Source: Oscillospiraceae bacterium
GTDB taxonomy: Bacteria > Bacillota > Clostridia > Oscillospirales > CAG-272
Direction: 5' to 3'
Length of the DNA: 37,814 nucleotides
Assembly (NCBI GenBank): GCA_015064025.1
Contig: SVSZ01000009.1
Span: 1 to 37,814 of the forward strand
In this document: piece by piece, positions 1-37,814 of the stretch
How positions within the stretch are numbered: position 1 is the first letter of the stretch
Layout of the letters: each line of letters opens with the position of its first letter
Program-made: the position numbers and the translations under genes
Notes under the pieces: generated by a model
Told to the model about the DNA's origin: nothing
Databases searched by the model: none
What the model saw: only the letters and a program-made list of their open reading frames with translations

Positions 1-507
1 GAGCGCTCCGTAAAGAAGGAAGTTGATTGCAAGCTCCTTGACGTTGCCGCCTGCATTCATGTGCTTTTCAACAACGGAAAGAACGGAGCCATCGAGGAAC
101 TCCTTCATAATGTCGTAGAGCTCCTTGTCATCCAGCTTGTGGATGGAGGAAAGTCCCTTTGCGAGGATCTCGCCGTGGCTGCGGTGAGAGCCGAAGGAGA
201 AGTCGTTGATGTCAAGACAGTAAGCCTCGCCCACGGCAGAAGCCTCCTGACCGATGGAGAGGTGTGCGGGACCGGGGTTGTTGTAGGCAACGCCGTTGTA
301 CTCGCTCTTTACCTTTACCTCATTAAGCATGGTCTCAAACTCACGAATGATCGCCATGTCGCGGTAAATGCGCATCATATCCTCTTTGGAATAGATCTTG
401 AGCTCTTCCTTGAGGGTCTTGTTATACTGACATACGGGAATGTCTTCAAAATGGATGTACCCCGCCTCAAATGCCTTTGCGGGATCGACGTATTGACTCT
501 TTGGCAT
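1..507 (-). CDS. 2-oxoacid dehydrogenase E1 component, alpha region (partial, cut by window edge)
   Basis: This is the N-terminal part of a thiamine-diphosphate-dependent E1 decarboxylase, the first enzyme of a pyruvate/acetoin/2-oxoacid dehydrogenase complex. The reverse strand reads from MPKSQYVDPAKAFEAG and continues through the E1-alpha hallmarks YRDMAIIREFE, GPAHLSIGQEA and SFGSHRSHGE up to the edge without a stop. The ATG at 507 has the site AAAGGAG about eight bases upstream. It is the third gene of an E2-E3-E1 operon, 31 bases after the E3 stop. The N-terminal style recalls clostridial E1 proteins in which alpha and beta chains are fused into one long polypeptide, but the C-terminal half is outside the window, so the fusion is only a guess. 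Which 2-oxoacid is used cannot be told from this fragment. Confidence 0.85.
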   Translation of the reverse strand, partial: MPKSQYVDPAKAFEAGYIHFEDIPVCQYNKTLKEELKIYSKEDMMRIYRDMAIIREFETMLNEVKVKSEYNGVAYNNPGPAHLSIGQEASAVGEAYCLDINDFSFGSHRSHGEILAKGLSSIHKLDDKELYDIMKEFLDGSVLSVVEKHMNAGGNVKELAINFLLYGAL

Positions 508-538
508 GTTTATATCTCCTTTTCAATGATTTTTGTGA

Positions 539-1900
539 TCAGTCCATGAACATGGCTTCTCTGATGACCTCGCAGACCGTGGGATGCGGGAACACCAGCT
601 TCTGAATGTCGGCAACGCGCATCTCGGTCTCTACCATCATAGCGGCACCGTAGATGATCTCGGAGGCGTAGCTTCCGATCATATGGAGTCCTATGATGTT
701 GTGATGCTTGTTATCGGTGATGATCTTGACGATGCCGTTACCGTGCTCGTTTTCGGCGATGTATCTGCCACTGTACTTCAGCGTTACGGTTTCGACCGAG
801 GCGTCAAGCCCCTTTTCCTTGATGCTCTCACTTGTCTCACCGACCGAGGCAACCTCGGGGTTGGTGTAGATGACGGAGGGGATGGAATTGTAGTTGATGC
901 GATCCTTTTTGCCGAGGATGTTGTTGATGCAGACCTCGCCCTCGCGGTATGCCGTGTGTGCGAGCATGGATTTTCCGTTGACGTCGCCTGCAGCCCATAC
1001 ACCGGGAACGTTGGTCTTGCCGTATTCATCTGTGACAATTGCACCGCGCTCAAGCTTCAGTCCGAGATTCTCACATCCAAGTCCCGCGGTGCGCGGACGG
1101 CGTCCGATGGACACCAGTGCGTAATCGCAGGGGAGAGAGACGCTCTTCCCGTCCTTTTCATAGGAAACGGCGCCGTCCTTGACCGAGGTGACCTTGGCAC
1201 CGAGGATGAATTCCACACCGCGTGCGGCGTACTCCTTCTGAAGAAGCTTGGAGATCTCGCGGTCAACGGCACCTGCGATGTGATCCATCATTTCCACAAC
1301 GTAGACCTTGGTGCCGACGGAGTTGAAATAGGAAGCCATCTCAAGGCCGATGACACCGCCACCGACGATGACGATGGAGGCGGGAAGCTTTTCAAGATCA
1401 AGCACCTCGCGATTGGTCAGTGCAAACCCCGATTTGAGAGAATCGGCAAGTCCGTCGATGGGAGGAAGTGCGGGGGAGGAGCCTGTGCAGATGAGAAGCT
1501 GTTTGCCTGTGTACTCCTTGTCGCCTGCGGTGACGACAAAGCCCTCAGAGGAGCGCTCCTTGATGGCGGCGGTGGCGTTTACGACCTCCACCTTTGCCTT
1601 TTTGAGCTTCGCGCCGACACCCGATACCAGTTGCTTTACCACCTTATTCTTGCGTCCTACGACAAACGCGTGGTCGATGGTGGCAGAGCCGAATTTTACA
1701 CCGTAGTCCTCACCGTGCTTGGCATAGTCATAAATTTTTGCGGAGTAGAGAAGCGTTTTTGTGGGAATGCATCCCTCGTTGAGGCACACACCTCCGAGTG
1801 CGCGCTCCTCGATGACGAGCGTCTTGAGTCCTGCGTGGCCTGCACGTTCTGCGGCATTGTAGCCTGCGGGACCGCCGCCGAGAATGATCAGATCATACAT
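539..1900 (-). CDS. lpdA: Dihydrolipoyl dehydrogenase (E3)
   Basis: This FAD-dependent enzyme reoxidises the dihydrolipoyl arm of the E2 protein and passes electrons to NAD+. The 453 residues match the family length. The FAD-binding motif GGGPAGYNAAERAG is at residues 8-21, and the redox disulfide C39/C44 sits in GGVCLNEGCIPTK. A second Rossmann motif (IVIVGGGVIGLEMAS) binds NAD, AAGDVNG contacts the flavin, and the C-terminal HPTVCEVIREA supplies the catalytic His439-Glu444 pair. The gene lies 14 bases after the E2 gene and 31 bases before E1, in one operon driven by the promoter at 3331-3359. Nothing looks damaged. An E3 can serve more than one complex, but the position ties it to this one. 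Confidence 0.96.
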   Translation of the reverse strand: MYDLIILGGGPAGYNAAERAGHAGLKTLVIEERALGGVCLNEGCIPTKTLLYSAKIYDYAKHGEDYGVKFGSATIDHAFVVGRKNKVVKQLVSGVGAKLKKAKVEVVNATAAIKERSSEGFVVTAGDKEYTGKQLLICTGSSPALPPIDGLADSLKSGFALTNREVLDLEKLPASIVIVGGGVIGLEMASYFNSVGTKVYVVEMMDHIAGAVDREISKLLQKEYAARGVEFILGAKVTSVKDGAVSYEKDGKSVSLPCDYALVSIGRRPRTAGLGCENLGLKLERGAIVTDEYGKTNVPGVWAAGDVNGKSMLAHTAYREGEVCINNILGKKDRINYNSIPSVIYTNPEVASVGETSESIKEKGLDASVETVTLKYSGRYIAENEHGNGIVKIITDNKHHNIIGLHMIGSYASEIIYGAAMMVETEMRVADIQKLVFPHPTVCEVIREAMFMD

Positions 1901-1914
1901 TGCGTGTTCCCTCC

Positions 1915-3249
1915 TTATTTTGCGAGAAGCAGATCAAAGTTTTCAAGCGCGAAGCAAAGCTCCTTGAGGAATTTTGCGGCAGGAGCTCCGTCGAGCGCTC
2001 TGTGGTCGAAGGTAAGGGAAAGTCCCATTGCGGGATAGGTAACGTCCTCGCCGTTGACCTCCTTGATACGGCGCGTGATGGTATCGACTCCGAGGATGCC
2101 CGTTTGAGGAGGATTGATGACGGGAGTAAAGCTCTCAATGCCGAGGGAGCCGAGGTTGGTCACGGTGAACGTACCGCCCTTGAGCAGATCGGGATTGATC
2201 GTGCCGCTCTGCGCGCCCGTAATAACGGATTTTGCCGCGCGGGAAAGCTCGTCAAGGGACATCTTTTCAGCACCGAAAACGGTGGGAACAAGCAAGCCTC
2301 TGTCGGTATCCACGGCAACGCCGAGGTTGACCGTGTTGAAGAAGCGCATCGTATCGTCAAGGTAGTGCGCGTTGAGCGAGCGGTGGTTCAGAAGCACGCG
2401 AGAGACCGCGAACAGAACCATGTCGTTGAGGGTAATGTTGGCAAGCCCCATCTTTTCGGCGCCACTCTTGAGAGAAGCGCGGAGGGCAAGGAGCTTGGTT
2501 GCGTCAAAGGATGCATTCAGGGTCAGCTGTGCCATGGTGGAAAGAGATGCATGCATGGACTTGGCAATGACACGGCGGATATTGGGAAGCTTTTCGTCCA
2601 CGTACTCGCAGGCGGGTGCTACGGGTGCCTCTGCGGGAGCGGGTGCGGCTTCGGTGCGATTGAGATCGCCGAGTACGACCTTGCCGTTGATGCCGCTGCC
2701 CTCTGTGGCGGCGGTATATTCCGCGCGTGCTGCGGGGGAAACGGTAAGCCCCAGATCGATCAGTCTCTGAACGTCTCTTTCAATGATGCGTCCGTTGGGA
2801 CCTGTGGGGATCGCCTTGAGGAGATCCGCATGCGTTTTCTCCGCAAGGATACGTGCACGGGGAGAGATGGCGGTATGCTCACCGACAGCCGGTGCAGTCG
2901 CGGTTGCGGCGGGAGCGTCAACGACCGCTGCGGCAGGGGTTGTCTCGACCTTTTCGGCGGGTGCCTCTGCGGGAGCGTCGCTCTTCGGCATAAATTCGGA
3001 AATGTCCTCTCCGTCCTTTCCGATCACACAAACGTTTTCAAGACAGGGAACGTCGTCCCCCTCCTCGCAAAATACCGCGAGGAGCTTGCCCGACTCGGGT
3101 GCGGGCTCATCGAAAGAGGATTTGTCCGTTTCGTAGGAGAAAAGGACGTCGCCCTTTTCCACGGTGTCTCCCACCTTTTTGTTGAAGGCTGTGATGATAC
3201 AGCTCTCTACGCTTTGTCCCTGACGGGGCATGATAACTACTGTAGCCAT
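1915..3249 (-). CDS. Dihydrolipoamide acyltransferase (E2)
   Basis: This is the core of the dehydrogenase complex: it carries the acyl group on a lipoyl-lysine and transfers it to CoA. Visible domains are one lipoyl domain (about 1-80, lipoylated Lys43 in ETDKSS), an Ala/Pro/Glu-rich linker (about 88-125), a peripheral-subunit-binding domain (about 128-165, ISPRARILAEK), and the catalytic acyltransferase domain with DHRALDG near the C-terminus (catalytic His416; the first His of the usual HHR motif is Asp here). I chose the ATG at 3249, giving 444 residues, because the protein then begins at MATVVIMP and AAGGA sits at good distance. An ATG at 3255 is also possible, but only three bases from the site. 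Whether the complex oxidises pyruvate, acetoin or a branched-chain oxoacid is not decided by the sequence. Confidence 0.93.
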   Translation of the reverse strand: MATVVIMPRQGQSVESCIITAFNKKVGDTVEKGDVLFSYETDKSSFDEPAPESGKLLAVFCEEGDDVPCLENVCVIGKDGEDISEFMPKSDAPAEAPAEKVETTPAAAVVDAPAATATAPAVGEHTAISPRARILAEKTHADLLKAIPTGPNGRIIERDVQRLIDLGLTVSPAARAEYTAATEGSGINGKVVLGDLNRTEAAPAPAEAPVAPACEYVDEKLPNIRRVIAKSMHASLSTMAQLTLNASFDATKLLALRASLKSGAEKMGLANITLNDMVLFAVSRVLLNHRSLNAHYLDDTMRFFNTVNLGVAVDTDRGLLVPTVFGAEKMSLDELSRAAKSVITGAQSGTINPDLLKGGTFTVTNLGSLGIESFTPVINPPQTGILGVDTITRRIKEVNGEDVTYPAMGLSLTFDHRALDGAPAAKFLKELCFALENFDLLLAK

Positions 3250-3330
3250 TCGCATGTTTCCTTTCTTTGTTTGTTGCAAGCCCGAGGTTCCTTTTTTGAA
3301 GAAAACGGGCTCAATTCTTCTCCACCTTAC

Positions 3331-3359
3331 ATTTTAGCACTAAAACACGGGCTTGTCAA
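3331..3359 (-). promoter_or_regulatory. Promoter of the E2-E3-E1 operon
   Basis: On the minus strand, TTGACA (3354-3359) is followed by a 17-base spacer and TAAAAT (3331-3336), preceded by TGC as an extended -10. Transcription should begin near 3324, giving a leader of about 75 bases. It lies back to back with the rightward promoter at 3468-3496. Confidence 0.8.
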
Positions 3360-3467
3360 TCGGTTTTGGGAAGTTTCCTTTCCGTTTGTGAACGAAATAA
3401 TTTCGTAATTTGCAAAGAAAGGAAGGATCGTGCGAGAAAAAGGTGGGATTTTGAAACAAAGAACGAC

Positions 3468-3496
3468 TTGACAATCTTTTTTTCGTGTGCTAAAAT
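3468..3496 (+). promoter_or_regulatory. Promoter of the beta-propeller gene
   Basis: TTGACA (3468-3473), a 17-base spacer and TAAAAT (3491-3496) form a near-consensus housekeeping promoter. The start is expected near 3503, about 33 bases before the ATG. Confidence 0.8.
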
Positions 3497-3535
3497 AAAA
3501 CTGTTACCAAATACAGTGATAGGAGCGTGAAGCGT

Positions 3536-4504
3536 ATGAAGAAAGAAGCGAAAAAGGCTTTCCCGAAAAAACCGCATATCAGAAAGCTCGGAACGATATT
3601 TTGCAACAACATTGTGGAAACGACACCCTTGGTTTACAAGGGTGAGCTTTACCGTTTTGAGGTTGTCAGGAGAAAAAGCTTTGCCGCGGAGAATGCAAAC
3701 GCGATCGGGCACTGGAGCGAGCTTGCGGATGATCCCTGTCTGCGTTTTGTGCACGTGCGCACCAACCAGGCGACTCCGATCTTTGCCGAAGGGCATACCT
3801 TCGGATTCCCTTATGCCGAAGGAGATGTAATGTACGTGGTTACGGGCGGCAGTCGAGACTGGGGAAGTGACAGCTTGGTCTTTTTCCGTTCGACAGATCT
3901 TGTTTCATGGGAAAAATACGCGGAGCTGGAGATGCCCGGCTGGAAGATCTACAATATGAACATTGCGAAAATGGGTGACGTTTATACGATGCTCATTGAG
4001 ATCAGTGCTCCTGCCGAGGAGTGCGGACGTCCCTTTACCTTCCGTTTCCTCCAATCAAGGAATCTGACCGATTGGGAGCTGATGCCGTCGGAGTGTGTAT
4101 TCCAAAAGGAACGCTACGCGGGAAGTCCTTCGCTTTACGCGTTTGACGGAGATCCTTATTACTACGTCGGATATCTGGAGGCTTATCCCGAGGCGCGGTA
4201 TGCCAACAGCATTGCGCGCTCGAAGGATCTGATCCACTGGGAATACAGTCCCGTCAATCCGGTTCTGATGTATGATGAAGAGGATCGCAAGATCGCCTCT
4301 CCCTTCCTCAGCCCCGCCGATAGGCAGAGAATAAAGGATGCTCTCAATGTCAACAACAGCGACATGGAGCTTTGTGAATTTCTCGGAAGAACCATCATTT
4401 ATTACAGCTGGGGAGATCAGAGGGGAACAGAGTTTTTGGCAGAAGCCTGCTTTGAGGGACCCATGCATGAATTTTTGCGTGCGTTCTTTGAACCGACAGA
4501 ATAA
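3536..4504 (+). CDS. Five-bladed beta-propeller glycosidase-like protein
   Basis: The 322-residue protein looks like the arabinanase/levansucrase beta-propeller superfamily (GH43, GH32/68, GH117, GH130-like). Blade-type repeats are visible: WGSDSLVFFRSTDLVSWEKY, TFRFLQSRNLTDWELM and ANSIARSKDLIHWEYS each show the 'S.D...W' signature of these folds. There is no signal peptide, so it should act in the cytoplasm on an imported oligosaccharide or glycoside. I cannot name the catalytic acids or the exact family. The start is the ATG at 3536, ten bases after TAGGAG; the in-frame GTG at 3527 is only one base from that site and unlikely. It has its own promoter and converges with the epimerase gene. 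No transporter lies beside it. Confidence 0.65.
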   Translation: MKKEAKKAFPKKPHIRKLGTIFCNNIVETTPLVYKGELYRFEVVRRKSFAAENANAIGHWSELADDPCLRFVHVRTNQATPIFAEGHTFGFPYAEGDVMYVVTGGSRDWGSDSLVFFRSTDLVSWEKYAELEMPGWKIYNMNIAKMGDVYTMLIEISAPAEECGRPFTFRFLQSRNLTDWELMPSECVFQKERYAGSPSLYAFDGDPYYYVGYLEAYPEARYANSIARSKDLIHWEYSPVNPVLMYDEEDRKIASPFLSPADRQRIKDALNVNNSDMELCEFLGRTIIYYSWGDQRGTEFLAEACFEGPMHEFLRAFFEPTE

Positions 4505-4511
4505 AAAGCAT

Positions 4512-4557
4512 ATAATAAGGCACGTCAGACCGAGTGCGGTCTGACGTGCCTTATTAT
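4512..4557. terminator. Bidirectional terminator hairpin
   Basis: A perfect 21-bp stem (4512-4532 with 4537-4557) closes on a four-base loop. The A/T-rich outer arms give a U-run in both directions, fitting termination of the two convergent genes. Confidence 0.85.
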
Positions 4558-4568
4558 GTATCTTGAAC

Positions 4569-5537
4569 TTATGCCCAAGCCATGGTGGTGGGCTTTTCCT
4601 CTGCAATGATGATGGGGGAGAGGAAGGACACTGCCTTGCGCAGTCCCTCGTCAATGGTCATCAAGCTATCCTCGTGTTCGATGGAGAGCACACGGTCATA
4701 GCCGCATAGACGGAGGTTGGAAACAAGGTCACGCCAGTAGGTCTCGTTGTTGCCGTAGCCAACCGTACGGAAGATCCACGCGCGGTGTAACTCGTCCCCG
4801 TAGTGCTTGGTGTCAAGCACGCCGTTCTTTGCGGTGTTGTAGTGATCGATCTTTGTGTCCTTTGCATGGACGTGATAGATCGCACCTGCCAGCTCGCGGA
4901 TCGCCGCAACGGGATCCATACCCTGCCAGATCAGATGCGAGGGATCGAAGTTGGCACCGATCACGTCGCCGACAGCGGCGCGCAGACGAAGCAACGTTTC
5001 GGGGTTGTAGACGCAGAAGCCGGGATGCATTTCAAACGCGATGTGAGGAACGTTGTGTGCCACCGCGAACGCGCCTGCTTCCTTCCAGTAGGGGATGAGC
5101 CTTTCGTTCCACTGCCAGTCAAGGATCGCAAGGAAGTCCTCGGGCCAGGGGCAGGTGACCCAGTTGGGGTATTTTGCAGTCTCGCAGTCACCGGGACAGC
5201 CGGAGAAGGTGATCACGGTGTCAACACCCATCTTTTCAGCCAGAAGAACGGCGTTGCGAAAATCCTTGTCAAACTGCTGCGCGATCGCGGGATCGGGGTG
5301 CAGGGCGTTTCCGTGTGTTGCAAGAGCGCATACGGTCACGTCGTATTTTTTCAGTGTTGCGATGAAGGCATTGTATTTTCCTTCGTCGGCAAGAAGCTCC
5401 TCGGGATTGCAGTGTGCCTTGCCGGGATATCCGCCGGCACCCAGCTCCACGGTATGTACGCCCAAAGACGTAAGGATCCCCAGTGTCTCTTCGAGGGTCT
5501 TCTGTCCGTAAAGATTGGCAAGAACGCTCAGTTTCAT
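4569..5537 (-). CDS. Sugar phosphate isomerase/epimerase family protein (TIM barrel)
   Basis: This 322-residue protein belongs to the xylose-isomerase-like TIM-barrel family (AP-endonuclease family 2), whose members isomerise or epimerise sugars, cyclitols or keto-sugar intermediates with a divalent metal. Likely metal ligands can be read: Glu169 in FEMHPGF, Asp198 in NFDPSHLIWQG, His224 in YHVHAKD and Glu287 in LSIEHED. Proteins with the DPSHLIWQG type motif are often found near Gfo/Idh/MocA oxidoreductases. Here the nearest such genes are 17 kb away, in a different operon that has its own epimerase. The start at 5537 has AGAGGT upstream, and the gene has its own promoter (5585-5613). Substrate unknown. 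Confidence 0.85.
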   Translation of the reverse strand: MKLSVLANLYGQKTLEETLGILTSLGVHTVELGAGGYPGKAHCNPEELLADEGKYNAFIATLKKYDVTVCALATHGNALHPDPAIAQQFDKDFRNAVLLAEKMGVDTVITFSGCPGDCETAKYPNWVTCPWPEDFLAILDWQWNERLIPYWKEAGAFAVAHNVPHIAFEMHPGFCVYNPETLLRLRAAVGDVIGANFDPSHLIWQGMDPVAAIRELAGAIYHVHAKDTKIDHYNTAKNGVLDTKHYGDELHRAWIFRTVGYGNNETYWRDLVSNLRLCGYDRVLSIEHEDSLMTIDEGLRKAVSFLSPIIIAEEKPTTMAWA

Positions 5538-5584
5538 CGGTATTACCTCTTTCTTCGTCAGTTTAGAATTTTATTTCCATCATC

Positions 5585-5613
5585 ATCATATCATTTTTTA
5601 AAGGAAATTGCAA
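5585..5613 (-). promoter_or_regulatory. Promoter of the epimerase gene
   Basis: Minus strand TTGCAA (5608-5613), a 17-base spacer and TATGAT (5585-5590), with TGA just before the -10 as an extended element. Confidence 0.7.
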
Positions 5614-5685
5614 GAGGATTTGCCTTTTTTGTGCACCTTTGCAGGATATTTTTTGTCTGTAGCTTCGCTTTTTTATACAAAGCTC

Positions 5686-5714
5686 TTGTAAAAATGTTGC
5701 GGTTGTGCTAAAAT
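5686..5714 (+). promoter_or_regulatory. Promoter of the PHP-rimO-pgsA unit
   Basis: TTGTAA (5686-5691), a 17-base spacer and TAAAAT (5709-5714). Its position shows that an in-frame ATG at 5713 cannot be the start of the first gene, because it would lie inside the -10 box. Confidence 0.7.
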
Positions 5715-5745
5715 GGATGAAGGAATAAGAGAAGGAGACGAATGC

Positions 5746-6615
5746 ATGCAGATCGATTTATTCGGTAGAAAACGCTTTAAGATCAATTTACATATGCACA
5801 CCTCGTTCTCCGACGGGGATCTGACAGCCGTGGAAGCGGCGCAATATTATCTGGCACAGGGCTACGACGCCATTGCGTTGACGGACCATTGGTTTTTCGG
5901 TGACGGCGGAGATTTCGACGGAATGACGATCCTGTCGGGTGGGGAGTACAACGTCGGAGGAAACGACGGCTCCGGCGAGGGCGTATATCACGTTGTCGGT
6001 GTGGGAATGTCCCGCGCACCCTCCGTATCGAAAAGCATGAACGTGCAGGAGATCATCGACCGTATCCGTGCGGCGGGAGGAATCGCGATACTTGCGCACC
6101 CCGCGTGGTCTCTTAATACGCCTGAAAAGATTCTTGCTCTTCGCCACGTGGATGCTACGGAGATCTATAATTCCGTGTCGGGAGTTCATCACTCCAGGCG
6201 TGCCGATTCCTCACTGATCGTTGATATGCTGGGCTGTTGCGGTCGCTTTTATCCTTTGATCGCAGCAGATGATACCCACTACTATGAGGCGGGTGAAGCA
6301 TGTGCCTCCTACATCATGGCAGAGGCGGAGGACAATTCCCCACGCGCACTTCTTGAGGCGATCCGAAGCGGTGCGTTTTACGCCACGCAAGGACCCGAGG
6401 TGCATCTTTTTCGGGATGGAGACGGCTATACCGTCAAGTGCTCTTCCGTGTCAGAAATCGTATTTTTCTCCAATCTCACGTGGTCGCCGCGCGTCTTTAC
6501 GGGCAACGGCTTGGAGTGCGCGCATTACGTTCCTCGGGAGAACGAACGCTTTTTGCGTGTGCAGGTAAAGGATTCTGCAGGGCGCCTTGCCTGGACGAAT
6601 TTTACGGTTTGCTAA
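5746..6615 (+). CDS. PHP-domain metal-dependent phosphoesterase
   Basis: The 289-residue protein has the polymerase-and-histidinol-phosphatase (PHP) fold, a metal-dependent phosphoester hydrolase. Metal-binding motifs appear in order: HMHTSFSDGD (His16, His18, Asp23), LTDHW (Asp47, His48), Glu67 in SGGEYNV, LAHPAW (His118) and AADDTHYY (Asp176, His178). The start at 5746 follows GGAG by eight bases and lies correctly downstream of the promoter. The gene ends 37 bases before rimO and probably shares its transcript. Single-domain PHP proteins include nucleotide and oligonucleotide phosphatases and histidinol phosphatase; the sequence does not tell which. No histidine-biosynthesis gene is nearby, which argues mildly against histidinol phosphatase. 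Confidence 0.85.
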   Translation: MQIDLFGRKRFKINLHMHTSFSDGDLTAVEAAQYYLAQGYDAIALTDHWFFGDGGDFDGMTILSGGEYNVGGNDGSGEGVYHVVGVGMSRAPSVSKSMNVQEIIDRIRAAGGIAILAHPAWSLNTPEKILALRHVDATEIYNSVSGVHHSRRADSSLIVDMLGCCGRFYPLIAADDTHYYEAGEACASYIMAEAEDNSPRALLEAIRSGAFYATQGPEVHLFRDGDGYTVKCSSVSEIVFFSNLTWSPRVFTGNGLECAHYVPRENERFLRVQVKDSAGRLAWTNFTVC

Positions 6616-6652
6616 AAAACGCAAAACAATACGTACAAAAGGAATTTTACAT

Positions 6653-7999
6653 ATGAAAATCGGTTTTGTTTCTCTCGGGTGTCCGAAAAATCAGTTGGAT
6701 ACCGAGGTAATGCTGCATGAGATCCTGCAGGCGGGATACGAGATCACGCCCGAGGATATCGAAGCAGATGTGATCATCGTCAACACCTGTGCGTTTATTG
6801 AGAGTGCGAAGAAGGAGGCGATCGATAACATTCTCGACGTCGCATGGCTCAAAAAGCACCGTCACCTTCGCGCCATCATTGTCACGGGGTGCCTGGCGGA
6901 GCGATACGGGGAGGAGATCTTTTCCGAGCTTCCCGAGGTGGATGCCGTCCTTGGTGTGGGCAGCATTCACAACATCGTCGAGGCGATCGAGGCTGTGACA
7001 ACGGGGAAGAAAAAGGGGTCAAAGAAGAAATATTTCTCGCATGAGGACTGTAACACGGTACGCTTGGGCGGCGACCGTGTCGTAACGACCCCCGATCATA
7101 CCGCTTATATCAAGATTGCGGAGGGATGCGACAACCGTTGCTCCTACTGCGCGATCCCTTCCATCAGAGGGCGCTTCCGCAGTCGCCCCATGGAGGAGCT
7201 TGTGGAGGAAGCCCGGTGGCTTGAGACGCTTGGCGTGCGTGAGCTTGTGGTGGTGGCACAGGACGTTACGCGCTACGGACTTGACCTGTACGGTAAATAT
7301 GCGCTTGCAGAGCTTTTACACCGTATCACCGAGGAAACGGACATCCCCTGGGTCCGTTTGCTCTATTGCTACCCGGATAAGATCACGGATGAGCTGGTTG
7401 CCGAGATGCGCGACAATCCGAGGATCCTCAAGTACATTGATCTTCCGCTTCAGCACGTCAGCGATCATATGCTTTCTGCTATGAACCGCCACGGAGACAG
7501 TACTACGGTGCGTGCCGTTGTAAAGAAGCTTCGTGACGAGATCCCGGGAATCGTGATCCGTACCACCTTCATTGTCGGCTTCCCCGGGGAGACGGAGGAG
7601 GATTTCTGCGAGCTTTGCGAGTTTATCAAGGAAGCGCGCTTCGACCATGCGGGCGTGTTTACGTATTCCCGTGAGGAGGGGACGCCTGCATACGACCTTC
7701 CCGATCAGATCGATGAGCAGGTCAAAGCGGACCGTATGGATGTTCTGATGCGTATGCAAATGGAGATCAACGAGGAGCTTAACCGCGAGAAGATCGGACA
7801 GGTGGTCGACGTCATCTGTGAGGATTACGATCCCGTTGCCGAGATACACTTCGGAAGAAGCACCGCTGATGCGCCTGAGATCGATGGCAAGGTATATTTC
7901 CGCAGTGCAGAGCGCATTTCTCCCGGCTCTATGATCAGAGTCAAGGTTCGCGACGTGGTAGATTACGATCTTTACGGAAATATTGTGACGAAGAATTGA
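6653..7999 (+). CDS. rimO: Ribosomal protein uS12 methylthiotransferase RimO
   Basis: RimO is a radical-SAM enzyme that adds a methylthio group to the conserved aspartate of ribosomal protein S12. The 448 residues match the family. The N-terminal domain carries three cysteines for the auxiliary [4Fe-4S] cluster (Cys10 in LGCPKN, Cys46 in NTCAF, Cys80 in TGCLAE). The radical-SAM CxxxCxxC is Cys159/163/166 in GCDNRCSYCAIP, and a C-terminal TRAM domain occupies roughly the last 65 residues. LGCPKN with EADVIIVNTC supports RimO rather than MiaB. I chose the ATG at 6653, which follows AAAGGA; an upstream in-frame ATG at 6587 lies inside the preceding gene and lacks a site. pgsA follows 16 bases later. 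Confidence 0.94.
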   Translation: MKIGFVSLGCPKNQLDTEVMLHEILQAGYEITPEDIEADVIIVNTCAFIESAKKEAIDNILDVAWLKKHRHLRAIIVTGCLAERYGEEIFSELPEVDAVLGVGSIHNIVEAIEAVTTGKKKGSKKKYFSHEDCNTVRLGGDRVVTTPDHTAYIKIAEGCDNRCSYCAIPSIRGRFRSRPMEELVEEARWLETLGVRELVVVAQDVTRYGLDLYGKYALAELLHRITEETDIPWVRLLYCYPDKITDELVAEMRDNPRILKYIDLPLQHVSDHMLSAMNRHGDSTTVRAVVKKLRDEIPGIVIRTTFIVGFPGETEEDFCELCEFIKEARFDHAGVFTYSREEGTPAYDLPDQIDEQVKADRMDVLMRMQMEINEELNREKIGQVVDVICEDYDPVAEIHFGRSTADAPEIDGKVYFRSAERISPGSMIRVKVRDVVDYDLYGNIVTKN

Positions 8000-8015
8000 T
8001 GGAGGTAGGAAAAAC

Positions 8016-8627
8016 ATGAAAATGAATTTGCCGAATAAGCTTTCGGTTCTGCGCCTGTGTATGGTCCCTGTTTTTGTTGTGATCATGATCCTCTCCGACG
8101 CGCTTTGGGCGAATATTGCAGGACTCGTGCTCTTCTCGGTTGCCTCTTATACCGATATGCTGGACGGAAAGATCGCCCGCAAAAGGGGACTTGTGACCGA
8201 CTTCGGAAAATTTCTCGACCCTTTAGCGGATAAATTCATGGTCATCGGCGCTATGATGGTCATTCTCTACAAGACTATGGCAGATGCTCCACGTAATGAG
8301 CTCTTCTGCAACGTCTTCATTTGGGCGGTGATCATCGTAATCTTCCGTGAGCTGGCGGTGACCTCCATCCGCTTGGTAGTATCGGGTTCAAGTGGGATCG
8401 TCGTTGCCGCGAATATGCTCGGTAAGATTAAGACCTGTACGCAGATCGCCTGTGTTATTTCCTGTATCGCAGAGCGTATCTTCTATTGGAATATTCCCGC
8501 GCTTCACTTTTTGAAGGAGTATCTGCCGCTTTCCCTTGTAACTACCGTATTGATGCTTGTTTTCACCCTTTGGTCGGGGATCAATTACATTGTTTCATAT
8601 TGGAAGTATATGGATCCCGAGAAATAA
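8016..8627 (+). CDS. pgsA: CDP-diacylglycerol--glycerol-3-phosphate 3-phosphatidyltransferase
   Basis: This integral membrane enzyme makes phosphatidylglycerol phosphate, the first committed step to phosphatidylglycerol and cardiolipin. The CDP-alcohol phosphotransferase signature is complete: Asp47, Asp50-Gly51, Ala54-Arg55, Gly64, Asp68 and Asp72 across DMLDGKIARKRG and DFGKFLDPLAD. Hydrophobic stretches before and after it account for about five or six membrane spans in 203 residues. The start at 8016 follows GGAGG by ten bases. The rimO-pgsA pairing is common in Firmicutes. A hairpin directly after the stop ends the unit. Confidence 0.93.
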   Translation: MKMNLPNKLSVLRLCMVPVFVVIMILSDALWANIAGLVLFSVASYTDMLDGKIARKRGLVTDFGKFLDPLADKFMVIGAMMVILYKTMADAPRNELFCNVFIWAVIIVIFRELAVTSIRLVVSGSSGIVVAANMLGKIKTCTQIACVISCIAERIFYWNIPALHFLKEYLPLSLVTTVLMLVFTLWSGINYIVSYWKYMDPEK

Positions 8628-8629
8628 AA

Positions 8630-8676
8630 ACAAAACTGCCTCAAATGCGAAGGTCGTGCATTTGAGGCGGTTTTGT
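8630..8676 (+). terminator. Terminator hairpin after pgsA
   Basis: A 19-bp stem (8630-8648 with 8658-8676, one G-U pair) ends in TTTTGTC. The rest of the 325-base gap to gap holds a weak 6-bp stem near 8777-8796, the gap promoter, and nothing else I can identify. Confidence 0.75.
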
Positions 8677-8845
8677 CATACTGTGACATCTGACAAAAGG
8701 CAGTCTTGGATGACGCCGTAAGACGAAGGATTCATACGCTTTTCCTTTTTGAATGTTAAATGTTCGCAAAATGCACACAAGGGTTCTTCTTGTGCGGTGA
8801 ATATCTATTCAATCCTACAAAATTGACAAAATTTCATCAAATCAC

Positions 8846-8874
8846 TTGCATAATTGAAAAAAATGCGGTAAAAT
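8846..8874 (+). promoter_or_regulatory. Promoter of gap
   Basis: TTGCAT (8846-8851), a 17-base spacer and TAAAAT (8869-8874). A second TTGACA at 8823-8828 has no matching -10 at the right distance. Confidence 0.7.
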
Positions 8875-8952
8875 ATAAACTGTATGGAAAGGCTTTCCAA
8901 TACGGGACAAGCCGAGAAAACAAAAAATTACATTAAACGGAGGATTTTTCCA

Positions 8953-9972
8953 ATGGCAAACGTAAAAGTTGCGATTAACGGTTTCGGTCGTATCGGCCGT
9001 CTTGCATTCCGCCAGATGTTCGGCGCGAAGGGTTATCAGGTAGTTGCGATCAACGACCTTACCAAGCCCTCTATGCTCGCTCACCTTCTCAAGTATGACT
9101 CTGCACAGGGCAGATACAACCATGAGGTCAGCGCAAACGACGAGGAAGGCACCATCACTGTTGACGGCAAGACCATCAAGATCTATGCTGAGAAGGATGC
9201 TGCAAACCTTCCCTGGAAGAAGCTGAAGATCGACGTTGTTCTGGAGTGCACCGGCTTCTACTGCTCCAAGGAGAAGTCCATGGCTCATATCAACGCAGGT
9301 GCTAAGAAGTGCGTTATTTCCGCTCCCGCAGGCAAGGATCTGAAGACCATCGTTTTCTCTGTAAACGAGAATACTCTTACCACCGAGGATCAGATCATCT
9401 CTGCTGCATCCTGCACCACCAACTGCCTCGCTCCCATGGCTAAGGCGCTCAACGACTACGCTCCCATCCAGTCCGGTATCATGACCACTGTTCATGCTTA
9501 CACCGGTGACCAGATGATCCTTGACGGTCCTCACAGAAAGGGTGACCTCCGCCGTGCACGCGCAGGTGCTCAGAACATCGTTCCCAACTCTACGGGTGCT
9601 GCAAAGGCAATCGGTCTTGTAATTCCCGAGCTCAATGGCAAGCTGATCGGCTCTGCACAGAGAGTTCCTACCTGCACCGGTTCCACCACCATTCTTGTCG
9701 CTGTTGTAAAGGGCAAGGACGTTACTGTTGAGGGTATCAACGCAGCTATGAAGGCAGCTTCTTCTGCTTCCTTCGGCTACAACACCGATGAGATCGTTTC
9801 TTCCGACGTGATCGGTATCACCTACGGTTCTCTCTTCGATGCAACCCAGACCATGGTTGCAAAGATCGATGACGATACCTACCAGGTACAGGTTGTTTCT
9901 TGGTACGATAACGAGAACTCCTACACCAGCCAGATGGTTCGCACCATTAAGTACTTTGCTGAGCTTCAGTAA
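8953..9972 (+). CDS. gap: Glyceraldehyde-3-phosphate dehydrogenase (NAD-type)
   Basis: This is the glycolytic dehydrogenase that oxidises glyceraldehyde-3-phosphate to 1,3-bisphosphoglycerate. The 339-residue chain has the NAD-binding [13 protein letters not shown] start and Asp35 in INDL, which favours NAD over NADP. The catalytic Cys154 is in [12 protein letters not shown] and the base His181 in [10 protein letters not shown]. The start at 8953 follows GGAGG by nine bases; an in-frame ATG at 8884 lies too close to the promoter. Codon use is much more uniform than in the neighbours (AAG, GTT, CTC/CTT, TCC/TCT strongly preferred), as expected of a highly expressed gene. It has its own promoter and a strong terminator, so it is monocistronic; pgk and tpi are not adjacent. 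Confidence 0.97.
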
Positions 9973-9983
9973 TTTAAGACGAT

Positions 9984-10030
9984 AAAAAGGGGTCTGTCTC
10001 AAATCGACGATTTGAGACAGACCCCTTTTT
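9984..10030 (+). terminator. Terminator of gap
   Basis: A 20-bp stem (9984-10003 with 10011-10030) with a seven-base loop, followed by a continuous T-run. A textbook intrinsic terminator. Confidence 0.92.
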
Positions 10031-10073
10031 TTACGCTGCCTCATCAAAAATATGTGCATGATACACAAAATTC

Positions 10074-10084
10074 GGGGGGGGGGG
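10074..10084 (+). repeat. Run of eleven G residues
   Basis: An uninterrupted G11 tract between the gap terminator and the regulatory region of the large secreted protein gene, about 20-30 bases upstream of the first putative activator half-site. It could vary in length by slippage or could be a sequencing artefact. Confidence 0.8.
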
Positions 10085-10112
10085 TACTGTGAATTGTATA
10101 CAATTGACATAT

Positions 10113-10181
10113 AAAAAGTTAGAAAATGCAATAAAAAGAGTAAAAAATGCAATGGACACACAAAAAATAATATGGTATACT
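10113..10181 (+). promoter_or_regulatory. Promoter with two AraC-type half-sites
   Basis: Two similar A-rich half-sites, 10113-10129 and 10133-10150, each end in AAAATGC with the ATGC boxes exactly 21 bases apart. Two bases after the second comes a poor -35 (TGGACA, 10153-10158), a 17-base spacer, and a strong extended -10 (TGG then TATACT at 10176-10181). The same arrangement occurs upstream of the oxidoreductase operon on the other strand (27201-27269). A weak -35 touching an activator site is typical of class II AraC-type activation; this is inference. Transcription should start near 10188. Confidence 0.7.
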
Positions 10182-10236
10182 ATAGCCACTTCCAATAGTT
10201 TACAAATGATTATAACTAATGAAGGAGAACGCTATC

Positions 10237-13200
10237 ATGAAAAAAACAAGAAGAATCGTTTCATTCATTCTTTCCCTTGTGATGCTCCTGCCGCTGATCG
10301 CGATTGCGGTCACGGCTGAGGAGACGGACATCCTCTGGGAGGGAGAGAACTTTGACGCGGGTACGTGGAGCAATATGAACTCGTGGCCCGTGAGCGCCGA
10401 GATCGTATCGAAGAGCGCGCTCAATCCGTCGGACAAGGCGCTCAAGATCGATATCAAGGGCGTGGCGGCAGCCTCCAGAACCGCGCCGTACTATGCGTGG
10501 GGCAGTGACAGCAATATTTATGAGATCACCGATTACTCGTATGAGGCGGCAACCAACACCGTCTCGGGTAATTTCAGTGACGGCACTGCCACCCATGCCA
10601 TCAGCGGCACGCTGGATACGGGTGTGGCGGCGACCTGCGATGCGGGAACCTACTACGTCTATACCCCTGATATGGTGGACGCAAGAACCGGTTACAACAA
10701 CGTGGCAAAGGCTGCGGTCGTAAGGAACCCCTTGATCAGTGCGACCACCGCGAACAAGGCGGTTTTCCAGTATAAGATTTGGTTTGAAGAGGGCTCCAAG
10801 GGCATTTTTGCAAGCCGTGCTTATACGAGCGGCGGAAAGTACGTTGAATTTTTCGGTATGAAGGCAACCGGCACTTCCGTCACCCTTCAGCAGCATGAGA
10901 ATGCGCAGATCGCCGCAGGCTCTGCCGTCACCTTTAAGACGGGCGAGTGGCACACGATCAGCGTGGCATTGGATTTTTATGATCGTTGGTATGATGTTTA
11001 TCTGGACGGCGTTTATGCATTCAGTGCCATCAACAACAGCGGAGATCTCTTTGAGCTTCCCATTCCTTTTGATATCGGCGCCACTAAGTGGAACCTGATT
11101 CAGATCAACCGTCGCAATACGTCCGCCGCGTCTCTTGCGGGTTCTCTGATGATTGATGACGTCTGCATTTATGATGGCAGTATCCTAGATGCCTTCACTC
11201 CGGCGCCCGCCATCGAGGTGACCGATGATTTTGAATCCTATACGGTGGATAAGATCACGAAGACAGAGGGCTACAATCTCTCGGACAGCGGAAACATCGT
11301 CGCTTATAACAAGGTTTTGTCGGAGAACCTCACGGGCAGCTCCAACAAGTTTGTGCGTGTGCCGCTTCTTTACGACGGCACGGGCTCCAACGTCATCGGC
11401 ACTGCGGGGTACACAAACTACGATAAAACCCTGACTTTGGCACATCCCCAGATGACCAAGGAAAACGGTGAGTATGCCGTGTTCGAGATCGATTACCGCC
11501 ACAATGCGGAGGCGAACTGCACCAACGGCACCATTGAAACCCAGCTCTACACATTCAATTTTGATATGGAGCTTTCCAAAGGTGCAGCGATCGCGGGAAC
11601 CGCGGTCACCAACACCGTTCACAATAAGTCCGGCATCTATCTCTCCCTCTTCACCATCAACCTCAAGGACGGTTCCCTTGTGGGTCATGATTCGAGCATG
11701 ACAAAGACGGGCGCCGCGGGTTTGAAGGAAAACGAGTGGAATACGATTCGCTACGTTCTGAACCTGAGGGACACCTCCTACTATCTCTACGTCAACGGAA
11801 TCCTTTACGGCTATGACGACGCGATGGAGTCCGTCACCGCCTCCGGCTGGAGTAAGTGCACCAACGTATCCAATCTCAAGATTCCGGCAAATAATCTTAT
11901 CATTTCCAAGGTCAACAAGAAGGACAACACGGGAAATACCTGCTATAATAAGGTTGGAGAGGCAAATGAGACCTATTCCAACGTTAACTATATTGACGTG
12001 GATAACGTAACTTTTAGTTCTACCAATGAAGCGCCTGTGATCGTTCTTCCTCCCGTCACGGCGGAGAATGACTTTGAAGGGTATTCGGATCAGCAGACCT
12101 TAACAACAAGTAACGGCTTTGCGGCGGCACCTCCTTACAATATGGTGCTTTCCGAGACTGTGGATGGCAAGGACAACAAATTTGTCCGCGTGCCCTTCCT
12201 TTACGGTGGCGACAGCCCGACGTCCGGCACCACGAACCGCGACAAGTCGTTTTACTTGAAGCATAGCATGTTTAACAAAGACAACGGACGCTACATGATC
12301 TATGAGGCGGATTTCCGACGCAATGCATCGGCGCAGAAAGCGGTCGTTCAATTGCAGCTTGCCTCTCTTAAGTTCGAAGACGCATCCGGAACGCAGTATA
12401 ACGGAAGTTATCTGGCGCTCTTCAGCATCAATCTTCAAACGGGTGATATCACGGGACACAACTCGAGCATGACCAAGACAGGTGCCGAGGGCTTGACTGC
12501 GAACGAGTGGACGCGTGTGAAGTTCGTTCTCGATCTTGAAAATCCTTCCTACCGTATTTATGTTAACGGTGTGACGTACGGATACGGAGAAGGGATGCAA
12601 GGCATGTATTACAGCGCCAACGATTGGGTTAGGGTGAACAATATAAAGAATATTGAGGCTTCAGTGAACAGCCTGATTGTCGCAAAGGTAGACAAGGACA
12701 ACACCGTTACCGCAGCGTATACCAAGGCTTCCGATGCGGATGCTACGTATTCCAACGTCAACTACGTTGACCTTGATAATTTGAATCTGATCACCTCGGA
12801 TACGATGCCTCCCATCGTTTTCCCTCCCATCGAGGCAGAGGAAGGCTTTGAAAGCGGTACGGCGGGATCTGCGCTGTCTTCCTCGAATTCTTCCACCAAC
12901 ACCGCCTATAACAAGGTGCTATCCGAAACCGTGGGAGAGGGTGCAAACCAATTCCTCCGCGTGCCGCTTCTCTACGACGGAACCGGCGATAATACGATAT
13001 CCACCGGTGGTTATACCAACTACGACAAGACCGTAACGATGAAGCATGCCACGATCTCCACCGATACCGGTAAGTATGCGGTATTCACCGTGGATTACCG
13101 CCCGCATGCCGAAGCGAACGCTGCCACGGGTACGATTGAGATCCAGATCAACGGCTACAAGTTTGACGCACTGGTCGAGAACGGTTCGCAAAAGTCGGTA

Positions 13201-15105
13201 GAGCCTCGGAAGTATGAATATTCTGATCTTGCAGAGGATGAAAAGGGTGTAACGGGTATCTTTCTCAAGCTGTTTGACATCAATCTGGCAACGGGTGAAT
13301 TGACAGGCAATTCCTCCGACAGCCTGAAAAAGACAGGCGCTAAGGGCTTGAATCTGGATGAGTGGAATACCATTCAGTTTGTCATGAATCTGGAGGATTC
13401 CTCCTCGTGCCTGTACGTCAACGGTTACCTCTATGGCGTCAGTGAAAAGATGCATGCTACCTCCAACGGTTGGTATTATTATACGAATCCTTCCAATATC
13501 GTCTTTACGAGCAACTGTCTCTTTGCGGCAAAGGTCAATAAGAAGGATGAGGCGTTCAATAAGCTTGGGGAAGCTGACGAAACCTATTCCAACGTCAACT
13601 ATATTGATATCGACAACATTTCCATTGCTTCCGCGACCGAAAAGGATATCACCGTGCTTGATCCTGTCAACGAGGACGGCGGTGTTCTGATGTACGTGGA
13701 GGTCAAAGGAGAGAAGGTTGCAAATGAGTATTTGTATCTGACAAAGGATATTGAATACGAGGTGTCTTACTTTGATCCCAATGAAATTGCGTACGACGGT
13801 ATCATTTCCACCGTTGATAAGTCCTCCATTCGTCTGAAAGGCCAAGCGGGACTTCGCTTTGCGACCGAGATCGTAGACATGGAAGCATTCGATGCGCTGT
13901 TCGCTCTTGAGGGTGAGGATTATAAGGATGTGACGTTCGGTACGCTGATCGTTCCCACGTCTTACGTCAGCGACATTGACTTTACTGTGGATTCGCTTAA
14001 GATAGCCGGAAGACAGTATCTTGAAGTGGAAGCCAATTACGGTCACTACTACGCCTTTGACAACGATGATAGCACCACGCACTTTGTCGGCTCGATCGTC
14101 AACCTGAGATCCGGTAACGTCAACCGTCCCTTCTCGGCGATCGGTTATATCAAGATCACTCTCTGGGGCGGACAGGAGTACTATTTCTATTCTTCCGACG
14201 AGAATTCTTCCCTCAAGTATCATACTGCAAACGTGCAGGAGATTGCGACTTTGGCACTGAACGACAAGACCCAAACCTGGACTGAATTTGAAAAATCCAT
14301 TCTTGATACGTATGCGGAAGGTAACACTATGGACGCAACAATCGCAAACGATATGAAGGGACTTAACGTACTGGCATTCGGTGACAGCCTCTTCGGCGGT
14401 ACGATCGGTTATGATCAGGCAACGCAGTGGGTCAACAAGCTGGGTGTGGATAACGAATGGAACCTGACCAACCTCGGTATCGGCAGCATGACCGTTTCCT
14501 TGACCGAGCGTAACAATGTGTACCAATATGGCAACAAGAACTCCATGTACGATTGGATGTTCAACGAAAAGAACGATTTCCGTTGGAATTCTACCGCTAC
14601 TCCCTCCGGTACCAATCCCTTCTTCAAGACGGGCGTGTGCACGGATAACAAGGGAGACGTTGAATTGATCATACTGGAGGGCGGCTGTAACGACTACGGT
14701 ACGGCAATCTCCGCTCCCTTGGGAACCGTGGATTCTCACGATCCCGGCACCTTCCTCGGCGCTTGGAACTGCATCACGGAGAGATTGCTTGAGGAGTATG
14801 AAAATGCAACGATCGTTTTCCTCACCACGTGGAGGCTGAATCCGCAGACGAGAACTGACGATACTCTGACCTCAATCGAATTCTCCGAGAGTGTGATCAC
14901 GCTGTATGAGGAGAGATATGCAAGCAACGATCGCATTGCGCTGATCGATGCGGGTGACCCGAAGGTGTCCGGTGTCGATATGCTGGACAGCGCGTGGAGA
15001 ACCGAATACTCCACCGATTCTTATCACCTCAAGGATACCGGTATGGCTGTGATGGCAGATCACATGTTGCCGCTGCTTTGGGAGATCGTGATGAAGGCTC
15101 GTTGA
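10237..15105 (+). CDS. Secreted multidomain protein: lectin-like repeats plus SGNH/GDSL hydrolase
   Basis: This 1,622-residue protein starts with a signal peptide (residues 1-27, MKKTRR then a hydrophobic core, cleavage probably after VTA). A more divergent concanavalin/LamG-like unit (about 30-325) follows. Three clearly related units come next (about 326-605, 606-865, 866-1135), sharing the motifs FVRVPLLYDG, SSMTKTGA.GL, EW..I..VL.L, YLYVNG and TYSNVNY.D.DN. A beta-rich module with RLKGQAGLRFATEI spans about 1140-1370. The C-terminal SGNH hydrolase domain is complete: nucleophile Ser1384 in FGDSL, LGIG, Asn1485 in GGCND, and Asp1594/His1597 in DSYHLKD. It probably binds a polysaccharide and removes acyl esters outside the cell; the substrate is unknown. 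No sorting signal, dockerin or S-layer domain is seen. The start at 10237 follows GGAG; an ATG at 10219 has no site. A small peptide gene follows. Confidence 0.85.
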   Translation: MKKTRRIVSFILSLVMLLPLIAIAVTAEETDILWEGENFDAGTWSNMNSWPVSAEIVSKSALNPSDKALKIDIKGVAAASRTAPYYAWGSDSNIYEITDYSYEAATNTVSGNFSDGTATHAISGTLDTGVAATCDAGTYYVYTPDMVDARTGYNNVAKAAVVRNPLISATTANKAVFQYKIWFEEGSKGIFASRAYTSGGKYVEFFGMKATGTSVTLQQHENAQIAAGSAVTFKTGEWHTISVALDFYDRWYDVYLDGVYAFSAINNSGDLFELPIPFDIGATKWNLIQINRRNTSAASLAGSLMIDDVCIYDGSILDAFTPAPAIEVTDDFESYTVDKITKTEGYNLSDSGNIVAYNKVLSENLTGSSNKFVRVPLLYDGTGSNVIGTAGYTNYDKTLTLAHPQMTKENGEYAVFEIDYRHNAEANCTNGTIETQLYTFNFDMELSKGAAIAGTAVTNTVHNKSGIYLSLFTINLKDGSLVGHDSSMTKTGAAGLKENEWNTIRYVLNLRDTSYYLYVNGILYGYDDAMESVTASGWSKCTNVSNLKIPANNLIISKVNKKDNTGNTCYNKVGEANETYSNVNYIDVDNVTFSSTNEAPVIVLPPVTAENDFEGYSDQQTLTTSNGFAAAPPYNMVLSETVDGKDNKFVRVPFLYGGDSPTSGTTNRDKSFYLKHSMFNKDNGRYMIYEADFRRNASAQKAVVQLQLASLKFEDASGTQYNGSYLALFSINLQTGDITGHNSSMTKTGAEGLTANEWTRVKFVLDLENPSYRIYVNGVTYGYGEGMQGMYYSANDWVRVNNIKNIEASVNSLIVAKVDKDNTVTAAYTKASDADATYSNVNYVDLDNLNLITSDTMPPIVFPPIEAEEGFESGTAGSALSSSNSSTNTAYNKVLSETVGEGANQFLRVPLLYDGTGDNTISTGGYTNYDKTVTMKHATISTDTGKYAVFTVDYRPHAEANAATGTIEIQINGYKFDALVENGSQKSVEPRKYEYSDLAEDEKGVTGIFLKLFDINLATGELTGNSSDSLKKTGAKGLNLDEWNTIQFVMNLEDSSSCLYVNGYLYGVSEKMHATSNGWYYYTNPSNIVFTSNCLFAAKVNKKDEAFNKLGEADETYSNVNYIDIDNISIASATEKDITVLDPVNEDGGVLMYVEVKGEKVANEYLYLTKDIEYEVSYFDPNEIAYDGIISTVDKSSIRLKGQAGLRFATEIVDMEAFDALFALEGEDYKDVTFGTLIVPTSYVSDIDFTVDSLKIAGRQYLEVEANYGHYYAFDNDDSTTHFVGSIVNLRSGNVNRPFSAIGYIKITLWGGQEYYFYSSDENSSLKYHTANVQEIATLALNDKTQTWTEFEKSILDTYAEGNTMDATIANDMKGLNVLAFGDSLFGGTIGYDQATQWVNKLGVDNEWNLTNLGIGSMTVSLTERNNVYQYGNKNSMYDWMFNEKNDFRWNSTATPSGTNPFFKTGVCTDNKGDVELIILEGGCNDYGTAISAPLGTVDSHDPGTFLGAWNCITERLLEEYENATIVFLTTWRLNPQTRTDDTLTSIEFSESVITLYEERYASNDRIALIDAGDPKVSGVDMLDSAWRTEYSTDSYHLKDTGMAVMADHMLPLLWEIVMKAR

Positions 15106-15121
15106 AGGGAGGATGGAAGAT

Positions 15122-15232
15122 ATGAAGAAATACAAAGAACCAAGAATTGATCTTTTCTTCCTTGCAAGCGAGGACGTTTTAACCGTTTCCGACCCTACGG
15201 GCGACGACATTTTTGACAATATTGAGCTTTGA
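15122..15232 (+). CDS. Small 36-residue acidic peptide
   Basis: A short frame starts MKKYKEPRIDLFFLASEDVL and ends in an acidic tail. A strong site GGGAGG lies nine bases before the ATG, and the gene begins 16 bases after the stop of the secreted SGNH protein, just before the shared terminator, so the two are co-transcribed. It has no signal peptide or membrane span. The pattern 'KY..P......(E)D(V/I)(L/I)T.S' reminds me of short uncharacterised peptides that I recall near surface or secreted protein genes of gut Clostridia; this is recollection, not a search result. Its role is unknown: a leader-type peptide, a secretion helper or a regulator are all possible. Confidence 0.7.
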   Translation: MKKYKEPRIDLFFLASEDVLTVSDPTGDDIFDNIEL

Positions 15233-15244
15233 CCTTAAAACACA

Positions 15245-15286
15245 AACCAACAGCCCTGCGGCAGGCTTGCCGCAGGGCTGTTGGTT
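15245..15286. terminator. Bidirectional terminator hairpin
   Basis: A perfect 19-bp GC-rich stem (15245-15263 with 15268-15286) and four-base loop between the rightward peptide gene and the leftward mutase gene. The flanks are A/T-rich but there is no long U-run. Confidence 0.75.
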
Positions 15287-15293
15287 GTACTAT

Positions 15294-16742
15294 TCAAATA
15301 TTCAAAAGCGTTCTGAAGGGGGCAATGTAGCTTTCGGCACGCGCACTGTTTTCCGCTTCCGCGAAGATGCGAAGGAGCGGTTCGGTGCCGGAGAAACGGC
15401 AGATGACGAAGGAGTCGTCATCAAAATAAACCTTACAGCCGTCCTCATAGTTGACACGGGTGACGGTTGCGTTTCCAAAATCGGGAAGGAGCTTGTCTAC
15501 CATCAGAGCCTTCTGTATCTCTGCTTTTCTTTCAGCCGGAAAGGCAAGATTGGCTTCCACCATTTCAAAGTGACCGAAGCGTGCCTCCAGCTCGGAGATC
15601 AGCTTGGTAGGGGAGCCTATTGCACATACCATTTCAATGAAGAGGGAAGCGGCGTAAATGGAATCCTTTCCGTGGATGTGTCCGCGCACGGTCAGTCCCC
15701 CCGAGGATTCGCCGCCGAGAATTGCATCATAGCGATCGATGGCGGAGGAGATATACTTGAATCCGATCGGAACCTCGTGGCATTCCTCCGAAAAGGAAGC
15801 TGCGATCTTATCCAGCATATGCGTGGTTGCCAGGTTGCGGACGACGGGACCCGTCCATCCCTTATGGGCGCGGAGATAGTAGTACAGAAGACACAGGATC
15901 TCATTTGCGTCAACGTACCGCCCGTTTTCATCCACAACACCCAAGCGGTCACCGTCACCGTCAAAGGCGATGCCGAGGTCATAGCCGCCGTCTACCACGC
16001 GATTGCGCAGATCCTTGAGTCTGCTTTCCGTAGGTGCGGGAATGCCGCCGCCGAAATATGCGTCCTTATTGTCATTGATGATATCAACCGTGCAACGTAG
16101 CGTCTGGAGAATGACGAGAAGGGGATAGGTGCCCGAGCCGTGCATCGGGTCAAAGAGGATGCGCAGAGAGCGGTTCTTGATGACGTCACAATTGAGCTTT
16201 TCAAGAATATGATCGATAAAATCGTTGAAGGGGGCATGCAGATAGGAAACAAGACCTTCCGCCTCTGCCTGTGCCAACGGCTTGAGAGAAACGGGAATAT
16301 CAAGCTCCTTTTCGATCAATGCTTCCATGCGTGCGGTCGTTTCCAACGGTGCGTCTCTGCCCTCATCCACGATCAGCTTGATTCCGTTGTAGGATGCGGG
16401 GTTATGGCTTGCCGTGACCTCAAGACCGTAGTGAAGGTTCATATGCTGGACCAAAAACATGATCAAGGGTGTCGGGGTGCTGCGCGCGATGAGAATGACC
16501 TTGAAGCCGTATGCAGTCAATGCCTCGGCGATCCATCTGGATGCCGTTTCGGAAAGAAAACGGCGGTCATATCCGATGACGATCGGCTTGTCTGCCTTGT
16601 TCTCTTCCTCAGCCAAACGGCTGACGGCGCGTGCAACACGAAGAATGTTGGCTTTGATGAAATCATCGCCGATGATGCCTCTCCAGCCTCCTGTGCCAAA
16701 GCAGATCGCGGGTTCGCGGTACTTGATTTCTGTTGTGTTCAT
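15294..16742 (-). CDS. Phosphoglucomutase/phosphomannomutase family protein
   Basis: This alpha-D-phosphohexomutase interconverts hexose-1- and hexose-6-phosphates through a phosphoserine. At 482 residues it has the four expected domains: N-terminal FGTGGWRGIIGDD, the phosphoserine Ser112 in TASHNP, the magnesium loop DGDGDR (Asp261, 263, 265), the sugar-specificity loop GGESSGG (343-349), and the C-terminal phosphate loop RFSGTEP. The specificity loop GGESSGG does not decide between glucose and mannose. The start at 16742 has AAAGGA upstream, and there is a clear promoter at 16774-16802. The gene is alone on its transcript and converges with the secreted-protein operon. It could supply sugar-1-phosphates for cell-wall or glycan synthesis. 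Confidence 0.92.
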   Translation of the reverse strand: MNTTEIKYREPAICFGTGGWRGIIGDDFIKANILRVARAVSRLAEEENKADKPIVIGYDRRFLSETASRWIAEALTAYGFKVILIARSTPTPLIMFLVQHMNLHYGLEVTASHNPASYNGIKLIVDEGRDAPLETTARMEALIEKELDIPVSLKPLAQAEAEGLVSYLHAPFNDFIDHILEKLNCDVIKNRSLRILFDPMHGSGTYPLLVILQTLRCTVDIINDNKDAYFGGGIPAPTESRLKDLRNRVVDGGYDLGIAFDGDGDRLGVVDENGRYVDANEILCLLYYYLRAHKGWTGPVVRNLATTHMLDKIAASFSEECHEVPIGFKYISSAIDRYDAILGGESSGGLTVRGHIHGKDSIYAASLFIEMVCAIGSPTKLISELEARFGHFEMVEANLAFPAERKAEIQKALMVDKLLPDFGNATVTRVNYEDGCKVYFDDDSFVICRFSGTEPLLRIFAEAENSARAESYIAPFRTLLNI

Positions 16743-16773
16743 ATCTACAGTCCTTTCATTTTATTTCGATTTC

Positions 16774-16802
16774 ATTATACAGATTTTCGGATTCCTTTTC
16801 AA
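16774..16802 (-). promoter_or_regulatory. Promoter of the phosphohexomutase gene
   Basis: Minus strand TTGAAA (16797-16802), a 17-base spacer and TATAAT (16774-16779). The stretch between this and the ackA promoter (16803-16924) is A-rich and shows nothing further. Confidence 0.75.
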
Positions 16803-16924
16803 TAGATTTTCTCCAAAAGTGGCGAAATTGAAATAGGTTGGGACGAAAATAAAAGATGGAGGACTTCAAAAAAGAATTTGAACCAAAAAAACGAGCGCAA
16901 GGGAAAGATTTTTTCAAATACCTC

Positions 16925-16953
16925 TTGCATTGAGCCGCTTTTTGTTTTATAAT
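16925..16953 (+). promoter_or_regulatory. Promoter of ackA
   Basis: TTGCAT (16925-16930), a 17-base spacer and TATAAT (16948-16953). It is followed by a leader of about 80 bases with two small hairpins: GTCC/GGAC (16971-16987), and TCCCAC (17003-17008) paired with GTGGGA (17018-17023). Confidence 0.75.
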
Positions 16954-17041
16954 ATAAGATGAAAGAAAATGTCCGCATACGGTGGACTATCTTAACATTA
17001 TCTCCCACTTAGAACCGGTGGGAAAGAGGAGGAAAAATCAC

Positions 17042-18259
17042 ATGAAAATTCTGGTTATCAACGCGGGTAGCTCCTCGATCAAGTATCAGCTGATCGATAT
17101 GGAGAACGAAACACTTTTGGCAAAGGGACAGGCTGACCGTATCGGAATTGAGGGTGGCAACTTCAAGCAGAAGGTAGAAGGTCGCGAGGATTATAAGCTC
17201 GATATCTTTATGAAGGATCACGCAGATGCAGTCAAGCTCGTGCTGGATACGCTGACCTCCAAGGAAAACGGCGTCATCGCATCTCTGTCCGAAATTTCCG
17301 CAGTCGGTCATCGCGTGCTCCACGGCGGCGAGAAATTCTCCGGCTCCGTTATTATCAACGAGGACGTGATCGCAGCAATTGAAGAGTGCTGCGAGCTGGG
17401 TCCTCTCCATAACCCCCACAACCTCACGGGTATCCGTGCATGCGAGAAGACCATGCCCGGTGTTCCCCAGGTCGCTGTATTTGACACGGGCTTCCATCAG
17501 ACCATGCCCGATTATGCATATCTTTATGCGCTTCCCTACGAGTACTATGAAAAGTACCGCATCCGCCGTTACGGCTTCCACGGTACCAGCCATCGCTACG
17601 TCAGCATGCGTGCAGCAGCGCTGCTTGGCAAGGATCCCGCAAATGCAGAGGGTCTCAAGGTCGTTACCTGCCACCTTGGAAACGGCTCCTCCATCGCGGC
17701 TGTCAAGGATGGCAAGTGCTACGATACTACCATGGGTCTGACGCCTTTGGAGGGCATCATGATGGGTACCCGTTGCGGCTCCATCGACCCCGCGATCGTT
17801 CCTCTCCTTATGAAGAAGGAGAACCTTACTCCCGATCAGATCGACACCATTATGAACAAGAAATCGGGTATGCTTGGCATTACCCAGAAGACCAGCGACA
17901 ACCGCGACATCGAGCAAGCTGCAAAGGCAGGCGATGCACGTTGCCAGCTCGTTGAGAACATGGTCGTTCATCAGCTTACCAAGTACATCGGTTCCTATGC
18001 GGCAGCAATGGGTGGTGTAGATGCCATCACCTTTGCCGGCGGTATCGGTGAGAACAATCCTCACTATCGCTCAAGAGTTGCGAAGAATCTGGAGTTTATG
18101 GGTGTGAAGATCGACGAGGAGCTCAATCAAAAGGCAATGCGCGGTGCTGCAGAGGTAGATATCTCTACGCCCGATTCCAAGGTAAGAGTGTTTGTCATTC
18201 CCACCAATGAGGAATTGATGATCGCAAAGGATACCGAAGAGCTTGTTGCCGCTCTGTAA
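17042..18259 (+). CDS. ackA: Acetate kinase
   Basis: Acetate kinase makes ATP and acetate from acetyl phosphate in fermentation. The 405-residue chain has the N-terminal signature [58 protein letters not shown] with [18 protein letters not shown] and the C-terminal FAGGIGENN, all expected for the family. The ATG at 17042 follows AGAGGAGG by nine bases; an earlier in-frame ATG at 16982 falls within the leader and lacks a site. Codon use is biased as in gap, so high expression is likely. The usual partner phosphotransacetylase gene is not adjacent. A small membrane-protein gene follows after 17 bases. Confidence 0.97.
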
Positions 18260-18276
18260 TTCTTTTCGGTACTGCA

Positions 18277-18780
18277 ATGGTTGAAGCAATTGAAACGTTC
18301 TTCCTCGAGACGGTGGGGCGTGAGCTGTGCGTGCTTTTCTGCTCTATGCTCCCCATCATCGAGTGCCGAGGTGCTGTGCCTCTCGGATTTGTCTTGGGGC
18401 TGCCTTGGTGGCAGACTGTGCTGTTCAGCGTTGCGGGAAATCTTCTGCCCGTGCCCTTTATCCTACTTTTCATTCGTGCGATTCTCAAGTGGATGCGGAA
18501 CAGCTCCGTCAAATTCTTTGCAAGGATCGCGGGATGGCTTGACCGTAAAATAGAGAAGCATAAGGGAACGATCGAGAAGTATTCCTATCTTGGAGTGATG
18601 ATATTCGTGGCGGTTCCACTCCCCGGAACGGGCGCTTGGACAGGTACCTTGATTGCCTCGGTGTTGGGTCTTGAACCGAAGAGGTCGTTTCTTGCGGCTG
18701 TCGGCGGTGTACTTATCGCAACGGCGATCATGACAGTTTTGATGTATTGCGGCTTTGGGGCGATCTTGGGATTGCTCTGA
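18277..18780 (+). CDS. Small multidrug-export family membrane protein (COG2426-like)
   Basis: The 167-residue membrane protein resembles the 'small multi-drug export' family (COG2426), which is related to the DedA/VTT fold. It shows three or four hydrophobic segments: about 15-60, a polar loop with RKIEKHKGTIEKYSYLG, then about 103-130 and 138-165. The VTT-like motif PLPGTGAWTG is at about 112-121. The family name comes from old annotation; real function is unproven, and lipid or small-molecule transport is equally possible. The gene starts 17 bases after ackA with no convincing ribosome site, so translation may depend on coupling with ackA. A long hairpin lies just after the stop. Confidence 0.8.
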   Translation: MVEAIETFFLETVGRELCVLFCSMLPIIECRGAVPLGFVLGLPWWQTVLFSVAGNLLPVPFILLFIRAILKWMRNSSVKFFARIAGWLDRKIEKHKGTIEKYSYLGVMIFVAVPLPGTGAWTGTLIASVLGLEPKRSFLAAVGGVLIATAIMTVLMYCGFGAILGLL

Positions 18781-18788
18781 AAATTATA

Positions 18789-18838
18789 GAGGGGGCAGGG
18801 ACAGTCGCTTTTTGAAAAGCTTTTGACCCTGCCTCCTC
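18789..18838 (+). terminator. Nested hairpin after the ackA unit
   Basis: An outer 12-bp stem (18789-18800 with 18827-18838, one G-U pair) encloses an inner 6-bp stem (18807-18812 with 18815-18820). No U-run follows, so it may be a 3'-end protecting structure rather than a simple intrinsic terminator. From 18839 to 18937 I see nothing else. Confidence 0.5.
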
Positions 18839-18937
18839 ATGTGCTACCTCAGCTCATGCCGGACAACGGTCACGGTGCAGAGGCAAAACACGCATGGGAA
18901 AAAGCAAGAACGTCCTTTTTTTTGAAAACATCATCCC

Positions 18938-18966
18938 TTGATGTAATACGTTTTTTACGATAGAAT
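18938..18966 (+). promoter_or_regulatory. Promoter of the amidohydrolase gene
   Basis: TTGATG (18938-18943), a 17-base spacer and TAGAAT (18961-18966). Confidence 0.6.
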
Positions 18967-19025
18967 ATATAAAGTAAGGATGCTTTTATTCTCAATTTCA
19001 AAAAGACAGAAAGGAAGGGTAATAT

Positions 19026-19904
19026 ATGATCATCGATGCACATAACCATCCCGATTGGCATAAGCATGATTTTGATGCCTTCATAAAAAATATGGACACC
19101 TACCATATTGATAAGACCTGGCTTCTCTCTTGGGAGACTCCTTACGGCGACTATTCGCCCGATTTCACGTACGTGCTTCCGGGTCCCGTTTTTATGGGAG
19201 AAAACTGTGTACCCATCCCATTCTCCCGTTGCCTGGAATACAAGCGGCGCGCCCCCGATCGCTTTATCCTCGGATACGCTCCCAATCCTCACCGCCCCGA
19301 CGCCATCGATGCCTTGCGCGCTGCAGTTGATCTTTACGACGTAAAGGTGTGTGGCGAGGTTAAATTCCGCATGCTTTATGACGATCCCGATGCGGTGGAT
19401 CTGTTCCGCTTCTGCGGAGAGGCGCGTCTGCCGGTCACCCTTCATTTTGACTATCCCGAGGCAACACGCGCAAAGGGGAATTATCCGCGCAGAAATTGGT
19501 GGTACGGCGGTAGCATCGATCACCTTGACAATCTTCTCTCTCTTTGTAAGGATACTGCTTTTCTCGGACATGCACCCGGCTTCTGGGCACATATTTCGGG
19601 AGATGATCAGGCAGAGACCATCAGTTATCCAAGTGGCCCCGTTCTTCCCGGCGGTAGGGTGGAGGAGCTTCTTACCAAACACAAAAATCTCTATTGCGAC
19701 ATTTCTGCCGGCTCCGGCTGTAGGGCTCTGTCACGCGATCTTGAGTATACCTATCGCTTGATTTGCCGTTTCCCCGACCGCTTCCTTTATGCAAGAGATT
19801 ATTTTGATAATCAGCATCAGGAGCTGATCAATAAGCTTTCTCTGCCGAACGACGTTTTCGAGCTTGTGATGCATGGAAATGCGGAGCGTCTGGCGGCGAA
19901 CTGA
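19026..19904 (+). CDS. Amidohydrolase family protein (amidohydrolase-2 type TIM barrel)
   Basis: The 292-residue protein belongs to the amidohydrolase superfamily, most like the amidohydrolase-2 group of lactonases, decarboxylases and hydratases. The N-terminal metal pair is His6/His8 in DAHNHPD; further candidate ligands are the His in VTLHFDYP, the His in FLGHAPGFW, and Asp/His in YARDYFDNQH near the C-terminus. Length and order fit a single-domain cytoplasmic enzyme. The start at 19026 has GGAAGG upstream. It has its own promoter and converges with the nag/oxidoreductase operon, sharing its terminator. Substrate unknown; a link to the neighbouring sugar operon is possible, but the gene lacks that operon's regulatory half-sites. 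Confidence 0.8.
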   Translation: MIIDAHNHPDWHKHDFDAFIKNMDTYHIDKTWLLSWETPYGDYSPDFTYVLPGPVFMGENCVPIPFSRCLEYKRRAPDRFILGYAPNPHRPDAIDALRAAVDLYDVKVCGEVKFRMLYDDPDAVDLFRFCGEARLPVTLHFDYPEATRAKGNYPRRNWWYGGSIDHLDNLLSLCKDTAFLGHAPGFWAHISGDDQAETISYPSGPVLPGGRVEELLTKHKNLYCDISAGSGCRALSRDLEYTYRLICRFPDRFLYARDYFDNQHQELINKLSLPNDVFELVMHGNAERLAAN

Positions 19905-19982
19905 TCCCCGTTTTGTCAAGGATCATAAGGCGGCAATTTCCGAGATGCAAGCGGCATTTGATGCGATCTCATACGGAAAAAT

Positions 19983-20022
19983 AATCAAAGGAAGCACCGA
20001 CACGTCGGTGCTTCCTTTGATT
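19983..20022. terminator. Bidirectional terminator between amidohydrolase and nagA-like genes
   Basis: A perfect 19-bp stem (19983-20001 with 20004-20022); the innermost pairs probably open to form a loop. T-rich sequence follows on the plus strand. It ends both the amidohydrolase gene and the leftward seven-gene operon. Confidence 0.8.
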
Positions 20023-20033
20023 GCTTTATTGTT

Positions 20034-21203
20034 TTACAGACTGATTTCGCGCCCCTTCACGAACACGTTTTGCATTCTGATGTCCTCGTCAAAAATAACG
20101 ATATCGGCGTCCTTGCCTGTATCAAGCGTTCCCTTGAAGGTGCAGCCGAGAAGCTTTGCAGGGGTCTCACTCGCCATCTTAACGGCATCGACCAAAGGAA
20201 TGCCTGCACCAACGACGGTGCGTACCAAACGGTCGGTCGTGGCGATGCTTCCCGCAAACGCTTGCCCACCGGGAACCCAGGCAACGTCGCGCTCGATGTA
20301 GACCTCCATACCGTTTTCCAAACTGCCGAGGATGCTCTTTGTGCCGTTGGCGGCACCTGCCGCACGCATTGCATCGGTGATGAGTGCCGTGCGGTCGGGA
20401 CCTTTGATCTTGTAGACCATTTGCAGAAGCTCGGGAGGCAGATGCATGCCGTCGGCAATGATCTCAACTGTAATATCATCGTCAAGATATGCTGCCTCAA
20501 TTGCGCCTGCAATGCGGATGCCGTTGACTCTCTCAACACTCTTCATGCAGGAATAGAAGTGTGTCATGTGGGTGTAGCCGTGACGCTTAGCATCCTGCAT
20601 CTCGCGGCAATTGACGTCGGTGTGCGCCGCGCTGAGCCAGATACCTCTCTCGGAGAGCTTGGATGCAAAAACATAGTCGGTATCTCTCTCGGGGGCGATG
20701 CTCCAGCGAACGATGTCGTCGGTCGCCTCCAAAATGCGCTCATACTCGGCAGGATCGGGATCACGGATGAACTTCGGATCCTGAGCACCCATTTGCGAAA
20801 GCGCGAAATAGGGTCCCTCCATGTGCATACCTACAAAATCCGCACCGTTGCAGCCGTTTTCCTTGACTGCCTTGTAGGAGTTGAACATTTTAATCATATC
20901 CTCAAGGGGACCGGAGGTTGCGGTGGGACAAAGAGCGGTCGTGCCGTGCTTTCCGTGGAATTCCGCAATGCCGCGGAAGGCTTCCTCGGTTCCGTCAAGA
21001 AAATCATAGCCGCCGCCACCGTGCACGTGCAGATCGATGAAGCCGGCGCTGACGTAATTCCCCTTGGCATCAATGATGCGATCGGGAGTGCCGCGGCGGT
21101 AAGCGTCTGCCTTGGAGATGATCATGCCATCCTCAAAATATACGTTCTCCTCTACGATCTGTCCGCCGCGGATCACGCGTCCATTGATAATTTGTGTCAT
21201 CAT
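20034..21203 (-). CDS. nagA: N-acetylglucosamine-6-phosphate deacetylase-like protein
   Basis: NagA enzymes remove the acetyl group from N-acetylglucosamine-6-phosphate or similar amino-sugar phosphates. The 389 residues carry the metal motif HVH (His59, His61 in GFIDLHVHGGGG), Glu129 in GMHMEGPYFA, His194 in AAHTDV, His215 in MTHFYSCM and the catalytic Asp277 in LITDAM. The loop that normally reads THLFNAM and contacts the sugar reads THFYSCM here, so the true substrate may differ. Its ATG overlaps the stop of the nagB-like gene (ATGATGA at 21198-21203), meaning coupled translation; the second ATG (21200) is an alternative start. It is the last gene of the operon that begins at 27133. Confidence 0.85.
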   Translation of the reverse strand: MMTQIINGRVIRGGQIVEENVYFEDGMIISKADAYRRGTPDRIIDAKGNYVSAGFIDLHVHGGGGYDFLDGTEEAFRGIAEFHGKHGTTALCPTATSGPLEDMIKMFNSYKAVKENGCNGADFVGMHMEGPYFALSQMGAQDPKFIRDPDPAEYERILEATDDIVRWSIAPERDTDYVFASKLSERGIWLSAAHTDVNCREMQDAKRHGYTHMTHFYSCMKSVERVNGIRIAGAIEAAYLDDDITVEIIADGMHLPPELLQMVYKIKGPDRTALITDAMRAAGAANGTKSILGSLENGMEVYIERDVAWVPGGQAFAGSIATTDRLVRTVVGAGIPLVDAVKMASETPAKLLGCTFKGTLDTGKDADIVIFDEDIRMQNVFVKGREISL

Positions 21204-21964
21204 AACAGTTTGGCGCCGCTATCGGGATCGCAATACATGGTTGCGTTGTTGTGCAGACGCATGATGGTTGCGGGAACGTCTGCGCTGATCTTGGCGTTTA
21301 CGGTATTGTACACTGCCTCTGCCTTGGTAGCCGCGGGAACGGTACAGATCATGACCTTTGCGGCGGTAAGAGAGGGAATGGTAAGCGTGAACGCATGTGT
21401 AGGAACGTCATCGATGGTCGGGAAGCAACCGTCGTGTACCTGCTGGTTGCGGCAGGTCTCATCAAGAGGCACGAGCTTTACCTTTTTGGGATCGTTGAAG
21501 TCCGCAACCCAAGGATCGTTGAAAGCAATGTGTGCATTTTCACCGATGCCAAGGAATACGATATCGGTCGGATATTTTGTGAGAAGCTCACCGTATCTTT
21601 CGCACTCTGCCTCGGGATCGGGATTTGCACCGTTTACGTAGTGTACTTCACCAAAGGGAAGCTTTCCGAATACGTGCTCGTAAAGATAGTAGCCGAAGCT
21701 CTGCTCCTTTTCCTTGGGGAAGCCTACGTATTCATCCATATGGAACGCACGGCAACGGGTCCAGTCGATTCCCTCTTCCTTGAAGAGCGCAGCCAACGTG
21801 TCGTTCTGCGAGGGAGCTGCGGCAAAAATAATATTGACCCACTCCTGTGTCTTTTGAAGCTCGCGGATCGCCTCAGCGCCCTTGCGTGCCGCATCCTTGC
21901 CCGCTTCTGCGCGATTTTCGTAAATCTTAACGGATAATTTATCCTTAATAACCTCTTTCAGCAT
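21200..21964 (-). CDS. nagB: Glucosamine-6-phosphate deaminase-like protein (divergent)
   Basis: NagB isomerises and deaminates glucosamine-6-phosphate to fructose-6-phosphate and ammonia. This 254-residue protein has the fold and the catalytic Asp77 in HMDEY. The core motif, normally GVGxDGHIAFNEP, reads GIGENAHIAFNDP: the active-site His145 is kept, but the Asp corresponding to E. coli Asp141 is Asn143 and Glu148 is Asp150. The phosphate loop, normally GST-like, reads AAAPSQ. These changes suggest a different amino-sugar phosphate or an altered reaction. The ATG at 21964 has AAAGGA upstream. The stop overlaps the start of the nagA-like gene, so the two are made together. It lies 82 bases after the previous operon gene, with a hairpin between. 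Confidence 0.82.
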   Translation of the reverse strand: MLKEVIKDKLSVKIYENRAEAGKDAARKGAEAIRELQKTQEWVNIIFAAAPSQNDTLAALFKEEGIDWTRCRAFHMDEYVGFPKEKEQSFGYYLYEHVFGKLPFGEVHYVNGANPDPEAECERYGELLTKYPTDIVFLGIGENAHIAFNDPWVADFNDPKKVKLVPLDETCRNQQVHDGCFPTIDDVPTHAFTLTIPSLTAAKVMICTVPAATKAEAVYNTVNAKISADVPATIMRLHNNATMYCDPDSGAKLL

Positions 21965-22003
21965 TTCTGTATCCTTTCAAACTGTATATTTCTCTCATAA
22001 TTG

Positions 22004-22032
22004 CGGAGACCGCCGAGTGTCGGCAGTCTCCG
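22004..22032 (-). terminator. Intra-operon hairpin
   Basis: A 13-bp stem (22004-22016 with 22020-22032, one mismatch that becomes G-U in the operon transcript) lies in the 82-base gap between the short oxidoreductase and nagB-like genes. No U-run follows in the leftward direction, so it may protect or process the mRNA rather than end it. Confidence 0.5.
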
Positions 22033-22046
22033 TATTTTTGTTGCGC

Positions 22047-22913
22047 TTATACGGGTGTCGCAACGACCTTTTCGCTCTTGCCTGACTTCATGGAAGCGTC
22101 CAGTGCATTGAGGATGAATACAGGACGGATGAATTCGTCATAGGTCTCCTTCATGGGAGCGCCCGTAAGAAGGGCGTACATATCGTCCAACTCACATTCA
22201 AAGGGGTAAGGGGTGAATGCAAATTTATCAGCCTTCAGCCCCTTGCCGCCGAATACGGTTGCATGGTAATACCAGCCCTCGCTTGTGTAAGAGCCTGTGA
22301 TGGGATAGTCCTTATATTTTGCTACGAATGCCACCTCTTTATCACAGGAGATCGCCGCAACCTCTTCCACGTCGTTGCCGAAGATCGTTGTCATCATTTG
22401 TACGAGGTGCTGGGAATAGAAGTAAAATCCACCGTAGGCGGGGTCGATAGACAGGGGGGCGGCGACGTTTCCGCCACGAACGGTGCCGTACATCCCTTCC
22501 GCGATCTCTTTTGCCATCTGTGTGACACCGGGAAGATACTTGCAGGAGGAGCCGCCGCAAAGACGAACGCCGTACTTCTTGGCTTCTCTCATGAATTCGA
22601 CCGCCTCAGCGCCGTCACAGGTGATGGGCTTGTCGATGAACATCGGAATGCCCGATGCAAGATAGGGCTTTGCGTACTTGTAGTGATTGTCGCCGTGACG
22701 CGCAGTGATCATGATACCGTCTACCTTGCCTACGAGCTCATCATAGCTTTCCATGATGTGAACGCCGAATTCGGCGTTGAGCTTCTTGCAGGACTCCTCT
22801 TCATCGGAGTAAACGCCGATGACGGTCATGTCGGGGTGTCTGCCGTTTTTGAGCTGGTTTAAAAAGCTGTTTGCATGTGAATTTTCGCAGCCGAGAATTG
22901 CAACCTTAAACAT
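22047..22913 (-). CDS. Gfo/Idh/MocA family oxidoreductase, short divergent member
   Basis: The 288-residue protein has the N-terminal Rossmann start MFKVAILGCENSHANSF and the family motif FIDKPIT, where the lysine is the conserved catalytic one (usually EKP). The Rossmann glycine pattern is unusual (GCENSHA instead of GxGxxG/A), and the C-terminal half is shorter than in the three paralogs upstream in the same operon. YGGFYFYSQHLVQMM contains the likely catalytic His. It could be an NAD(P)-dependent oxidoreductase or have lost tight cofactor binding. It starts 15 bases after the preceding paralog's stop, with GGAG upstream. Probable role: one redox step, or recognition, of the same sugar derivative. 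Confidence 0.85.
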   Translation of the reverse strand: MFKVAILGCENSHANSFLNQLKNGRHPDMTVIGVYSDEEESCKKLNAEFGVHIMESYDELVGKVDGIMITARHGDNHYKYAKPYLASGIPMFIDKPITCDGAEAVEFMREAKKYGVRLCGGSSCKYLPGVTQMAKEIAEGMYGTVRGGNVAAPLSIDPAYGGFYFYSQHLVQMMTTIFGNDVEEVAAISCDKEVAFVAKYKDYPITGSYTSEGWYYHATVFGGKGLKADKFAFTPYPFECELDDMYALLTGAPMKETYDEFIRPVFILNALDASMKSGKSEKVVATPV

Positions 22914-22928
22914 AGTAATATCTCCTTT

Positions 22929-24002
22929 TTAATACTTGAGGGGCAGAGGATTCTCTGCATGTACCGCTTCAATGATCTCAATTGCTTTTGCGGCTTTTTC
23001 TGCGGTGATATAGAGGGGGGCACCGTTTACGAGTGTGTCGTACAGGCGCTTATAGTAAATGTCGCTTGCGGTCGTGAAGCCATCTCCTGTCGTATTGAAG
23101 GTCTCTTCATGGAAGGGAAGGTTCTCGGAGCAGTACATCGGATAACCCGTTTCGGGCTTGCGGAGGGGCTCCTCCGTTACGGGGCGGGCTTCCAGCTCCT
23201 CGTCGACAATATATTTGATATTGACGTCCCCTGTGGTGCCACAGATCAGAGACCCGCGGTCGCCGAGGATCTTGATGTTCTTAGCGGGGTAAGCATCGGC
23301 GGAATTGACCTCGATATCGACGATAGGCTTGCCGGGTGCGGTGATGATGATCTTTGCCATATCGTTCGCATCTCCGCTGGTAAGCGCCGTATCAAGATGG
23401 GAATATGCCACCTTTGCGTCGGGATCCCAGCCGAGAAGATCAAGCGCAATACCGATCGGGTGAGGGGCTGTGTTGTAAACACCGCCCGCACAGTGGTTTT
23501 GCAGTGTCTGCCAGTCCCAACGGCGGGAAAATCCGCTCCAGCACATGTTGATCTGCTTGATGTTGCCAAGCTTTCCGCTTTCAAGAATCTCCTTGATCTT
23601 GAAGATCGTGGGACCGTAAATGGACTGGTGGAAGGCAGTTACCAGCACACCGTGCTTCTCCGCGGTCTTGATCAGATCCATTGCTTCATAATAGGTTTTT
23701 GCGAAGGGTTTTTCGTTGAGTACGTTGTAGCCGTGCTCAAGACAATCCTTTGCGATGGAGTAGTGTTGTTGAGAGAAGGACGCGTTGACGATCAGATCGA
23801 TGTCCTTTCTTCCAAACAGCTCTCTGTAGTCTTCGTACACGTCACATCCGAAGTCGACCTTCGCACGCTCGCGACGGTCTGCGATGGCATCGACGGCGGC
23901 AACGACCTCGACGATTGTGTTTTGCTCGGAGAGAAAATATGCGCCGTGAATGTTACGTCCGCTGCGTCCCTGACCGATGATAGCGACTCTTAGTTTTTTC
24001 AT
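22929..24002 (-). CDS. Gfo/Idh/MocA family oxidoreductase (paralog B)
   Basis: A 357-residue NAD(P)-dependent sugar or cyclitol oxidoreductase. It has the Rossmann motif IIGQGRSGRNIHGAY, NEKPFAK with the catalytic lysine, and GGVYNTAPHPIG with the candidate catalytic His; the Asp usually four residues before that His is Asn. It is very similar along its whole length to the adjacent upstream gene (paralog A, 24037-25110), by eye about four residues in five, so the pair arose by tandem duplication. It sits 34 bases after A and 15 before the short member. Having two near-copies side by side suggests two stereoisomers, or opposite redox directions, of one pathway. Confidence 0.92.
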   Translation of the reverse strand: MKKLRVAIIGQGRSGRNIHGAYFLSEQNTIVEVVAAVDAIADRRERAKVDFGCDVYEDYRELFGRKDIDLIVNASFSQQHYSIAKDCLEHGYNVLNEKPFAKTYYEAMDLIKTAEKHGVLVTAFHQSIYGPTIFKIKEILESGKLGNIKQINMCWSGFSRRWDWQTLQNHCAGGVYNTAPHPIGIALDLLGWDPDAKVAYSHLDTALTSGDANDMAKIIITAPGKPIVDIEVNSADAYPAKNIKILGDRGSLICGTTGDVNIKYIVDEELEARPVTEEPLRKPETGYPMYCSENLPFHEETFNTTGDGFTTASDIYYKRLYDTLVNGAPLYITAEKAAKAIEIIEAVHAENPLPLKY

Positions 24003-24036
24003 AAGGGAAACCTCCTTAGATTTTGTTGATTCTATT

Positions 24037-25110
24037 TCAGTACTTCACGGACAGAGGATTCTGTGCGTGTACCGCCTCGATGATCTCAATAACCTTTGCT
24101 GCCTTTTCTGCGGTGACGTACAGAGGGGCACCGTTGACCAGCGTATCGTACAGCTTTTTATAGTAGATGTCGCATGCGGTGGAGAATCTGCTTCCGATGG
24201 CTGTAACAGTCTCCTCATGGAAAGGAAGCGTTTCGGAGCAGTACATCGGGTATCCGGTCTCGGGCTTGCGCAAGGGCTCCTCGGTTACGGGACGTGGCTC
24301 AAGCTCGCTGTCGACGATGTACTTCATCTCGATCTCACCGCTTTCATTGCTCGAGAGTGTACCGCGGTCGCCGAGAATCTTGAATTGTCTTGCAGGGTAT
24401 GCGTCGGCAGAGTTGACCTCGATATCGACGATCGGTTTGCCGGGTGCGGTGATGATGATCTTTGCCATATCGTTTGCATCTCCGCTGGTCAAAGCTCTGT
24501 CGAGGTGAGAGTAGACGACCTTTGCGTCGGGATCCCAGCCAAGAAAATCCAAAGCCATCCCGATGGGGTGGGGAGCTGTGTTATACACGCCGCCCGCGCA
24601 ATGGTTCTGCAGAGTCTGCCAGTCCCAACGGCGGGAGAAGCCGCTCCAGCACAGGTTGATCTGCTTGATGTTACCAAGCTTTCCCGTGGGGAGGAGCTCA
24701 CGGATGACGTTGACGGCGGGGCTATAGAGAGATTGATGGAATGCGGTGATCAGCACGCCGTGCTTCTTGGCAGTGTTGATCAGATCCATTGATTCGTAAT
24801 AGGTTTTTGCAAAGGGCTTTTCGTTGAGTACGTTGTAGCCGTGCTCAAGACAGTCCTTTGCGATCTCGTAGTGCTGCTGCGAGAAGGATGCGTTGACGAT
24901 GAGGTCAATGTCCTTTCTGTTAAACAGTTCTCGGTAGTCCTCGTAAGCGTCACATCCGAAATCCTTCTTGCCGCGCTCGCGGCGATCTGCGATCGCATCG
25001 ACTACGGCAACGACCTCAAAGCGGTCGTTGTCGGGGGAGAGAAAATACGCGCCGTGGATGTCACGACCGCTTCGCCCCTGACCGATGATAGCAACTCTCA
25101 ATTTTTTCAT
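24037..25110 (-). CDS. Gfo/Idh/MocA family oxidoreductase (paralog A)
   Basis: A 357-residue member with IIGQGRSGRDIHGAYFLS, NEKPFAK and GGVYNTAPHPIG at the same positions as paralog B. Differences from B cluster around residues 130-145 (SLYSPAVNVIRELLPTGK against SIYGPTIFKIKEILESGK) and 250-270, regions that in this fold line the substrate pocket or the dimer interface; that placement is from general knowledge of the fold. It is the third gene of the operon, 30 bases after the epimerase gene. NAD(P) specificity is not clear. Cytoplasmic, with no signal peptide. Confidence 0.92.
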   Translation of the reverse strand: MKKLRVAIIGQGRSGRDIHGAYFLSPDNDRFEVVAVVDAIADRRERGKKDFGCDAYEDYRELFNRKDIDLIVNASFSQQHYEIAKDCLEHGYNVLNEKPFAKTYYESMDLINTAKKHGVLITAFHQSLYSPAVNVIRELLPTGKLGNIKQINLCWSGFSRRWDWQTLQNHCAGGVYNTAPHPIGMALDFLGWDPDAKVVYSHLDRALTSGDANDMAKIIITAPGKPIVDIEVNSADAYPARQFKILGDRGTLSSNESGEIEMKYIVDSELEPRPVTEEPLRKPETGYPMYCSETLPFHEETVTAIGSRFSTACDIYYKKLYDTLVNGAPLYVTAEKAAKVIEIIEAVHAQNPLSVKY

Positions 25111-25140
25111 GATGGTCTCCTTCGGTGGAATAGCCTTCGA

Positions 25141-26022
25141 TCAAGCCTTTACAACAGGCAGCTCGGAAATCTTTTTCATATACTTGAAGGACGCTTCGAT
25201 TGCGTTGAGACAATCCTCAGCTCCCTCGAACTCAAGGGTGAAGCCTTCCTCGTAGCCTGCCCGACGAAGCTTTTGGAGTGCTTCGATCACGGGAACAACG
25301 CCGTGTCCCAAAATCGTGCCGCGCAGACCGTTGCCAAAACGGTTGAAGAAGAGCCCCTCGGGAAGGATCTCCTTTTCGCCCTTTTTGAAATAGAGAAAGT
25401 CCTTGACGTGCACGTGCATGACGTAGGGCATCGCGCGGTCGATCGCCATCAGCGGATCGACGTCTGCGCAGTAGAAGTTTCCAATATCGACCAGCCAGCC
25501 ATAGTTGCTGTCACCGACGGCATTGAATACCGCTTCCATGCGTTCCGGCTCCTGGAAGACCATTCCGTGATTTTCCGAGCAGGTTCTGATGCCCTTTTCT
25601 TTTGCGTAGAGTGTGACCTCGCGGATGATGGGAGCGACGTAGGGGACGGAATCCTCCCATGTCTTTCCCTCGGGAATGGAGAAGCCGACGTCATGACGCA
25701 TTATGGTGACACCGTACGCCTCTGCCACGTCAACCTGTCCCTTCAGTTCTTTGATCCACTTGCTCTGTGCCTCTTCGCTCCACTGACCGGCTGTTAAGTT
25801 GGCACCGACGGTGTATGCTCCGATCGGAAGTCCGATTCCTTCGCAGTAAGCGCGCAATTCACGTGCACGGGCGACGGGATCGTCATAGCCCTTGACTGAG
25901 TCTTGCGTGAAATCGATGAAGTCAAAGCCGATTTTTTTTGTCAGATCGCAGATGTCTTCCATCGAGCATCCCGTAGCTTTCACATATTTTGAAAAGCTGT
26001 AATTGCTGATTCCCAGTCTCAT
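25141..26022 (-). CDS. Sugar phosphate isomerase/epimerase family protein
   Basis: A 293-residue xylose-isomerase-like TIM-barrel protein. Probable metal ligands are Glu150 in CSENHG, Asp179 in LVDIGNF, His205 in HVHVKD and Glu264 in FTLEFEG, in the order typical of the family. Such proteins act as keto-sugar epimerases, inosose isomerases/dehydratases, or the lyase partner in oxidation-elimination glycoside cleavage, and are classically found with Gfo/Idh/MocA oxidoreductases, as here: it lies between two of them in the operon (31 and 30 base gaps). The upstream ribosome site is GGGAGAGGA. Its substrate cannot be named from sequence. Confidence 0.88.
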   Translation of the reverse strand: MRLGISNYSFSKYVKATGCSMEDICDLTKKIGFDFIDFTQDSVKGYDDPVARARELRAYCEGIGLPIGAYTVGANLTAGQWSEEAQSKWIKELKGQVDVAEAYGVTIMRHDVGFSIPEGKTWEDSVPYVAPIIREVTLYAKEKGIRTCSENHGMVFQEPERMEAVFNAVGDSNYGWLVDIGNFYCADVDPLMAIDRAMPYVMHVHVKDFLYFKKGEKEILPEGLFFNRFGNGLRGTILGHGVVPVIEALQKLRRAGYEEGFTLEFEGAEDCLNAIEASFKYMKKISELPVVKA

Positions 26023-26053
26023 AAGATCCTCTCCCTTGTATGAAAATCTTTGA

Positions 26054-27133
26054 TCAATACTTTACCGGCAGAGGATTCTGTGCGTGTACAGCCTCGATGA
26101 TCTCGATGACCTTGGTTGCCTTTTCGGGGGTAACGTCCAGAGGCTTTCCAAGCATGATGGAATCGTAGATCATGTGATAGTACATGGAGGAGCCGGTGCT
26201 GAATACGTCTCCCTCTGCCGCGAGCTCTTCCTCGTGGAAGTTGAGCTTCTCGGAGCAGTATGCGGGATAGCCGTTCTCGGGCTTGCGGAGTGCGCCGATC
26301 ACGACGGGACGTGCCTCAAGCTCCTCGGGAATAATGTACTTGACCTTGACAGTGTTGGCGAAGGGACCCGTTGCGATGGTTCCCTTGGTTCCGAAAATTT
26401 TGAAGGGCTCGCCCTTAAAGCCGTCATTGTTGTTGCATTCGATGTCAATGAGGGGCTTGCCGGGGGCGGTGATGAGGATCTTCGCGAAGTCGTTTGCGTC
26501 GCCGCTGTTGAACTCGGTCATGCCGAGATAGCTGTACTGTACCTTTGCGGCGGGATCCCAATCGATCAGATCGAGACCGACACCGATCGCGTGGGGGGTG
26601 GTGTTATAAACGCCGCCTGCGCAGAAGGACTGCAGGGTCTGCCAGTCCCAACGGCGGGAAAATCCGGAATAGTTCATGCTGATCTGAAGGACGTCGCCAA
26701 TCTTACCTGTTGCGAGGACCTCCTTGAGCTTGAGCACGGGAGGTGCGTAGAGGGACTGATGGAAAGCAGTTACGGTGACACCGTTCTTCTTTGCGGTGTT
26801 GATCAGATCCATTGCCTCGTAATAGGTCTTTGCAAAGGGTTTCTCGTTGAGGACGTTGTAGCCGTGCTCAAGGCAATCCTTCGCGATCGCATAATGCATG
26901 TGAGAGTAGGATGCGTTGACGATGAGGTCAATATCCTTTCTATCGAAGAGCTCTCTGTAATCGGCATAGCCCTCACAGCCAAACTCCTTCATGCCTCTTT
27001 CTCTGCGGTCTGCGAGCTCGTCCACGATTGCGACGACTTCACAAATGTCATTGTTTTCGGAGAGGAAGAATGCGCCGTGAATGTCACGACCGCTGCGTCC
27101 CTGACCGATGATGGCAACTCTCATTTTTTTCAT
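26054..27133 (-). CDS. Gfo/Idh/MocA family oxidoreductase (paralog C, first operon gene)
   Basis: A 359-residue oxidoreductase related to paralogs A and B but more distant (roughly three residues in five by eye). Motifs are IIGQGRSGRDIHGAFFLS, NEKPFAK and GGVYNTTPHAIG; again Asn replaces the usual Asp of the catalytic region. The ATG at 27133 follows AGGAGGG by nine bases and gives the same N-terminus as the paralogs; the longer frame to 27196 would start inside the leader and is rejected. It is the first gene after the regulated promoter at 27201-27229. Conserved motifs imply an NAD(P)-dependent redox step on a sugar. Confidence 0.92.
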   Translation of the reverse strand: MKKMRVAIIGQGRSGRDIHGAFFLSENNDICEVVAIVDELADRRERGMKEFGCEGYADYRELFDRKDIDLIVNASYSHMHYAIAKDCLEHGYNVLNEKPFAKTYYEAMDLINTAKKNGVTVTAFHQSLYAPPVLKLKEVLATGKIGDVLQISMNYSGFSRRWDWQTLQSFCAGGVYNTTPHAIGVGLDLIDWDPAAKVQYSYLGMTEFNSGDANDFAKILITAPGKPLIDIECNNNDGFKGEPFKIFGTKGTIATGPFANTVKVKYIIPEELEARPVVIGALRKPENGYPAYCSEKLNFHEEELAAEGDVFSTGSSMYYHMIYDSIMLGKPLDVTPEKATKVIEIIEAVHAQNPLPVKY

Positions 27134-27175
27134 GGTAAAACCCTCCTTGTGTATTTTCACAAAAATATCCAAAAG

Positions 27176-27191
27176 TAGGCACTTCTGCCTA
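27176..27191. promoter_or_regulatory. Palindrome at the operon transcription start
   Basis: TAGGCA and TGCCTA (27176-27181 and 27186-27191) are separated by four bases. The element falls just downstream of the predicted transcription start of the leftward operon (about 27194). It could be a repressor operator or a 5'-end mRNA hairpin. Confidence 0.5.
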
Positions 27192-27200
27192 TGCATTTTT

Positions 27201-27269
27201 AGTATATCATATTAAAATAAAAAATGAAATAGCATTTTTTACTTTTTATATTGCATTTTTCACTTTTTT
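27201..27269 (-). promoter_or_regulatory. Operon promoter with two AraC-type half-sites
   Basis: Read on the minus strand: half-site 1 (27253-27269, ending GAAAAATGC), half-site 2 (27232-27247, ending AAAAAATGC), two bases, a poor -35 TTTCAT (27224-27229), a 17-base spacer, and an extended -10 (TGA then TATACT at 27201-27206). The ATGC boxes are 21 bases apart. Half-site, -35 and -10 spacing are identical to those at 10113-10181. The divergent AraC-type gene next door is the obvious candidate regulator; binding is inferred, not shown. Confidence 0.72.
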
Positions 27270-27279
27270 GTGGTAAACT
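27251..27279 (+). promoter_or_regulatory. Promoter of the araC-type gene
   Basis: TTGCAT (27251-27256), a 17-base spacer and TAAACT (27274-27279). Half-site 1 of the divergent operon promoter overlaps this -35 and spacer, so a bound regulator could block its own transcription. Confidence 0.65.
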
Positions 27280-27332
27280 GTGATAAATGACGGAATGGGT
27301 TGCGACGATTCTGTGAAGAAGGGGTGATATTT

Positions 27333-28133
27333 TTGTTCGAGATGAAGGGGAACAGCCCTCTTTATGAGATTTCTCATAAACGTGTCGATGAGCCGAATCC
27401 GGATTCCTACGGGCGGCATATGCACAACTGCTGTGAGGTCTTGCTTTTTATCAGTGGAGATGCGAATTACAATATCGACGGACTTTTGTATCAGCCGAAG
27501 CCCTACGATCTTCTCTTGATCCCCCGTGCGACGTATCATTACCTCATTCCCATTTCTCCCTTGCCGTACGAAAACTACGTGATCGATTTTGACGGCGGGG
27601 TGGTTTCTGCTGAGCACCGGGAAAAGCTTTTTTCAAAGCCTGTGATCCTCAACATTGCCGAGGATAAGGAATTCTGCCGCTTTTTCAAGCGCTTGGATCT
27701 TTACCATGAAACCTATTCCGCACAGGATTTTTCGGTGTGCGCAAAGGCGCTGCTTCGCGAGCTGTTGATCTATTGCAGCTATCGGCTTGAGCGCTCGATG
27801 ATCGTGGAGCAGGAGCGACCTCCGCTTGTGGATACGCTCATCCGCCTGATCACGGAGAATCTTGAGCGACCTTTGGACGCAGAATTTCTGGCACACGAGC
27901 TTATGCTTTCAAAATCCTACCTTCAGAACGTATTTTCTCAATCCATGCACATAGGTCTCAAGCAGTACATCATGCAAAAAAAGATCTATGCGGCGCATAA
28001 CGATATGATAGAGGGAATGTCCTCAGGGGACGCTTGCGCCAAGTACTGCTTCAGTGACTATTCCGTGTTCTTCAGGCTTTACAAGAAAACCATGGGATAT
28101 TCCCCCAAGCAAACGGCACTTTACCGCTCATAG
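27333..28133 (+). CDS. AraC-family transcriptional regulator
   Basis: A 266-residue regulator with an N-terminal cupin-like sugar-sensing domain (GRHMHNCCEVLLFISGDANY, followed by the PYDLLLIPRATYHY segment) and a C-terminal double helix-turn-helix (about 175-262: LAHELMLSKSYLQNVFSQ, then CAKYCFSDYSVFFRLYKKT and GYSPKQ). I chose TTG at 27333 because GAAGGGGTGAT, close to the full anti-16S sequence, ends a few bases before it. The ATG at 27342 and a TTG at 27300 are alternatives. It is divergent from the oxidoreductase/nag operon and probably activates it when an amino-sugar-related ligand is present. The matching sites before the secreted SGNH gene suggest it acts there too. Confidence 0.9.
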   Translation: MFEMKGNSPLYEISHKRVDEPNPDSYGRHMHNCCEVLLFISGDANYNIDGLLYQPKPYDLLLIPRATYHYLIPISPLPYENYVIDFDGGVVSAEHREKLFSKPVILNIAEDKEFCRFFKRLDLYHETYSAQDFSVCAKALLRELLIYCSYRLERSMIVEQERPPLVDTLIRLITENLERPLDAEFLAHELMLSKSYLQNVFSQSMHIGLKQYIMQKKIYAAHNDMIEGMSSGDACAKYCFSDYSVFFRLYKKTMGYSPKQTALYRS

Positions 28134-28181
28134 ACGCATTTTAAAACGACATTTTTATGAAATTTTGAGGAGGAAACGTGT

Positions 28182-29012
28182 ATGTCCTTTTTGGGAAGCA
28201 TCATTGAATTTCTTGATACATCAATGACTACGCCGACCATGTACGGTTGGTTTCATATTCTCTGGCTCGTGATCTCGATTGCCTTCGGGATCCTTTTGTG
28301 CGCGCTTCATAAGGGCGTTGATCCCGACCGTGTACGCCGTACGGTTCTCGCCGTTGCGATCACAGTCATGGTGCTTGAGATCTACAAATTCTTCAATTTC
28401 TCCTTCGATTATACGGACGGTGCCGTCACCTTTGATTTTTATTGGAGTAGCTTCCCTTGGCAATTCTGCTCCATGCCCATGTACGTAGGTCTTTTGGCGG
28501 GAATCATCAAAAGGGGACGTGTGCACGATTCTCTTTGTGCGTTCCTTGCTACGTATGCCGTATTTGCGGGTGCCGCCGTTATGCTTTACCCGAGCTCCGT
28601 TTTTATCGAAGCGATCGGCATCAATATCCAGACCATGGTATGTCACGGCTCCATGATCTCTATTGGCATTTACCTCTACTATTCGGGGCACGTCAAGGCG
28701 GAGCACAAAACGATCCTCAAAGCACTTCCTGTGTTTGCGGCGGCGATCCTTGTCGCGATCGTTCTCAATGAGATCGGTTACGTCTCGGGACTTTGTGAGG
28801 AATATTATTTCAACATGTTCTACATCAGCCCTCATGAGGATCCTCATCTGCCCGTGTATTCTTTGATCCAACCCTTGGTTCCATACCCTCTCTCTCTTGT
28901 GATCTATATCATCGGCTTTACTCTGGCGGCTTATGTGATGCTGCTTCTGGCAATGGGGATCCGCGCGATCGGTACCCGTGTTGCCAACAAGGTGCGAGCA
29001 ACCCGTAAATAA
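28182..29012 (+). CDS. YwaF/TMEM164-like integral membrane protein
   Basis: A 276-residue membrane protein with about seven hydrophobic segments, beginning with a short amphipathic N-terminus and MYGWFHILWLVISIAFG. FPWQFCSMPMYVGLLAG, the conserved CHGS (in MVCHGSMISIGIYLYYSG) and the late segment PYPLSLVIYIIG recall the YwaF/TIGR02206 family, whose animal homologue TMEM164 has been reported to act as an acyltransferase; the Cys-His pair may be catalytic. The bacterial role is not settled. A good ribosome site (GAGGAGG) precedes the ATG. It follows the araC-type gene by 48 bases with no clear terminator between, so it may be on the same transcript. Confidence 0.75.
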   Translation: MSFLGSIIEFLDTSMTTPTMYGWFHILWLVISIAFGILLCALHKGVDPDRVRRTVLAVAITVMVLEIYKFFNFSFDYTDGAVTFDFYWSSFPWQFCSMPMYVGLLAGIIKRGRVHDSLCAFLATYAVFAGAAVMLYPSSVFIEAIGINIQTMVCHGSMISIGIYLYYSGHVKAEHKTILKALPVFAAAILVAIVLNEIGYVSGLCEEYYFNMFYISPHEDPHLPVYSLIQPLVPYPLSLVIYIIGFTLAAYVMLLLAMGIRAIGTRVANKVRATRK

Positions 29013-29017
29013 ATAGG

Positions 29018-29095
29018 CGCATCCCCTGAAATGCATGAAAATGTATCGTTTGTTCAGAATAAACGATCGTTATTTCAAGTATTTCGGGGGATGCG
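29018..29095. repeat. Nested inverted repeats upstream of the 672-residue gene
   Basis: Outer arms 29018-29032 and 29081-29095 match over 15 bases with one G-U type difference. Inside them, ATCGTTT (29045-29051) pairs with AAACGAT (29061-29067). The right outer arm ends two bases before the extended -10 of the next gene. It may be the terminator of the membrane-protein gene, a double operator, or both. Confidence 0.7.
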
Positions 29096-29096
29096 G

Positions 29097-29105
29097 TGTT
29101 ATAAT
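29097..29105 (+). promoter_or_regulatory. Extended -10 promoter of the 672-residue gene
   Basis: TGT then TATAAT (29100-29105) form an extended -10. No good -35 lies at the right distance; that position is inside the inverted-repeat arm, so an activator or repressor may act here. Confidence 0.55.
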
Positions 29106-29135
29106 GGGTATATCAACGGATGAAAGGAGTTCGCA

Positions 29136-31154
29136 ATGTACGGGAAGACAGACGAGCCTTTGGATATCATTATTCCGATTTCCATCGAGTTGGATTGGCC
29201 CACCTGTGAGGAGGTCGTGAAGTGTATAAGGGAGCAGAATCAAAAATACGGATTTACAAAATTTGCGCTCGCCGCCCCGGCGGGAGGATGGAGAAGCACA
29301 CATTACCCGCCGAGAGAGCATTTTATTGACCGCGCCAAGCTTTTTGCAAGCGTCAAGACAGAGCTCGCGCCGCAGGGGTTGACGCTTGGCTGGTGGATCA
29401 CTGCAACGTTGAAGTCGGGACCCTCCGAGGAATTTGTCCGTACGGTGCGCTCCGACGGGAGTGAATCCCAGATTGCCTCCTGTCCCGCAGATCCTGCATT
29501 TGAGGAGCGCTTTTGTGGGGATATTGCCGCTTTCGCGGAAATTGCGCACCCCGATTTTATCATAACCGAGGATGACTGTTCACTTCGCGCTGCCACCTTC
29601 TCCGAGGGATGCTTCTGCAAATATCATCTTGAAGCGTTTGCTCGCCGCGAGGGACGTGCGTACACCCGTGAGGAGCTTGTCAAAAGCTTTGCGCAAAGAG
29701 ATGCGGCATCATATGCCCTTCTGCGCCGTTGGCGGGCTTTGATGAAGGATACCCTTGTGGAGTTTGCCGCCGCCATGCGGCACGCGATCGATTCCGTCGC
29801 TCCCGAGATCCCGATGGGATACATGCAATCGGGCGGTGCGGATTGGGACGGCGACTGTACCGAGGCGGTTTCGCGCGCGATGGCAGGGGAGCGGCACGTG
29901 CCGTTTTCACGCCTGTACGGATGTTTCTATTGTGGCGGCGAGACAAAAAGCATCCCCCATGTGCTTTATCATCCGATCTATTGCAAGCAGCACATCGGTG
30001 AAAATTTTCGCTTTTATCACGAGTCGGATACATTCCCCCATACTGCGTTTTTTACATCTGCAGAGCAGATGCGCGCGATGATGGCTACGGTGTATTCCTA
30101 CGGCTTTCACGGTTCCACCTTCCAGACACAGCAACTTTTGGACGATCCCAACGAGGAGGAGATCTACGGACGGATGTTCAAGGAGGAGCGAGCGCGCTTT
30201 GAGGTGATCGGAGCGCTTGCTCGGCAATGCGTGCAGAAGGGAGTGCAGATCTGCTATGACCCGTTCTGGAATACCGCAGATGACACCTGCTCTACTGAGC
30301 AGCCGCTTTGGACAAGATGCGTCAGTGCCTTCGGGCTTCCTTATACGACACTTGCTTCAAATGCTGTGTTCTGGGACGTCAGACAGGCAAAATACGCAAG
30401 CGACGAGGAGGTCACGGCGGCGCTTTCGAAAAAAGCACTTTTCCTTGACGGTGACGCGGCACGTGTGCTTTGCGAACGTGGCTTTGAAAAGTATCTTGGT
30501 GTGTCGGTCGGCGCACGGGACATAGCGGACGGACGGCTCGGCTTTGATCTTGGCGCCCGCGAGCTGATCACCGAGCGGTTTTGTACCGAGGGGTGCGGGA
30601 AACATATGCCGTCGGCACATATGTATGCGGTTGGAAAAAACGGATGCCTCCTTGAAATGCGGGTGAGCGATCCCACCTGCGAGGTGATCAGCGAGCTATA
30701 TACTTTTGAGAAAAAATTTGTTTCCGTTGCGATGACGCGGTACAAAAATTCCCTCGGTGGCACCGTAACGGTTATGGGAGAGACGCTCGACGGAAATGCT
30801 TCGCAATCTCTTTTCAACTACCGCAGACAGCGCCTTTTTGGGGACGTGCTTTCCGAATGTGCAGATGAATTTGTTTTTGTTAAGGAATCCCCCTTTGTGT
30901 CCGTTGTGATGAACGAGGCGAAGGATCCGAAGGAAAGCGGATTTTTCGGGCTTCTGACCATGACCAATCTTTGTGACGGCACGGTGACGTCTCCTTTGCT
31001 TCATTTGCCACCTTGCTGGAATACGTTTGCGTCTCTTTCATTCCTTGCAAAGGATGGCTCATGGCAGGCACTTCCGTATACGCAGACGTCGGACGGCATC
31101 CGAGTGGAAATGCCCATGAAGTATTGCGATCCAATGTATCTGCGCTTTTCCTGA
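29136..31154 (+). CDS. Uncharacterised glycoside-hydrolase-like protein (TIM-barrel type)
   Basis: A 672-residue cytoplasmic protein with no signal peptide. I do not recognise a named family. The first ~350 residues look like a (beta/alpha)8 barrel of the GH-A/GH42 style: LDIIIPISIELDW, GLTLGWWITATLKSG, then PDFIITEDDCSLR followed by GCFCKYHLEAF. An acidic cluster followed by 'CFC..(C/H)L..F' is something I recall from uncharacterised clostridial glycosidases. HESDTFPH could hold a second acid. Residues about 380-500 include a trimerisation-like segment, and the C-terminus is beta-rich. Candidate catalytic residues are the Glu/Asp of ITEDD and the Glu of HESD. The start at 29136 follows GGAG by eight bases. 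It has its own promoter with unusual inverted repeats and converges with metK. Confidence 0.6.
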   Translation: MYGKTDEPLDIIIPISIELDWPTCEEVVKCIREQNQKYGFTKFALAAPAGGWRSTHYPPREHFIDRAKLFASVKTELAPQGLTLGWWITATLKSGPSEEFVRTVRSDGSESQIASCPADPAFEERFCGDIAAFAEIAHPDFIITEDDCSLRAATFSEGCFCKYHLEAFARREGRAYTREELVKSFAQRDAASYALLRRWRALMKDTLVEFAAAMRHAIDSVAPEIPMGYMQSGGADWDGDCTEAVSRAMAGERHVPFSRLYGCFYCGGETKSIPHVLYHPIYCKQHIGENFRFYHESDTFPHTAFFTSAEQMRAMMATVYSYGFHGSTFQTQQLLDDPNEEEIYGRMFKEERARFEVIGALARQCVQKGVQICYDPFWNTADDTCSTEQPLWTRCVSAFGLPYTTLASNAVFWDVRQAKYASDEEVTAALSKKALFLDGDAARVLCERGFEKYLGVSVGARDIADGRLGFDLGARELITERFCTEGCGKHMPSAHMYAVGKNGCLLEMRVSDPTCEVISELYTFEKKFVSVAMTRYKNSLGGTVTVMGETLDGNASQSLFNYRRQRLFGDVLSECADEFVFVKESPFVSVVMNEAKDPKESGFFGLLTMTNLCDGTVTSPLLHLPPCWNTFASLSFLAKDGSWQALPYTQTSDGIRVEMPMKYCDPMYLRFS

Positions 31155-31180
31155 CTGCAATAAATGAAATTGAAAATGGT

Positions 31181-31232
31181 AAAAAATACGCGGCGGTCCT
31201 GAAGCATGGTTCAAGACCGCCGCATATTTTTT
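31181..31232. terminator. Bidirectional terminator between the glycosidase-like gene and metK
   Basis: An 18-bp stem (31181-31198 with 31215-31232, one G-U pair) with A-run and T-run flanks, ended by T-rich sequence on both strands. Its right edge overlaps the metK stop codon by two bases. Confidence 0.88.
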
Positions 31233-32415
31233 ATTTGTCAAGGAGCTTTGCAAGCTCGTCTGCAATATCGCAAGCCTCCCACGGAATATCGAGATCCTCG
31301 CGTCCCATATGCCCGTATGCCGCGATCTGGCAGTAGATCGGACGGCGCAGATCGAATCTCTTAATGATTGCCGCAGATCTCAGATCCACCAACTCAAGAA
31401 CCTTTTCCTCGATTTTCTTCTCATCCACGCGTGCCGTGCCAAAGGTGTCGATCATAACGGAGACAGGCTTTGCCACACCGATCGCGTATGCAACCTGTAC
31501 CTCGCACTTGTCGGCAAGTCCTGCTTTGACAACGTTCTTTGCAACGTATCTTGCTGCATAGCAGGCGGAACGGTCCACCTTTGTCGGATCCTTACCGGAG
31601 AATGCACCGCCACCGTGGCGAGCGTAGCCGCCGTAGGTATCCACAATGATCTTGCGTCCCGTAAGACCCGTGTCGCCTGCGGGACCGCCGATGACGAATC
31701 TTCCTGTGGGATTGATGTAGATCTTGGTTTCTTCGTTCATCATGTTTGCGGGAACGATCGGCTTGATCACCTCGCGGATCAGATCCTCTCTGATCTGTTC
31801 GGTAGAAACGGAAGCGCTGTGCTGTGAGGAAATGACAACGGTGTCCACGCGCACGGGATGCCCCGCCTCGTCGTATTCTACGGTCACCTGCGTTTTTCCG
31901 TCGGGACGGAGATAGGGAAGTGTACCGTTTTTGCGTACCTCGGTCAATCTCTTGGCAAGACGGTGAGACAAGGAGATGGGAAGAGGCATCAATTCGGGTG
32001 TTTCATTGCAGGCATAGCCGAACATAAGCCCTTGGTCGCCCGCACCGATGTCGAACTCATCGCTTTTTCCCTCCTTTGCCTCCAAGGATTTGTCAACACC
32101 CAATGCAATATCGGGAGACTGTGCGTGCAAAGAGGTGATGACCGCACAGCTGTCACAGTCAAAGCCATACTTTGCGCGGTCGTACCCGATCTCGCGCACA
32201 GTTTCACGTACGATCTTCTGTATATCGACCTGTGCCTTGGTCGTGACCTCTCCCATAACGCATACAAGCCCCGTGGTGCAGAAGGTTTCGCAAGCGACGC
32301 GGGACATGGGATCCTGACGAAGCATTTCATCAAGAATTGCATCCGAGATCTTATCGCTGATTTTATCGGGATGCCCCTCGGTTACGGATTCACTGGTAAA
32401 TAATTTTCTGTTCAT
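31231..32415 (-). CDS. metK: S-adenosylmethionine synthetase
   Basis: MetK makes S-adenosylmethionine from methionine and ATP. The 394-residue chain has the N-terminal [20 protein letters not shown] with the ATP-contacting His, [33 protein letters not shown], and [16 protein letters not shown] (the P-loop-like GGGAFSGKD), all family signatures. I chose the ATG at 32415, which follows AGGAG and gives the normal N-terminus; the frame open to 32478 runs into the riboswitch terminator. Expression is controlled by the SAM-I riboswitch at 32464-32576, so the enzyme is shut off when its product is abundant. The gene is alone on its transcript. Confidence 0.97.
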
Positions 32416-32463
32416 TTTCGTACTCCTGTATCTGATTGTTTCAAAGCATATCTTTTCGGCAAT

Positions 32464-32576
32464 AAAAAAACTCCGCATTGACGGAGCATTCGGCTCTCAT
32501 CTAACAGGATTTAGCACCTTACGGCTGCAGGTTGCTGTAACATCATCGTGCCTGTCACTACGTTACTCTCGATAAG
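32464..32576 (-). promoter_or_regulatory. SAM-I (S-box) riboswitch with intrinsic terminator
   Basis: Read on the minus strand, the leader holds the S-box landmarks in order: CTTATCGAGAG, the SAM-pocket region GACAGGCACGATGATG, CAGCAACC, AAGGTGCTAAATCC, and GATGAGAG, which pairs with the start to close P1 (32571-32576 with 32496-32501, six pairs including one G-U). A terminator stem CTCCG/CGGAG (32471-32475 with 32482-32486) and seven U residues follow (32464-32470). By analogy with known S-boxes, SAM binding ends transcription before metK. Confidence 0.93.
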
Positions 32577-32594
32577 ATATATTTGATTTTTTAT

Positions 32595-32623
32595 AGTATA
32601 GCACAGTTTTTTCACCTTTGCAA
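32595..32623 (-). promoter_or_regulatory. Promoter of the riboswitch-metK transcript
   Basis: Minus strand TTGCAA (32618-32623), a 17-base spacer and extended -10 TGC-TATACT (32595-32600), about 20 bases before the riboswitch. Confidence 0.78.
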
Positions 32624-32684
32624 GTGGTTTGTCGTATTTTTGCGAAAACATATAAAAAATCTTGAAAGTTTTTTTGAAAAAGTA

Positions 32685-32713
32685 TTGATTTTTTCAAAAA
32701 AACATGCTATAAT
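32685..32713 (+). promoter_or_regulatory. Promoter of tRNA-Leu
   Basis: TTGATT (32685-32690), a 17-base spacer and TGC-TATAAT (32708-32713). The start should fall a few bases before the tRNA. Confidence 0.75.
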
Positions 32714-32727
32714 AATAGCCGTTGTAC

Positions 32728-32814
32728 GCCGGTGTGATGGAATTGGCAGACGTGCTGGACTCAAAATCCAGTGGTAGCGATACCGTGTCGGTTCGACCCC
32801 GACCACCGGCACCA
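32728..32814 (+). tRNA. tRNA-Leu(CAA)
   Basis: An 87-base tRNA with encoded CCA. The acceptor stem pairs GCCGGTG (32728-32734) with CACCGGC (32804-32810), followed by A and CCA. The anticodon stem CTGGA/TCCAG holds the loop CTCAAAA with anticodon CAA (32762-32764), reading UUG. The long variable arm is as expected for leucine, and the T-arm loop contains GTTCGAC. It is a single tRNA gene with its own promoter and terminator. Confidence 0.95.
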
Positions 32815-32820
32815 ACAAAA

Positions 32821-32857
32821 AACGCACTTTTGTCTCTCGACAGGAGTGCGTTCTTTT
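32821..32857 (+). terminator. Terminator of tRNA-Leu
   Basis: A 14-bp stem (32821-32834 with 32839-32852, two G-U pairs), loop TCTC, then CTTTTT. Confidence 0.85.
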
Positions 32858-32913
32858 TGTCCTTGCCTCGGATCCTTCAAGACAGAAATCTTGAGAGCGG
32901 GACGGATTTTTTC

Positions 32914-32942
32914 TTGACTTTGTTCTCTTTATAGTATATACT
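32914..32942 (+). promoter_or_regulatory. Promoter of recD2-comF
   Basis: TTGACT (32914-32919), a 17-base spacer and TATACT (32937-32942). Confidence 0.8.
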
Positions 32943-32999
32943 GATATTAATGCTTGTTTTGCGATCAACCGTTTTGAGAGCGGAGAAGGGAGTGAGAGC

Positions 33000-35246
33000 G
33001 TGGAGCGTGATGAAAATTTCATGAAAGAGCCCATAGATGACGCAGGGCATATAAAGCTTTCGGGAAGTATTGAGCACGTTATTTTTTCGAACGAGGAAAA
33101 CGGATTTGCGATCTGTGATCTCGGTACGGAGAACGATGAGCTTGTGACGATCACCGGAACCCTTCCTTACATCGGCGAGGGTGACGTTGTTACCGTTTAC
33201 GGAAAATGGGTGCATAATCCCAAGTACGGAAGACAATTCAAGGTCGAGCAGTTCGAAAAGCAGCTTCCCGCCGACCGTGCATCGATTCTTCGCTACCTTT
33301 CCTCTGGGACGGTGAAGGGGATCGGACCCAAAACGGCACAGCGGATCGTGGATAAGTTTGGAGACGAAAGCTTTGACGTGATCGAGCATCATCCCGAATG
33401 GCTTGCAGATATCCCCGGGATCACATCGAAGCGTGCGCACGAGATGTCGGAGGATTTCAGAAACAAGGCGGGGATCCGCTCCGCGATGCTCTTCTTCCGT
33501 GAATTCTTCGGTGCGGCAATGACGGTCCGTATTTATAAGAAATGGGGAGGCGGTGCTGTAGACATCGCAAAAAACAATCCGTACGCACTTTGCGAGGAGA
33601 TCGAGGGCATCGGCTTTGAACGTGCGGACCGACTGGCAATGCATCTGGGGACGGCACCGGACTCCATCCACCGTCTTGCGGGCGGTGTACGTTATATGCT
33701 CGGTGCCAATGCGCAGCAGAACGGACACGTGTGTATCCCTCGCGAAAAGCTGACTCTTGCCGCCGCAAAGCTTTTGGGGGCATCGCCCGAGGCTGTGAAC
33801 GAGGCCGTGATACAGCTTTTACGGGAGCAAAAAATTTATGAGGTTCATTTTGACGGTGTGTCTCACCTTTATGAGCGGCAGATGTACGAGAACGAAAAAT
33901 ACATTGCTAAAAAGCTCCTTTTGCTTGACCGTGTCTGTCCCGTGATGGACGTTTCCAATATCGACGCTTTCATCAGGCGAGAGGAGAGTGAGAGCGGAAT
34001 GCAATACGCCGCTCTTCAGCGCCAAGCGATCTTTGACGCCTTGGAAAACGGTGTGATGCTACTGACGGGCGGTCCGGGAACGGGAAAAACGACGGTTGTG
34101 CGGGCACTGCTTCACATTTTTTCGGACATGGGCTTTCGCATAGCGCTCTGTGCTCCCACGGGAAGAGCTGCCAAACGGCTTTCGGAGTCCACCTTGTGCG
34201 AAGCAAAGACGGTGCACAGGCTTTTGGAGTACGGCGGTGCTGACGGGGAGAATGCTCGCTTTCAAAGGGATGAAACCAATCTTTTGGAGGAGCACGTTAT
34301 CATCGTCGACGAGGCATCCATGATCGACAACCATCTGATGAGCGCACTTCTGCGTGCGGTCAAGCCGGGGGCGAGAATGATTCTGATCGGTGACTCGGAT
34401 CAGCTTCCCTCGGTAGGCGCGGGAAACGTACTGCACGATCTGCTTGAGTGCGGTCGCTTTGCCACAGTGCGCCTGGATGAGATTTTCCGCCAGGCGCAGG
34501 AAAGCATGATCATCATCAACGCGCATGCCATCAACAGAGGCGAGATGCCGCGACTTGACGTTAAGGATAACGATTTCTTTTTCCTACCGCGCAGAACTGA
34601 CAGTGAGATCGCCGCGACCGTGGCACAGCTTTGCGCCGTACGTCTCCCGAAAACCTATGGGGAGATGGCGCAGAAGGGAACGCAGGTCATCTCTCCCTCA
34701 AGAAAGGGCGAGGCGGGAACGGAGCATTTGAACGTGGTTCTGCAGGAAGCGCTCAATCCTCCCGTGAAGGGAAAGAAGGAATACAGATTCCGTGAAATCG
34801 TTTTTCGCGAGGGTGACCGCGTGATGCAAATGCGTAACAACTATGACGTTGAATGGGAACGCGAGGACGGCTCCTACGGAAACGGTGTTTTCAATGGGGA
34901 TATCGGAAAGATCGAGCGCATCGACCTTGGAGCTGAGCACGTGGAGATCCTGTTTGACGATCGTCGTGTGCTCTATGAATTCAATATGCTGGATGAATTG
35001 GAGCCCGCATATGCCGTAACGGTTCACAAGAGCCAGGGAAGCGAGTATCCGATCGTGATCATTCCTCTGGGGAGTGCACCGCCCATGCTGTATTCGCGAA
35101 ATCTTTTCTATACAGCCGTTACCCGTGCACAGAGCATGGTGATTCTGGTCGGACGGGAGGAGGTAGCGGGGATGATGGTGCAGAACAACCGTCAGTCCAT
35201 GCGCTATACGGGTCTTTTGAGATGGCTTCGGGATTCAAACGATTGA
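33000..35246 (+). CDS. recD2: ATP-dependent RecD2-like DNA helicase
   Basis: RecD2 is a 5'-3' superfamily 1B helicase of bacteria that often lack RecBC, with a role in repair and replication-fork handling. The 748 residues show the RecD2 N-terminal OB-like region (GSIEHVIFSNEENGFAICDL), helix-hairpin-helix repeats (GTVKGIGPKTAQRI, LADIPGITSKRA, EEIEGIGFERADRLA), Walker A GGPGTGKTT with Lys363, Walker B IIVDEASMID, GDSDQLPSVGAG, and the C-terminal AVTVHKSQGSEYP and FYTAVTRAQ. The start is GTG at 33000, seven bases after AAGGGAG; the in-frame ATG at 33021 has no site. The gene overlaps comF by 25 bases, so the two are probably coupled. Confidence 0.95.
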   Translation: MERDENFMKEPIDDAGHIKLSGSIEHVIFSNEENGFAICDLGTENDELVTITGTLPYIGEGDVVTVYGKWVHNPKYGRQFKVEQFEKQLPADRASILRYLSSGTVKGIGPKTAQRIVDKFGDESFDVIEHHPEWLADIPGITSKRAHEMSEDFRNKAGIRSAMLFFREFFGAAMTVRIYKKWGGGAVDIAKNNPYALCEEIEGIGFERADRLAMHLGTAPDSIHRLAGGVRYMLGANAQQNGHVCIPREKLTLAAAKLLGASPEAVNEAVIQLLREQKIYEVHFDGVSHLYERQMYENEKYIAKKLLLLDRVCPVMDVSNIDAFIRREESESGMQYAALQRQAIFDALENGVMLLTGGPGTGKTTVVRALLHIFSDMGFRIALCAPTGRAAKRLSESTLCEAKTVHRLLEYGGADGENARFQRDETNLLEEHVIIVDEASMIDNHLMSALLRAVKPGARMILIGDSDQLPSVGAGNVLHDLLECGRFATVRLDEIFRQAQESMIIINAHAINRGEMPRLDVKDNDFFFLPRRTDSEIAATVAQLCAVRLPKTYGEMAQKGTQVISPSRKGEAGTEHLNVVLQEALNPPVKGKKEYRFREIVFREGDRVMQMRNNYDVEWEREDGSYGNGVFNGDIGKIERIDLGAEHVEILFDDRRVLYEFNMLDELEPAYAVTVHKSQGSEYPIVIIPLGSAPPMLYSRNLFYTAVTRAQSMVILVGREEVAGMMVQNNRQSMRYTGLLRWLRDSND

Positions 35247-36025
35247 TATGCGGCGCGAGGGATCTGATCTACCCTCCGAAATGCTCTGCCTGCCGTGCAC
35301 TGCTTCCATGGCGCGTGCCGTCAGCGACGCCGCGCGCGGCAGAGGCTTTTTGCAAGCCGTGCCTTCTGCAGTGGGAGGAGGCAACAGACGCGGAGTGCGG
35401 TGTTTGCGGGGCACCCGTTCGGGAATGCCTTTGCATGCCCGAGCTTTTGAAGCGCTCTAAATGTCGGGCGCTTTGCAAGCTTGTTTATTACGTTCCCGGA
35501 GACGAAACGCATGCGTCGAACCGTTTGATCTATCATATCAAACGGAACAACGATTCCAAAACACCTCGCTTTTTATCGGCTCAGCTGCTCCCTGTTCTTT
35601 CTATGCTGGTGGGTGCGGAGGGGATCGACGTTAAGGATTGTGTCATTACCTATGTGCCGCGCAGTCGCCGTGCTTATCTTGAGCATGGAACGGATCAGTC
35701 AAAGGAGCTGGCGCGCTGTCTCGGCGAGGATCTGGGGATGCCGACAAGAGCATTGATCAAGCGTGATCCCAAAAGCAATCAAGCGCAGAAGACACTGACT
35801 CCGATAGAGCGTGAAAAGAATGCACGGGAATCGTTTTTGCCGATGGGGGACGAATGCTTTTGCGAGGGAAAGTCCGTCTTTTTGGTGGATGACGTCGTTA
35901 CGACGGGGGCTTCCATGGCAAGATGTGTTCGCCTTTTGCGCAAAATGGGTGCGCGTCGGGTCTGGTGTATCTGTATTGCATCCGACCACGTCAATAGAGA
36001 TCTGTGCGTGCGTGCCGAGATTTGA
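35222..36025 (+). CDS. comF: ComF-family phosphoribosyltransferase-like protein
   Basis: ComF (ComFC/GntX) proteins take part in DNA uptake in competent bacteria, though many species that carry one are not known to be competent. The 267 residues begin with a zinc-binding segment of paired cysteines (CSAC, CKPC, CGVC and CLC) and end with a type I phosphoribosyltransferase domain containing TYVPRSRR, the long KNARESF segment and the PRPP loop VFLVDDVVTTGAS. The start at 35222 lies inside the end of recD2, so translation is likely coupled. Its pairing with a helicase gene fits a DNA-processing role. No comE or comG genes are in the window. Confidence 0.88.
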   Translation: MASGFKRLICGARDLIYPPKCSACRALLPWRVPSATPRAAEAFCKPCLLQWEEATDAECGVCGAPVRECLCMPELLKRSKCRALCKLVYYVPGDETHASNRLIYHIKRNNDSKTPRFLSAQLLPVLSMLVGAEGIDVKDCVITYVPRSRRAYLEHGTDQSKELARCLGEDLGMPTRALIKRDPKSNQAQKTLTPIEREKNARESFLPMGDECFCEGKSVFLVDDVVTTGASMARCVRLLRKMGARRVWCICIASDHVNRDLCVRAEI

Positions 36026-36052
36026 TGGGATCGGCTTGATTTTATTGCAATT

Positions 36053-36077
36053 TTGTAAAAAAACATTGATTTTACAA
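36053..36077. promoter_or_regulatory. Inverted repeat over the mreB -35
   Basis: TTGTAAAA (36053-36060) and TTTTACAA (36070-36077) form a perfect 8-base inverted repeat with a nine-base spacer, overlapping the -35 of the mreB promoter. It could be a repressor operator or a weak terminator for comF. Confidence 0.5.
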
Positions 36078-36094
36078 CAAGAATCATGTATAAT
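36066..36094 (+). promoter_or_regulatory. Promoter of mreB homologue
   Basis: TTGATT (36066-36071), a 17-base spacer and TATAAT (36089-36094). It rules out the in-frame ATG at 36086 as the start. Confidence 0.75.
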
Positions 36095-36133
36095 GAGAGT
36101 GAGAGAACCGTTTTTGGAAGGGAGGTTGATCCG

Positions 36134-37282
36134 ATGAAGAAAAAGCCGGAGGCTGTCAATGCCGTTAAGGTGCGAAAAAATGTGTCCGCAAAGAAGAAAG
36201 CGCCCGTAGAGCGCAAGGGACTTGTCTCCCGTGTCAAGGGGCTTTTTGGCGGGGCTCAGCTGAGTCGCAGCATCGGGATCGACCTTGGAACCGCGACGGT
36301 TCTTGTTTACGTACAGGGAAAGGGCATCGTCTTACAGGAGCCCTCTGTCGTTGCGATCGACACCAATACCGACAGGATCCTTAAGGTGGGGATCGAGGCG
36401 CAGCAGATGCTGGGAAGGACACCGGGGAACATTGCAGCTGTCCGACCTCTGCGTGACGGTGTGATCAGTCAGTATGAGGTGACTTTGAAGATGATCCAGT
36501 ACTTTATCCGCCGTGCTTGCGGAAACATGTTTTTTCCGCCGCGGGTGATGATCTGTATTCCTTCGGGCATTACCGAGGTGGAGGAAAAGGCGGTGCTTGA
36601 TGCCGCACGTGAGGCGGGGGCGCAAAAAACGTATCTGATCGAGGAGCCCGTTGCCGCCGCCATCGGTGCGGGGCTGGATATCTACGCACCCGTCGGAAAC
36701 ATGGTGGTGGATATCGGAGGCGGAACGACCGACGTTGCCGTGCTGTCACTGGGGGGGGTCGTTGTGTCCCGTTCAACAAAGATCGCGGGAGATAAGTTTG
36801 ACGAGGCAATCATCCGCTACGTTCGCCGCAAGTACAACGTATTGATCGGGGAGCGCACTGCCGAGGCGGTAAAGAAGCAGATCGGCGCGGTCTATGACCA
36901 TTCCGAAACAGCTTGTGTCGAGGTGAAGGGGCGGTGCATTCATCAAGGGCTTCCCAAGGTGATCACCATCAGCTCCAAGGAAATGATCGAGGCATTGGCA
37001 GAGCCCGTGACGGCGATCCTTGATTCGGTTTGTTGGGTCATTGAGAATACGCCACCCGAGCTGCTGGGCGATATTTTACGCAACGGTATTGTCATGACGG
37101 GCGGCGGGAGTCTCCTTTACGGCTTCGACAAGCTGATTTCGCGCGTGACGGGGATCAAAACACGCGTTGCGAAGGATGCGGTTTCCTGCGTTGCGATCGG
37201 AACGGGCAAATCTTTGGATCATCTGGAGCTTTTGCATGAGGGAGCGATCAATCTGTCCCGTGACAAACGAAGCAGGATGTGA
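36134..37282 (+). CDS. mreB: MreB/Mbl-type rod-shape actin homologue with basic N-terminal extension
   Basis: MreB filaments guide cell-wall synthesis along the side wall. The actin-fold motifs are clear: phosphate-1 IGIDLGTATVLVYV (about 47-60), FPPRVMICIPSGITEVE, the phosphate-2 motif VDIGGGTTDVAVLSLGG, and the adenosine motif VMTGGGSLLYGFDKLI. At 382 residues it is about 40 longer than usual: the first ~45 residues are Lys/Arg-rich (MKKKPEAV through VERKGLVSRVKGLFGG) and precede the normal MreB start. The segment GLVSRVKGLFG could be an amphipathic membrane-binding helix. The start at 36134 follows GGGAGG. No mreC or mreD follows, so this may be a secondary copy. Confidence 0.92.
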   Translation: MKKKPEAVNAVKVRKNVSAKKKAPVERKGLVSRVKGLFGGAQLSRSIGIDLGTATVLVYVQGKGIVLQEPSVVAIDTNTDRILKVGIEAQQMLGRTPGNIAAVRPLRDGVISQYEVTLKMIQYFIRRACGNMFFPPRVMICIPSGITEVEEKAVLDAAREAGAQKTYLIEEPVAAAIGAGLDIYAPVGNMVVDIGGGTTDVAVLSLGGVVVSRSTKIAGDKFDEAIIRYVRRKYNVLIGERTAEAVKKQIGAVYDHSETACVEVKGRCIHQGLPKVITISSKEMIEALAEPVTAILDSVCWVIENTPPELLGDILRNGIVMTGGGSLLYGFDKLISRVTGIKTRVAKDAVSCVAIGTGKSLDHLELLHEGAINLSRDKRSRM

Positions 37283-37302
37283 TTGAGTATCTTACATATC
37301 AC

Positions 37303-37330
37303 CGTGAGGCGGCTGTAAGGCCGCCTCACG
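37303..37330 (+). terminator. Hairpin after mreB
   Basis: A perfect 11-bp GC-rich stem (37303-37313 with 37320-37330) with a six-base loop and no U-run. It may be a weak terminator or an mRNA 3'-end stabiliser. Confidence 0.5.
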
Positions 37331-37357
37331 TCATAAATGTTTGGAAGGAGATTGTAC

Positions 37358-37814
37358 ATGGAATACATCATTGAGGGAAGAGAGCCGAAGTCGCTCTTTC
37401 GTTATTTTGAGGAGATCTGTGCCATTCCGCATCCTTCTTATCACGAGGAACGGATCGCCGATTATCTGGAGGCGTTTGCACGTGAACGCGGTCTTGAATG
37501 TTACCGTGATAGCGTTCACAACGTTCTGATCAAAATGGGTGCTTCGTCGGGTTTTGAGGATCATCCCCCGATCCTTCTTCAGGGACATACGGATATGGTA
37601 TGTGAGAAGAACGGTGACGTGGTGCACGATTTTATGACGGATCCCTTAAAGCTTTTTATAAAGGGAGATCTGCTCGGAGCACAAGGAACAACGCTTGGAG
37701 GCGACGACGGGATCGCCGTTGCGATCATGCTTGCGATCCTTGACGGTGCATTGAAGGAGCATGCTTGTATTGAGTGCCTCTTTACCGTTTCGGAGGAGGT
37801 AGGACTTGACGGTG
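37358..37814 (+). CDS. pepD: PepD-type aminoacyl-histidine dipeptidase (partial, cut by window edge)
   Basis: The N-terminal 152 residues of an M20-family metallopeptidase of the PepD (Xaa-His dipeptidase, carnosinase-like) type, which splits dipeptides in the cytoplasm. Visible features are ICAIPHPSYHEERIADYL near the N-terminus, the zinc-ligand motif LQGHTDMVCEK, the bridging-Asp motif LGGDDGIAVA, and the catalytic-Glu/zinc motif VSEEVGLDG at the edge. The ATG at 37358 follows AAGGAG by seven bases. The remainder of the catalytic domain and the lid domain lie outside the window. Confidence 0.92.
   Translation, partial: MEYIIEGREPKSLFRYFEEICAIPHPSYHEERIADYLEAFARERGLECYRDSVHNVLIKMGASSGFEDHPPILLQGHTDMVCEKNGDVVHDFMTDPLKLFIKGDLLGAQGTTLGGDDGIAVAIMLAILDGALKEHACIECLFTVSEEVGLDG

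Follow-up and report, generated by a model that had tools for sequence, protein, structure and literature searches.

Whether one AraC-type regulator controls both the gene of a secreted SGNH hydrolase-like protein and an operon of oxidoreductase and nag genes on the opposite strand is the question raised by two similar promoters in the window, that is, the whole 37,814-nucleotide contig of an Oscillospiraceae bacterium analyzed here. The genes concerned are the following.

10237..15105, plus strand: secreted multidomain protein with a C-terminal SGNH/GDSL hydrolase domain (ORF 10219-15105; start at 10237 probable)
20034..21203, minus strand: NagA, N-acetylglucosamine-6-phosphate deacetylase (TIGR00221 246.8 bits, cut-off 225.65)
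21200..21964, minus strand: NagB-like protein (Glucosamine_iso 59.5 bits, cut-off 27)
22047..22913, minus strand: Gfo/Idh-type protein, 288 aa
22929..24002, minus strand: Gfo/Idh/MocA oxidoreductase, 67% identical to the operon's first
24037..25110, minus strand: Gfo/Idh/MocA oxidoreductase, 67% identical to the operon's first
25141..26022, minus strand: sugar isomerase/epimerase-like TIM barrel (AP_endonuc_2 86.5 bits)
26054..27133, minus strand: Gfo/Idh/MocA oxidoreductase, the operon's first gene (ORF 26054-27196)
27333..28133, plus strand: AraC-type regulator gene (ORF 27300-28133; the TTG at 27333 fits the orthologues' starts), from HTH_18, AraC_binding and an orthologue alignment

The NagB-like protein remained below the cut-offs of the NCBIfam nagB models. 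When the window was searched with Rfam, just one tRNA and a SAM riboswitch reached the gathering score, the latter at 32494-32578 (62.3 bits), upstream of an S-adenosylmethionine synthetase gene on the minus strand.

Architecture of the two promoters

The full promoter stretches compared were 10113-10183 (plus strand) for the SGNH gene and 27199-27269 (minus strand) for the operon, and their elements were located as listed here.

10119..10133, plus strand: half-site 1 of the SGNH operator, TTAGAAAATGCAATA, recovered by profiles and by a matrix not trained on it
10140..10154, plus strand: half-site 2 of the SGNH operator, GTAAAAAATGCAATG, 21 bp from half-site 1
10153..10158, plus strand: -35 of the SGNH promoter, TGGACA, 5/6 to consensus
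10176..10181, plus strand: -10 of the SGNH promoter, TATACT, with TGG before it and a 17-bp spacer
27249..27263, minus strand: half-site 1 of the operon operator, GTGAAAAATGCAATA, present in 9/9 orthologous regions
27228..27242, minus strand: half-site 2 of the operon operator, GTAAAAAATGCTATT
27224..27229, minus strand: -35 position of the operon promoter, TTTCAT, 2/6
27201..27206, minus strand: -10 of the operon promoter, TATACT, with TGA before it
27251..27256, plus strand: -35-like TTGCAT of the AraC-type gene, inside half-site 1, 17 bp from TAAACT at 27274-27279

The SGNH site (10119-10154, plus strand) consists of TTAGAAAATGCAATA, 6 bp and GTAAAAAATGCAATG, and the operon site (27263-27228, minus strand) of GTGAAAAATGCAATA, 6 bp and GTAAAAAATGCTATT. 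At both, the ATGC boxes are 21 bp apart, 2 bp separate the second from the -35 position, the spacer is 17 bp, and TATACT lies 25 bp past the second TGC; the two promoters also have AATATG(G/A)TATACT in common. A position check thus confirmed the 21-bp period, 2-bp gap, and TATACT that the original prediction had placed on the opposite strand at the operon. Its spacings hold at both loci, whereas its poor -35 describes the operon (TTTCAT, 2/6) but not the SGNH gene (TGGACA, 5/6), whose promoter scores 10 of 12 with TG ahead of the -10. Likewise, the predicted half-site ending AAAATGC is common to both loci, but the conserved half-site is longer, with a consensus of approximately RTAraAAwTGCAATA and a 21-bp period.

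TGCAATA was invariant in the first half-site of all 12 sites compared, two of which (G003 and G024) are identical rows. By position, direct half-sites with the 21-bp period were present in 12/12, the first TGC in 12/12 and the second TGC in 7/12. The five sites whose second half-site lacks TGC (CGC in G026, ACC in G024 and G003, AAC in SIG640, TAC in RGIG7700) are all among the nine that lie between an AraC-type gene and its divergent operon, which suggests a weaker constraint on half-site 2.

The exact pattern AAAATGC-N14-AAAATGC occurred in the window solely at the SGNH and operon sites. With up to 3 mismatches, there were 13 matches in the window against 5.15 expected, a number reached in 0 of 100 shuffles. 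Across the whole genome, a fuller pattern with up to 3 mismatches had five matches, against two for the reversed control pattern. The five were the two window sites, a site on another contig (C125) with the same promoter spacing, and sites on C4 and C24 that by eye have no -10 at this distance.

A 36-position matrix was then built from seven AraC-divergent sites of other genomes, with the identical G003 and G024 rows collapsed and no site of this genome included. In the window it scored the operon site at 44.4, the SGNH site at 34.7 and the third-best place at 15.5; elsewhere, it scored 42.0 at the SGNH site of the sister genome G023 and 34.8 at C125. In 5,000 dinucleotide shuffles per stretch, the highest score was 23.0 for the 197-bp SGNH intergenic region, 23.9 for the 101-bp A-rich core within it, and 22.3 for the 169-bp intergenic region at C125. 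None reached 34.7-34.8, indicating that the shared site is no by-product of A-richness. An eight-row matrix including the operon site of this genome gave 35.4 for both the SGNH and C125 sites, and 27.3 for a place on contig C39 of G032 that has no -10 at the right distance. Pattern counts, the profile searches described below, and the matrix with its shuffles all argue against a motif scattered at random A-rich sites, the outcome that the original prediction had named as contrary to it.

Distribution of the operator and the regulator in the genus

The operon site adjoins the AraC-type gene, which is divergent from the operon. Its product carries a C-terminal AraC-type double HTH (HTH_18 43.2 bits, cut-off 33.6; Pfam) and an N-terminal ligand-binding (cupin) domain (AraC_binding 35.0 bits, cut-off 21.1; Pfam). 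Orthologues (E <= 1e-115, 62-100% identity) were found in 7 of the 35 genomes of the genus, this one (G000) included, the others being G023, G012, G032, G026, G003, and G024; the next match in the genus was 30% identical. Two further orthologues came from the named MAGs SIG640 and RGIG7700, for a total of nine sites; RGIG4028 and RGIG3940 match G023 and G012 and were counted once, and a 26%-identical row was excluded as an orthologue. In the alignment, the eight other orthologues are 46-71% identical to the regulator of this genome. The operator is kept at identical spacing to TATACT in the intergenic regions of all nine. In RGIG7700, the divergent gene is a 467-aa ORF with no Pfam match, not Gfo/Idh.

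Half-site 1 also contains TTGCA(A/T) in 9/9 orthologues, at 17 bp from a hexamer on the regulator's side that agrees with TATAAT at 4-6 of 6 positions. For the hexamer opposite half-site 1, agreement with a -10 falls to 2-3 of 6 at three sites away from the AraC-type gene (SGNH, G023 SGNH, and C125; hereafter distal sites), so that a role as a -35 is probably not the reason why TGCAATA is kept at these.

The 672-aa protein encoded near the regulator gene, at 29136-31154 of the window, matched neither Pfam nor NCBIfam at E 0.001; the corresponding place in G023 has an ORF of 670 aa whose start, by eye, is similar.

To look for distal sites, two profiles were used. R1 (71 columns) was made from the nine AraC-divergent promoters alone and run on the 35 genomes; R2 (37 columns) covers the operator alone at the same nine loci, without use of the -10. 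No more than 143 or 150 first-look candidates were scored in each genome. Among the candidates scored in this genome, R1 gave 58.1 bits for the training site, 40.8 for C125:8762-8823, 29.4 for the SGNH site and then 21.2, while R2 gave 37.3, 23.8 for SGNH, 20.1 for C125 and then 14.7. In G023, a distal site precedes the SGNH orthologue (34.1 bits with R1, 30.3 with R2). The three distal sites were therefore recovered by profiles that had not been trained on distal sites, and all lie 25 bp from TATACT or TATAAT, though R2 contains no -10. Among the candidates scored in this genome, the genome-wide scan proposed originally singled out the two window sites and C125, a predicted regulon larger than first seen. 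Because R1 had a match at E <= 0.1 in 35/35 genomes, its E-values were not taken at face value, and ranks, gaps, and shuffles were used.

Among the candidates scored, R1 recognized no distal site in the incomplete assemblies (74-84%) of G012, G032, G026, G003, and G024; distal sites were seen in this genome and G023 alone. In SIG640 and RGIG7700, nothing exceeded 20 bits with R1 beyond the regulator's own site and a 23.4-bit match in SIG640 (G060:C63) in which no pair of TGC half-sites has the right spacing. In the 28 congeners without an AraC orthologue, neither R1 nor R2 recognized a site among the candidates scored, the matches of three genomes having been read. These were the best ones, in G010 (29.1, R1), G022 (28.1, R1), and G016 (23.0, R2), and none has two TGC half-sites and a -10 at the right distance; in the other 25, the best R1 scores were 22 bits or less. 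By score alone, the margins of the SGNH site are thin (29.4 against 29.1 in G010 and 28.1 in G022 with R1; 23.8 against 23.0 in G016, which has no -10, with R2), so the case for it depends on the arrangement, on the G023 orthologue, and on the shuffles.

Several candidates were rejected. The fourth of this genome, C4:30283-30310, has two AAAAATGC boxes 21 bp apart with 1 mismatch, by eye no -10 at the right distance, and 11.2 bits with R2; it adjoins an ORF on the other strand that is acyl-CoA synthetase-like by eye. R1 matches of 22-29 bits in G010, G003, G012, and G026 are without the two TGC half-sites; downstream, by eye, are a uvrB-like ORF (G010, G003) or an nrdR-like ORF (G012), and the G026 match lies at a contig end. 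The full arrangement is absent from G022:C73 (R1 28.1) and G032:C39 (R1 22.0, R2 19.1).

The SGNH orthologue of G023 is 1361 aa long, with 58% identity over residues 2-569 and 74% over 829-1628. The operator stands at the SGNH gene in both genomes of the genus with a near-full-length orthologue, and it is this, together with its presence beside the AraC gene in 9/9 orthologues, that bears out the expected conservation in relatives. No operator was found at seven further loci of this genome that encode relatives of the SGNH protein, among them four that include the SGNH part (on C70, C109, C44, and C42). The strongest relatives of the protein (E <= 1e-50) occur in five genomes, all with an AraC orthologue (5/5 inside 7/35; 6.5e-5, with kinship ignored); this co-occurrence was left out as evidence because relatedness was uncontrolled.

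The C125 site (8762-8823), on another contig of this genome, has the same distance to the -10 as the window sites and precedes genes for a 341-aa Gfo/Idh oxidoreductase, NagA (220.7 bits, slightly short of the 225.65 cut-off), and a TIM-barrel isomerase-like protein. Compared with 21 other chosen proteins (E <= 1e-5), this Gfo/Idh protein matches just its G032 orthologue (82%) and a 330-aa Gfo/Idh protein of the distant relative SIG640 (37%, 224 bits) encoded between nagB and nagA in the AraC-adjacent operon. A gene type of the SIG640 AraC operon is thus located elsewhere in this genome, under a copy of the same operator. The C125 site is present in one of three genomes: in G023, the contig ends inside the C125-type promoter, with TATATGTTATACT still visible, and in G032, the C125-type operon has another gene order and no operator. 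Directly upstream of the C125 operon is a 1073-aa ORF (L004 4895-8116) that likewise matched neither Pfam nor NCBIfam at E 0.001.

Proposed regulon and alternative explanations

The operator is shared, its spacing is the same, it is conserved beside the regulator, and profiles not trained on the distal sites recover it there. Since it is repeated before the SGNH gene and a second sugar operon and kept by relatives, the SGNH gene, the operon and the C125 genes are most likely controlled together. On the sequence evidence, it is quite probable that they belong to one AraC-type regulon with at least three promoters, whose regulator would bind and activate the operon and repress itself. The scan, the shuffles, and the conservation thus speak for the single AraC-type regulator originally proposed for both loci; binding by the product of 27333-28133, activation, and an inducer are inferred.

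The regulator would bind, probably as a dimer, two direct half-sites of ~15 bp with a spacing of 21 bp, or two helical turns, of which the downstream one reaches the -35 position. At the operon, where a -35 is nearly absent, the bound regulator would recruit RNA polymerase in the presence of an inducer that is probably derived from an amino sugar. Half-site 1 would cover the regulator's own -35, which suggests that it represses itself. Operator copies at the same distance from the -10 would put the SGNH protein and the C125 Gfo/Idh-NagA-TIM-barrel operon under the same signal. The good -35 of the SGNH gene makes activation less certain there than at the operon, and the part of the regulator may be limited to modulating a promoter that is active anyway.

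The downstream half-site lies by a weak -35 in the operon promoters of eight of nine genomes (2-3/6) and at C125 (3/6). The -35 is not weak in the operon promoter of RGIG7700 (5/6) and in both SGNH promoters (5/6). It could be that the SGNH promoter fires unaided and that the regulator represses or fine-tunes it, in which case SGNH and the operon would respond differently. Such a reading fits the -35 hexamers of the two SGNH promoters, both at 5/6 (TGGACA in this genome; TTGACT, followed by TATAAT, in G023), whereas the operon promoter has 2/6 in seven of the nine genomes. Nevertheless, we regard it as rather unlikely: the geometry to the -10, with half-site 2 beside the -35, is identical to that of the operon promoter, where activation is the natural reading, and the C125 promoter, too, has a poor -35.

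The operators could also be real but bound by one or more different AraC-type paralogues of overlapping specificity, the adjacent gene being a mere neighbor. This genome has 58 AraC-type HTH matches, the regulator included, so another member could bind, and four further relatives reach E <= 1e-5. However, the site adjoins the gene of this regulator in all nine orthologues and was not recognized in the 28 congeners that have none (by the reading of three genomes' matches). Residues of the first HTH are largely conserved across the nine orthologues but differ in the nearest paralogue, which is 31% identical to the regulator. Binding by a paralogue therefore appears improbable, and the adjacent regulator is the preferred candidate.

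Sites that are A-rich, phased by two helical turns and placed just upstream of -35 and -10 might instead be UP elements or curved DNA, alike by convergence and with no dedicated regulator; R1 does pick other A-rich promoters at 22-29 bits. A-tracts, however, need nothing like the TGCAATA found in 12/12 first half-sites, shuffled A-rich DNA stays below 24 against 34.7, and the site is linked to the presence of the AraC gene, which makes this explanation very improbable. Least credible of all is that the SGNH gene recently acquired its promoter as a chance copy of the operon's, with no regulatory role, as the location of both in one 37.8-kb contig and the common AATATG(G/A)TATACT might suggest, because G023 keeps the operator and its distance at the SGNH orthologue amid an unrelated spacer, diverged flanks and a different -10 (TATAAT), indicating an operator that is maintained rather than a copied block, and the C125 site is on another contig.

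The secreted protein and comparison with known systems

By eye, the N-terminus of the SGNH protein resembles a signal peptide. Lipase_GDSL_2 matches it at 28.0 bits (E 3.6e-6), under the Pfam cut-off of 32.9, so it is called SGNH-like and not a formal Pfam member. The GDS, GxND, and DxxHL motifs are invariant in 19 aligned SGNH domains of the family; GDS, GxND, and DxxH constitute blocks I, III, and V of SGNH/GDSL hydrolases. The esterase-like label is thus a prediction from a sub-cut-off GDSL match and invariant catalytic motifs. The predicted model of the SGNH domain has a mean pLDDT of 90.2, and a PDB sequence search with the protein gave no match at E <= 1. Very large proteins with at least one SGNH domain, sometimes in tandem, form an expanded family in the genus.

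The AraC-linked operon of SIG640 contains genes for N-acetylneuraminate lyase and a BNR sialidase-like protein, nagA and nagB, in which it is like the sialic-acid (nan) operons of gut bacteria, and it prompted such a reading here. That reading is unsupported for this genome because no N-acetylneuraminate lyase exceeds the model cut-off (best 144 bits against 281, in a genome 80% complete), in contrast to nan operons, and because the lyase does not track the regulator (2/7 genomes with it, 10/28 without).

At PBAD of E. coli, the direct-repeat period is 21 bp, the site overlaps the -35, and the araC gene is divergent and represses itself. As described for araI1/araI2, AraC occupies two adjacent half-sites upstream of the promoter, of which the downstream one brings in RNA polymerase (PMC4760080). 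The present sites are similar in their two half-sites ahead of the promoter with a 21-bp period and in the divergent regulator gene, for which self-repression is likewise proposed. They differ in half-site sequence, in a regulator that is distant (34.2 bits with the AraC NCBIfam model, cut-off 208), and in genes for amino-sugar and oxidoreductase functions, not arabinose. For AraC-family rhamnose regulators predicted in Bacillales, Bacteroides, and Enterococcus, direct repeats with 21-bp periodicity and motifs unique to each group have been described (PMC3870299); these have the repeat period in common with the present case but concern another sugar. The circuit type is therefore well known, AraC-type regulators with 21-bp direct repeats having been described already in that account. 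What is new is the operator sequence, the likely regulator, and at least three target promoters for a gut Clostridia genus known here from incomplete assemblies.

Searches mostly outside subscription journals found no literature joining an AraC-family regulator with Gfo, nagA, and nagB, or joining SGNH, AraC, Clostridia, operator, and regulon. The same held for comparative genomics of AraC-family regulons and binding motifs in Firmicutes with N-acetylglucosamine, a topic that led to PMC3870299 and to a study of Caldicellulosiruptor (PMC8579813).

The proposed regulon would tie a secreted hydrolase of uncertain substrate to a defined intracellular pathway, which makes its substrate guessable and testable. 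A much more speculative and unlikely extension is that, for one acylated glycan, it links a secreted SGNH de-acylase with amino-sugar and Gfo/Idh enzymes inside the cell, and that the SGNH branch is switched stochastically by the length of a G11 tract, its promoter being strong enough without an activator. If so, a change in tract length could switch SGNH on or off in part of the population.

This G11 tract lies at 10074-10084 of the window, 34 bp upstream of the SGNH operator; at the matching place, the G023 orthologue has G10 (L077 238-247), 45 bp upstream of the operator. Runs of at least 10 G are rare: of the 10 genomes searched, 5 have none, and this genome and G023 have two each. The other one in this genome, a G12 tract (L161 1501-1512; G000:C56:22115-22126), lies ~80 bp upstream of an ORF with a secretion-signal-like start by eye; those of G026, G009, and G030 are not consistently beside secretion-signal genes. 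Between the G11 tract and the SGNH operator, positions 10092-10105 hold the palindrome AATTGTATACAATT, which is partly kept in G023.
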